A stretch of DNA of 64,000 bases, from assembly GCF_036669915.1 (NCBI RefSeq), contig NC_089320.1, positions 22,427,948-22,491,947 on the forward strand, written 5' to 3'. The translations under genes and the position numbers were made by a program. Origin of the DNA: Pocillopora verrucosa (lineage: Eukaryota; Cnidaria; Anthozoa; Scleractinia; Pocilloporidae). Below the pieces are notes generated by a model, which was not told the origin of the DNA, did not search any database, and worked only from the letters and a program-made list of their open reading frames with translations. This document shows positions 1 to 64,000 of this stretch, one piece after another; positions within the stretch are counted from its first letter, which is position 1, and each line of letters starts with the position of its first letter.

Positions 1-1584
1 TTCAGAACCCTTTTTTTGAAACTTTTGTGAGTTCTAAAATTATGTTGACTCACTAGTATAATACAAATGAGTTACTCAGTTTTACTGGCAGATGAAGCAA
101 TTTTGAATGATTTTCCTTGATTTTCAAAAGCAATACTACACAATTCAAAAGCTGCATTTCTGAGAAGTCAGCATAGTCCTCTTAAGAATTTAACACATTT
201 TATGGTATATGTGTATTTTTTTTTTGATGGGAGAAAAAGGCAGTTGATCTTTAAATCAAAGGAGAAGTGAATGAAATTAACTTCATATCTCATTCTGTCA
301 CCATTAATTATTTAAAAGATGTTTAAGAAAGTTCTCAGATAAAGCAGGCCAGTTCTGAAATTCAAAATTTAGGGTTCATTAATGAACATTCTTGACACAA
401 AATCACCCAATTAGTTCTTTCCAAATATGGGGAGAGTGCTGGAGAAATATTTGTGAACATCCACTTGTTAGATGAAAGGTTTTCGCACAAGCTTAAATTA
501 GTTGCCTTCAGATAATTATTCCTTGGGGATGATACCTGTTTTGCATGATGAACAAGGAGAAGATGAATCTGTTCAAATTTGATTTTCTAGCCCCTTTGAT
601 GCATGAAGATCAAAGTAATCTTAGGACAATAATTGGAATGGGATCCTAGTCATCCAAAGGAAAAATACAGTCTAAGAAATGGGGATCAGGTTTAGTTCAT
701 CCTTATGATCTTAAAAAACAGGTTCAAGGGATCAAGTCCCTAATACATCAAGTTTATGATTTTTTTTCTCATTTTTTTTTTCAAATTTTTTTGGCAAGTT
801 AAAAGGAGCTTTTTGTAACAGAAGAAACTAGAATACTCATGAAATTTTGTCCTAAGATAATGTCTTGCTCTTCAATGAGGTAATATTATTTGATATTTCT
901 TTTGCAAAAATCAGTTGATGACCACTTTTTCTCCAGTCCTCTCTTTATTTTTGAAATGGACTGTAATGGAAGGTAACTATCCACCAATAAAGCACAGGTT
1001 ATTAATTAAAAGCTTCAAGGCATTGTTACTCCTATATTGTACAGGGTCAATACAGGCCTTTTGGGAGCATAAGTTTATCTTCATTGGATTGAAACTTTCA
1101 CTGTTGCTGTTTTGGTGGATAAAAATCTTTCTTTCCTTGGTATCTTGAACACTACTTCTAACACAGGAATTCCTGCCAAGAGAGAAACTGAAGAGGATGT
1201 TTCAAAAATAATATTGTAAGCAGGGGACAAAACTACAGATTCCAATTTCTATACTAGAAAAGCAGGCTAAACCTTTGCAGTGTTCTTTGTTCCCTCAGAT
1301 GTTGCTTTTGAAGAATGTAGTGTCTTGCAAGTTACACTATGAACTTTTCCTAGCCTGTTAGTTGGCCCTCTTGTGACATGAATGGAGCAATTGTACAGTA
1401 ACAGGGAGGCTGCTCATTATTTGTGCCAGAGGCAGAGGAGACTGCGGTTTAGCCTGTTATTGTCTCTATTGCTTGTCTTACATTTTGTGTAGCTCCATCT
1501 TTAAGAGAGTTGTATCAAAGTGATGTTCATGTTTCCATGACGTGTCTTTTTCTCATAAACTTTTTTTTCAATCGTACTTTGCAG
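1..1584 (+). other. Intronic sequence upstream of the SON-like last exon
   Basis: AT-rich sequence with long T runs (for example near 770-790) and no coding segment I can support. It is read as the last intron of the SON-like gene, because the exon at 1585 starts mid-codon and needs a donor further upstream. A short open stretch between an acceptor-like and a donor-like site at about 1166-1217 does not join in phase with the last exon, so it was not called. Confidence 0.6.
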
Positions 1585-1835
1585 GAAAGCATCCTGTGTC
1601 TGCCCTGGCTGAGTATTGCAGTAAGAGAAAATGGCAACTGCCCGACTACACTTTAGTCTTTGATCATGGCCCTGCACACCATAAACAGTTTCTGTTTAAA
1701 GTTTTAGTGAACAGTGTAGAGTACCAGCCTGCAGTGGTGTGTGGCAACAAAAAACAGGCTAAAGCACAGGCAGCTATTTTTGCTCTGAAAGGTCTTGGCC
1801 TCATTCCTGAAGATGCTGAAATATCTGCAGTATAA
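1585..1835 (+). CDS. SON: SON-like protein, last coding exon (partial, 3' end only)
   Basis: The terminal exon opens after a polypyrimidine tract and a cag acceptor at 1582-1584, enters at codon position 2, and stops with TAA at 1833-1835. It encodes a double-stranded RNA binding motif. The segment GKHPVSALAEYC matches the block I recall at the start of the SON dsRBM (GKHPVSAL). FLFKVLVN and NKKQAKAQAA follow, which are the usual beta-3 and helix-2 parts of a dsRBM. SON is a nuclear-speckle splicing cofactor with an RS-rich region, a G-patch and this C-terminal dsRBM. The G-patch and all earlier exons must lie upstream of the window; no G-patch coding was found in bases 1-1584. The family assignment is firm for a dsRBM and good for SON. 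Confidence 0.9.
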
Positions 1836-2340
1836 TGCAGGTTTTTTGATATACATATGAGGTGATGGGTGGGTATCTATCACTAAAGAATTTTTGATGA
1901 TTGCATTTTGTTCTAAACATGACTGTGCCATGTGTAGATGTTCTAAAGCTGTGCTCTGTTGCACCACCAGTCAAATCACTTTTACGGAATAACTTTCTTA
2001 GTTTCTTCCTTTCCACCTTTGTCTATCAGAACCATGGCCTTGAACTTTGTTACTTTCCTTAGAACTGTCACTGTTAATCAATTAGCCTCAACAAAACTTT
2101 ATTTGGTCAAATTCTGCCAAACTAAAAATTGTAAGCCTTTGTTGTCAACTTTGTCCACCATCTATTTGTGAGGTTCAGCTAAGAAAACAAACACCTTTGA
2201 AACAGCAATGTTACTTCAATTATCACTCAGAGTTTTGTCGTCACAAACGGTTCAGATGAGACTTTTTAGTTCATAAATCCTACATCATGTTTGTGTTAAG
2301 AATGATTGTCTTTAATGCTTATAAATAAAATAAGTATATA
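1836..2340 (+). other. 3' UTR of the SON-like gene with polyadenylation signal
   Basis: The region after the stop codon has no coding potential. AATAAA at 2324-2329 lies about 490 bases past the stop and is the best candidate polyadenylation signal. Confidence 0.55.
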
Positions 2341-3951
2341 CTGAATATCAATGGTATTTCCCTGTCAAAACTTCTTTGTAGACTTACTCTATAAATATTT
2401 CTTTCTCTAGCCCAATACATCTAACAGTATCATCTTAGAAGAACATTTTATTCTCTTTGTTCTCTTCTGTTAGAGACCCCCCCCCCCCCAATTACAAGGC
2501 GACACTCAAATGTGATTAGTGTGGTAGACAACAGCTCACTTCTCCAGCTCTCCAGCATCTCTTGTTTACATCAGCAATCTGCTAGAACATATTTTACTTA
2601 GTGATGGGGGACATGGTTTGGTGTCTCATCCAAGAACCCTGCCAGGGCTACATTGAACGAAGCTGCCCCTTTAAATGGGTGTCCCTCTTAATTCATGTAA
2701 GAACAAAATGATGAGTAAATCACTAGGAGTGAAGTATGGTTTTTTTTTTATTCTTGATTTAACCAAACCTGACAATAACTGGAAGATCTGCCTGTTTTTG
2801 GTTAAAATTAGTAAAAATAATAAGTTATACACTTCATATCATCATAAATAAAACCAAACCCACTCATAAAAAGTAACAAAAAATAGTATGAAACCACCTG
2901 ACTAAACAAAATAAAAACCTCTTGACTGATATAATTAAAAGTATTGCAAACAATATCTGCACATTCTAGTTAATAACCTGAAGTTAAGATTCCTCTCCTA
3001 AACACTCTAAACTTTTTACTACAACTAAAAACCACAGAAATTGGCAAAAACTTAACCTTTCTGAAGTTTAGAAAAAAAAGCTATCCCTATTGCTACATTT
3101 CACTCACTCTAGTTTTTAAGTTAGGTCATTCTTCTTGCTCTGGTCCATAGTAACATAATCTACTCAGGCTGAATTCTTAAAGTAATGAGTGAAATAAGAC
3201 CCCATAACATCCTCCTAAAAATGTGAAGTCTGTAATTGTTGATCATGTCATCTAAAGAGTGAGAGTGACAATGACAAAGATGTTTGTTGATGACACTACA
3301 ACAACCTGGGTGGAAGTCATCATCAGAGTGAGAATCAAAACAATTTGATGATGTCAAAATAGGATGATAGTTCTTTTCAGGACTTCTCTCACTCACAAAA
3401 CTACATGATCAACTTTTATCCTAGCTTTAAACTATCTACTGTATAGGTCCCACTAATGATTAAATACCAATTTATGATTAACAATCCAGCCTTGAGGATT
3501 TAAGACAAAATTCTAGTTCCTAACCTTCACATATATGTTTTCCAAGTGGAGTTTCTATTGAATGGCAAAACTGTTAGTGTCTGATAGCTCCAGAACTTAA
3601 GCTTAAGCATTTACATTTGGTGAGAAATCGGTACAGTGAAATTATCTGTCAACCTGTTATTTCACTTGGGCATACCCTACGTTCATTCCAAACAAAAAGT
3701 GGGAGAACTCTTACAACAGAAGAATGCAGAATAAGAGCCACAAAAATTCCTCAGCTGATTTCTAAGAAAGGTTTTAAGTTGGGTAAATTTAGTTTGTGGA
3801 GTGAACTTTGTTAGTGTTAATATTTTTACACCTCTACCAGAGTAAAAATTCTACATGTTTGCTAAAGGGATACATCCAGATTAGTTTAGAAGCAAGTTTG
3901 TAGAGGATTAAGATAATTTTTTTAACTAGTGCATATTTGAAAAAAAATATA
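2341..3951. other. Intergenic region between SON-like and Rab39-like genes
   Basis: About 1.6 kb between two genes that converge tail to tail. It is AT-rich and probably includes the Rab39 3' UTR. Apart from the poly-C tract, no gene or clear repeat is seen. Confidence 0.5.
2477..2489. repeat. Poly-C tract
   Basis: Thirteen consecutive C residues in the intergenic region after the SON-like gene. The length may be unreliable because homopolymers are prone to sequencing error. Confidence 0.8.
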
Positions 3952-6033
3952 TCAACCCATGCAGCACTTTTTAGACTCCTGATGATGTTCCAGCAAGTCT
4001 TCAGCTGAAATAGCATGTCCAATACCCAACACATCTGTGGGCCGCATAGGCAGTGCCTTAATTCCATCCCAGCCATCTCTCAGTCCCAGGTCTCCTCTCT
4101 CCATACGTTTATGTACTTCCTCAGTCACTCTGAAAAAAGCTTCCTCGATATTGCATAAAACCTTAGCTGATGTTTCAATAAACATCATATTGTTTGCTTC
4201 TGCAAATCGTTCTCCTTCCTCTGTGGAAACTTTCCTCATTGATTCTTTGTCAATTTTATGACCGATCAACATGAAGACAACATCACTTTCCTCTACGCAG
4301 TTCTTTGCCTCTGTATACCAGTCTTTAACATTAAGGAATGATTCCCTGTTAGTGATATCATAAACAATCAAGCAGCCAACAGTGTTTCTATAGTATGAGT
4401 ATGTGATGGCACGAAATCTTTCCTGTCCTGCAGTGTCCCAGATCTGCAACTTTATTCTGACGTCAGCTGAAGAACACAAAACAGAGAAAATCAATTCATT
4501 GTGTCACCTGATATATTACAGTAAATACTGGGATATTGAGCTGATTAATATCTCAAGCCTGCTATCTGTTTTTCACACTCTTAAAATAGAGTGCAGTTGC
4601 CATAGGTAACTAATTATTGTTTTTTGGCAACTTGAAAATCTGTGCATAAAGTTTTGAATAGCTTTGCATCTCAGATTGATTTAAGAGCCCTTTTGGTACC
4701 CATTTATTCTTGTAGGAGCAAAGTTTGGAGAGCTTATAGCTTATTAATAAGAAAATTGACAAATACAGAGAGATACATGTACTGAATGACAAGCCCAAAA
4801 CCTCTCAAAAGGAGGTGGCTTATTTAGCTACTTCCACACTTCATTAAATCATGACCACACGAGTCCTCTATTTTATGTACTTAGAATATTTGGCTTGAGT
4901 CAGATTTATATTTCTGAATGCTGTCTCCCTGACTTGCCAGTGACTCTCCTCCAAAGAGATATAAATATCATATGAAAGGTTGTTCAAAATGCAACAGCAA
5001 TAAAATGTAAATCAACCAAGAATAAAATACTTTAACCATGAAAACCTGGAAAATATTTCACAATTTTTAAACATTTCAACGATTTTCTCAGGCATGGCGT
5101 CTAAAATATGCAAGCATCATTTTAATTCAGATTAACCAGTTTCACACTTCGTTGGCTAATCTCAGATTTTCAAGCAAAATAAAGCTAAATTGAAGACAAT
5201 ATTTAAGAATATGGCCTAAGTAGTACATGACTTTTCAAGAAACCTGGTCGATTTCAGTTAAACCACTTCACAAGAACAGTAGATATAGGCATTACCACTG
5301 TAAATATTTCCTAATTGAAATTCAAATATCCCTTACAAAATTAGCAAGTATAAATGAATGCATTTTCTCCAAGAGTCCAACAGGTGACGGCTAATCTTTT
5401 TACATAAAGATGTAAAAGCAGACTTCTTAATTCAAAAGCTTCCGTAAACCTACCCAAGGCACATTTTTTGTAGCGGTTCAGTGCAAATCTAATGGTTGAG
5501 ACAGATATTCGGACGTTGATAAAATTAAACAAGGCATAAAGGCCTCATATTCTAATAGGATTTAAGATGTACAACTAAAGCTGAAAATGCAGCCACGACA
5601 AACGATCGTGAATTTAGAATTAACCGAATCCACATCACTTGCAAAAAATTTGTTTTCTACTACGATGCGCTAAAAGCAACGCAACACTTCCAAAAACAGG
5701 AAAAGAATTCGCAACGACATTCTAAGAATGGTTACATCATAGGTAAAACAACTGATAGTTAATATTTCTCGAAGATAAATTCGATGTGCATTGCTGACAC
5801 GCAACATGGCAAACGTTAAGTAAAATGGTTGAAAACTCACATGTAAGCATCACAACCCTGACATGAAAATCCACACCGACAGTTGGGTCGGAGTTTTCGA
5901 TAAATTGCCCTTCCGTAAACTGCCGCAAAAGCGAGGATTTTCCAACAGTGCTGTCGCCGATTAAAATAATTCTGAACTGGTAAAAATATTTTGGTTTGAA
6001 GCGGGCAGCGTCTGCAGATCTTTGACGACTCAT
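3952..6033 (-). CDS. RAB39: Rab39-type small GTPase, two exons, complete
   Basis: Exon 1 is 6033-5841 and exon 2 is 4466-3952, with GTGAGT donor and TTCAG acceptor. The junction rebuilds a Ser codon and gives 235 residues. Motifs: P-loop GDSTVGKS (26-33), switch I DPTVGVDF (49-56), switch II WDTAGQE (74-80), guanine-specificity GHKID (133-137) and ETSAK (162-166). The C-terminus KKCCMG carries two cysteines for geranylgeranylation (CCXX type). The His in place of Asn in NKxD, and the FTEG and DITNR-ESF segments, are features I recall from vertebrate Rab39, which acts in endosome/Golgi and autophagy trafficking. The start at 6033 was chosen because MSRQRS leads directly into the G domain; an upstream in-frame extension to 6099 is possible but lacks Rab homology. 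The gene is head to head with the SLC35F-type gene. Rab42 is the nearest alternative. Confidence 0.94.
4467..5840 (-). other. Intron of the Rab39-like gene
   Basis: A 1,374-base intron splitting the switch I to switch II segment of the GTPase. It has canonical GT-AG ends on the minus strand. No repeat or nested gene was recognised. Confidence 0.85.
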
Positions 6034-6522
6034 CTTCAGACTTGTGAAATCCTCAGTACTTTGTAGAATTTTATTATTACGTGGCCATGTGTATTTCAAC
6101 AGGCCGTGGGGAAATTGTTTTCAGTTCAAATCTGTAAAATTCTGCAACGAAAATAAACCAAAACGATTAATTACATTATCGTTAAGCACAAACTAACTTC
6201 CTTTGACTAAAATCAAGTACAAAACAAGATGTACAAGGTGGAAACAGATCTGTAATACCAAATGCTGAAGTAGTACGTCGTAAAATATTCAATGTGGATC
6301 TATTATGACAACCGAGAAGGCATGGACGTAAAAACATTCTCATAAATTGCTTACCTAAGTAAAAGTATGGGTAACATCGAATACCTTGGAAAGTGAAACC
6401 CTGCGAACTATCTTTACGCTTCCACGAAAATAACTTTACCGTCAGCGTTCGCTTTATCATAACAACCCCGCAGACAGTTATTCCAAATATGGTCATTATG
6501 CCCATAAATATAATTTGACAAG
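6034..6522. promoter_or_regulatory. Probable bidirectional promoter between RAB39 and SLC35F-type genes
   Basis: Only 489 bases separate the two divergent start codons, so both transcription starts must lie here. No TATA box stands out for either gene. At the right edge AAGATGGCGG (6520-6529) overlaps the transporter ATG and matches the core of the YY1 consensus, which is typical of TATA-less promoters with the site at the translation start. Assignment as a shared promoter is inferred from geometry. Confidence 0.55.
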
Positions 6523-9500
6523 ATGGCGGACGAACAAGTGGAACGCAGTTACATCCGTCCACTTTTTGAGCGCATTTTTACGCGGTAAGTGACACTTATG
6601 ATGTTTGAATTATTCCCTTGATTTTGTGAAAAAATTCAGCGATAATTTTTCTGTAATAACGCTATTATATGCAAATCGAGCCAGAGAGAGACCTGTTCAG
6701 CGACTCTGTCTTTTTAAGTTGTTTTAGTCTATCTTGAAAGACATCTCTCTCTTAAGATTGTTTTAATTTTAGCCATTTTGTCTGAGGGAGAGTAGTTATG
6801 AGAAGAACTGTTGTGGTCACCGAAGTTTAACCAACGGGTTAAAAGCTATCATCAGAATTAAGTCAAAAATTGTCTATCAGTGGTATATTATAAGTCTGCT
6901 TTATGTAAACTGATTGGCAGTTTTGCTGTGATCTCATTGGCTGTAAGACCTAAGTAGTATAAGTTGGTCATGGTTGATCAGTTTTGATCTGTTAGCTGTC
7001 ATTGAAAATTGCCACCACACCATGCATACAATATGACTTCTTAGAACAGATGTGTGAGTAAAAAAGTGAACACTAACAACTGGACCCTACTAGTCACAAG
7101 GGACTTATGCTTCTTGAATTTTGACTATTGTATGCTTCACTTTAGGAGGTTCCTTGGAATTCTTGCCCTTGGTCAATTGTTGTCATGGCTCGTTTGTGGT
7201 ACTGGTGTATTTAGTCAGCTCTTGGCATCTGATTATGGCATTGAGATTCCAACAACACAAAGTTTCTTGAACTATTTATTATTAGGACTTATACACACAA
7301 CCACACTGGCCTGTCATCCTATGGAATTTAAAAAGAGACTTACTGAAACAGGATGGAAATATTTTTTAATTTCACTCTGTGATGTTGAGGCAAATTATTT
7401 GGTTGTTAAAGCTTATCAGTACACAAATTTAACCAGCATTCAGGTGAGTCACCATCAAAAATAAGAAAATTAAACTTAATATTACAAACATAAATATTAG
7501 TAAGTGTAGGGACATTATTGTTTTGATAGTTTCTAGGAAACTAACTTGTTAACTCAGGCATCATTGTTGAATACACCAATAAGGCATATACTTCTACAGG
7601 GATAAATTGATGCTAATATTATTGCTAAACACCAAGTTTATCTTACTTCAAAGTGCCTGCTCTTCTGTGTCAAGGGCAAAGCTCTATCAAGTGCTAAAGG
7701 GCCTACACTGGTATAGCATTTTCTCAGCATTAATTTTTTTATGGGTTTTGCTATTCCTCCCACCTCACTTGATTATGCTGGTCCATTACTAGTTGCTCCC
7801 TCCATTTCACAGTTAACCAACATCCACCTATAACCCAGGCTAGAATGAGGTTCATCAAGATTTCATTGTCTTTCCCAGGAACATGACACCTCTGTCAGAA
7901 CTCAAACTTGGATCTAACTTCCTCTGGAGTACAACATGCTAAACACTATATCATTGTATTTCCTTCCTTTGTAATAAACAATGGCTTAATCAGCTTATTC
8001 ATATGAGGACATTTTTTCAAGTAGATCAATTGACTCTTTCTATTTTTGACAGGTCTTGGACTGTTTCTCATTAGTATCAGTTTTAGTTCTATCTTGGATA
8101 TTCTTAAAAGTACGCTATCAGTTTGTCCATTACTCTGGTGTACTCATCTGTTTAACTGGCATCGCTTGTCTTGTTATAGCAGATTACTTTGGTTCTCGCT
8201 ATTATGGTCCAGGTGAGTATTAAACTCAGAAATAAAAAAATTTGTAAATTTATGTTTATCAGCCTAAATACAGTCAAATTATACTTTCAATTCTACGAGT
8301 GTACATCAAATGAATTCTCTTCACTTTGCACTTTTAGTAATTGATACTTTTAATCAGACAGGTGAGAAAAAAATTATTAAGTAGACACTTATCGAAAAAG
8401 ATATTGTCTTGAAGAAACACCAAAGTGTCAGAAATAGGCAACTAGAGAAAGTCATCATTTGGGAGAATAAGCTCTCCAATCTTTAGGGTAAATAAGTGTG
8501 AAAAAAAAAAGATCTAAAGAAGAATTTGTGGGCAGGCTTTTTTAATAGGTTTGGGTGTGTGTGTCTCGCTAATTTGCTGGTAATTTATTGAATTGCAATG
8601 CTGATTATAGTGCTGTCCATTTCTTTAAATTCTTTTTAATTCTTCTTCTCCATCCTTCCTTAAATTTTTCTCCAAAGGTTTGTTTTTCCTTCTCTTGCAG
8701 AAGGCAAAATTATTCATTTGGTTCAGTTTAATTCCTTTTTACACATTTTCATTTGATTTGCAGTAAAAATTTCAGCAAATCTGTTAACCAATGATCTAAA
8801 ATTCTTGATGTCATGTTGTATTACACACTGTATATTGATGTCTCTAATCAATATTATTTAGATTCCAAGTTGTATCAACTGCCTAAATGTAAATGATTAC
8901 AGAGGCTGATTTTCTTTAATTGATAATTTTCCTTATGATATTGCTCCTTTACAGGTAAAAATCAAGCCATAGGAGATGTTCTGGTGTTGTGTGGAGCCAT
9001 CATGTATGGAATTTCGAATGTTGCAGAGGAGTTTGTAGTAAAGAACTTTAGTAGAGTTGAATTTCTTGGCATGATTGGACTCTTTGGGAGTTTTATCTCA
9101 GCAATTCAGATGTGAGTTTTATGCCATGAATTAATTATTATTATTATTATTACATTATTTTTTTGAACATGTTTGTTACTAGTTCTGGATTATAAAGGGG
9201 CCAACCTCATTTTGTGGTGGCAAAGGCCTCAAAAGGAATCTCTCCATTGTTTTTGTTCTGCCAAACTTGCATTTATTTATATGGTCAGCTTATTGTAACA
9301 TTTCTTCTTAATATATTTTTCTCTCATCAGGATGATTCTTGAAAGAAATCAACTGTCAGCCATTGAATGGGATTATAAAATTGGTTGGTTTATTGAGCTT
9401 TTTTTAACTACTTGTCTTTTGTAATGATTATATTAAATTGGTTAAAAAGATGAAATGTTATGAAACACTGATTGCTCTAAAATATTTCCTTTTTGTTATA

Positions 9501-10433
9501 ATATATAATTATTTTATTGTAGATTACTTAGCATTTGAATGCTATTAGTGAATTAATCAAGCCCTGAATTCCTTTTCAGTTTTATACTTCATTGGGTTTG
9601 GACTTTGTTTGTTTCTGCTGTATAACCTGGTACCTATTGCTATAAAGTTCAGCAGTGCCACAGTTGTAAACTTGTCCCTACTGACAGCAGACTTTTACAG
9701 CTTACTCTGTGGATTATTTCTGTTCCATTACAAGGTGAGTCTCTTACCTCTTAATAATCACTTGACTGACCTTCCACATTGTTTATGAATAATTCCAGAG
9801 CACAAGCCAGGAAAGGGCTGTAGGGGATTTGACAAACTTGAATGCATAGACAAAGGGGGAAGAGGAAGCAAAAGCATATTGTTTCCCATGCTCCAGACTC
9901 ACTACATGCTTCACCCTCACTTCATACTTAACTGTTGGGTAATGACATAGCTGTGAAAATAGCAAGATGGATTTCAGACAGACTTTCTTCTTACTTCTTG
10001 ATCATTATCTTGTAAATTGCTCTGGGGAAATCCAAGGGCATAATATAAGGTTAACCCCTGTTGTGGACTGTTTATTCTCATCTCATGTCTACTAGATAAA
10101 GTATGGATATTTTAAGGAGATGAGATAATTATGTAAACAAGTCAAGGATGGCTGATAGCAGTTCTTTAGAAAACATTTTATGACAGAATTCTCATCATAT
10201 TGTCTTTGTTTCAGTTCTCAGCACTGTACCTTGGATCTTTAGCATTGGTAATATTGGGCGTCATTGTTTACAACCTTAAACCCACACCCAGTCATCCTAG
10301 CTCTACTGTTACCCAGTTCCCCTCCTACAGACAACTCGAAGAAGACTCACAGCAAACAGACGACAATTCATCTTCTTCATCATGTTGTTGTCAAGAATTA
10401 CAAACTGGTCAAGTTGATACTGACAATGTATAA
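6523..10433 (+). CDS. SLC35F2: SLC35F1/F2-type membrane transporter, seven exons, complete
   Basis: Exons: 6523-6584, 7146-7443, 8053-8212, 8955-9111, 9331-9383, 9580-9734 and 10215-10433. All junctions keep frame and give 367 residues, close to the roughly 370-410 of vertebrate SLC35F1/F2. The protein has about ten hydrophobic segments of the drug/metabolite-transporter fold. Family blocks include LALGQLLSW, a [10 protein letters not shown] loop, [18 protein letters not shown], and a late [18 protein letters not shown] segment. The C-terminus is cytosolic, polar and rich in Ser/Gln/Cys. SLC35F2 is known for uptake of the drug YM155 and, more recently, has been reported to import queuine/queuosine; F1 is poorly characterised. 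F1 and F2 are vertebrate paralogs, so the symbol only marks the group. The exon 5 donor is GTTGGT, weaker than the others (GTAAGT or GTGAGT). The start ATG sits inside a YY1-like site. Confidence 0.93.
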
Positions 10434-13400
10434 AACGTGATCATTGGCAGCCAAGAAATTATTTGTTGATATTTAATGTATGAAATTTTATATACATGAT
10501 ATATTTAACGTGTTTCAATGTAAAAGAAGTAAAGACACTTTTTTTAAAATTTTTTATTGCCTGCACACCAAAAAATTGGGAGTGGAGTTAATTGCCTGAA
10601 AAGTGATGGACCACGAAGACAATTGATATGTTCTTTTTGAGACTTATAACTTTGATTGAAAGGTTTTTAGTTGTAACTTTTTTTCTGGAAACAATCTTTA
10701 GGTCGTAGGTCATGGACACCGACTGAGTCATAGGAAAAGGTAACGGAAAGTCACGGAATAGTATAAGTTTGAAAAAGAACTGGAGCTTGGCTGTAATGAA
10801 GCTAGTTGTGTTAAGTTTTGTTAATTTAGCTTAAATACTCTTCTAATCATTTATTGAGATAGGAATCAATTTCACTGGCGTGAAGACACATTAACTACAT
10901 ATTCAATACGCTTCTTCTGTCTATATACGTCAAACTACTTGTCCCTGTCATGCATTCCTACGACATCAAATACCGTTGTTGTATCATTGAGTTTGATAAA
11001 ATGGCTTTGTTTTTGTTCTACAAAGAATGCACATCACTTTCCATCGTTAAAAAGTAAATGTAGGAATTTCAGAAAATTCAAAATAAAACATGAATAGGGA
11101 AGGACAGTAACCAAATGACTTGGCCAGAATTGAGAGGAACCGACAAGTCGCAAGAGATTCAATCTCACCACAACCGCAAATACCCAAAATTCTCAGACAT
11201 ATTTCCCTCCTTTTCAGACTTCCGTTTTTGAATCATTTGCAACCACTTTACGTCAGTTTTTTTTTTAATTCTAATATTTTTCTTCAAAAAACTTTACCGC
11301 TCAAAGGCCGCCGATCAAGAGTTGAATCGTAAATACGTCTTAGTTGTTTTTGTAAATTGTCAACATTCCCGCAGTTGATATCAGTTAATAAACCTAGGGC
11401 TAATAAGTCAGCTTTGTTCAGCAATTTCTGAAGAAGCTTTTCGCTGACCATCTTTTATACTCAACTGAGAGGTTGAAGCCCCCGACTAATGTATCGATAA
11501 AGACCATTTGATCGTCAAAGGTGGCTGAGGTTTGAGGCTTCGACCTTCTCTAACCAGGAAATTTAACTTGCAAATGATCCGGTGAAAACAGGAACTGCTG
11601 ATTTCACGAAGTAGTTGTTCAGTCACGGAAATTTATAAAGGCGTACTGAGTTCTTATGGTTAACAGTTCAAATATATCTAGAGCTGTATCGTATACTGTT
11701 TTTTCTACTTGTATTTTGTCAATGAAATGGTCTTTTTCTAGAGTGACTGCCCAACGAGAAAAAACCACCACAGCTAAATGTCATTAGAAACGCATGATCA
11801 ACGAAAACTTTTTCCATAAATTGCGGAAAACATTGCTTTATTGCATTGTCACTGCATTGCTCAAGCTCTTTCATAGAAGAGTAAGGTATCACAGGAGTAA
11901 AAGAGGGGGGGAGGAAAGGGTTCGTTTTGGACTTTTGATGCACTCAGTTGACCTCATCGAGACCGTCGTTCAAACCAATGAGCTAATTAGGACCAATTAG
12001 GGACCAGAATATCTGGAGTGCGGTTTTGACCATAAAATAGGTAACATGCTGTTTTAAAGCTTTACTCTAAGGATCGCAATCATTGACTTAAAAAATTCCA
12101 AAGGGAAATTAACGACATTAAGATATCTCGTGACGGAAAGAAAAGAAAGTCATGGTTTATGATTTCCCAACACGTTCACATTCATTCAGACCTACCAAAA
12201 TCTCTTTAAAAAGTATTCGGAGGGCAGAGCGGAAGGGAACGCCATTTTTAGCATTTCGTGCCAACGTCATTTTCCTTGCCTTGGAAAAAAGCATTGATTA
12301 ACGATCACGCATCGCAGAATTCAGTTTTATACTGTAACGAAATCACTCATTGGTAAAATCTTCTTAATTTCAAATCTATTGCTGTTCAACATGCGCGTGC
12401 TTTTTTTTCGTCACATGGAATTGAAGAAATTGCAGTCCACTAACGAAGTTTTGACGTGCTTAGATCATGTCAAACTTTACTCTGTAAACTCAATCAACTA
12501 TCAAACAATCGACAATTTAATTTATGATCATATGTGTGCCGTTAAGAGGCAATCATTAATTATATTGGCCCTAAACAACTGATTCCTCTGTATTTTCGTG
12601 TGGACAAGCACGACAAAGATAGATCAATGTCGTTGGTCAAATGATCAGTTTTTTTTCAAGCTGATCAAGGGACGAGGTTGCTTCATAATTTGCGAAAATA
12701 TTCGGATGCCTACGGTAGATGTAGGCCTCTTTCTTCAAATATGTTGTTGATGTTTGATATCGAAACAGGATCATTTCGAAACAGGGCGAGGCATAAAACT
12801 ATGCGCGTTTCCTAACGGTAGCTGGCACCTTGAATCATTTTTTTAATAAACAGTGGTGCTAGATATTCAACAGTTTCTTCACATGGGCGTTTCTTCAGGA
12901 AAGGAAATGAATTGATAAACGGCATTCAAAGCTCAAGACCCGACGAGCAGGTGAAGATTATGTTGCGTAAAAGTGATCACGTCGAGAATATCAAAGTTTG
13001 TTTGGAAATCATGATTGATTACACGCTTTTATGGGTTAGGAATTTCGGAGTGAGTTGAAAACCAAGAAAATTGGCTGAAAGTTCACCACAAAACTGTTAA
13101 GTAAAAAACGGATAGACGGTAATAAAAGGCAGAGGCATTTCGAAAAAAACAAGTTATCCAAGGCCGTTAATTTCCTATGGCACTCTCAAATACAAACTCT
13201 TCAATATTTTTCGTAGCTGCTTTTATGTAATCGACGTGGGTGTTCGCTGACTCAGCTTGAGAAAGCCAGCGGATGAATAGTGCGGCAAAGCGTTTAATTT
13301 CCTTAGCATCTACCGGACAAACCATCCAAGATATTGCTGAGTATATGTAGTGTTACGTAAAGGGACCGACCTGAAATACCAGAGCCGTGAGTGTCTAGTG

Positions 13401-15031
13401 TCTAAACAAACGAATGTCGAGAAAAAGTGATTATTGTGAATAAGTGTTCCAAAGAATAGTCTTCCATGGAGTGTTGTACTTCGCTGCACCAACCGTAAAG
13501 TATGAGAGCTGAACAATAGGAGCAATGTTATGTCTACCTTGCATTGAAAATGAATGATTGTTTTACGAAAACGTCTGCCTTGAACTAAAAGTTATACATG
13601 CCGTTAGAAAATAAATAACCAGCCTTTGACCAGAGAAATGCATATGTAAACAGCATTCCTGCAAAGGATCCACTGATCAGTTGTTTTCAACCTTTAACTG
13701 AGTTAGAACAAATTTTCAGTTTACTTCTTAAACGGTTCACCCTCACCGATCTTGACGCTAATTAGTGAATGAGACATAACTTCTATTGTTACTGAAGTGT
13801 TCCACCTAAGCGGTTATTAAGTCTGATGAAGAACCTCTTCGTGTCTACCATAAAATAAAATTAAATATTCAGAGATCACTTTTCCAACTTTACAGGCCAT
13901 GAAAGAGTAAGGCACCTTGAAGACCAGAGTGATAAAACTCTCCTGGTTAGCAATATGTTGAACGCATCATCCAGGGGGGTCTTTTTGTATTTCTGATTAG
14001 CCGATAATTGTCTTAATACACCTGAGAAAATTGAATAAGTAAAGACGATCGTTACGTTGGCTTAAACAATTGGTAATTGTTATGATTTGAAAAGAATAAA
14101 GGCAATTATTTATATCGTTGTTATTTATAATTTGAGCAGCAGTAATTGAATTCGGACAACCTCTCGGAAAGTCCGTCTTAAATCACGAAATAATTGAGCA
14201 ACTCCATGCAGTTATTGGTCAAAATGTGTCTCGTTTTTTAAAGTGGTGAGATCATAGAAAACTAAAAGTTTCAAAAGCAGAAGAATGCTCATTCTATCGG
14301 TTTACCAGCATGAACAACCCTCTTAGGCTAGTTGGGCGGACACTTAACTCCGATATGAATAACCCACATTTCGGCTCTTGTTCTACAAACCTTGCATTTT
14401 GCTCCGTGTAACAACATCTGGCGTGGGTTCCAACGCCGGTAAACCTACAGAACGTGAGAGCTCTGCTCTCATGCGTTTTGGACAATCAATATAACTGTAC
14501 TTCTGTACCCAAAGTTAAAAAAAACCCTTTCTTTTCTTTGAATGGAGTTCCAACAGCATAATAACACAGAGAACTAGAAATTGCATTATTTAAACAGTAG
14601 ATATATTTTTGATATCTTTAATTACCAGAGGAATGGTCATCATTTAACATAATTTTTCCCACGAAAAAAATTTGATAACATCACGATGTCCTCTTCAAAG
14701 TTGTTTGAAAGAGCCACTATCTTGGAAGGTGATGACGTTTTCCTTAAGTTGCAAATATTTAGCTAATATTGAGTAATTTCACCAGTACAATTTAATAAAA
14801 AAGAGCGAAAGAAATCCACAACATTCAAATCCACAGGAAACAGAATTATGCAACATGACAACACTAGGTCATTAAGAAAAATTGATATTCCCATGAAATA
14901 TTCGCTTGTATCTATTATTAAAACGCGTACGTTCGCGGAAAGGAAGATAAAAAGACAAGGGCAGCAATACTGGCCGGTTATTGGACAGAAAGAGTAAATG
15001 ACAGATTTTGAGTGCTTGCGGGTCGGTTCAA
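10434..15031. other. Intergenic region, no gene recognised
   Basis: About 4.6 kb between the SLC35F-type gene and the first vWA gene. It includes the transporter 3' UTR and, at the right end, the vWA promoter. All open stretches are short, hydrophobic or low in complexity, and none shows a protein-family motif. I see no RNA gene or clear repeat here. Confidence 0.45.
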
Positions 15032-15038
15032 TATAAAA
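15032..15038 (+). promoter_or_regulatory. Candidate TATA box of the first vWA gene
   Basis: TATAAAA lies 89 bases before the start codon at 15127. This predicts transcription start near 15060 and a 5' UTR of about 60 bases. A TATA promoter would suit a strongly or cell-type-specifically expressed secreted protein. Confidence 0.5.
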
Positions 15039-15126
15039 GTAGACTAGAATAAAATGTGACCCATTTATTACTTCAGTAGAGCTTGTAGATATTAGACGAA
15101 AGTTGCCGTCTTGGCAAAAATTCAGC

Positions 15127-18100
15127 ATGGCGAGGAAAAGTAAGATGGTTTTATTTATCGCAGAATAACTTGGCTGGATTTATAAACAAGCTTCACATAT
15201 ACAAGGCGTAAAGTGCAGGTTTTTAAGGAATGATTTTAACGCCTTTCTGTGTTTTTTAACCTCTTAGTTGTTGGCGCTGCTCTGATCCTTGTGGTTTTGT
15301 GTGTTAGCGGAGAAGTAGGAGGTGAGTACATGCTTTTATAAAAGTTATAGTTTTATCCTATTTCTGAGTTCATTTAGTCTGTTAACTCACTCGCAAGTTT
15401 TTTGGTTTTGTATGATGCTGTCGTGTACCAGTTACCTGGAAATGGGCTTGGCGAAAAAGTTAAATTTCAAAGTCGTATCTATTCAAGGATATTACCTCCC
15501 TGAGAGTGAACTAAATATGCGGTGAGAATTTGGGTTTCTAAAGAGACTGTTTTGTAGCATCGGCGGGGCAATTAAAATAACAGATTTATCATTGACCTCT
15601 TAGATGAGTTAATTATAACTAGAAAAAAGTCTTTTTCAGCTTCAAGTGTCTTTGTAAAGGCGCAAATTGAAAACGCATACAGCAAATTCAGGACGAGATA
15701 TGATCATTGCACTCGTGACAAGAACTTTGTTCGCTCTTAAGTTATGTAAACGTTTTTTCTCCTGGAGCCATTAACCACCTTCAGGTGCCGATTTCTATCA
15801 TAGTTTTTAGGTTGTAGATAAAATTAGAACTAATAACGAATTGGTTCAGTTCCTGCAATAAGGCAAATATTTAATCCTAGAATGAAATCAGTCTTTTATT
15901 GATCAACTCATGAAGGTTATTATGATATCGTCATTTTTGTCCAATGGACTTCGATGGACTTTCGCGGCCCAGTTTGGGAAAGTGAATCTAGCAACTTAAA
16001 TTTGATGCCTCCCTCTTTGGTAAATACGACAAAAGCTTGGCAAACTTCTTTATCCCTTCTTTGAAAGATATGATAAACCCAAAAGTAACAACGAAATAAA
16101 CAGTCTTCTAGTATTTGTATTGTTCAGCCATGAAGGGTGCTAATATCAAGTGTCTTTCCAATGAAAATATATACCATAAATACTCTTTGAATAAGAAAAT
16201 GTCTGTGTGTTTCTGGTGTGTTTTTGAAGTTTTTAAATCGATTTATGATATTATGTTAGAGGGGTTTTTTTGCAACATTACCTCGATCAGGTTGAAAAGT
16301 TTAAAAAGTTGAAAGAGGATACAATTAGAAACTCATTGAGAGGTGAAATTAACTTTTCTTTTGTTAGTGGTTTTGGAAACTTCTGGGACGTCGCTTCCGT
16401 TAAACTCATATAGCTTCGTCTTATTGATTAAAAAAAACTACACGGGTGTTTCCTGTCAATATCTGAGAGTGGAAATCCCTTTGACTGTTGTAGCTCGATT
16501 TGGAACCACCGCCGGAAATAGAAGTTAAGCTTATTTTTAACAGAAGTGCCGCGGTAAACCACGATTATTACTCAGTCACTAGTCAGAAATGCTATCCTGA
16601 AGCCCAGTCAAAGCTTCACGTGACAAGGAAAAGTAATTAATGATGATGTACACTTTGGTATGCAACTAAATACTAGTAAGTTTAAAGATATGATGGAAAT
16701 TAAGTCTAACAGTGCATGGAATGACGTGCAATCACTGATAAAGGAAGTTGCTATTCATAGAAGGATAGGGGAACATAATCTGATGTTTTATCAGTGGAAA
16801 CTAAAATAATTTAGCTTACCCAAATTCCGCACAATATGACAACAAACAACAACTTGGAAGGCTAATAAGGTCATTCTGGGATCAAAATAATTTCCAAGTT
16901 GCATTAATAATTTTTTTAACTGCTAGATCGGTTCTGTCCTGGTGCAGTAAATCCTACAATTGTTTCAAAACAGTTTCCTTTTTTATCACCAGCGGATTGA
17001 CAGTATATATACTTGATGTATGTTCGATAAGTTCATGTTTCAATCCATTTTTAGTGTATGAAGACGAAATAACTCAGTCATGAAAAGTCATGCATTCTAT
17101 ACAATACAATATTTATTTGCCATATACGACATTTACACATGGAAAAAAAAATGAAGAAAATTGATGACAGAAAATAAATGGCGAGAAAACCTGAAAGAAA
17201 CCACGAGGCTTATAACAAGTCAGGCTTTCTCACTTAAAATAACTAATCTTATATTAGAATTACAATATGGACTTATGGTAATTAACTTTGACCGCGCACA
17301 CGTACACACACACACACACGCACACACATATTAAGTAAGTTAGTTAAGAATTACTGCCTTACAGAAGCTAATACTTAGAGAGAAGAAATTCCTTAAGCTT
17401 TCTTTTAAAAGAAGCGGAAGAGGGAGAACTAGTTATGTCAGAATTTAACGAATTATAAAAGTTTGGACCTTGAAAGTAAATTGAAAACTTCCTGGTGTTC
17501 GTTCTGCACAGTGGCAAACGGAAGGACTGAGCATTCCTAGTATTATAATTGTGGATTTGACTATTCAGTAAAAAAAAGTTATTGAATTTGGAAGGGAGTG
17601 TAGAGTTCTCGAATGAAAAAATTCTGTTTCGTTAGAGCTGTTGTGATGAGTGTCAAACTGCTAGATACTACGCATGCTCTGTTACTAGACTCCGAGACAT
17701 TGGTAAAACTACGTATTATTTTGAACACTACAGGTAATATGTTTCACCTTTAAAATCAATTTGAATGTTTTTCTTCACAAAAGTATTCTTTTGAAAAAGG
17801 CATCGTGAAGTCACCAGGTCAAGCGTGCTTTCTTTTCATAAAAGGTCTCATATTGTTGTAATTAATAATATTTGATTGTGAACGTGTCCTGGTTACGTGC
17901 AAAATTTATGAGCAGTGAAAATTTCTTCCTATGAGCGAAATATCGCTTGGAAACATTGAATCAGCGTCAATGGTTTTCGAAGTTTTCAAGGATGTGTCGC
18001 CTATCGCCATCTGAAAGTAGGTTGAACTTTGGAGAAAATTATAATGAAAAATATGCTACTCACTCTCCTTGGTGCTTGAACTGCCTTATATTGGCCAAGT

Positions 18101-20427
18101 TTCTCAAGCCTGGCACATTTTTGTGCCGTCTTTGATGTCATAACTCTTATTAAGATAAACATACCAGAGTTTAGTGCTAGCAACTCTTCCAAGACGTCAG
18201 TGAAACAGATATAGCTGGCGTTGTTATGGTAGAAGACAGCCAAGACTTGCTTCTTGTCACGAATACATGAACTCTGGTCCGTGTTCAATTTCAACCATTT
18301 CATTTTTTCATGAAATGAAAATAGCAAATTTAAAGGCTGAAGTGTCTCAATTTATGACAACAATTCCCTTGTCTTGCTTCAATCATAACATAACCCACTT
18401 ATGATTTTCAGTTCTGGGGCAAAACATTCCTTTTTCCCCGGGCCACCTACTAAAACCGGATTGAACTGAAAAGATAGATCAGCATTTTTCAATTGAGTAT
18501 CGAAAATGATCCTGCATTGCTTTGGTTTTGCTTTACTTTGATCTTGCACCACAATCTCAACCAATCAAACTGTAACCAAGGAAAGTATAGCCAATCCCGA
18601 CTTGGTCACTCCCGTTTTCTCGCGTCTCAACCAGGCTATCTGTTTTTACGTTAAGTTCTCACTGGTTTCATGATGACGGAAACCTTTGCTCTAAGTGGTA
18701 GTTGTGACTAATTTGGTCTTGGTTTTTTGAAACTTGATCAGTTGAAAACTGCTCTATATGCGGTGAACTCTTTAGAGTAAAGGTTACTGCATGTTGCTTC
18801 TTGGACCGGCAATGATTAACAACAAGAAAATAGTGACTCTTTTTAAACCCGCTAGTGCGTGGAGAGATATGGGTTTTGGCTGGGCTTACTTTATATGTTT
18901 TGAGCTCTGTTAACCATGCTCTATGACTGATTCATCCTTTCCTTTCCTTTCCCAGCAAATTTATGCAGTAAGAAGTTAGACATCATAATAGCAGCAGATG
19001 TGTCTGGCAGCATGGACGACAATCAATTCACACAACTACAGACATTTCTGTCGACGTTAGTGGATAACATCAAAATCTCCAAAACATCTGGTGCGCGGGT
19101 CATCGTCTTAGCCTTTGATGACCGGATTAACAGTCTGGCATCAAGCTTCAGTGATAAAGTAACAACATCTCGATCTGGGATTAAGACACAGATTAACGGC
19201 TTACAATTTACGGCTGGTTCTACAGTGATAGATACAGTAATAGAAGAAGCTAAGGATTTACTTAGCTCCGCAAACCGTGATACAGCACAAAAAGTAGTCG
19301 TTTTTGTAACTGATGGTGTTAATTTTAATGGAACTGATTCACTTGTTCTCCCCGCTCAAGAATTGAGAGATGTGAGTATAGTAGAGGAAATGATTAGTAA
19401 TGTTGTAGTGTTTACTAGCCCAGTTGTAACATTGCAAATCGTACTGAATTCCATATTCCACTTGTTCGGATTCCGGATTCCATTCCATTCCTTTCAATCT
19501 TTAAAATTCATTTGATTTCGTATCAATTCAGTTCCAATCTAAGTTCACATAAACTTTAAATTTCAATCTTTATTTATAACAAAAAACTCGTTCCTAATGG
19601 AGGAGATATGGAGAGAGAATAAGAGCAAGGATGACTATAAAAAAGGATCGCAGCTATGGATTCCGGATTCTAAGCGAAAAAAGTGTCTAGAATTGGACTC
19701 CTGATTGCCTTTCATGGCGTAATAGTGGCTGTCAGTCGTTAATCGCGAAGCTTTGACTGTTGCACGGCCGTTCAACACTGTTGAACGATAAATTAAAATC
19801 ATTACAAGTCTTTCAGTCAGTGTTTGCAATATCTCGATTTGCTCTTAATAATAAGGAGCAATTTTTAGCTGACTACCGAACTCGAGAATAATGCGTGATG
19901 ACATTGGTCTGGAAAAACCCGCACACCTCCTATCAAATGCAAAATCAAAACAATGAGAAAATTGAACGAACGCGTCTCCTAGTGCTTCAGGAAATTTGCA
20001 TACTACTCTCTCAATTGTTGGTGGTCCTAATGAGATTTCCGTTTTTGATTCACAAATACTAGATTAACAAATCTAACCTGTCTAAGTTCTAAAATGATAT
20101 CTGTTTAATTCCTCCCAGACTTTCAATGCAAGAGTTATCGGCCTAGGAATAGGCGAAGCTAACTCAATCAACATCCCTGGGCTTCGAATACTTGCCGGGC
20201 AAAATGACCGCGTTCTTATTCTGACGTTCGAGCCCAGTTCAGGAGGCAAGTGCTGTGACGACGATGAAGATGACGACGACGACGACCGCAAACGTCGTCG
20301 TCGTGATGAAGATGACGAATGTGATGACCGCCGTCGGCGTCGACGTCGCGATGAAGATGATGGCGGGTGTAGCAGTGGTGTTAGTAACGAGCTCAAAAAT
20401 GTTATAAAGCTAATTTGTTACGGCTGA
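15127..20427 (+). CDS. Secreted vWA-domain protein with alternating Asp/Glu and Arg tail blocks
   Basis: Exons: 15127-15139, 15268-15321, 18956-19371 and 20119-20427, all with GT-AG junctions in phase, giving 263 residues. Residues 1-22 form a signal peptide (MARK followed by a hydrophobic core). Residues 30-198 form a von Willebrand A domain with a full MIDAS metal site: D37-x-S39-x-S41, T112 and D142. The tail (206-245) is C-C, then ten acidic residues (208-217), RKRRRR (218-223), DEDDE (224-228), C, DD, seven Arg (232-238), DEDD (239-242), GGC. It ends with a short hydrophobic stretch and a final Cys. Four tail cysteines bracket the charged blocks. Role unknown: a secreted, metal-binding domain with an acidic tail is compatible with an extracellular-matrix or skeletal-matrix protein in a coral, but that is inference. 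It is unrelated in orientation to the second vWA gene at 25.9-30.0 kb. Confidence 0.88.
17090..17640 (-). mobile_element. Non-LTR retrotransposon (LINE) 3' end, decayed
   Basis: Read on the minus strand, 17631-17368 is open for 87 residues and ends in TAG. It contains NSQIHNYNTRNA, RTNTRKFSIYFQGPNFYNSL and SFKRKLKEFLL. These match the C-terminal end of the reverse-transcriptase ORF of CR1/L2-type LINEs as I know it (xYNTRxA, then F..xGPxxWNSL, then FKxxLKxxLL). An in-frame stop at 17632-17634 cuts it off upstream. The sequence after the stop contains a TG/CA microsatellite (17296-17330) and an AT-rich tail. The copy is 5'-truncated and inactive, as is usual for LINE insertions. The clade is uncertain. 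Confidence 0.75.
17296..17330. repeat. (CA)n microsatellite
   Basis: An imperfect CA repeat in the 3' tail of the LINE remnant. Confidence 0.85.
18488..18629 (-). repeat. Short interspersed repeat, copy 1 (diverged)
   Basis: In reverse complement relative to 28130-28280 it shares, in the same order, ATTGAGTrTCGAAA, TTGCTTTGGTTTTrCTT, CCAATCA and CGTTTTCTCGCG. Spacing is similar but the sequence between blocks has drifted. This indicates an old non-autonomous element family. No terminal repeats or target duplications were confirmed. Confidence 0.55.
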
Positions 20428-22256
20428 CCATGAAAAGAGATACAGAAGTAACTCAGCTTGGCTGATAATTCTACAGAACAACGCGAAACGACATAGAACA
20501 TATTTCATGATGTTTTTTTTGCTCCAAATGTCACAAGAGTGAGTTTATGGATGTTTTCATTCGAGACTGTTTCACTATCAACACCACTCACTCCTTCTAA
20601 TGGGCAAACTGTAGATAAATAACGTGAAAAAAAGTTGTCAAAAATTGCCAGAGCCTGCGGTTGTAATAACTCCTGACCTTAGCATTCAGTTGATTAATAT
20701 CATATGTTTAGCGGAGTAAATTGTTGAGATAAGTTTAGTATTTATTTATATAAAAAAAGGCCCAACACTGCATTAGATATGTAAGAATAACATTGCATTC
20801 ATTAGCTTTTAGCGCGTCTTTAGGAACATCGACCAGTTGGACCTGTTACTATCTGGAACGCTGGATATTGAATTATTTATCCTTATGATATTTGACAAAT
20901 CCAAGTTTAGCTTGGACGAAAAAAATCATGTATGATGCAGATTAACTCGACTGTTAAGATTAGTACTCTTTGAAAGGAAATGTTATGAAGTCGAATTGAG
21001 CGAGAGGTAAATTTGTCACGTTGAAGAGTCTTGATCATGCGTGAAGTCAGTGATAGCAGAGTGCTGTGATAGACTGCTACTTCAAATAAAACCGGTTCTC
21101 TCTTCAAAAGAATTAAATTTTCTTGTTTGCCATTCCTGTTCAGTGACCTGAGCTCTTTGATTCATTTCATTCTTTGTAAAGAGCACTCGTGCCTGAGAAC
21201 AAAAACAGTCTGAAACCACAACAACAATAAACACATTCGGAAAGACCGTTATGACGGCATAGCGGGATTCAAAATGATGGTTAAGCGAGATGTGAGGGCG
21301 CCTATCGTGTATTCTTTAAATGCAAGTTTCTTTATTTGGACTCTCTTCACTGTGCCCTGTTTGAACTCTCATGAAATTTTGTATTCAAAAGTATATTCTT
21401 GTAAGCGACCACGGACATAACTAGAGTCACGATTTAGGATGTTCTTTCATTTCTAAATTTCATCTCTATGCGGCTAGCTCAAGCTAATCAAACTTTTTCC
21501 GCGTCCCATGGTTGTCCACGGGAAATTACATGTCACGAGTTAAAATTTGTTCCAAGCAAACTGCCCCTCCTCTCTGAACCCAATCAACCTTCAGTATGGG
21601 TCTGTTTGCCTCATTGATATATACTGGCGTAATCTAGTCCTTGCAGACATATCAAAGATGCTCGATTGAAATGCAGGGCCGGATTAAAATTAGAATCTTT
21701 CTTTCACGTTTGAGTTATTAGAACTACTTCCGAAAAGAAGAAGACGTTTATAATACGTTTTCACAGTTTTTGAGAAGGCGGAATCCAATTTTTTTTCATT
21801 GCACTGAAAACGGCTAAATGTCAGAAGAGTTTTGACGCTAATGCGTGGAATCTCTGACCAGACTAACTTGAACTGGGAGTATATAATTTGGATTATGTAG
21901 TCCTGCCTCACCCAAAAATTAAATCCAAATAATCCACCAGCAAACTGACATGAATATATCCCGACGTGCTTTCTTGTAATAACCTAAGGCAGCAGAAAAC
22001 CATTGACTCTTACCTAATGACACCCTTTGAACGAAATTTTTATGACTGACTCTGTGTCTTCCTACGTAGCTTCAATAAGTCTGCAACACTAAAAACTTGA
22101 AAGGAGCTATTTACTTCGTGGAGTGCTTTAGCCGTAAGTAGCACTGGCTGTAGGCCGTAGGCTCCCTGACAACGAATGCTACGATACCCGCGAGGGCCTG
22201 AGCACAAAAATAACTCTTGTAACGCCTGGCAGTAAATCGTGTGAACAAATGTCAAC
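20428..22256. other. Intergenic region between first vWA gene and MFSD6-like gene
   Basis: Contains the vWA 3' UTR and the MFSD6 promoter and 5' UTR. A possible polyadenylation hexamer AATAAA lies near 21226. No gene or clear repeat was recognised. Confidence 0.45.
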
Positions 22257-23828
22257 ATGGCTACCGGTGGAGGGCAAATTATTAACGGTAAAATTCAAGC
22301 AGTAGAGGAGGAGACACAGTATGGAAATCGAGCGCGAATTTTCCGGATAAACAAAGATCTTTTGGTGCTAAAGCTTTACTACTTTTTCGCATTTAGTGCG
22401 AAAGCTTGTATCCAACCATTCTTTCCGGTGTTTTTACGCCACGTGGGATTATCAGCTGAACAGACCGGTTATGTGATCGGACTGCAACCACTGGCAAATT
22501 TCATTGGAGCACCCATCGCTGGCGCTTTAGCGGATAAATATCGAAAACATAGAGTTGCAATGTTAATTATGTGTATCGTTTCTTCTGCTCTTCGATTTTC
22601 TTTGGTGTTTCTTCGACCCAACGAGGAACTAAACGCGGCGAAGAACTTTTGTAATAATAGCTCATTTTCTAACATAACTGGAAAAGAAAGGACCGTACTT
22701 AAAAAAAATTATTCTATGATTCCAGAGAATTATTCATCACCTTTGGTGGATAAAAACTGCACAGATGATTTCGTTGGAAATACAACAGATATCGTCAAAA
22801 CTACAGCTAGTCGGGACAACTACAATATGTTTGTTCTTATATCTGTTCTTTCTTTTGTATGGTCGCTATTCGATGGCTCGAATTCCATGGCTGATGCAGC
22901 CACTGTTAAGTTCTTGACAGATATTGGCAGAGGCGGTGACTATGGCAAGCAAAGGCTGTGGGGTGCTGTAGGATGGGGTAGCATTGCAGTTTTGTCAGGG
23001 CTCACAATTGATCAATCCTCCCAGAATTCAAATCAGAGTCAGTTTTTCATAGCATTCTGTGGTTTCCTGTTGTTTAGCATTGCAGCTTTTGTAACAGTGT
23101 TTAAGTTGCCATTGGAATACTTAGGGGGTGAATCCAAGCCTAAGATTTTCCAGAATGTGTTCATTATTCTCTCTGACTGTCGCATTGTGACATTTTTGGT
23201 GGGGATTCTCATCATGGGAGCATGTTTTTCAACAATTGGTGCCTTTTTGTTCTGGTTTATTCAAGACATGAATGGCAGCCATTTGTTAATGGGACTAACT
23301 CTTTGCATGACATGTGTCTCAGAAGTTCCTGTTATGTTTTTTTCTGGGAAGTTAATTAAATGTATTGGCCATCATGGTGTCCTATACCTAACGTTTGTGT
23401 GTTATACAATTAGATACATGTTGTACTCATTCCTTCACAATGCCTGGTATGTATTGGCTGTGGAACCTTTACATGGTGTGACATTTGGAGCAATGTGGGC
23501 AGCTACAACTTCCTATGGGGGTCTTATTTCACCTGAAGGGATGCGTGCAACAGTGATGGGTTTGGTTATGGCAACGCATTTTGGTCTGGGAAAACTTATT
23601 GCAGGCTTTGGTGGAGGGGCCATGTACAGTAGTTATGGACCAAGAATTCTTTTTAGAAGTCTGGCTGTAACAAGTGCTATCACATGCTTGCTGTTTGCTC
23701 TTTCGCAGAGGTTGATTAAGAGGAAATCACAAGTGCATTATTCAAACTTTCACAATAATTCTCAAAATGACAGTACTTGGGATGCAGAGATGAAGGAGAT
23801 AAATTTAGATTCAGGCGATGAACTTTGA
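22257..23828 (+). CDS. MFSD6: MFSD6-like major facilitator transporter, single exon
   Basis: An intronless 523-residue reading frame starts with ATG in good context (aacATGG). Hydrophobic segments fit a 12-helix major facilitator of the MFS_1_like group. The N-terminus LVLKLYYFFAFSAKACIQPFFPVFLRHVGLSAEQTGYVIGLQPLANFIGAP is close to what I recall for MFSD6 and LacY-like MFS proteins, and GALADKYRKHR (88-98) is the conserved loop 2-3 motif. Residues 126-190 form a loop with seven N-glycosylation sequons (N133, N134, N139, N151, N158, N167, N175) and three Cys, so it is probably extracellular. Later SPEGMRATVMGL is also family-typical. Vertebrate MFSD6 is longer and spliced; MFSD6L is shorter. 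The substrate is unknown. Lack of introns suggests retroposition or ancestral intron loss. Confidence 0.92.
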   Translation: MATGGGQIINGKIQAVEEETQYGNRARIFRINKDLLVLKLYYFFAFSAKACIQPFFPVFLRHVGLSAEQTGYVIGLQPLANFIGAPIAGALADKYRKHRVAMLIMCIVSSALRFSLVFLRPNEELNAAKNFCNNSSFSNITGKERTVLKKNYSMIPENYSSPLVDKNCTDDFVGNTTDIVKTTASRDNYNMFVLISVLSFVWSLFDGSNSMADAATVKFLTDIGRGGDYGKQRLWGAVGWGSIAVLSGLTIDQSSQNSNQSQFFIAFCGFLLFSIAAFVTVFKLPLEYLGGESKPKIFQNVFIILSDCRIVTFLVGILIMGACFSTIGAFLFWFIQDMNGSHLLMGLTLCMTCVSEVPVMFFSGKLIKCIGHHGVLYLTFVCYTIRYMLYSFLHNAWYVLAVEPLHGVTFGAMWAATTSYGGLISPEGMRATVMGLVMATHFGLGKLIAGFGGGAMYSSYGPRILFRSLAVTSAITCLLFALSQRLIKRKSQVHYSNFHNNSQNDSTWDAEMKEINLDSGDEL

Positions 23829-24245
23829 TTTTGACTCAGTTTTTTTGTATTCACTTGCTTGAAGTGTATTGTGGAAAGTTGTAAACAATAGTTGACTTTT
23901 TGACTTGGATAAATTAACCAGAAACAACGTTCAAGAGGCTGTTATGTTAAGGATCTAATTTCAGAAGGTTTACATGTAAGTGTAAGTGAAAAGTTAACAG
24001 AAAAGTGAGAGGATCATTTTGTATTGAGCAAGCTCAATTTGTGTTGAAGAGTGGAACAGCACTGTATGCAGTTTGGATTTGAATTTGAAAGGTAGAATCT
24101 TGACTGCTTTTGGTTATTGGGTACTTTTTAGTGTGGTTTGTCTCTGACACTGAAGGGTGATCCATGTAGGTGTTGTGGAATTTAGCTCATGAATTTTTTT
24201 TTTTTTCTGATATATTCAAGTGAAAGGATTTGACCAATAAATTGT
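23829..24245 (+). other. 3' UTR of the MFSD6-like gene
   Basis: AATAAA at 24236-24241 lies about 410 bases after the stop and is the first strong polyadenylation signal. Confidence 0.55.
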
Positions 24246-24658
24246 GAAATAAGGTTGTAGTATGAGGAGCAGGGCTGGTTACTTTTACTTTGTGTCAATA
24301 AGAAAATTGTGTCATATTTTTAAAACTTAAAGGTCAAAGACACTGTGGATGTGTTGTGAAAGCTACTGATACAATTTTGCCTGACCTAGATATTTTGGTA
24401 AATACTCTATTTCAAACATGATATTGTTATTATTACAGTGTACATTAAAATATTATTAATTTTTTAGTGGGTGAAAGTAAAATTCAGTGAAAGATTTGAC
24501 TAGTACACATTTTGTGCCAATAAATAATGTATTTAAAAAGAAATTATCACAACCTCTTGTGTACCATGTTATTGGTACAAGCTTGAATGGTTACTGCAGC
24601 TTAACTATATTTGAATCTCTCTTTATGATAAATAGTCAATATGCCCATTTTATATTTG

Positions 24659-24676
24659 ATATATATATATATATAT
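24659..24676. repeat. (AT)n microsatellite
   Basis: Nine AT units in AT-rich intergenic DNA. Confidence 0.8.
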
Positions 24677-25062
24677 GTTCCCATTCCTGTCTCCCTAATT
24701 TCATTGAAAAGTCTTGTCTTCCCTTAACTCAGACACTGCTGTACCATTAACCATCTTAGAATGTCTGCAAAATAATAAGAAGAGGTTGTTAATATGTTGC
24801 TGATCTGTTAAAGTTTTATTAATTCAACAGCATTTTTTTATTTATTATTTTAAACGTAGTTGTTGCTTGCACCACTAAGCCCCAACTGACAAAATGATAC
24901 AAACAGTACTTACATTACAGATTTACAAAACTTTAAATGCTAATATTAATCACAAAAATGACATTACTTAGAGCACAATAATCTATTAACAATACACTAT
25001 AGACTAAGAAACAAAATTACTTCACAGGCACTGTCAAATTTGCAATACATCATGCATTATTG

Positions 25063-25300
25063 ATATTATACAAACACCAATGAAATACCTAGTGAGCTTT
25101 TGTTATCTTTACACGTGAAAAGATCGCTGTTGCTATGGTTTTTGTACTACTTTTAAAAAAATTAAAATGACATGATCTAGTATTTCATTGGTGTTTATAT
25201 AATAAATAGAATATTACATGGCTGTTTGGAGACACAAAATTTTTTATGGGTTGAAAAAAATTCAAATTTGTACCTCCGCGCGGTCATTGTAAAATCATCT
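25063..25300. mobile_element. Palindromic MITE-like element
   Basis: The left arm 25063-25092 (core ACACCAATGAAATACCTAG) and the right arm 25177-25204 (core CTAGTATTTCATTGGTGT) are near-perfect inverted repeats around an 84-base middle. A second, weaker palindrome follows, from AATAGAATATTACATGG at 25205 to the GC-rich TACCTCCGCGCGG block near 25271-25283. I recall this element type as abundant in coral and sea anemone genomes, but no search was run. Confidence 0.7.
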
Positions 25301-25931
25301 ATGTGTATATGCGTATAAGGATAAATTAGTGGAGGAGAACAAACAGCAACAGCCACAACAACATCAGAAGATTAAAATTCAACTAGGGGAAAGTTTGGAG
25401 AAATTTTTCATTTCATTTTTAACACTGTTATAAATTTTGAAATGATTTATAACAGCAGTTTTAATTTTGGAATGAACGTATCAAAGTAGTCAGCCACCTT
25501 GAGTTTCTGTATGGATTAAAACCCTTGCTTGTCTTGTCTTGATGGAAATTTTGCGGGGTTCAATATATGCGGCCTGTCGTCGATCCGCTAACGCGGAAAC
25601 CCGTAGAAAGGAAAATCCCGCAAAATAAAACGCGCGTTACTCTCTTCAGAATAACTTGTGAAAAAAGGAAATTTTGAAACATTACCATGTTTTATGTGCT
25701 GGTGTTTTGTTCATAAACATAAAGTCGCAAGAGTTAGTTCTTGATAAGAAATTTCATAATAATTCGTTTCCACAAAACACAAAAAATCGCCAACGCGCGC
25801 AAAATAAAATTTCCCGCAACGTGTTCGTGCTAGTCGTCTACTTTCAGTTTGTCAATCCACACACCACGCCACTGTATAGGGGCAGTTACTTAAATTGCCA
25901 AAAACCAACATGATATAAATATAATACCTGT

Positions 25932-28900
25932 CTAATCGCACACTTTGCCCAGCACTTCTCGAATATGGTCGGCGAGATTTTCAAATCTGTCCACAAATAC
26001 GTAATGGTCTTCCCCAGCCATAATTATAAGTTCTGCCAAATCCGCTACCCAACCAATACCGACTGCAACAATTTTTGCGTAGGATGATTTCTGGTAAAAA
26101 GCATTAAGGTTAACGTTAATAAGGCAGGAAAAAAAATCCATATTAACTACGCTACACTCCGTTACAAAGTGATTTCTTTCAAGGATACTTCTCGCAAAGA
26201 GTAGGGCGTGTAGCTCCTGGTGTTACGGTCTGGCCTTGTTATTTTTTATACAGGCCCCCTTTGAAGCTGATCTGGGCCAGGCTGTCTAAATATTTCAAAT
26301 AAAGTAATAAATAAACTGATCCTTTAGGTTGTTAGACCTTACCGGTAAATTCAGGGGGGGCTCACTTTAGCGTAAGGCTATAGAAGAGATTCTTCAACAA
26401 AATAAGGGGGGAGGAACAAACTTGGTCAATTGGAATTTCCGAGTTTACCTGGATGCTTTCCAATCTCATCGCTCTTCAAACCAGAGGTGAGGCCTTATGC
26501 ACCTACGGACAGCCCTCCCCCCTTCCTTCTAAAAATACCTTTAGAGCAGCAACAGGTGGCTTCAAGTAATCCATGCCGCCGAAAGTCTTGCCATCAGTCA
26601 GCACTAAAACACACCGAGGTATGTCGTGGTAGTCACGAGCACCATTATTTGGCCTGTATAACCAATAGGCACCCCATAAAGCTTGGTCAGAACGGGTGGC
26701 TCCTGAGGGGTACGGCATGCTGTCAAGTTTCATATCAAGGACAGATGAGTTGTGGTATATTGTGTCGTTAAAGGTGAAATCCATGTAAACATGATGATCG
26801 TAGTGGAGGCAAGCGAAATGAGTACCGTTCGTGGAAACGTTGAAATAGTGTGTGAATTCTCTCAAGAATGACTTAACGAGCTGAAAAGATTTGTTTCCGA
26901 TGCTCCCAGAAGCGTCGACAACAAAGGCAATGTCCAAGGGTTTTTTACAATCTGAAATATGGAGACAAAGTCATGTTAATATAGAGCACATGCCCTAAAG
27001 GGTTTGATTTCCTCATAGCTTTTACATATAAGGTGGACATTTGACCTATTCCTTGAGTCTGAATTCTTCCGAAATTCAGAACGTGACTAAATATGTTGTT
27101 TGGTATATTTGTATGAGGTAGATAATTTGGCTTCTTTGTCAAAGAGGATCTTATGGTGATTTTAATGTTACATTACCTAGAGGTATTTAAATTGACAGAA
27201 AATTCCATCTGAGATTGATTAGCAATGACAAGGGTATTTTCTAATTCGCTACTAACTTTTCCGTCGCGTATGCGTAAATTCCAGCATGGATTCATTCGTA
27301 TATAGCTGCATATGACTGGTATGGACGAAGTGAGTGTGCTCGTTGAAGAAAATGAAAATCGCTTTTCTGTGCATGGTGAAATAAATAATTCCTTACTTAT
27401 GGTTGTATTTGCTTTAGTTGGCTTAGCTGTTGATACAGCTGTTATTGGCTGAGTTGTAACTGGTTTGCTCGTGGTTGCCTCTGTTGTTGGTTTAGCTGTG
27501 ACTGCTTTAGTCGGAACTGGCTCTGCTGTGGTAGGCTTGGATGACATAGCCATGACAAAAAAATGAAGCAGCAAATACCAATATTGGTTAGAAGTCAATT
27601 AAAGGAGGGAGAAACTGAATAATAAAGCATAAACCAAAACAAGGACATCCCTGTTAATTAACAACTCCCCGTGATAAACATCCAACTCTTTAAATAATCA
27701 AACGGGGTAAGTTTCTTAAGAAACTGTGGTGCTTCGTCGTTGGGAGAGTACAACAGGTAATTTAGTGTTAACAACTGAGTTGAAAACGTAAATTGGCTAC
27801 CGTGAAGAGTTTAAAGGCTGACGTTTCGAGCGTTTACCCTTCGTCAGAGCGATTGACGAAGGGCTAACGCTCTTACGAAGGGCTAACGCTCGAAACGTCA
27901 GCCTTTCAACTCTTTACGGTGGCCAATTTACGTTTTCAACTCAGTTGTTAACACTAAATCATCTGTAAATAATTAGTTTGATAGTTTAATCACGTGTATA
28001 TCATAATTGAGCAGTTTTAAATTGAGCGTGGAAAAAAACCAAAACCAACATAATGCCAGTGACCTATCAGAATTAAGGTTTAGACTATCAGTAGCCAATA
28101 AGTACTCAAAGTAAGAGCAAGCAAACTATTTGAAGCGCGAGAAAACGCAAATAATCTTGTCGCGATTGTTTTTAGTTTTGAATCTGATTGGTAAAGAAGA
28201 TGGCGGTAGTCTTCTTGGCCAATCACAGAGCAAAGCTAAGTAAAACCAAAGCAAACCCGCGTTAGTTTCGACACTCAATAGCTACAACAGTGCTATCACT
28301 TGCTCTCGGGTGTCACCTTTTCTTCACAAGTGTGAATTCTGTACGTCTTATACTAAAAATAACAATCACACTGTTTATTAATCCATTTCCCACATTGAAA
28401 GTTCGTGGCTTCTCTTTCAGTCACACTTACTTCTTTTAATTCATAAATGAAGTTTGTCCAAGTCTTTCCACTGCATATCCTGTGAGGGCCCATCTTTTGA
28501 CACGTTCGGAATTTTAAGTCTATACAACTTCTTTTCTCTTTAAGCGGACTAGCAAAGTAGTCTCCTGCCCAACATTCTCCATAATATTGAATTCCAATGT
28601 ACTTGTAGCCCATCTCTTTGGCTTTTGTCGCACAACTACAAATTAAACTAATAACAAAAATAGAAAATAAAAACAACAGGTATAACCAAACAAAAAAAGA
28701 AAACGAACATACGAACGAGTATAAGAAACTAGGGTCCCAATCACTTAGCAAAATAAACAACAACTGTGCATTTAGAGACTAATGCTTTTTCGACTGGTCA
28801 CGAGAGTGGGACAAAGGAAGTCTTCATTAGGAATTGAGGCTTACTCACTCTCAAAGGGGAAAATACAAAACGAGATATGGTAACATTTGAGCTCTGTCAT

Positions 28901-30015
28901 AAAATTAAAAAATGCTTTCCACCTTGTCATAAGCGGCATACGAAGAAAAAATTCTAAAATTCTTCCTTCCCACGAGGAATCGAAAATATATATGTTTTTC
29001 AACTATTACAGGACTTGCACAGTTGTCCGAGACATAGTACCGCTGATTAACTAAATTGACTGAAAAATATTGTACTCTCCCAATGCATTCAAGATTTTGC
29101 CTGTGAATAAAAATGCCCGACTTCCTGTTTCAGTGTCCTAAAGTACACGCCCAAATGGAGCCCACTTTCAAAGTGAACTTTAATGGGGCACTCTCTGGAA
29201 GTATTGCATTGTTGCCAGGATACATAAAAGAGGTATTATCACTTTGAAACATAAGTGACATGTGACTACCTCGAGAAATTCTCAGCTTAATAATCGTTAA
29301 AATAATTCATATCATTTTTACCAACTGAAGATAGCTTTACTGCTCAAAATTTCTTTGTACTTCACCATCTGAGAGAAATGAAGCTTACTTAACTCAAGTT
29401 GTTGCAATTACCTGGGAAGGTATCTCGTATAGTTTGCCCAGAAGCCATCTGTGCCACGTTGGTTCATGATGAGATTTGGAAGAACTCTCTCTACTCCATA
29501 GTCTTTATAACAGCCCATGGCTGTAGGACAACCTCGACCACGTGCTAAATAAAAAAAAAAAGAACGTCCTTACATTGAGACATATCTTCCATGTCTTCCC
29601 CTTTTCTCAATCTTACTTTTACGTTCAAATTATACTTCCAACCGTTTCAAATATAAAAATATTAGTGCCATGACCGAACGCTTTTTTTTACTATAATGGT
29701 TTTTTTCCTTGTATCGACTTTATCTAGAAATCAAGTTAAAAGCTAAACATTACACCTCTCATTCTTTTTAGTGTCAGCAAGATACTAGAACCTGATTTTT
29801 AGAGTTAGGAGGGTAAAAATATACGGCGTATTTTTAATTTTTTAATGCTCAGAAGCCGCCATGATCACACTGGAGAGATACTTCAGTGAAATAAGGCATA
29901 TTATTGAAGAGAGATATCCGTAATTTTAAACTTTAGTTATCATAACTTAATACTCACCCTCGTGTGTAAAAGATGCGAATACGAAAACTATAACCCAGAC
30001 CGGAATTGTGCCCAT
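25932..30015 (-). CDS. Secreted protein with WSC-like Cys-rich region, Thr/Pro linker and vWA domain
   Basis: Exons on the minus strand: 30015-29958, 29544-29412, 28635-28431, 27535-27397, 26951-26539 and 26090-25932. All junctions keep phase and give 368 residues. Residues 1-19 are a signal peptide. Residues 25-118 are Cys-rich: GCYKD (30-34), then C65-x3-A-x3-GY and IGIQYYGECW (77-86), a pattern like WSC or related carbohydrate-binding Cys domains; family membership is tentative. Residues 133-178 form a linker of repeated K-P-T-T and T-A-type units, probably O-glycosylated. Residues 183-366 are a von Willebrand A domain with complete MIDAS (D191, S193, S195, T264, D298). Linkers like this are common in cnidarian matrix and adhesion proteins. 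It is likely secreted; binding partner unknown. The exon 4 acceptor, after CATCCAAG, is weak but preserves frame. A short alternative for exon 4 start cannot be excluded. Confidence 0.87.
27700..27960. mobile_element. Large inverted-repeat element in a vWA intron
   Basis: The arms 27761-27799 and 27920-27958 are nearly perfect reverse complements (starting TTTAGTGTTAACAACTGAG). The palindrome continues inward through GCTGACGTTTCGAGCGTT-type blocks on both sides of a short centre with two GACGAAGGG/ACGAAGGG copies. A flank at 27708-27719 (TTTCTTAAGAAA) is itself palindromic and may belong to the element. It lies in the intron between exons 3 and 4 of the second vWA gene. It resembles a DNA-transposon-derived fold-back element; no transposase is present. 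Confidence 0.7.
28130..28280 (+). repeat. Short interspersed repeat, copy 2
   Basis: Contains GAAGCGCGAGAAAACG at the left, two CCAATCA/TGATTGG blocks, and AAGTAAAACCAAAGCAA before TTTCGACACTCAATA at the right. It is the reverse-oriented partner of the copy at 18488-18629. It lies in the same vWA intron as the fold-back element, which holds several insertions. Confidence 0.55.
28636..29411 (-). other. Intron 2 of the second vWA gene
   Basis: A 776-base intron with canonical ends that splits the Cys-rich region. No repeat or gene was recognised in it. Confidence 0.75.
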
Positions 30016-30132
30016 GATTTACAGTTCTATGCTAAAAGTGATGGTGCGCTACCAGTTGGTTTTCTAATGGTTGTTTGATTGAAAACTGTTAATAAATCCA
30101 CTTAACGAATCGTCCATTAAGCGCTGGGTTTT

Positions 30133-30140
30133 ATTATATA
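30133..30140 (-). promoter_or_regulatory. Candidate TATA box of the second vWA gene
   Basis: On the minus strand TATATAAT occurs about 120 bases before the start codon at 30015. This fits a core promoter with a 5' UTR near 90 bases. Confidence 0.4.
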
Positions 30141-33100
30141 AAGGCCAAGAACAATGACGTGAATCATCACTAAGAAACCATGGGTTGTTTTTGAAACTCT
30201 CGCTCTTGATAACAAGGGTGGAAAGCCTTAAAATCATGGGCGAATCGTAATGGTAGCGGGGGAGTTTATATTGTAGCAAGCTTACTTCAGATTTACCCTT
30301 GAGTTTTGACGTAAATGGTTGTGGCCTAAAAATTATCAGTATACCCAGTTAAACGATGCAGAAGATAAATCTCATCTCAAGCTATTTGAGTTCAGGTTTC
30401 AAAGTATGGTAGCATTTTTTCTAGCGGCCGTACATAGCATGTTTGGAAAAAGTCTAAATGTTTTATTTCCATCTATTTCTTCTGTAAAACGTAATTTAGG
30501 TTCCTAATAGTTCACCAAAAAATATATTGGGTAAAAATGAGATTGTTGTATCATAAAACTCTATTTATAGCAGCTCTAATGGTGCTAATAGACTTGTTAC
30601 ACATTTTTATCTTTCGGAGATTTCCAAAAACTGTTGACTAGTTTCCAAACATTTTTCTACACAAGTTAGTAGTGTTTATTGGAATAAACATTTGAAAAGC
30701 TCTAATCTGATGTACATATACCCAACAGTGATGGTGAAGAAAAATTGAAAAAGAATTTGGGTTTGATGATCGGGCATTGCATTACCTTCAGAAATAATTG
30801 GGGGAAAAGGTCACAAGAAATTGAAAAATAAGTGAAAAGAAACAGTTAAACTGAGAGATAAACGAAAGGTAAGTTTTTTTGCGAAAATATTTCTTGAACA
30901 ACAAATTTACGTTCACTCAGGTATAATGATGCATACACGTGCAGTCCTTTGAAGTCACAATACACATGAACCTATCAAATGGTTTATTAACCCTTTAACT
31001 CCCATGAGTGACCAAGACAGAATTTCTCCTTACAATATCAATACAATATCAACCAGATAAGTGAGGAGAATAAGGAAAAATATCAATTTGGGGATAATTA
31101 GTTGATCCAATACTAAATTCTCTGAACTAGTATTAAAAAAATTGTATGGTCGATAATAAGGAGAATTACAAATTTGATCTGGGAGTTAAAGGGTTAACTC
31201 CCTATAATCGAATTTCCATTATCTAAGAGGTAATTCTCCTAACAGGCAAACATTGCTGAACAGAGCTGAGAATTTGACATTACTTCCCAACAGAATCTCT
31301 TGGTGAAAATTTTCTCAACACCTGCCTGCTTGACTATGTGTATGAAAATTGAATTGTGAACTTTCTTGGGCTTCAAAGAATCAAATCTTGACTGCTGATG
31401 TTAACAGCGATTGTTGCACGTGCGTACGCCAACGTTTTTTCTTCTTCGATGAGATGTTTATTTCTTTAGTAGATTTAACAGCTTTACTTTGCTTGTTAAG
31501 TTTTAATGAAGCCATTGAAATGCTTAATAATGATTTTAGTTTCCCTAGAAACCAATGATGAAATATTAACATATTGAAGAACGTTCCTGACGTAACCACA
31601 TAATTAACCAAATTCATCTCACGACTAGGATAAGATAGGCTAAACTCAATCGTTTTATCTGGTTTCTCTTTTTTTGTTTGTTTAATTAGGTTTTTGCATT
31701 TTAAATTTGGGAGACTTTGAAGCAAACCTGTTAAAGATGTGGTCTCACCTGAGAAATTTTACCAAGTCATTATACTTTAAGAGACCATATATACAGGCTA
31801 CTTAGCTAATTTCATTCTGCCGAAACAGAACTGACATATTTCTTCCAAGAACAAAGACTCTTTGTTGTCATCACTCACGGATATTACGATTAGTTTAGAA
31901 ATATTCCAATTACCGTACAATGTAGAATGTTGCGACCATAATCAAATCTTTTTTGCATAATATTGGGTTTATCCGGAGTACTAACTTTACGATACATGCG
32001 CTTGTGTGTTAGCGAGAACGCACACATTCACTTCAAGGGCAGTGTTAACTCGAACACTGACTCAGCCTTGTGCTTGAGTTAGACCTCCATCATCTTTGTA
32101 ATTTATTCATTCATTTCATGCAGTAAATTTTGTTGTTTACACTGACCCCGGTGATTGTGTTTACTTTTACCTACTGACTAATGAGTTCTTTTCTACCCTG
32201 AGCAGATTAAATTAAACCATTTTGTTTTCATTTCTGAATAAACTGGATCGTCCTCTACGTGAGTATAATTTTACAACAGCTATTGTCCTCAACTTGTGTT
32301 TAAATGACCGAAATTCCTTTTTGAAAATTCATAATTATCGAGAAGGTTCAGCGGTCATGGCAAGGAATCACTCAAAAGTTGTTTTAGTATTTACTAAAAC
32401 AGTGAGATAATATAGCACAAAAATATGATTTCAATTCATTTATTCCTGCAAAGATTATAATATTTTCGGGCGTAAATCCCGCGCGAGCGGCTCGGAGGTG
32501 AAAAGCAAAGGTTATTCGGTTCTTGAATAACCAATCAGAGCGAGCATCTACCACTATTCACTGTTTTATTGTATACTTTACAAAAATATTACTTGCAAAT
32601 GAAATGAGTCGCTGTCAAATGGGGTCAACTATTGATTAAATCAATCGAGAGATGAAACTAGTTCCTCTTGGGCTCATTTTTCGTATAACCTTCTTCTCGG
32701 TCACTGCTGTCACCCGTTTACCTTTTCTCCTTTCTAATAGCGTATAAAAGGTGTGTTTTTTTTTTTGACTTAACATATATTTCGTTCGTGTCAATAAAAC
32801 CATTTTCTATTTGGTACTAACTAACTTGTTAATTCCAGAATCAGGGACTCGTGAATAGTTATGACAATAAAATTCTGAATTACCTAATGCTTTTTCGGCG
32901 CTGGCAGGTACCCTTGTGTTACTTTAATATGGGGAATACTTGCGCACAAAGACTACATGTTTTCAGCTACATGCATTTTACTTTTCTGTTTTCGGTTTAA
33001 GAGCAGATCACCTTATTTTTGTGTTATTTATAAACGCTTTCAAAAGTCAACGAGTTCTGACAAAAACTTTTTCTTGGTCGTTTTGTCTGCTTTGTTCTCA

Positions 33101-33480
33101 ATTTTTAATAGGGCTTTATTTGATATATATGAGAATAATTTCATACCTTAGGTGCGTCTGTTCACTTCAAGACTCACCTCCAGGTTAGAATAAAGCAGCC
33201 GCTTTCTGGAAAAGCGTTAAAACGGCTGAGTTACTGTTCAACTTTGTCTAGACTTATTCAAGTGTCGAACATCTGCTTATCGCCGATATCTTCAACGTAG
33301 GATTTGCATTAGAGCGCTCAATAGCTCATGAATATAGAAATGGCTATAAAAACAAATAGGTGTAAAAGCCGCCTGCAGGACTAAGGGTGACTTACCATAC
33401 TTTACAGGTCAGAGTTGGCACCATTCAAAAGTTTCTCAAATGAGGATTTCCATTTTAAGTATTAGGATTAGAAATTGTCA
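30141..33480. other. Intergenic region between second vWA gene and GPCR
   Basis: About 3.3 kb between divergent genes. It contains the TTAA-flanked MITE at 30987-31197. No other coding or RNA gene is supported; the open stretches near 31381-31725 and 32940-33188 have no recognisable domains. Confidence 0.45.
30987..31197. mobile_element. piggyBac-like MITE
   Basis: Perfect 14-base terminal inverted repeats CCCTTTAACTCCCA (30991-31004) and TGGGAGTTAAAGGG (31180-31193) are each bordered by TTAA (30987-30990 and 31194-31197). TTAA target duplication and CCC-starting ends are the signature of the piggyBac superfamily. The 203-base interior is non-coding and contains CTCCTTACAATATC-type and AAGGAGAATTAC blocks that are themselves partly complementary. 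It must have been moved by a transposase encoded elsewhere. Confidence 0.75.
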
Positions 33481-35144
33481 ATGCTGATTCCATTTGCCAT
33501 GGCATTCCAGGAACACGCTATAGCAAATGAGTCTGCGGTTGTCACATTCAACGTCACAAAAAGCCGCAGCTTTTCAACGGAGAGCTTCTCGTTTAAAGTT
33601 TTTAAACTGTTTTGTTATTCGCTTGTCTTTGTCTTGGGCGTCTTGGGAAATGTTCTGGTTTTCCGAATGGTCATGAAAAGAAGAAAACTGCGAACTGTTA
33701 GTAACCTTTTCATTTGTAATCTTGCCGCAGCCGACATCGCTGTCCTCACTGTGAATCTTCCATTTCGCTTGGCATATCAAGAAAATTCTTACATTTGGCC
33801 TTTTGGTGCCGTGTTATGTAAGACAATACCGACGTTAGCTTACGTTTTTATTACCGCTTCATCGATGACTTTGGTTCTTATGACTATAGACCAATATCGA
33901 GCTATAGTCAAACCTCTGGGTAGAAGATTTACCGTAAAAACCACCAAATTTGCCATTATGTTAATCTGGACTTTTTCTGTCCTCGTTGCTCTTCCGTTCA
34001 ATTTTGCGCTTAGGGTGGTGAAACGACGGGACAGTCAGCCGGTTTGCACAGACGCCTGGCCCAGCGACAAGTTTGAGCAATTCTACTTTTTGAGCCTATT
34101 TGTGGTGCAGTTTGTTATACCCATGACAATAATTATGTGCTGCTATACTCTCATATGCGGCCATCTTAACTCGAAAACGAGACTAGACCACCTTACATGC
34201 ACGTCAACTAGGCAACGCTCAGATCGAAACAAAAAGGTAAGACCAGCCATTTTGAAACTAAGACTTTTTAAAATATTCTGGTTTATCTTTGCAATTGTAG
34301 GAGATTTGTAAAAATTTTGTTAACCACCATCTCGATCATTCTCAGCCAGTTATCTTATGAAAGAGAAATGGGTCATCAAAGTTAGCTTTTATTTCCAGCA
34401 TTTCAAACAAAGATGTCGAAGTAACCGTGATACGTACCCTTAATTGACTGCAATTGTATTGTTTCGTTTTTCGACTTATTTGACCTTAAAGGCACTGGTT
34501 ATTCTATTGATAAAGCTGGCAAGTCTACTCCAATATTGGTGTTGAAATAAAGAGTAGGCTTTAATGAGCCGACATCTGGATCAAGAGAGTTACTATTAAT
34601 AGTCACTCAAACCGATAGAGCACGGTGCCCGAATCGCAGAACATTTAGGACTGAGAGCTAATATTCTACAGATTTTCCATAAAAAAAAAATACACAGACG
34701 TTGCGTTTAAAATAATAACCTCGTGAAAAACTATTACACTAAAGACTAATTTTTTTTCTATAGGTGATTAAAATGTTGGTGGTAATAGCAGCTGTGTATG
34801 CTCTTTTCACTTTGCCGTATCACGTAACGTGGCTGTTAAGTATGTTTGGTTATCCGAACTCCGTTGCAAAGAAACTTTGCGTTCTGTTAGTAATAGCAAC
34901 CAGTGCCGCTCATCCAATCATTTACGGAACGCTGAACCAAGAATTCAACAAAGGATTCAAAGCGTTTTTCAGATGTTTGAGGCAAAAAGAGAATGACGAG
35001 TATCGGCTGGACAGTACAATAGCCACCAGGAGATTGATTGGAACAACCATACGCACTGATCACGTGAAATGGCGAGATATTCACAAAAGAAAACAAACAG
35101 AGGAGGATGAAGAAGTTGAGAAACAACTTGTAACTTGCGTATGA
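33481..35144 (+). CDS. Class A GPCR with non-canonical activation motifs, two exons
   Basis: Exons are 33481-34236 and 34764-35144, joined in phase after a GTAAGA donor, giving 378 residues. ATG at 33481 is the first in frame; M7 is an alternative. The N-terminus has sequons N16 and N24. Seven hydrophobic helices are present: N57 (position 1.50) in GVLGNVLV, D85 (2.50) in NLAAAD, C113 (3.25) paired with a Cys in loop 2 (QPVCTDAW). The layout and WPFG resemble peptide receptors of the rhodopsin family. Three usual switches are changed: DRY is DQY (137-139), CWxP is FTLP, NPxxY is HPIIY. The intron falls in intracellular loop 3. The C-tail is charged (EEDEEVEKQ). Ligand is unknown. The open frame, sequons and splice sites argue against a pseudogene. 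Confidence 0.9.
34237..34763 (+). other. Intron of the first GPCR gene
   Basis: A 527-base GT-AG intron with a good polypyrimidine tract before the acceptor. It has nothing recognisable inside. Confidence 0.85.
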
Positions 35145-37110
35145 GAGTTGTGGGAAACAGAGAAAGGACGCAGTAAAATAATCCCTACCGTCCGAGGAGA
35201 GAGATAGAGGAAAATCAATAAAACGAACAAAAAAATAGGTGCGCTCCCTAAAAAAAACTCTCAAGTACGTAGGGGAGTATTTAACAAACGATAAGATATG
35301 AACTGTCCTGAAAGAACCCACTGGCATACAGTCTTTTGCGCGCGGAGGCCATTGTAATATTGAATTAAACTGCAACCTATAGTGTCCATAGTTTGACGAT
35401 CATGATCATAGTTAATATGATAAGAAAGGAAATTGTAAACAAACGACTAAAAGAAAAAGATAAGAGCTGAGTTTTGCTACGAAACGAGAAATTTAAATCA
35501 AAAACAGTTTTTACCATAAGAAGACGCTGTCGAAAGCATTAACTCGAGCCCGCTTGAGGAGTATACAAGGAATGAGGAGGCTAGTTCTTTTCTTGAGAGC
35601 GTGCGCGTAGGTATTGGCGCCATTTGAGGGGTAAAGGGAGTGCCAGTTACTGACTGCCTTTGCACTGGTAGATGAAATGACAAATGATAGGGATTATGGG
35701 ACCTAATTAAAAAAACTAAAAATAATAATGTACTCAATTTGAGAAAAAGCCTGATATGTTTTATAATCATAAGTTCACATAAATGCAAAGATTATGTGTA
35801 TCTTTACTTTGAGGAGAACCACTTGTTAGGAGCTAATTGCTTGGAACCTCTATACGTGCTGTACGCTTGAGTATGTCAATGAATCAAAAGCTTTTTTTAA
35901 GCCAACACAGTATTCATATCTCTCGATGGCAGCCTCGAGCTCACCATGAACAATTACCACTATACCTTGTACTGTATCCCAGCTGGTCATTATGTTTTGA
36001 TATTATGAGCATTGTTGATAATTCAGTTAGGAGTACACTGTAAAGAAGATTGTCTTGCTAGTTGTAACAAACTACTCTAAAATTCATTTCCAGTATGCAA
36101 TACTAGTTTTGAATCACCAAAATTAATCAATATTCCTTTCATATTGTGTTATAATGTTTTTTTGTTCTGATCACAAAAACACGTTTCACCTCCTATTTCA
36201 CTATCCAAATCAATTTCGCAAAATAGTAATTTGAAAGCAATTACTCCGGCTTTTCACCCAGCGGTAATGATGAAGCCATTCTCTTGTCATGGCATGGCAT
36301 GAACAAGGTCACATTGTCACCGCAGGGTGAAAATAGTCGATTTCGCAGAATAGAAACTCTTCTTAAATGACTACTTTGCGAAACGAATTAAAATCCTCCT
36401 TAACGATTAAGATTTACTCCAAAATCCTTATGGAAGTTATCTTTACTTTAGTAGATAATATGCCGCATTATTCCTTTAGTTTCGCCATATTTCGCTTGGT
36501 TTCTTTTCGTTTCGCAAAATAGAATTTGCCTTCCCTTTCGACATCGTGGAAACAGGATTCTACTTCGAGAAACGAGGACGACGGTATGATCTCGTCCCCA
36601 GTTTCCACGGTCTACGCAAGGAACGCCTGGAACCATGACCCCACTTTTGGCGACGAAACACGAAAAAAAAAAAACAGCCTGCAGCTTAAGACTCTCGCCG
36701 CTTGCGGCAAGACTCGAGTCTTGGCTCATTGAACTTCTTGACTTGTCATGTCCTTAGCTCCATGATCGTTTCCCGTCTCTGTTCACGGCACATTAGAATT
36801 ATAAGATGCTATTTGTAAGATGAGTACGAGGAATCCATTAAATGGTGTCTCCCGAACTGTTTTTTATAAACCCTAGGTCCTTCATTAAGCTGAGTTTTGA
36901 TGTAAATTTGCGACAGTTACTCCTGATATATTTGATGATGCCGATGTAGCACTTGAGATTACAAAGCCTACAGTTGAAAATTGCATTTTTGGCCTAGATA
37001 GTTAGATGTCAATAGCTTTACTTTTAGCTAATATGCCTTAATTTGACTTATCTATCACATACTGAAAGCTGATGTACATCTAGGAGTCAAGTCTATGACT
37101 TAGAGTAATG
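35145..37110. other. Intergenic region between first GPCR and coiled-coil protein A
   Basis: AATAAA at 35217-35222 is the likely GPCR polyadenylation signal. An imperfect inverted repeat, TTTTCACCCAGCGGT (36252-36266) and ACCGCAGGGTGAAAA (36319-36333), and three copies of a TTTCGCAAAATAG-like word (about 36213, 36338 and 36510) suggest a decayed repeat at 36200-36700. No gene was found. Confidence 0.4.
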
Positions 37111-38697
37111 TCATACAGCGTCGTCCCGTCCGCCGCATCGCAAGTATCTACAGTCAGATATGTCCCACGCTAATTTGCTTAAAACCTGTTCTTTCAAGGC
37201 TTTTTCTTTGTCGATTTTAGAAGTCTCCTTCGCAGCTTTCCCGAGCAATTTTGGATTATCTTTGTGCCTTCTCACTATTCCTACTCTTTGGTTTCCTTCA
37301 CTATTGTTATTCGCATCGTTATGTGAACTCTCCGATCCAGCTCGTTGCAGGTATGGCGAAATGACACCAGAACTCTGTCGACGCGGGACTTTCAATGAGT
37401 CCTTTGCATCACCGAAGTGTTGCAAAGAGAGCCTCCTCATTTTGTCAGCTGCAGTTTTTATTTCAAGCTGCCTTATCATAACTTGCTCGGCTACTTTCTC
37501 TTCTTTCTCTGAGAGAGTAGAATCTTCGTTGCCCGAAGTTAAGCCTGTGGTTAAAGAAGCACTCCGATTTTTCCTTATGCAACTCGTGACACTTTTCGAT
37601 GTGTTTTCGTTTTCGAATGCATTCCGCTTCGGCTTGGACTCAGCATCAAGTCGAAGAGCACTAGGACTGTCCGCTTGTAAATACTTCCTCGAGGAGCCAA
37701 GCACTGGCGTTCTGCACTTTCTTAAATCAATTTGAAGTCCATGAATACTGCTATCGCTACAACTTCTACTACTGTGCGGTCGCTGAGGAAGAAGAAGAAC
37801 AGGGCTCGTGACACCGTGTGTGGTGGTGGTTTTCGTTTCAGACGAGTCAGGCACAGATAAGTTGGATTCCAAACCGCTAGATTCTCCAGGCTCTGGTTTT
37901 GAAACGTTTAAAGGGGAATCAGTAAAACACCTTCCTATTTCATTATGGTGGAAGTCATTGTCAGTGCAACTATATCGTCTTCTGGACAAACCCGTAGATT
38001 TCGTTTGCAAGTCTAAGGTAGCAGATTTCTCTAAGTAAGTTGTTAGTTTGGCGTTTTCTTGGCCACTTGCGTCCACTTTCCTTTGGAGTAACTGGTCAGT
38101 GGTCGTCTCTGAATCTTTCTCCTGACACTTTCTCAGGGCAAAGTCCACAGAAATGCCTTCTTCAGCCCCTGAAACTGACTGCACATAATTTTCTCCTAAC
38201 GTAAAAAGATCTGCTGCCTTGTGTTCGGCAATATTTGTGACAATTGCCACAGAATGTCTTCTCTTCCTCGCTTTCTGAATCGCTGGTAAAGCACTAAGTG
38301 AAGTGCTCTCATCTCTTGCAACTTTGTCTTCGAGTTTTGACGAGACGCAAACACGAACTACTTGTCCTGGGTTGAACTCTTCCACTGCGATAGATTTTCG
38401 TCTCAAAGCGGTTATGGTTCGTTCCACGCCAGATGCTGTTATCTTGTTTTTCTCTCCCTCGTTGGTCTCGCAAACATTAACATCTACAAACTTTGACTTG
38501 TCTTCGCTTTTGTAAAACGATCGTGAATATTTCTCTCGTCGTATCTCGTACAGTTTCTGGCGAATGATTCGCTCTTCTTTCTCCATAACTTTCAATTTTG
38601 TGCCCAACATTTTGTCTTCGACGTCGTTCTTTCGTCTGGCAAAATTTGACGATTTTTCAAGCTTCAGAAAACGAAATGTCTTTCGGTTATAACTCAT
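37111..38697 (-). CDS. Intronless coiled-coil protein A with five RRxS sites
   Basis: A single 528-residue frame opens with ATG at 38697. I do not recognise a family. It has a short predicted coiled coil at about 34-58 (EKEERIIRQKLYEIRR), a second helical stretch at about 396-420, and a long polar, Ser/Thr-rich and probably disordered body. Five sites fit the basophilic-kinase (PKA-type) consensus: RRKS (99-102), RRHS (146-149), RRYS (240-243), RRLS (421-424) and RRQS (439-442). There is no signal peptide or membrane segment, so it is expected to be cytosolic or nuclear. Length, base composition and even coding quality across 1.6 kb argue for a real gene. Its nearest neighbour is the GPCR 2 kb to the left; the next gene to the right is 6.5 kb away. 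A similar protein is at 56508-57668. Confidence 0.75.
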   Translation of the reverse strand: MSYNRKTFRFLKLEKSSNFARRKNDVEDKMLGTKLKVMEKEERIIRQKLYEIRREKYSRSFYKSEDKSKFVDVNVCETNEGEKNKITASGVERTITALRRKSIAVEEFNPGQVVRVCVSSKLEDKVARDESTSLSALPAIQKARKRRHSVAIVTNIAEHKAADLFTLGENYVQSVSGAEEGISVDFALRKCQEKDSETTTDQLLQRKVDASGQENAKLTTYLEKSATLDLQTKSTGLSRRRYSCTDNDFHHNEIGRCFTDSPLNVSKPEPGESSGLESNLSVPDSSETKTTTTHGVTSPVLLLPQRPHSSRSCSDSSIHGLQIDLRKCRTPVLGSSRKYLQADSPSALRLDAESKPKRNAFENENTSKSVTSCIRKNRSASLTTGLTSGNEDSTLSEKEEKVAEQVMIRQLEIKTAADKMRRLSLQHFGDAKDSLKVPRRQSSGVISPYLQRAGSESSHNDANNNSEGNQRVGIVRRHKDNPKLLGKAAKETSKIDKEKALKEQVLSKLAWDISDCRYLRCGGRDDAV

Positions 38698-41600
38698 GAT
38701 CTTAACTCTCCCTCAGGATTCTGAACGGGACACGATAAACAAAGTAATTAAAATCGTGACAATGCGGCTTCTGAAGCTTATATCCATAACTTTGTTAATC
38801 TTTAAATCGATGAAATTGTCCTCAGTGGATCTTACGCTTGTCTCAAGGGTCTTAACAAATAAAACTTTGTTTGTTTAAGGGTGCAATAATAGAAACCAAC
38901 GTGATCACCCTTTCCTTTATCATCAAAAAGTCATCAGAAATTTTAGCACTTCCATAAACGACGTTTTGTATTTCTGCGTCTCAATCGAAGCCGAGAAACA
39001 ATTGATTTGCCACATCGAGTACATTTTGCTTTTCACTTGCTCAAATAATCAAATATGACTTTTCGTGAAGATCTATTGAACACAAGTGTTTTAAGAGCAT
39101 TTGTTTCATTCTTAATGACTTGAGCAGTTGCTTTTGGTCAGGTGAAATGGAGTTCTAGTGTTTCATGAAATAGAAAAACATCTGAACAAACGAGTTAGCG
39201 GCATCTTTTTTAGTCTTTAGATATGAACAATAAAACTATTGCTTGAATTAAGATATCGAATACGGCAACACCCACCATGGATGATGGCCAATTCTTCCAT
39301 AAACAAAGTTCTTTACTGCTCAAGCTATTGTAGTCTACTCTTTCTGTCCAGTCTTCACATCCTAGCTAGGACTTTGATCCTATCTATTCGTGGTTCTTTT
39401 CGAACTTTGATCTTTTCATTGCATTGTTATGGATAACAGAAAGATTCAGTTACAATGAATTTGCAAGAGAGCCGGTCACGAGCGAACAGCAAACTGAGCC
39501 AGCCATCTCTGTCGGCTGAGTTTGAGAAAGATTTGAACAAAGTTTTACACACGTGTTTTTTAGGTGACACGTTATTGCGTGATAGAGGAGGTTGGGTGAC
39601 GTTATTGAGATGTACAGCAAGTTCATAATTTAAGTTTCTATAATTGAGCGACTTTAATTGCCTATTGTCTTCAACAAATTATAAAGCATCGCATGCTGGC
39701 TTTGCCAGCTAAATACTTTGGTACGTACAGTCGATGTTAATCGAGCAGTACATAGATTCACGGATATGGAAACTGCTGAAAGGACCTCTGGCTATCAAAG
39801 CTTTTATACGGAAAATGTTAGGTCGGTCGTCGCGCTCGACTGGTGAAGGACAACTTTAAATTATTTTGAGAGACATACCAGAAAGAAACTAAATATTCGG
39901 GTTTAGCGCCGGAATCTCAGCCCTTCCCAATTCCAAGAGAAGTTTTTAGCTTCGTTTCACCAAATAACCCTCGTTACGCACTCTACCGTTCGAACCTCTC
40001 GGCTGAATGATGTGCAGGATTTATTCATGGTCTAATCAGTTAATAGATTCTCAGCTATTTCTTTGTGCCTTTCAAGTGGAAGGGAGAGTCCACTTTTCAG
40101 GTTCAGGCCATGTTATGTATAATACATGCTGTGTATGAGTTAAAAGTTTACTTTATCAGAGTAATTTTAGACTGAACGAAAGATTGAAGGAATATCTTTT
40201 TCTAGAAAAGAAGCATTTATAGCTATTTCAAATGGAATCTCGTTATATGTTTCGTTCGACGACGAATTTCCACGAGAATCGAAACTGCCAAAGGGAGACC
40301 GGTGGTAAAATGAAGGCTATCATGTTTATGTGTCAGTGGAAGAGTAAGCGTCGGAGATGCACATGCTTTGCTCTAATTTGCGTTCGACCCTACATCGGTT
40401 TACGCATACTTTTGTTTCGCTAAATGAAGGAATAGATAAAGCAGAGAATAAGAATGAGATAGAGCTATCTTGTAACATTGAAATTTCGCAACTCATTAAT
40501 TTCTCAGCCTGTTTGGTAAAACGGAGCGAAATAATATACGGCTGAGATAGTAATGGAGGAGAAAAAAAGCGAGGAAAGAGAAGAAGGCGCGCAAACGCCT
40601 TGAGCAGACTAAGAGTTTGTTTGTCTTCTTTTATTTTATTGTTGGTTTCATTTTCTTTTCCTCTCTTATTTTGTTTTGAAAATTACGAAATCAAATTATT
40701 TAAATGTCTATGAGTTACCTGAACACACAGGCTAACTGACATAAAAGTTAACGACATTTTAGATTGCCTCTAAATGTGTGAAATTTAGCTTAACGAACAA
40801 TACGAACAGAGATTTGTGTAACAAGCCTTTAAATTTACCATTTTGAACCGTCACTACACTGCAGGAGAAAGGGGCCTTTAAGCTGCTTTTGTTTTTATTA
40901 TTGATAACGGTTCTTGGAACTGAAATCACGAGATTCAGGGCGCAAGGCGTAAGCCAATATCCTGGATTAGCGAAAATTTAATAACTAGATATAGTGGAGG
41001 AAAGTATTAACAGTATTACTCAAAACCATACTTTGCATAATTACCCCCTCAAAGATTTTTATGATTCAAAGTTCTTTGCGACAGACATTTTATTACCCGC
41101 GTTATTTTGGTTGTGATATACTCGCCTCTCCTACATCTCGGCTCTAAACTCCTCTTTTCAAATTAGTTAGTGAAATTTTGGAAAAATAAGGAAGTTAATG
41201 ACGAGCTTTTGAGACAGGCTATATATACCATACGATAGCTGCCATGCAATGGGAGTTTTGAGACGGTTGCATGAACAGCCCAAAAAAGCCTTCGCAATCA
41301 AAAAAGCCTCTTAATACGATTTAAGAAAAGTGGCTTAGTGGACAAGTGGTGTGAAAATAAAAAAAATAAATTAAAAAAAAACTGGGCCGGATTTTTATCT
41401 TGTTGTTCTTAGCCCACGAGAATTTGACCTCAATGGATTATAAATCTCTGAGGCTAACCGAGCGAAAATTAACAAAAAATTGATGAAAACAGGAAAATAA
41501 AAGAAGAAAAGTTATCAGACGAACTGAACAAACAACTAAATCAATTATTAATCAATTAATCATTGAGTCATAATTTAATTTATTAATACAATAATCCCAC

Positions 41601-44600
41601 TTCAATACAATAAACACCGACCTCCTCAGTCACTCGTCACGACAGAATTAGAGCTCTGAAGAATGTTGAAAACAAGGTCTCATGATGACTTGTGCACGAC
41701 CTCCTGATTGACGTCATAAAACTGCACAAAACATCACGTGGGGATCACGGACGGGAAGAGTAGGTAAAGAGCAACAGAGAGCTCGAGACAGTGGGCATGG
41801 CGGTTGCTGAGTGGGAATATTCCACCTTTTTAAGCTGTATAGGTATCTGCAAGAAAAAAATTGGTAGATCTCACTACAAAGTGTATGGTCTGGGAGCGGT
41901 TTTAACGGGTCTATAAATGGATGTAAATTTTGACCATTTATGGTCGTGTGATGCTAATTGGGGTGTGGTTTCAAGGGAACAAGATAATGATGCGTAAAAG
42001 AATGTCTTTCTAAATCCAAATGAATGATGGCAAAAGAGTAGCGAGGTTATACAATTTGCGTTGAGTTTAAAAAAGGAGGAAGAAACCCATCTCGTTGTAA
42101 TGGAAAAGAAAAACTCAGGTATTTTCCCTAATAAAACAACTTTTATGTCACAAAATGGCGTCGGAAAACTATCACGGAAGAATCCCTCGAGGAATATTCA
42201 ATCGATCCCTCTTAATGAGGCAATGAAACTGATAAAATGTTAGGCTACGAAGGGGCTAGCGTTAGCGGAATTCGAAAAGAAAACGAAAGATGGACAAAAC
42301 TTTGAAAATGCCAGCCCATCAACGTCCCATGGAGTAATTAATATTTGTCTTTCTTGCGACGTAAAGCTGTTTATAATCCTTACCTAAGAATCACGATAAA
42401 TCCCATGAGCTACTGACACGGTCATTCTTGGGGAGTTTCATCTATTGATCTACTCACACACATGCAACAATCATAACCAACTTCAGGGGCTCCTTCCAAA
42501 ACAGAGTTAAAACTAAAGTATTTGTGCTCGAGGTGGCAGCTCCTTCATATCGCGTCCTGGCTTTTGCATGTACTCCGTTCCAAATAAGATCGGATTTATT
42601 TTTAAAAAAAGTTGATTAACCCATTAGTGTGAGCTTGTGAGATTCTTAAATCTTCTTCTGGCCCCCTCTGCGCAGTCAATAAGAAAGTAATCAATAATAG
42701 ACCATAAAATGCCGAAAGGTCTAACGACGTCGGGAAAATCTATTAGAAGTATTTATAGACTAATTAGAACAAAAAATGCTATCTTTGTGCTGAAATAATC
42801 CGTCAGTTGACCGTTTTACAAGCTTGGTGAAAACAAAATGGACAAGACAGCATGAAGCAAGCTCGGGGAAGGTATTACCGTAGTGCAGATTAAAGCCAGC
42901 CTAAGGCCCTTATGAGCCGGAAGCTAAGATTACAGTTACAGTTGCTTTTATAAATATAAATTACTGAACAGATTGTTAGTGAGTTTAGCCTAAGATGATT
43001 GAAATATGAATTCTTGACACAGCATTGTAATGATATAAGTTAAGGGAAGATTTGGGATCAAATCAAAAGATTCAAATGCAGGTGCGATTTAACGAGGCTC
43101 ATCGAGGATTCATCGAAATCTTAATACTGTTGTGCCGAAAAATTTTGATTGCGATCTCAGTTCACAGAACCGTAATGTTTACCGGGTCTGTACTCAAAGG
43201 AGTGCTCGCTAAACGAATTGTTCGACTAAAGCTTTCTAAGCAGACCCAGCCTTCATGGCACCGAGTAATGCAAAGAATTGTAACTCTGAAATCAAGGATA
43301 TCTGACGTAGAAAAAGGAGCTTTCACAGTGACGAAGGAAAATATTCTTTAGCCATTAATCGAGTGTGTTGTTCGCCGCAGACTAATCCATGTCTCGAAGG
43401 AAATGATTACTCTCAGAAAAGGAACATTTGAGCATAAAAGACTCATTCAATAACTTCTGACCATTGTCAACAACATTTTCTGCGTTGTTAATGATATAAA
43501 AAGGTGTAAATTAAAAATAAGTAATAATTCTTATGGCTAAAGTAAACTTTACTTTACACGATTTCTCCCAGAAGGTAAATTTGCCACTTTCATAATTATG
43601 TTACAGTTAAGATCAAGGGAACGATTTTGTCATCAAGTTTGGGGTCCGCATCAGTTCTATAACTCTATATTATCCTACGAGAACTAATCTTGTGACGTTA
43701 TGCCGATCACAAGTTACATTCTACTTAAGCAATGATGGGCATTAGTCTCACACTGTATCATTTTCAAGCAATCTTTTAACCCTAATCCAACCCCTTAGGA
43801 AATTCAGATTATTTCTAAATGTTTACTTTGTATAAGATTTATTTCAGGAAACATTTAATCGACTGTCTACGAAGCGAAGAAGTTTGCCGAAGAACGAATC
43901 GAAAAACGGTAGGTTACAACCAATTCACAAAGAAGGGTATTGTGCTTTTGCAACATACTGAGATACTAAAAATTTTGAGAATCTGTAATTTTCCGTTTAT
44001 CAAGGTCCCATTTACCTGTGAGAAAAGGGTTTTTGTTTTCTCTGCATTGTTCAAACAAATGACAAGAAACATCTGCTTGTTTCATCGTATTTACCAGTAC
44101 CGACCAACCGCGCAAGTTTACTCATGGAGCACGCAATGTTATCTAAGCCACTTGTGCTCTGCAATAATATTTTGAAAGCGGACTAAATGGAGAGAGCGTG
44201 TTGAAAAGAGGTTTTTGCAAGGGTAAATCGACCCCGTCAACAATTTGGCACTTTATTTTACACGCGCCAGACCATTACATTGTCTATTATCACTCGAAAG
44301 GACAGCGTATAACCCCAAAATTAATAACCTCAATCGTTACTTTCGCCGACAACAACAATACCGCCGGAGGCAATCACGACAGACCAGGACTAATTGAGCA
44401 CAAAATTTGAACCACATCAGTATGTTTTGGATTCATTTTCCTGTAAAAAAATAATCACAGGTGGCTCTGAACGTGAACAAAGGTCTAAGCAAGTGAGATG
44501 TTTGATCAAAGATCTTCTGTAAAGGGACTGTACCTTCGCGCCAAAGATCACATGGAAAAACGTTTAGAAAAACTGTACCCGCTAAATAGCGCAGCCTAGC

Positions 44601-45197
44601 GGGTAATCAGGAAAAAATGACTAGAATAGCAAAGAAATGATTTCATTTCTGTTTGCTGCAATAAGCGTCTAGAATAATAAAATCCAATACTTACAGGAAA
44701 AGACTCTGTAGGTGAATAACAAATTTTGGGTTTCCAGCGGTTATTTTAGCGGGATAACAGCTTGTTCACAAGTGTTGTTTTCAAATTATCGCTTAGCCGG
44801 TTGTCTGACATCGCGGGACAGTATTTCGTCAATTTTCGTGGAAGGTTCTGGTTAGTCGATATTTTTTAGCTAATTACACTAAACACCGGAAACTTCACGC
44901 TGAAGGACTTGCTCGATGATTGGATAAAAGCCGTGCGATAACAAGCTCATATTCCCACGCTCCCGTGGTGGATAAGTCGGCGCGTTTGATGGCGGCTATG
45001 TGGCTCGTCACAGGAGCATACTCTGGTATTTCCGAGGAGAGTGATGACTGTGGTATATAATAAATCTAATTATCACTGTTAATTGATATAATCGACAGAT
45101 AGCCTCCATCATAAATTACACATCTTGTAAAGTCGTTTTCACTCCAGACTCAACTATCTGTGCAGCTTTACAAGACAAATCACAGTTTTAAACTGTC
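38698..45197. other. Gene-poor region upstream of the T-box gene
   Basis: About 6.5 kb with no coding stretch I can support. Frames longer than 60 codons exist but lack domains and are not splice-linked. TATATAA at 45054-45060 is a possible TATA box about 140 bases before the T-box start. The length next to a developmental transcription factor makes it a candidate regulatory domain, which is inference from position only. Confidence 0.4.
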
Positions 45198-48100
45198 ATG
45201 CACCAAACAGTATCACACGCTAATGGAAATCTCTCCTCGCGAGCGAACGCCTTCTCTGTCGAATCGTTGATATCCTCAGAACACACAAACCAACAGACAT
45301 CGATTACAAGAATGGCTGCTTCCACAGGACGCAGATCACCCGAGAGCGGAGAGCACGGTGAGTTTCTCCACCGCAATCGGGTGGTCGAACTCACACACAT
45401 TTCCATTTGCTCCTCCATCACTTTATTTCTTACCTTCCCTTTCTCAGATCCAGCGACTGAAGCGTTAGGATCAATGCAGGCCATGCAGAGCCGAGTGGGT
45501 TCTACAGAAACACTGGAATGCGAAGATATCGTTATTGAACTCCAGATGCGTGATTTATGGCAGCGTTTCTTTGAGTTGGGAACCGAAATGATAATTACCA
45601 AAGCAGGCAGGTAGGATAATAACCACTATTTAAGTCTCTTCTATCTCTATGAAGTGAACCTAAAAATGCATCGACACAAGGCTCCTTTTACGTTACAAAT
45701 ATCGTGCAGTATTTGTGATGAAGTCCCTCAGTCAGACAATGCGTCTAGAAGAAATGATTCAACGGTGAATGAATTTCTCATGTCTTGCTGTTGTGCGTTT
45801 TCCGCGTTGCCGTTCTAAAGTTTCGAATGCTTTGGCAACGCCAGGTCGCGAACAGGAAAGATTCACAGTAACTCCTAAAGGAGGTACAGATTCCTCTAAA
45901 ATTTACCGTTTTTTGTCTTCATTCATTTAAATAAACAACCATGCAGCAGCTTTTGATACTGACGGAAACGACTGAGACAAGGAAGACCACTGAAATCCGG
46001 GCGTAAAATTCCATGCCCTTGGCATTCCAATGTGGGCGTTCTTTGAGAAAAAACCTATGATTTACATTGTCACACTAAATGATAATAGAAAAGCTAGTGA
46101 CAGGATTCTACATGGACACTGCCCGGAACTCCGTTGGTAGAAAAGTAAAGATATCAGTATTTGTTGATCGCTTAAGACTAGAAAATCAGAGGAAAATTCT
46201 CAGGGTTATAAACAACTGATAAGTGAGCTAAGCTCTTCCGTTGTTCACACTTCTGGTTTCTGTATCTTTGCGCTGTCACTTGAGCTATGAAATTAAGCTT
46301 TTAAAATTAAATGGTACAAAATTGCCATAAAAAGTCAGTTCCACCCTATAGAGCCTTGGCCTGTATCTTTGCGTGATCAACCTACGTTGTTTTTCGGATA
46401 GCCAAAGCAGAGACGAGATTGAAATGAAACGCATGCAGCGAGCATGTATTATTTTCCATTATTCCCTGGCTTACGAGTTGATTGAAAGTCATCAACAGAG
46501 GTCGTGGTTTTGAAATGTTATCCAAACTATGGGAAGTTCTGCTCACAAGACGAACGTATCGCCCAGTGTCCGATTGAGCAAAAGATCTATCGAAATGTAA
46601 CAAATGTGTTACCAGGAGAAAGGAATGAATAATCGCGAAATGTGAAACCGAACATCTTTAATCGAAATATTTGGTTTTTTTTGTCCCGAGTTTTCCTTTC
46701 TTTTAGCCGTTTTCTGCAGTTTAGTGTCATTTTTTTAGTATTTGCTCGTTTCCTAGAATAAAATCTTGTGATGTGCTCTGATCAAGTCTGTTAAATTTCA
46801 AATAGGTATCGTATTTTAAGCGTCCAGTCAAAATTGTTCCCTAAATTGTCAGATTGAAAACTGACGCGCTAATATCTGTTGTGGTCTTTTTTTAGTCTTT
46901 ATCAGTGACAATTTAACTTGATGAAAACATCGCTCTGACGATTGGAGTACTTAACTCTTCAAAGAAGCTGTTACACCTCAAATTTAGGAATGATAACCTC
47001 AAATTCATTAGAACAGATCTGGTGTAGAAAATTTCTCATCCAGTGGAATGAACTCTTACGATGTTTGAAATGCCACTCATCTAAGTTCCTTAGCGTCCTA
47101 CCGAAAATTTTTTTTGCACCCGTCTTGCATCAAATGCGATCTGGCTTTCAAGGCACTTGGCACGGATTATCCAAATTAATTAAAAGGGTGGCCACGGCGA
47201 AGGTTATCCAGAATGATTGAAGTACTAAACATCCTACAAAACAGGAAAAAAGCTGTTCTAATTAAATTCGGTTGAAGGGTCGTTTAGCTGTCCAAGGAAG
47301 GAACGTCACGTCAAATAAGATTACCCAGATGTTTTGTGAAGGTAGAGCGAAACATCTGCACGAGGAATGTTTTGAGTCACATCTATGTTAGATGTCGAAC
47401 CCGTTTTGGGCATGAAGTCAGTTTTGATACTTTGCTTCATCACCGATTTCAGATTTTCTCCACAGTCGCGAATTAAATCGTATACGTATACACGTTCCCA
47501 TTTCAACAAATAAATGAATGAATAGATAAGAGATTGAATGAATCAGTGAATGACGAACGAGAAAATGATTGAATGAGTGAAGAAATAAAGACCGAGAAAA
47601 TAATAAAAGACCTTTAGACTTGAATAGTTAATATGATATTCATCCTAAAAAACCTTACTGAATTTTCTCTTAATATATCTAGCTCAAATGAATGTTAATT
47701 GCTGTTGTAATTTTCTGTGCAAGGCGCATGTTTCCCGCCATCCGAGTCAAAGTTTCCGGACTGGATCCCAAAAGCTACTACATGCTCATGATGGACATAG
47801 TACCGCTGGACAACAAACGTTACAGGTGAGGACGATGATAAGCGTAAGACTCGAATCCAAGAACATGATCTAACAAAGTACTCACAGGATCCTTGATTGA
47901 ACGATGCTACAATTAGAAACAAGAGAGATGGTAAGATCCGAACAGCAGGACGCGTGTCATATGAACTTCGTAATAAACCACGCTCACCGTGGAGTCTCTG
48001 TGGCTCAGTGGTAGAGCATCGAAACGCGGAATCCGAAGGTCTGAGGTTCGATTCCTCATGGGGACTCAGAATTTTTTCTTTGTCCCACGCTCGTGACAAA

Positions 48101-51100
48101 ACGAAAAAAACTTCTTTCTTTATGCTACAATTGTTCAAAGATTTCCCTCGTGACATTGTTTTTGGGTCCGTTGGTTTTCTGCGACATAGAAAATTACCCT
48201 ACAAAGAAACTGTGTGACAATAATTCGCCACAATGGGCAAATATTATGGCGGTAAAGCTCACTAAAGGATGGTGTAGAATGAATTTCATTTACGAGGAGG
48301 AAATTGTCAACTTGAAAAGTTGAGGCTGAATTTTCGAGACGCAGTAACCTTTACGGAGCCTTTTTAATCTGTTCAAAGACAAATTGATCTAATCACCATT
48401 TATCGCTGATATAAGCCGTGAGCAAACTTAACAGCAAAGCACACTACAACAGGAATGACACAAACAATATTTATCAGTAATTTTGTCGCGAGTTCCTTCA
48501 TTGAGGGTTACGTTATATGATTCATTTAACTCACAGGTATGCATACCACAGTTCCAAATGGGTTGTAGCGGGAAATGCGGACGCGCCGATGCCAGGCCGG
48601 GTGTATATTCACCCGGATTCTCCCGCGCTTGGCGAGGAGTGGATGAGACAAGTAGTGTCATTTGATAAAGTCAAACTGACCAATAACGAGCTGGATCAAC
48701 AAGGACATGTGAGTGGATTTATGCAGTTTGTCGGTACTGTCGCTGTATCATTTGATGATACTTTATTAAACTGTTCGGATCAGTGTTAAAATGGTGAACG
48801 GTTAAAATGGAAACTCTTCCCGCCTGCGTACAACCATTTGTGTGCCCACATAACAATAATTGTATTAGCTTTCATCAGGAGGAAAGAAGACCCTTAAAGT
48901 TCGAGTTTAAACTTAACAATGCCTTTCTCCATTTTAAGATCATACTTCACTCCATGCACAAATATCAACCAAGAATTCACATAATAAAGAAGAAAGATAC
49001 CTCAGACACGGTTGCTGTGGACGTAGAGAAGCCGTCTTCCTTGAGGAAGACGTTCGTCTTTCCTGATACCGTTTTTACGACGGTTACCGCGTATCAGAAT
49101 CAACAGGTACCGTATATCAAGCATTGTTCCCAACACCCATTAGTTTGTATAAAGCTTATACAGTTTACCGAGTGTGGGTTTCGTGCTTTACGCCAGTCAA
49201 TGATTAGTGTCTTCAAATTGGAAAGTAGTTTGATTCCCGCTGATGGCTTTGGCAGTGGCTATACCTAAAAATGGGACTTTTCGTACAGCTGATAGATACA
49301 AACAGCACAAATACAGCATTGACAGATTACATTCTCGGCAAAATGCTATCATTTACCAGTTTTTTTCTTTTTTTGAGGCAATGCAAGCAATCGAGAATGC
49401 TATAATTTATAAATGTGTATTTGATTCTTGTTTTAATCATTTATTTCGGTCATGTCGTTTTCGCGAAAGCATTTTTATATTGTTTAGGAAAGTTAAACAA
49501 TGTTTTTAGAACGATGTATTTTGTGGTGGTAGCACCAAAAAGGTGTCAAAATCCATCAGGGTGTAAATTTAACATCTACAACAACAACAACGTGTTTATC
49601 GCTTCATCGTTTTGGTCGATTTTCAAAGGCAACATTGGCTAAAATAAAATAGCGACGGCTGACGTCCCAAAGTAGGCTGTATTGAGTTTGTTAGTCTTCA
49701 TTAGCTTTTTCTTCAAGCTTTTAATCTAATATCCTTGTACACCATCAATTTGGAACTGAACAGAAATTGTCTGAAAATAAGATTTAAATGATTTTCTGAA
49801 GGATTATCTTAAAAAGCCCTGCTTTTTATTCTCACAAACAAACAAAATCAGTTTCATCGGAAAGGCGATTTGATAGGTCAAAGACTTGAAAGTCCGCATT
49901 TGTCCCTATCGGTTTCGTCTCGTCAAAACTTCTGTTTTTCCCATTAGAAGGTTAATTCGTGTGTGTGGGCAGATGTTCTAAGAACAAGACTCCTTCATCG
50001 TTTGCCTTTGAGACGTACCGTGTTATTTCATTCATAACTTTGATTCTGGTTGCCAATCGCTTTCCTATATGTTATGATGTCTTTTTGCGATATTAGAGTG
50101 GTGGCATTATTAACCGTTGCACTTGGGGCGACTATCAATAGTATTAAACGTGGTGAAAGCATCAAAACAACACTCCAGTAAAGACTTAAAGGGTGTTTTC
50201 CTTTGATCAGGCGCTAACAGTATGTTTTTATAATTCACTTTCGGTAAATATATCCCGGCTGGAGTAATTTCAATTCTCGTCCGGTCGCTTAAGCGTTGAT
50301 TACTCCATCGATGTAACGATAATGCGCACGGCTCCTTTGATCTGGGGAAGTATTTTACATTAATTTTGTTAATGGCCTCAATTAGGACTTATTTTTCCTT
50401 TTGCCGCCGTATTTAAGAGACAATAGAAGTATTTTTATGATGTTGTTTGGTGAATAAACGACATGTTATTTGCTTAATTCACGAACCCTAAAACGACAAT
50501 CATTTTTATACTCGATATTTTCCTAAAAACGGTCTTTTTCTCGAAGGCATCAAGAAGAAGCCGTTTGAATTAAAAATACTAATTTCTCACATTTTTCATT
50601 GGCCCATGGTGCTTCCTTTTTTATATATATTTCTTTGCGGATAAAAATAGGAAAAAATACAAGGAAAAAACTCGGAAAGAACCCTTTACTCAGAAAAACA
50701 CAGGTAGCATATTGGGAAAGATACAGTATGAGTAGTCTTTCAGCTCTACAAAAATTCACTTCCATTTTATTTTATATATATATATTTATATATCACTTTT
50801 TTCATCCATGAACTGAAACAAGATACGGGTTATGACAGCTTTGACTTAGAATTTCTTTTATTTTCTTTTTAGCCAAAGAACTCTAAATTTGCTAAACTTT
50901 ACCTCGTCTGTCTGTAGGACTGTTTCGGTAAATGGATTAATTAAAGAGATTTGTGACAAATAACATTACATTAAATTGCATTTTTTTAGGTTTACTTTGT
51001 GCGTAAATCTGACTGGAGATTTCGTTCTATTCCAGATAACTCGATTGAAGATTGACAGTAATCCTTTTGCAAAAGGATTTAGAGACTCGGGCCGAGTCAG

Positions 51101-52320
51101 GTGAGTAACAAGACTTGTACTTAAATTGCCACAAATATTTCAGTTGGGTATAAGAATAGGTTGCCTAAAAATTTTGTGTTGACAAGATCAGCCACAAACC
51201 TGTATGAAGCGGTCTCCAACGGGGAATAGCGGGATGACCTCTTAATAAAAAAAACGATACACAACGCCCCTTCATGTCAAAATTGATTACTCAATGTACA
51301 GAATGTCGCTTAAAAATACTACTTACTTTGATTTTGGGGAAGAAACATGGATTTAAAATTACTTTATAGATTATTTTTATAGTTCCGCTATAAGTGACCG
51401 TTGGATACAGGTGGAAAATAATGCAAAAAGGCTGGGTGACCTCTTAATTGAAGGTCCATTTACCAACTTGGATATGCTTTGATATTGTGCAAAATCGATT
51501 AAAAAGAAGTTTTTATTTATTGTGTTTTTATATAAACAGGGATCCAATGGAAGAGATAATGCAAGCTTATTCATACTTTAGACCAACCGCAGGAAGAACT
51601 TTACATTATTCAAACTTCAGGGGAAGAGATGAACAGCTTAGTTCCGGTGAGTCGACAGTATTTGGATCTCTTCTCCTTATATCGATCTGGTGGTTGCGTT
51701 TTTAAAACTGACCAATTCACAGTTTATTCCTTCCCATGACAAAAAACTCAGATCCCGATTGAAAAAAATGCCTCTTTAAAAGGTGTTTCTTTTACCTCCA
51801 TTAAAGGCACGACTACAATCAGGAGATAACGGCAAGGAGTGTGTCTTCCGATTGCCCTTTCGACCACATTCAGAGCCGCATTGATATGCTCTCGTCATGT
51901 TTATCTCTTTATTTTTATTATTTTTCCTTTTGGGCAGATCAAGGTTCTTGTTCCCCGCATGCATCAGTCCCTGTACCATCTCCTTATCAGAGTGTTCCTC
52001 TAAGTCCTACGATGCCGCCTCAGACACCAACATGTCATTCAAATACTGCTTTCTCTGCCTTCAATGCGTGCTTATCGTCATTACCGCACGGCGCCATGTT
52101 ACCTACTCAGTATCATGTGACACCCTACTGTTCCGCCACAGAAACGTACGGCCACATGCTCCACACAGCGGTGTCACCGTTTTCCACCCGCGAACCCAAT
52201 GCTGTGGTCAGCCAATCAGATACGGGCATCCCACTTAGCCCAATTGTTACTCATCAGGCGAGTGGCTTTCAAGGAAATACGTATGCTTCTCCACATGCGT
52301 TCACGACACATACAATGTGA
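45198..52320 (+). CDS. TBX18: Tbx15/18/22-type T-box transcription factor, eight exons, complete
   Basis: Exons: 45198-45357, 45448-45610, 47724-47825, 48537-48708, 48939-49106, 51036-51100, 51540-51646 and 51938-52320. All joins are in phase, giving 439 residues. The start at 45198 follows an in-frame stop and was chosen over 45312 because it includes AFSVESLI (18-25), the Groucho-binding eh1 motif found at the N-terminus of Tbx15/18/22. The T-domain covers about 85-278: [110 protein letters not shown]. IHPDSPAxGExWMRQ and HIILHSMH point to the 15/18/22 subfamily rather than Tbx20 or Brachyury. A post-T-domain [12 protein letters not shown] block also resembles Tbx15. The tail is Pro/Ser/Thr-rich. 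Human members are longer. The symbol marks the subfamily, not one-to-one orthology. Expected role: nuclear repressor in patterning. Confidence 0.95.
45611..47723 (+). other. T-box intron 2
   Basis: A 2.1-kb intron inside the T-domain. It starts with the weaker donor GTAGGA. At 47505-47590 there is a degenerate GAAT/GAATGA-rich stretch. No nested gene was seen. Confidence 0.75.
47994..48110 (+). mobile_element. tRNA-derived SINE in T-box intron 3
   Basis: 47994-48065 folds as a tRNA: acceptor GTCTCTG with TGGGGAC, D-arm GCTC-AGTGGTA-GAGC, T-arm TGAGG-TTCGATT-CCTCA. Box A (TGGCTCAGTGG) and box B (GGTTCGATTCC) of the RNA polymerase III promoter are intact. The anticodon arm has an A-C mismatch and an 8-base loop with no T at position 33, so it is not a working tRNA. 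A T run follows at 48072-48077, then a non-tRNA body around TTTGTCCCACGCTCGTGAC ending in an A-rich stretch, as in a SINE. A decayed tRNA gene is the alternative. Confidence 0.7.
49107..51035 (+). other. T-box intron 5
   Basis: A 1.9-kb intron between the two exons that encode the C-terminal third of the T-domain. It is AT-rich and has an AT-rich simple stretch near 50773-50792. No gene or element was recognised. Confidence 0.75.
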
Positions 52321-52581
52321 ATTTCACGAGTCCTTATTTTCGTTGTGTACTTTTGATTTAAAAAGGTATTTTAGAAATCATCAGTTAGTTCGCTTGATAT
52401 TGAACAAGCATCGATAATTCGAAATATTTTTTATGAGACAGTTGGAATAGTTCACCAGACTGATATCAGGTGTAAATATTGTAAGTTAAATCATTATAAC
52501 AAGAAATTGTTACAGTTTCTTAGGTTACCGGCAGAACCTTTTAAAAATTCAAAGACAATTATTTGTGAATATGAATATCAG

Positions 52582-52587
52582 AATAAA
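52582..52587 (+). terminator. Candidate polyadenylation signal of the T-box gene
   Basis: AATAAA lies 262 bases after the stop codon and before the convergent second GPCR gene, whose coding end is at 52841. Confidence 0.5.
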
Positions 52588-52840
52588 CCATATGTTGATT
52601 TTTGTAGTTTGGAATATCAGTAAGGATTATTTTTGATGCTGGGTGGAAGAGAGGAACCCAAAAAATTTTGCCCTTTTATTTGTTCAGTCAGCGAGCTTAC
52701 TAAAACTTGGAAAATGATATTTATCTAGAAATATTCTTCTTGAAATGGACCGGTCCCACATCTTACTTCAGACAAATTCTTCCGAGTATCTCCTTATCTT
52801 CGATGTCCGTTTTCTTTCAGAATTCAGACAACTCGAAATG

Positions 52841-54535
52841 TCATATGCCCGTGGTTGTTTTTGTTCTTTCAGCGGCGTGGTGCGTTCCTTGTTGGTTCTC
52901 ATGCCACGGTCTTACATGACATTGTGAACAACTGCTGGGCCGGGTTTTCGCGCGGCAACAACAACCTTTAAACTGGCAGATCATTCTAAAAATTTCAGCT
53001 CTAAACTCGCTGTTAAGCGCAATATGACAAATGGGGTTAATAAGAGAATATGACATCATCATGCAAAAAATGAACGTCCCTTTTACTGACAAAGGACTAA
53101 CGATATCATCAGATCCCAAAATCCACGCCAAGCTGTGCTGATAAAAAGGATACAGAAAACAAAGGAATAATAGAACCTCTATGACTAAGATGCGAGCCGC
53201 TCTTTTATTCCTCCGATGGCGATTTTGCGAGCTTTGGGAAACATCCGATGGGCTTATTACGGAGTCTCTGCGCAACTTCAGAATGATCTTTATGTACGCT
53301 ACCGTGAAAAATACCCCAGGAAGCCATTGTGTTCCTATGATAAGCAGCAGGAGCGTTACCTTTATCCAGAAATCTGTAGCCACAACACCACAACTACGTT
53401 TATCATCTATTTTCGTGTCAATCGATAAGGCAAACCAGACACTAGTGAGTAACCCTAAGACCCACGAAAGGACCACAGCGCCCTTGGCAATATTTATAGT
53501 CATCTGTAAGAGAAAAATGAAACCAAAGATTGACTAAGAATTGAAACTACCGTCACCATTTTAATAAGCCCCCCTCCACTCTAATACCCTCCCCCTCTGT
53601 GAAAAACCCCTCTTTGATTAATCTCTCTCTAATAAGCCACCTCCTTCAAGCACAAAAAGTCGGAAGGTAATTGATGTAATGTTCTTCATCCGTGATCTCG
53701 GTAGCGTCTCACTAAAAAATATGCTTGTATGCGAGTATGTTTTATTAATTACTACATCTAGACGACGAGAGATTATAGGCGACAACTCAAAATAACGATA
53801 ATTAATCGCATTTTGAGTAAATTGTTAATAGGCCCCTCTCCCCTCTCTGACAATTTTCCCCTCTAGGTGGGGGGGAGGGGGGTCTTATCGTTAACGATAT
53901 TAGGCGTCAGTTTCAATCGCAGCCTAGTGGCTGAGAAAGATAGAACATGGAATCGTGATACTCATTAGAATAAACGCTAATAAACGAGGTAGCCGTTTTG
54001 AGATCATGTACTGTGCGCAAAAATGTCAATTCTTTTAATTTTTTAAGCCCTTTATGAATGTTTAATTTGATGGCAATTTTTTAATAAAGATTCTCACAAT
54101 ATTTCTCTTTCATCAAATGAAGATGTCAAATCATCACTTTGAGAACTTTGATAATTAATAATTAATTTTATTGTAATTTACCTGTTTTTTCAGCGGGTGT
54201 ACTACAGCCTGAAATCGTTCCAAGCTCATAAGCATTAAAGTTATTATGGAAACCGTTAAACTGCTCTGGACGATCATGAATATCCCTTTACAACCAGCAC
54301 TTCCTAATAACCTCGGCCATTCGCCTTGCGAGGAATAATCCAAATAAACAGGTACAAACACGATGATGCGTAACACGTCACCCACAGCTAAGTTCAGGTT
54401 GAACAGATTGGCAACGTTGGCGATTCTCCCCTTTCGCAAAATCACCGCAAATAAAAGGAGATTTCCAAGGGCCCCGAACACAAAGACGTTAGATAGCCAC
54501 GTTACTCGTATGATATGGCCAGTTGAGGAATTCAT
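52841..54535 (-). CDS. Class A GPCR, second, two exons, complete
   Basis: Exon 1 is 54535-54182 and exon 2 is 53503-52841, in phase across a GTAAAT donor and TTACAG acceptor, giving 338 residues. A short N-terminus carries one sequon (N2). Conserved positions: N25 (1.50) in GALGNLLL, D53 (2.50) in NLAVGD, C82 (3.25), ERF (106-108) in place of DRY with Arg kept, W132 (4.50), a loop 2 Cys in KRSCGVV. Helix 6 has CFLYP where CWxP is usual, and helix 7 has NPICH where NPxxY is usual. The tail has CCC near its start, a likely palmitoylation site, and many Arg/Ser. The intron is in intracellular loop 2, unlike the first GPCR (loop 3), so the two are not recent duplicates. It converges on the T-box gene with about 520 bases between stops. 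Ligand unknown. Confidence 0.88.
53504..54181 (-). other. Intron of the second GPCR gene
   Basis: A 678-base GT-AG intron. It includes a purine/pyrimidine-skewed area near 53570-53640 and a G-rich run at 53869-53882. No gene lies inside. Confidence 0.8.
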
Positions 54536-56507
54536 TTCGCCGAAAACTGAAGGTCTGCTCTTTTTTTACACCTGCAATGTAATTTTGAAATTTTAGAAGT
54601 CTTGGCTTGACTTGGTAAATATCAATATTCCTCTGAATAATACTCTTTTGCTTTCACAATACTCGCTTTTTCGCGTTAGTAAGTCTTCCTTTTTTTGAAC
54701 CAACCCAAAATGCAAAAGACGTCCTTATAAGCCTTGAAGACTAAAGGTCGGAGATTTCAGTTCACGTCGTTTCAGTCACGTAGCAGAAGATGACTTTGTT
54801 ACGAAATCGCTCTTCAGTACTCGTTTGTTAAAAGGTTCTCGGTGAACTTTGTATTGTATCTCTAGGCTTTCTTCTAATTTCCTTGAAAATAACGTCCTCG
54901 CTCATAACAAGACTTTCAGCGTAGTTTGGTAACTCACCTTGACGCGAATCTCAGATAAAAAACCACGAACGAAATCTTTAGTCACAAGATGAGTTCGCTC
55001 CTTCTCTCACGTTCACAGGCTTGTTATCTTTTTGTATTTCAACTCGGAAATGGAAATTTTGTGTTCTAACAACACTCCCTACAATTCTAATTGCTACAGC
55101 GGCGAATGATGATTGTTTGTAATCAATTTTTCCTGATCTCTGTTCCAATGCAAAGAGGCTCGTGATTGTGTTTGACTGCAAATGCATCACAGTTTAATTT
55201 CATTCGTTTTATAATGAGGTCTAAATCAAACAGATTGGTGGTCGAGTTTCTACGTGTGGCAGATATGTCAATATTGTTTTCACAACTGAACTTACCTGAA
55301 GAAAATTATACGCTCGTCATTGGTTCCTGTTGCATTGAGATAATTTGACAAATAAAACAATGGAGAAAAAACAGAACCTGGTGTGAATTTAAAGTCAGTC
55401 GCGTCATCAAAAAATTGGCCATAACATTGAAAACAGAATTAACAAAAAACCTTCCCACGTAACTTTATTTTCAAATTTGTTTCAGTTTTATGATCTAGTT
55501 CATTTTTTATGAAGGTATTAGTGCTCTGCATATCGAAGGTTGCATTTTATAAATAGCAGTGCCATTATATATTTCACCGAGCAATAAACATTAATTCATA
55601 ATTACAATTTTTGGTCCCTTTATGATCTACCTGCCGAGGAAGTAATTAAAGGAACTGTTGGTCACCACGTGAATAATCATTGCCAAAACGAGACACCATT
55701 TATCCCAAGTTGTAATCACATTTCTTAATTTATTTTTCGAGTAAGTATGATTTATTTTTTTCTTAATTACAACTGAAGAAAGAGAAGAGGTGTAGAAAAT
55801 ATAATTGTAAAGCGTAAAAAAAAAAAGAACTTGATGAGGAGCCTTGTTATAAATAACGAGCGTCCCTTAGGGCAGGTCTTTTATTTTGATGGGAATATCT
55901 CTTGTTTTCCCAAGGCTTCCTCTCAATCTTACAATTTCAATATCAAACGCAAAGCCTGATAAACATCTATTACTTTATGTACGTAAGAGCCACTCCGTAA
56001 AATGTTGACTTTCCTACGTATATTTATTGTGCGCGATAATAACTACGACCACAGTACCGGTTCTAGATTTAATTTAAAAATTCATAAAGGCCAGATAAGA
56101 AAATAAAATGCCTTTAGTTGATATTTGACATCTCTGGAATCCATATACAGCTATATTTACAGTATGAATATCAACCATTATTTTTTCAGGTCACCGACAG
56201 ATTTCTATATATATTGCATTATGTATTTGCGTTTGCAGTTAATTTTTCAGCGTAGAAAAATACCGCAGATAATAACAGCATCTGAAAACAAGAATTAAGG
56301 GATAAAACTGTCTCAAAGATAATGGTATCACATTGGACCGAGAGCTGTTTTAACTATTAAGTTTACTGCAGCATACATGTTCCTGTATTCCTTTTTTGGT
56401 ATTCCAGTTCCAATATCCCAACCACAAAGCAAAATTTTTCATGTGAAGGTGCTATGTATGAGCTGTTCTCCTTTATGAAGTGTGTCATACGAACTGCTTT
56501 CATCCTT
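54536..56507. other. Region between second GPCR and coiled-coil protein B
   Basis: About 2 kb holding the GPCR 5' flank and the 3' flank of protein B. It is AT-rich with no supported gene or repeat. Confidence 0.45.
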
Positions 56508-57668
56508 TCAATCATCTTGTGAGATGTCTTCTTTCGTAGCAGTCCAGCAGGTTTTCTGCCTTCTCGTGTCTGTTGGGCTATAATCAGGAGGCGGGATCAA
56601 ATTAATATGAGCGAGAGTTCCTCTTCTCCTTGGGCTATAACGTCCAAGTTCTCCTACTTTTTCATCCAAATCCTGCTCGCCGGTAGAGGTCTTAGCACTC
56701 AGTCGGCTTATGACTGCCAAACCCAGAGAAACGTGACCAACTGCTTTAAATTTACCCGACAGCTTGGTGCTTTGCATTAAATCCACGTTGGTCTTCGATG
56801 ACTGTAAGTTGTAGGGATTACCACGCTTCGGCTTTGGTGATAATGGAGCTGTAGGAACATACTGCGTTGGACTCAAAAGCGATCCTGAGTCACCGTGACT
56901 AAAACTATTAGGAAAAAGAAGATTTGCAAGGCTATCCTGACTAAAATCACTCAGAGATCTCCCCCTAGTTTTAGGAATTATATCAACAGTATCGACAGCT
57001 GCATCATCGTCTTCAAGGGACGTTTCCTTGTCATTTTCTTCTGTCTGAATTTTTATTTCCTGGTTAAATCCCTCGTGTAAAGGATCGTTCTCATTCAAGA
57101 CTTGTGGGGTACAAGATTTTAAGTTTTCATCTGTTTTCCTACGACTATTTTCATTAGGGCTGCTGTGGGTTCTTCGAAAGAGCACTTTCTCCGGCACCGA
57201 AAGAAAACATGTTTTGCTTTCCTTCACAGAGATGTCGTGACTACTTTGAGAGCCAACACTAACATCATTTGATATGGCCGTGTTGGCCCACTGCGAAATA
57301 GTTTCTGGCGATTTTGCTCTTCTTAAGGGAATAGGACTTTTGGACACAATGGGAGGAAGTTTAGAGGTGAATTGTGACGAGCAACCAGAATTGCGTCGAG
57401 GAAAATCTGAGGGAATTCCACGCGCGTGCTCTGATCCTCTGCGCCTGCAGGATCTTGGAGACAAAAATAACTTGAAACCGGCATCGAGAGTCTCTCTTGT
57501 TCTCCTTAAGTCGAGCAGTTCCCGCTGAAGTTGTTTTTCCTCTTTTTCATACCTTGATAGCTGCTGACAGAGCGTGCGATCTGCCGCCTGGTTTAACTTC
57601 TGTGCACGATTGTCGCTCTCAGTTATTGTTAAGGAGCCACTTCTCTTCTTTCGGTTTGACTCACTCAT
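56508..57668 (-). CDS. Intronless Ser-rich coiled-coil protein B
   Basis: The first ATG of the open frame is at 57668 and gives 386 residues. The family is unknown to me. It has a short coiled coil at about 34-62 (EKEEKQLQRELLDLRR) followed by a polar, Ser/Pro-rich and probably disordered body. Basophilic-kinase-type sites: RRGS (76-79), RRNS (91-94), RRTHS (165-169), RGRSLS (235-240) and RRGT (348-351). SP and TP dipeptides are also frequent (for example SPKPKR, SPTDTRR). No signal peptide or membrane helix. Gene structure, strand, the N-terminal coil and site content resemble protein A at 37111-38697. A real distant paralogy is plausible but could also be shared composition. An upstream exon is possible, since CCACAG occurs just before the ATG. 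Confidence 0.7.
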   Translation of the reverse strand: MSESNRKKRSGSLTITESDNRAQKLNQAADRTLCQQLSRYEKEEKQLQRELLDLRRTRETLDAGFKLFLSPRSCRRRGSEHARGIPSDFPRRNSGCSSQFTSKLPPIVSKSPIPLRRAKSPETISQWANTAISNDVSVGSQSSHDISVKESKTCFLSVPEKVLFRRTHSSPNENSRRKTDENLKSCTPQVLNENDPLHEGFNQEIKIQTEENDKETSLEDDDAAVDTVDIIPKTRGRSLSDFSQDSLANLLFPNSFSHGDSGSLLSPTQYVPTAPLSPKPKRGNPYNLQSSKTNVDLMQSTKLSGKFKAVGHVSLGLAVISRLSAKTSTGEQDLDEKVGELGRYSPRRRGTLAHINLIPPPDYSPTDTRRQKTCWTATKEDISQDD

Positions 57669-57840
57669 TTTTTTAACCTGTGGATTTGACAATAAGCTTC
57701 AATTTCAAAACAACTTCACCTAGATAGACGGAAATCAAAGAGAAATTTGAATGAAAACAAGATATTCCGCTCAAATAAAAGAAGAGAGAGGTAGGTCAAG
57801 AACTTAGGAGGTGGTTTTCGGCTTCATTTACTTTATCAAC

Positions 57841-57845
57841 TTATT

Positions 57846-57882
<37 letters not shown>
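57841..57882. repeat. (ATT)n microsatellite
   Basis: About fourteen TTA units with one interruption (AGTA) near 57867. Confidence 0.85.
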
Positions 57883-60239
57883 ACGAATAATACACCACAT
57901 ATTTACAAGACTACCCTTTAATTGTAACTTGACGAGAAAGAAAAAAAAAGGAACGAACTAAATGACCCTTACGACGAAGAAAACTGATTTAACCAGAACA
58001 TGAGCAAATTTGAAAAAAAGATAACGTAAAGTAGAGCAAGTTTATACAACGTTTTATTATATTTTTTGTGCATCTGCGTATTCACGCACACGTCGGTATT
58101 TTAACACTTGTTGATTAGTCTTTTCGTCCATCTTCCGTGTCCTTTTCAGCTTTGCCAAATCTGTATCCTTGCCTTCTCTAAGGATAACATGTTATTTCAT
58201 ATTTGCATGTTATGTAATATTTTAAAAAGCCCACTCAGATTTATGAATATTTCTTCTCTAAATGATCCGTACAGTTCGACTGTGCACACTTTACTCGAGA
58301 CTTTTTGTTGAACACCAAAGCAGACCGCGACCGCTGTCTACAACTCAGTTTGATTTTCATGATCAGAAAGAGGCTGATGAAAGTGCAAACATGAGGTTGG
58401 TATCTCGGTGAAGTCAATTCATTACAGAGTCTGTTGGTAGATTCAAACGAATGAATGACTAATTACAAAAGGAATTAGTCTGACCAGAATAAATAAAGAA
58501 CCACGTTGCAATGCATAGTACCCTTTGCAAATCTCAATTGACAAACAGACGTCCCCAGTACACTAATCTCCCTTAACGTTTTCGCCCTGTACGTGTACAG
58601 TTGTACAGCTAAATAGCTAAGAGAAACGTCAGGCATTCAAACAATTCTTAAACAGTGTTGACCACTTTAGCGATGGATAACAATATCAAGCTTTTAACCA
58701 AGGTGAAGAAATTAAAACATAAAGGAAACGATCCATCTTCATGAATCAAGTAATACACAAGTTAATTACTTAGTAATTTCAGCCGTCAGTGCAGAACATT
58801 GATCCTAGATTCCATCATTTTGGGTTTCTATCAAAGTTTCCTTGTTCGTTAAGTTGATATTGCGAGTCAACTTTCGGAAGCGAGCAGCAGCCGCAGTCAG
58901 TACTTTAATCACGTTATGATTGATATGAATGGCACAGTACTTAAAACCATTCAATCAAGGCATATGAACCATGGATTTAGATTATTAAAAACAATTCTTT
59001 CTACATTCACCTGTAAATACTTGACTAAGGCGTCAACGACATTTGGTTCTCCAACTGAAGTCGATATGAACAGTATCTCGCGGTTTTAAATGGTCTTATA
59101 TGCTACATGGTACATAACAAAGATAATTACTAACTATACGACGAAATTATTTGTGTCGTCAGATTCTGGGACAAAAGAAGCTCTCAGTCTGGGTCTGTTG
59201 TTTACAAAGAATTGTTATTTAAATAAGGTTTTGGTGCATTTGTAAATGCTCTAAATTTTCTTCTTTTTCGTTACCCAAGTTTTCACGAGTCGTCCGCTTT
59301 GCCATTTTGGGATTCTGTCACCTGACGCCTTGTGACATCAACCCTAGCTATCTGTACACAGGTTAAACGTTATAATTGATTTAAAGTTCAGTCAGCATCA
59401 TTACGTTCTACGTTAGTAATCATTTTAAAACTTTCTTTTGAAAAAATTGTACTAAAATTATTAGACCTCTGGAGGCGTCTTATTACTCAGAGGCAATTAA
59501 GATCAGCCTACTAAAAAGAAAGCATTCAAGTCTTCCAATATAATTGTACGGGTGTGACGGCAATTAGAAAAGACTGGTAATCGCTGTTCCTGGGAATGAA
59601 TGAAGACAAAACGAGCGCTTTCTTTGATGGGGCCAACGCAATGTCAATTTAGCTGAATTAGAACTGAAGTGATATATTCAAAGGATTCTCGACTTTAATT
59701 GTCACATAGCTGCTAAAATAAAGTACTTTAGATAAATGGGAATTTGTCGAACTCAATTTTAACTTAATAAGCTAAGCAAAAAAATATTTTTTTTGCACAA
59801 GAAAACAACAAAATTGTTGAAGAGGTTGTTAAGTCGCCCATACATGCTACTTCTTCTTTCTCCAGATGGACTAATTAAAAATGATAAAGCCGCATTTCCT
59901 GTAGTCCTCTTTGAATGATTTCATCTTAAAAATATTCTTTACGTGCTCCACCGACTTTGATTAACATCAGAGACATATTGTCACGAAAGCTAAAGAGGTT
60001 ACAAATGGTTTTGATATCAGCCTGTGGACACCGCATCAAAGCTCCTCTTGTCAGTGCTTATTGACTTCTTTTTTTACACAGGAGAAAAATATTCCATACT
60101 GAACTCTAACGAACGGTACGTAATGCATTAGGGAAGGATTAAGTTTTAAATCGACCTCACCTGGTTTTCTTTGCACTCTACTATTGAGTAAATTTTTTTA
60201 AATCAAGTAAGTATAATTTTTTATTGCATAGCGGTGACA

Positions 60240-60378
60240 TTTCAGACCATTGGCCCCTAAAAATAAACCATCAAATTATCAAATGGCGGTATACACAGTT
60301 AGACTCGCCAGTGAGAGGGTTAATTACTTGTTAGTTGGTCCAGCTCAGATTTACCAACCTGTATACTTACTTTTTTAT
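60240..60378 (+). repeat. Local direct duplication, copy 1
   Basis: Matches 61683-61818 at roughly 85-90 percent by eye over about 138 bases in the same orientation. Shared blocks include ATCAAATTATCAAATGGCGG, AGACTCGCCAGTGAGAGGG and CCTGTATACTTACTT. The copies are 1.44 kb apart. Confidence 0.8.
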
Positions 60379-61682
60379 TGCATGGCGGTGGGGAATCAGG
60401 ATAAGGCTTACAAATTGGAAATTGCATACGAGCGACGAAATGCAGTTTTATCAGTAAACAAGAACACTCGGTACAATGATGGATATTCCCTTTGATGGAA
60501 ACAACACAGATGATTACGTTATTTTCCTTACTGAAACTTTGCTAAAAGATTTTAAATTGTTCGTTTCTTGGTTTTGTTTTGTTTTTGTTTGTATTTGGTT
60601 TCTGGAGGTGACGATGAAAGTTCTTACGATTTTGGATTATAGAATGTTACGTAACCACGTAAACTTGCAGAGAATTCATTGTCAAAGGCCGGGAACTTGA
60701 AGACCTTTGGTGGTTGGAGACCTTATCGCCTCCAAAATGCTGCAGCACACGTGGCGTTGAAATCTTAGTCAGGAGATATATCAAGTGCTCAATGCTGGCC
60801 ACCCACACTATGTAAAGTCGTGCAAAATTGGAGAGGAAAGACGAACTTTCACCATAACCAGTGGAAAAATACAAAATTAGGAAAAAGGAAGCGTTGATTT
60901 CAAAATGGTCTGCATGGGATTGCTGTGGTAATCTTTCATGTCATAAAAGTGTACAAAGATAATCGTAAATTGAATTAAAGTTTAATAATGTTTTGGTGTT
61001 TTAGATAAGTGTAATAAACAGTCTTATCACCGTCACCCGATGTAGCAGCAAAGCCTAGTTAGAGGTAATATCCATCTATCATTCGCGACAGAACAGATAC
61101 AGATGAAGTGGTGGCACTGATAAAATTATATTTAGCCTCTTCTTCCGGCCCATTATCACCGCTAGTGATAATCTCTTCCAGGGCTACACCTTCGCACTTG
61201 TCTAAAGCAACATACGCGTTCGGAGCGAGCCAATAAGTCTCGGACCAATCGAAATTAATAACTGCCGGGGGATTATTGATGCCAATATGTTATGTTGCGC
61301 ATTTGCGCGCTCGTATTAGGAAACGTATTCTTAACCTAAATTCACGACAAACTCGATAATCTGCAGCAGGTATTTGAATATAACATTATCGATGACGTCC
61401 CTTCAAATTAGAACGCTCAATTACTACACAGAGGCAAAACTAAACAAGAGTTTAAAAAAGAAAACATCAACAGATCTAACACCCGTAGTGATCTCTCTGG
61501 GTGTTCCTACATCAGGAATAAGGCGCTCTTTGATTAGTTGCAGATCAATTACCACTTTACCTGTGCAAATCTGTTCTCACTAAGGCTTCCGAGTCAAAAT
61601 TAAATGATGTAATAACGGTGAACTTCAAATAAGTTTTTTTGGGCGGCTGGGTATGTTTTTCGAAGTCTTCTGCAACGTAAGA

Positions 61683-61818
61683 TTTCAGACCACTGGCCCC
61701 AAAAAATAAAGCATCAAATTATCAAATGGCGGCATGCACAGTTAGACTCGCCAGTGAGAGGGTTAATTACTTGTTATTTAGTCCAGCTATTTGCCATCCT
61801 GTATACTTACTTGATTTT
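61683..61818 (+). repeat. Local direct duplication, copy 2
   Basis: Second copy of the block at 60240-60378, with substitutions and a net 3-base length difference. Both copies lack an open frame through their length, so a duplicated exon is unlikely. They may be two insertions of one dispersed element or a local duplication. Confidence 0.8.
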
Positions 61819-64000
61819 TTAGTACTTGAACTCGTCCAAGGGAGATGTGATTAACTCGAGAAGAGCTACATCATTCCTTAGAAAGAAATGACCGGCACAG
61901 TTCATTCGAGGAAAGCAAAACCTATTACATAGTAATCAGTCTTCGTTTACGATAATTGTATGCCTTCTGTTTGTTTCTAAAGATGGTTTATCCTTGACGA
62001 ACTGGCCGGATTCTCTAAAGATGTCTTTGTTCTATAAAGTTATTATTATAGCCTCGCGGGAACCAATACCCGATCGATCATGCTTCAGTTTTGACATCCA
62101 GGCACTCCCAGTTTAGGAAAATGACATCAAAAATCCTTTAATTGATCTCAATATTGAAATTGAAATGGAAAACAACCGATTTGCACATTCATTTAGATAA
62201 TTATTTGTCTCCTGTCTCTCTTTCTACTAAAATTAAAACGATCTCTCTTTTAATTTCACAATTGCGCGATTTTTTAGTTAAAATCCCATCAACTGACCAA
62301 AACTAATAACGAAATAATAATTTGTTTTCCAGGGTAGGCCAACAAAGCAGGGAAAGCTTTTCGCGGCCGACAGCTTAAACCCGTAGTTTTTAACAAAATT
62401 ACCGCCTTGATCGAATCGCTAAGTGTTCAAGAGAAAATATTGCATTTCCACTTGCTGTACCTTATCAACCAAGGGAAAGTTTTAAGAATACAGGTAATGA
62501 TTTTTGAAAGCGCATCACCCGCTTAACACTAATAAACAAAAGAGTTGACTGACTCAAATAATTCATGTTGATGCCTTATTTGAACAAGGCTTATTCGCCG
62601 AATGCCCTTGGTAAATGCACATGTAGGTTCAAATGATAAACAACTGTTTTTGTAAGATTTTTCTGAGTAAACTTCACTTAAATAAGAAACCTGCGATAGG
62701 CTTAAGGAAAGTGTGCTGGCGAAATGATATCAAACGCGAGGGAAATCTTTGCGTTGGAGAATTGATGCAAAGGAAGAGGTGAAACAAAAACTACGTACGA
62801 TAAGAAGTCGGAACATTAAAATAGAATTAGAAATTGGATGGGGAAGAGGAAGTAGTAAACGTGAACGGTCTTATTATTCAATCAGCCTGGTGTTTTCTCT
62901 TCTCAAATTACGACCTAGCCGGACTATATGCCAGTTTCATATTTTGGATCCAATTAGGAAAAGTCAGCAGATGTGCAACTGGTTAATCAACGTTTTGACT
63001 TCCTCGAAGATGAATTATTGAATGCAAAATCTTGCAGAAGAAATCTCTATGACGCTGATTCGTTAATGAGGCGAAATTGAATTCTTGACCTATGATAGTC
63101 AGACGGCTGTTGAACCCACAGTTTCCGCTCCAAACATCTCGAAGAATCTACAGTTTAACCTGAACTGATAAAGGAAAGCACTCTTTTTTGCTTGCTGGCC
63201 GCCGCTGACACGAACTTCAAAGAGGGTTAAGCAAGACGCGGCTGTCGCTCTCTTGTTTCCCTATAAACCCGAAGTTACGTTGGGATGTAATTTAGAACCC
63301 AGCAAGTGGGTCGTTATCAGATTTTGTCGTTATCTTAAATATTAAAATCAATTGTTGGAAGCTGTGGACAGCTTTTCAGATGATAGAGTTAACATACCAT
63401 TAGTCTGTATTGTGAGATTCATTGTTAATTGCATTTTGGTAAATTGTTAGTTATATATCTAACCAAACCCTCTGACCTCGCACGAACTCATAATCAGAGA
63501 CGCTACAGTATCCCTAATGGCATGGCATTCGTATTATGCTATAAGCGATTGGCCATATGTACTAGAGATTTATAGCACAATAAAACAACCTACGTTCCCT
63601 CAATGAGCAAAATTTAAGTGGTTCGTAAAACTCTCGCTTAGTGAGTCGAGTATTCCTATGAAATGTCGAGTAGTTTTTGCTCAGCGTATCCACATGGAAA
63701 AATTTTATTACTATTATTATGTTATTACCATTAAGGCTTTTTTCAGCGACAAACATGGGGTAGTTTCGATTGCGTTGAGATCATGATCCTAGTTCTCATC
63801 AAACCTGTGAAATGGCACGAAAAACCAATCAAAGCGCTCGATTAAAGATCGGTTACAATGCAGCTAACGTAACTAAACAGCCGCGGTAGGTTCTCTGAAA
63901 AGTAACTCACGTAGAAAACTGAGAAGAAGTTGCGGCATGCTGTTCGTGAGTTGAAACCGGAAAATAGTCATCGAAACTGGATTGCTCAATAAGATGCCGT

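Follow-up and report, generated by a model that had tools for sequence, protein, structure and literature searches.

A four-exon coral gene in the window, the 64,000-nucleotide stretch of the Pocillopora verrucosa genome analysed here, encodes a protein composed of a signal peptide and a single vWA domain, in which nothing else is recognised and whose C-terminal part carries alternating acidic and arginine blocks. This charged stretch, which the original prediction described as a tail placed after a complete vWA domain, is probably an insertion within the fold, ahead of its last helix. The explanation we favour, with about equal chances of being right or wrong, is that a fast-evolving coral gene has given rise to a minimal secreted matrix protein acting as a calcium-dependent linker, most likely in the skeleton, and that it is the probable counterpart of SpiUSOMP12, a skeletal protein of Stylophora pistillata.

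The gene model comprises four in-frame exons on the plus strand that encode 263 amino acids and a stop, all three introns are of the GT-AG type, and an AATAAA is found 0.66 kb 3' of the stop codon (Table 1). Residues 5-15 (IVGAALILVVL, mean Kyte-Doolittle value 3.29) form a strongly hydrophobic core, in agreement with the signal peptide predicted originally, and cysteines follow at positions 26, 206, 207, 229, 245 and 261. The mature protein, with a net charge of -10 and a pI of 4.7, is only mildly acidic, unlike the classical acid-rich coral proteins. By eye, no ORF in the 3.6-kb intron resembles WSC or TSP1, and two of its ORFs, one of them antisense, match no Pfam family. A minus-strand ORF over the charged blocks (111 residues, Ser/Arg-rich) was set aside as an antisense gene because the plus strand carries the full exon set. 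Skipping of the last exon in RNA is unlikely, since the vWA fold is completed by residues encoded in this same exon. Likewise, an annotation artefact in which the last exon is unused and the blocks are never translated deserves hardly any credence: exon 4 holds the last vWA strands behind a good acceptor, its junction is in phase 0 at a position common to five other split vWA domains, and its in-frame stop lies two residues past the closing cysteine (one residue past in the neighbouring vWA gene).

Table 1. Positions in the window of the features of the insert-bearing gene and of the neighbouring vWA gene.
Feature	Position	Strand	Basis
TATAAA box-like site (putative function)	15032..15037	+	sequence pattern, 95 bp 5' of ATG
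Coding exon 1 (MARK..., start codon)	15127..15139	+	GT donor gtaaga, joined frame open
Coding exon 2 (remainder of signal peptide)	15268..15321	+	AG/GT sites; hydrophobic core
Coding exon 3 (vWA, Cys26 to residue 161)	18956..19371	+	Pfam VWA and coral vWA HMM
MIDAS DxSxS (DVSGS, residues 37-41)	18997..19011	+	sequence and alignment
MIDAS Thr (GST, residues 110-112, Thr112)	19216..19224	+	same position in other vWA domains by alignment
MIDAS Asp (TDG, residues 141-143)	19309..19317	+	sequence and alignment
Coding exon 4 (last vWA strands, charged insertion, alpha7-like helix, stop)	20119..20427	+	AG acceptor, open to TGA
Probable insertion, 45 residues (201-245, limits of our choice)	20236..20370	+	CC...C...C and charge blocks; MAFFT
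Acidic block 1 (DDDEDDDDDD, 208-217)	20257..20286	+	
Basic block 1 (RKRRRR, 218-223)	20287..20304	+	
Acidic block 2, internal Cys229 (DEDDECDD, 224-231)	20305..20328	+	
Basic block 2 (RRRRRRR, 232-238), four different Arg codons	20329..20349	+	
Acidic block 3 (DEDD, 239-242)	20350..20361	+	
Two tandem 42-bp copies, 76% identical	20263..20346	+	partial third copy to 20360; repeat search and TRF
Inverted repeat, GAC run complementary to CGT run	20270..20307	.	15-nt arms 93%; 11-nt inner arms 100%
Alpha7-like helix and closing Cys261 (VSNELKNVIKLIC, 249-261)	20380..20418	+	alignment; moderate support
Neighbouring vWA gene, last two exons; protein ends ...GKVCD*	25932..26952	-	tree 87/93; exon coordinates

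The domain assignment is clear, with a Pfam VWA (PF00092) match at E 4.7e-18 and 66.4 bits, against a curated cut-off of 23.8, and a score of 82 bits for the exon 3 region with a coral vWA HMM. At E 0.001 a Pfam scan of the protein returned three VWA-type families and no others, and the PDB matches were of vWA type only, the best being proximal thread matrix protein 1 (E 2.5e-9). As stated originally, the MIDAS motifs are complete (D37/S39/S41, T112 and D142, by sequence and alignment), forming a predicted metal site.

The placement of the blocks after the domain did not hold up well. Upon addition of the protein with MAFFT to 24 vWA domains of the same genome, the insert fell between the last strand and alpha7, and Cys261 aligned with the cysteine that closes 22 of these 24 domains. 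For this alignment 29 domains were initially picked and five dropped (L038 without the start motif, L032 and L035 with an off motif, and, unexamined, L040 and another exon of L006); among the 24 retained there are several near-duplicates (L030, L036, L042). Shuffled C-termini scored as well as the real alpha7 segment in 8 of 500 cases (best shuffle 90.1 vs 85.7 bits) and, in a second test, in 12 of 1000; a model built from five split domains did not extend through this segment, 368 of 1000 shuffles being as good. The position before alpha7 is favoured by two models and not by a third, and we consider an insertion inside the fold probable, with moderate support; a tail forming a separate module is the less likely reading, because no alpha7 is aligned ahead of the blocks. 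The loop preceding alpha7 sits beside the MIDAS face. According to excerpts of PMC9287160 and PMC5811549, alpha7 is coupled to the MIDAS. It is conceivable, if quite unlikely, that the protein is a self-ligating matrix protein, in which acidic blocks ahead of the allosteric alpha7 would provide carboxylate ligands for the MIDAS metal in their own or the next molecule, calcium and pH would switch it at the mineral front from a monomeric to a polymeric or coacervate state and back, and the arginine blocks would tune this behaviour.

The alternation of the blocks, as originally described, is real and far beyond chance. With neutral letters skipped, the charge runs are 10, 6, 7, 7 and 4 (acidic, basic, acidic, Arg, acidic), and the exact probability of obtaining only five runs from these letters is 4.4e-6, none of 200,000 shuffles reaching it. 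The order of six basic residues followed by seven Arg is also correct, the first of these blocks holding one Lys; the cysteines, however, are not all at block boundaries, as that of the middle acidic block lies inside it. At the codon level, the 353-Mb genome holds two matches to the pattern CGNx4-GANx4 (four Arg codons, then four for Asp/Glu), each of them within this gene, against one for the reversed control, and a single match to GANx5-CGN-MRN-CGN-CGN, again in this gene, against none for its control. Among viral contigs there were 22 pattern matches and no relative among them.

Both the repeat search and TRF resolve the blocks into 2.3 copies of one 42-bp unit, so the alternation does not represent five independent events. 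The two full copies differ at 10 bases, and yet 13 of 14 codons keep their charge class, which was reached in 5 and 12 of 20,000 simulations starting from either copy, and in 100 of 20,000 with the AAA/CGT codon excluded; the residues are identical at 11 of 14 positions, a value reached in 63 and 78 of 20,000. By codon position the differences number 2, 2 and 6, and all four CGN codons are present within one Arg run. Selection on the charge pattern is moderately supported. These observations argue against a mutational by-product, in which the Asp arm and the Arg arm stem from a GAC/GTC triplet tract and its inverted copy, both arms were then doubled by a 42-bp duplication, and the product is tolerated, without function, in a surface loop; the inverted repeat (fold z-score of the region -2.22) and the tandem duplication it invokes are both present, but we regard this origin without function as very improbable. 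A proprotein is also unlikely. Under it, RKRRRR and RRRRRRR would be cut by furin-type proteases, acidic pieces released or loosened, and the vWA domain switched by the freed alpha7; each of the two basic blocks conforms to the R-X-K/R-R rule of these proteases, and the pearl oyster (Pinctada fucata) protein Pif has a cleavage site, RMKR, that separates its vWA part from its charged part. Nevertheless, the repeat copies preserve acidic and basic blocks alike, flanking cysteines could keep cut pieces joined, and seven Arg are more than such a cleavage site requires.

The genome holds at least 152 vWA exons (150 of the 614 candidates scored), including a large tandem array, and therefore a vWA domain alone is no pointer to the skeleton. 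No non-self match in the genome exceeds 34% identity. A neighbouring vWA gene on the minus strand (about 25.9-28.8 kb), 5.5 kb away, shares the split vWA domain and an end just past the closing cysteine, and differs in lacking the charged insert and in probable extra upstream exons; WSC-like and Thr-rich exons are assumed to be part of it, the WSC match being under the Pfam cut-off. The tree pairs the two genes with support of 87/93, the insert-bearing gene having a very long branch of its own (2.76 changes per site), whereas pairwise scores favour vWA domains of C8 over the neighbour, and this kinship, moderately supported by the tree, is uncertain. Other charged-block vWA genes were sought in 53 loci plus the window (301 kb, covering part of the vWA exons; seven loci overlapping the window were left out), a set with 111 vWA exon matches at E 1e-5 in 53 of 54 sources, many double-counted as loci overlap. 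Acidic runs of at least 8 were found there at three places, namely this gene and two poly-Asp runs (L054, L055) in frames broken by stops, and beyond this gene an acid-base junction occurs at one place (overlapping L042/L053), where Asp5-Lys6 is followed two residues later by a stop.

The size of this family, the long branch, and the adhesion-type exons (WSC-like, TSP1 and F5/8C) that adjoin related vWA domains all suit an ordinary extracellular adhesion or immune protein, a fast-evolving member of a huge coral family without skeletal role, whose charged loop would bind glycans, mucus or other charged surfaces. This is a real possibility, to which we give perhaps one chance in four. Against it, in excerpts of the literature, an Acropora protein with TSP1, vWA and F5/8C is itself skeletal and a vWFA protein named as VHS3-like is present in the Stylophora skeleton. 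We hypothesize a matrix linker, in which a triplet tract and a 42-bp duplication would have lengthened the loop ahead of the last vWA helix into a cysteine-bracketed insert made up of acidic and arginine blocks. Two disulphides may staple this insert, its acidic blocks may bind calcium or mineral and its arginine blocks acidic matrix proteins or carbonate, the MIDAS metal site may bind carboxylates of partners, and the whole molecule would be a calcium-dependent linker in an organic matrix outside the cells, most likely that of the skeleton. Should the insert indeed lie inside the fold, the regulatory last loop of a folded, metal-dependent adhesion domain would have become an alternating-charge polymer, and a single small domain would combine recognition with the binding of mineral or calcium.

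The skeletal-matrix role proposed originally gains plausibility from the literature, because coral skeletal proteomes repeatedly contain vWA or vWF-type proteins, as far as excerpts of these studies tell, and SpiUSOMP12 (XP_022783323.1) is a vWFA protein; the acid-rich tail on which that role was partly based is probably a vWA loop insertion. According to the same partial sources, SpiUSOMP12 was found by cross-linking with CARPs and carbonic anhydrase, shows 28% similarity to an Acropora collagen-XIV-like protein, and bears the automatic name 'phosphopantothenoylcysteine decarboxylase subunit VHS3-like'. Yeast Vhs3, to which this label refers, has an acidic C-terminal tail. The present gene is a candidate counterpart of SpiUSOMP12, and this putative orthology, judged from database name and domain rather than alignment, is the best lead; neither protein is named in the excerpts of PMC9532382, PMC8382919, PMC8162421 and PMC12419799. 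The 263-residue protein offers a concrete sequence for asking whether SpiUSOMP12, a skeletal protein that still awaits characterisation and is misleadingly named after an enzyme, represents a conserved vWA-polyampholyte protein. As to the coral TSP-1 and VWA skeletal protein, the C8:22.57-22.59 Mb locus has TSP1, vWA and F5/8C exons, and its vWA domains, one of which is the best pairwise non-self match, share intron position and phase with this gene. The insert-bearing protein differs in having a single vWA domain and a charged insert, without TSP1 or F5/8C (Pfam). In vitro, a coral vWA domain changed and inhibited CaCO3 precipitation.

The statement that no family has this design was too strong, since Pif joins a vWA domain to an Asp/Lys/Arg-rich, aragonite-binding sequence with DDRK repeats. 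Membership of the Pif family was rejected, because the coral protein matches neither the chitin-binding (CBM_14) domain nor the partial laminin G domain of that family (Pfam, E 0.001, a threshold that may overlook a degraded partial LG). In addition, the charged part of Pif spans 460 residues with scattered short DDRK motifs, in contrast to the long blocks of the coral protein. Nevertheless, Pif/BMSP (Pif97/Pif80) is a calcium carbonate matrix protein, like the role proposed here, and the two share secretion, a vWA domain after the signal peptide, an Asp/Lys/Arg-rich stretch, and a basic site that in the coral protein would be cleavable. Coacervates of Ca-Pif80, reported in a review, are a precedent for the coacervation idea, and, if the placement of the insert is right, the coral protein would be a parallel to mollusc Pif reached by a different route.

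In-frame joining of four coding exons, with GT-AG at all three introns, yields a protein of 263 residues (see table). The window corresponds to C9:22427948-22491947 in a genome of 353 Mb and 52 contigs. A hydrophobic signal core (residues 5-15) and a vWA domain (Pfam E 4.7e-18) carrying the MIDAS metal-site motifs DVSGS, Thr112 and TDG agree with the signal peptide and vWA domain originally predicted. The charge blocks span residues 208-242, and six cysteines follow the signal peptide (26, 206, 207, 229, 245 and 261). An antisense reading frame of 111 residues, rich in Ser and Arg, lies over the charge block and is probably a by-product of its GAC and CGT codons.

Coordinates of the studied gene and of other features in the window
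Feature	Position	Strand	Basis or remark
Coding exons, studied gene	15127-15139, 15268-15321, 18956-19371, 20119-20427	+	in-frame join
TATAAA near studied gene	15032	+	sequence pattern
AATAAA signals near studied gene	21085 and 21226	+	sequence pattern
Antisense reading frame	20082-20417	-	over charge block
Single reading frame between the two vWA genes	22245-23828	+	527 residues
Neighbouring vWA gene	25932-28778	-	split vWA

The original prediction placed the charge blocks in a tail behind a complete vWA domain; the blocks are present, but the alignment favours a position before the last helix of the domain (alpha7). The domain was modelled on 24 single-exon vWA domains of the same genome, which we picked from profile matches (29 at first, five dropped), and in 22 of them the last helix closes with a Cys. 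When the full protein was added by MAFFT, the last strand (VLIL-TFEPS) preceded the charged stretch and the last helix followed it, with VSNELKNVIKLIC aligned to alpha7 and its closing Cys. With the insert present the match to this model goes no further than position 169 of 188, and with the insert removed it reaches 188, the scores being 82.0 bits with the insert, 85.7 without it and 83.1 for the core alone. In 8 of 500 trials a shuffled C-terminus did as well (best shuffle, 90.1 bits). An exon-4 model of 27 domains gave 13.7 bits versus 11.6 without the C-terminus, with 12 of 1000 shuffles as good, whereas a model of five split domains only did not extend through the C-terminus, which lowered the score (9.6 bits versus 11.1 without it; 368 of 1000 shuffles as good). 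The neighbouring vWA protein ends one residue past the closing Cys (GKVCD*) and the studied protein two residues past it (ICYG*), and the former end lends further weight to an insertion. Since shuffles sometimes score as well and the model of split domains fails to extend, we regard an insertion inside the vWA fold, before alpha7, as no more than likely on these alignments.

Alternation of the charge blocks goes beyond chance: of the 35 residues in the block, 21 are acidic and 13 basic, and they fall into 5 charge runs versus about 17 expected (exact probability 4.4e-6; none of 200,000 shuffles as extreme). Genome-wide, the codon pattern CGNx4-GANx4 occurs at two places, both in the studied gene (reversed control, one match), and GANx5-CGN-MRN-CGN-CGN at one, in the same gene (control, none); no second copy of the design was found by these two patterns, which cover basic blocks written with CGN codons (one MRN position). 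For the last 70 residues, relaxing the threshold to E 10 still gave no other genomic match, in a search whose first look let through only one candidate. Poly-Asp triplet runs occur close to two other vWA exons on C1 (L054:4481 and L055:2975); they are probably noncoding, since their frames contain stops, and are a possible source of acidic inserts.

At the DNA level the block consists of 2.3 copies of a 42-bp unit, inside which the CGT run is an inverted, complementary version of the GAC run (93% over 15-nt arms). Because of this repeat and this complementarity, the alternation could have arisen in a few steps, from a triplet tract and its inverted copy followed by tandem duplication. The RNA of the block folds somewhat better than shuffled sequence (z -2.22; 2 of 200 shuffles as good). 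Ten base differences separate the two full copies, six of them at third codon positions, and charge class is preserved in 13 of 14 codons. Starting from copy 1, 10 randomly placed changes did as well in 5 of 20,000 trials, and starting from copy 2 in 12 of 20,000; without the AAA/CGT codon, 100 of 20,000 were as good. Residue identity (11/14) was reached in 63 and 78 of 20,000 simulations. Taken from one genome and assuming independent changes and simple duplication, these figures hint that the charge pattern may be under selection.

The vWA exons of the genome number at least 152. Among those examined, five other vWA domains are interrupted by an intron where the studied domain is, four at C8:22.57-22.59 Mb and one in the window neighbour (25.9-27 kb); the acceptor side is in phase 0 throughout, and the donor side was seen in four. 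Other vWA exons also break off early (profile position ~101-125), so the common intron need not mark out these five. Exons of TSP1, F5/8C and D8C type also lie at the C8 locus, along with WSC-like ones that score below the Pfam cut-off, and the locus recalls a coral skeletal protein listed as 'TSP-1 and VWA' (PMC4890752). A tree of 30 domains, built on the first exon part, joins the studied gene to the window neighbour (support 87/93). Given its very long branch, an unsettled bootstrap, and pairwise scores that rank the C8 domains at the top and the neighbour far lower, kinship inside the split-vWA group is tentative. The neighbour's split vWA ends right past the closing Cys; exons further upstream that are WSC-like or Thr-rich are assumed to be part of the same gene. 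The single reading frame between the two vWA genes resembles a major-facilitator-type transporter, judging by eye. Elsewhere, a tandem array (C10:16305021-16338245) contains 25 vWA exons that all score identically and are spaced ~1.36 kb apart.

The loop preceding alpha7 sits at the MIDAS end of the vWA fold. MIDAS metals are described as binding a ligand Asp or Glu, and in integrin I domains the position of alpha7 is coupled to MIDAS affinity (PMC9287160, PMC5811549). We hypothesize that two disulphides staple the insert, which would present acidic and arginine blocks next to the metal site, and that the protein could thus link calcium, mineral and acidic partners; in the boldest form, its own acidic blocks would be the MIDAS ligands.

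The design had been thought to be without a known family. Coral skeletons are already known to contain vWA proteins, and molluscs to join a vWA to sequence of mixed charge; the alternation of long blocks, and its likely position within the fold, found no mention in the portions of the literature searched. In Stylophora skeleton, the vWFA protein SpiUSOMP12 (XP_022783323.1) was found by cross-linking with CARPs and carbonic anhydrase (PMC8086859). Its database name is VHS3-like, and in the accessible text its accession occurs in one place, a protein list (PMC7115838). As yeast Vhs3 is reported to have an acidic tail (PMC9604783), we infer that the name derives from an acidic stretch and that the studied gene is a candidate USOMP12 counterpart. 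A Stylophora calicoblast marker, XP_022783415_1 (PMC8162421), bears an accession number only 92 from that of USOMP12. A recombinant coral vWA domain reportedly altered crystal shape and slowed precipitation (PMC12662967), which points to control and not promotion. The best-understood comparison is Pif of the pearl oyster, in which cleavage at RMKR separates the vWA part from an Asp/Lys/Arg-rich part, and the vWA is reported to pull down Pif80, nacrein and protease inhibitors (PMC11291548), while calcium-Pif80 forms coacervates according to a review (PMC8854647).
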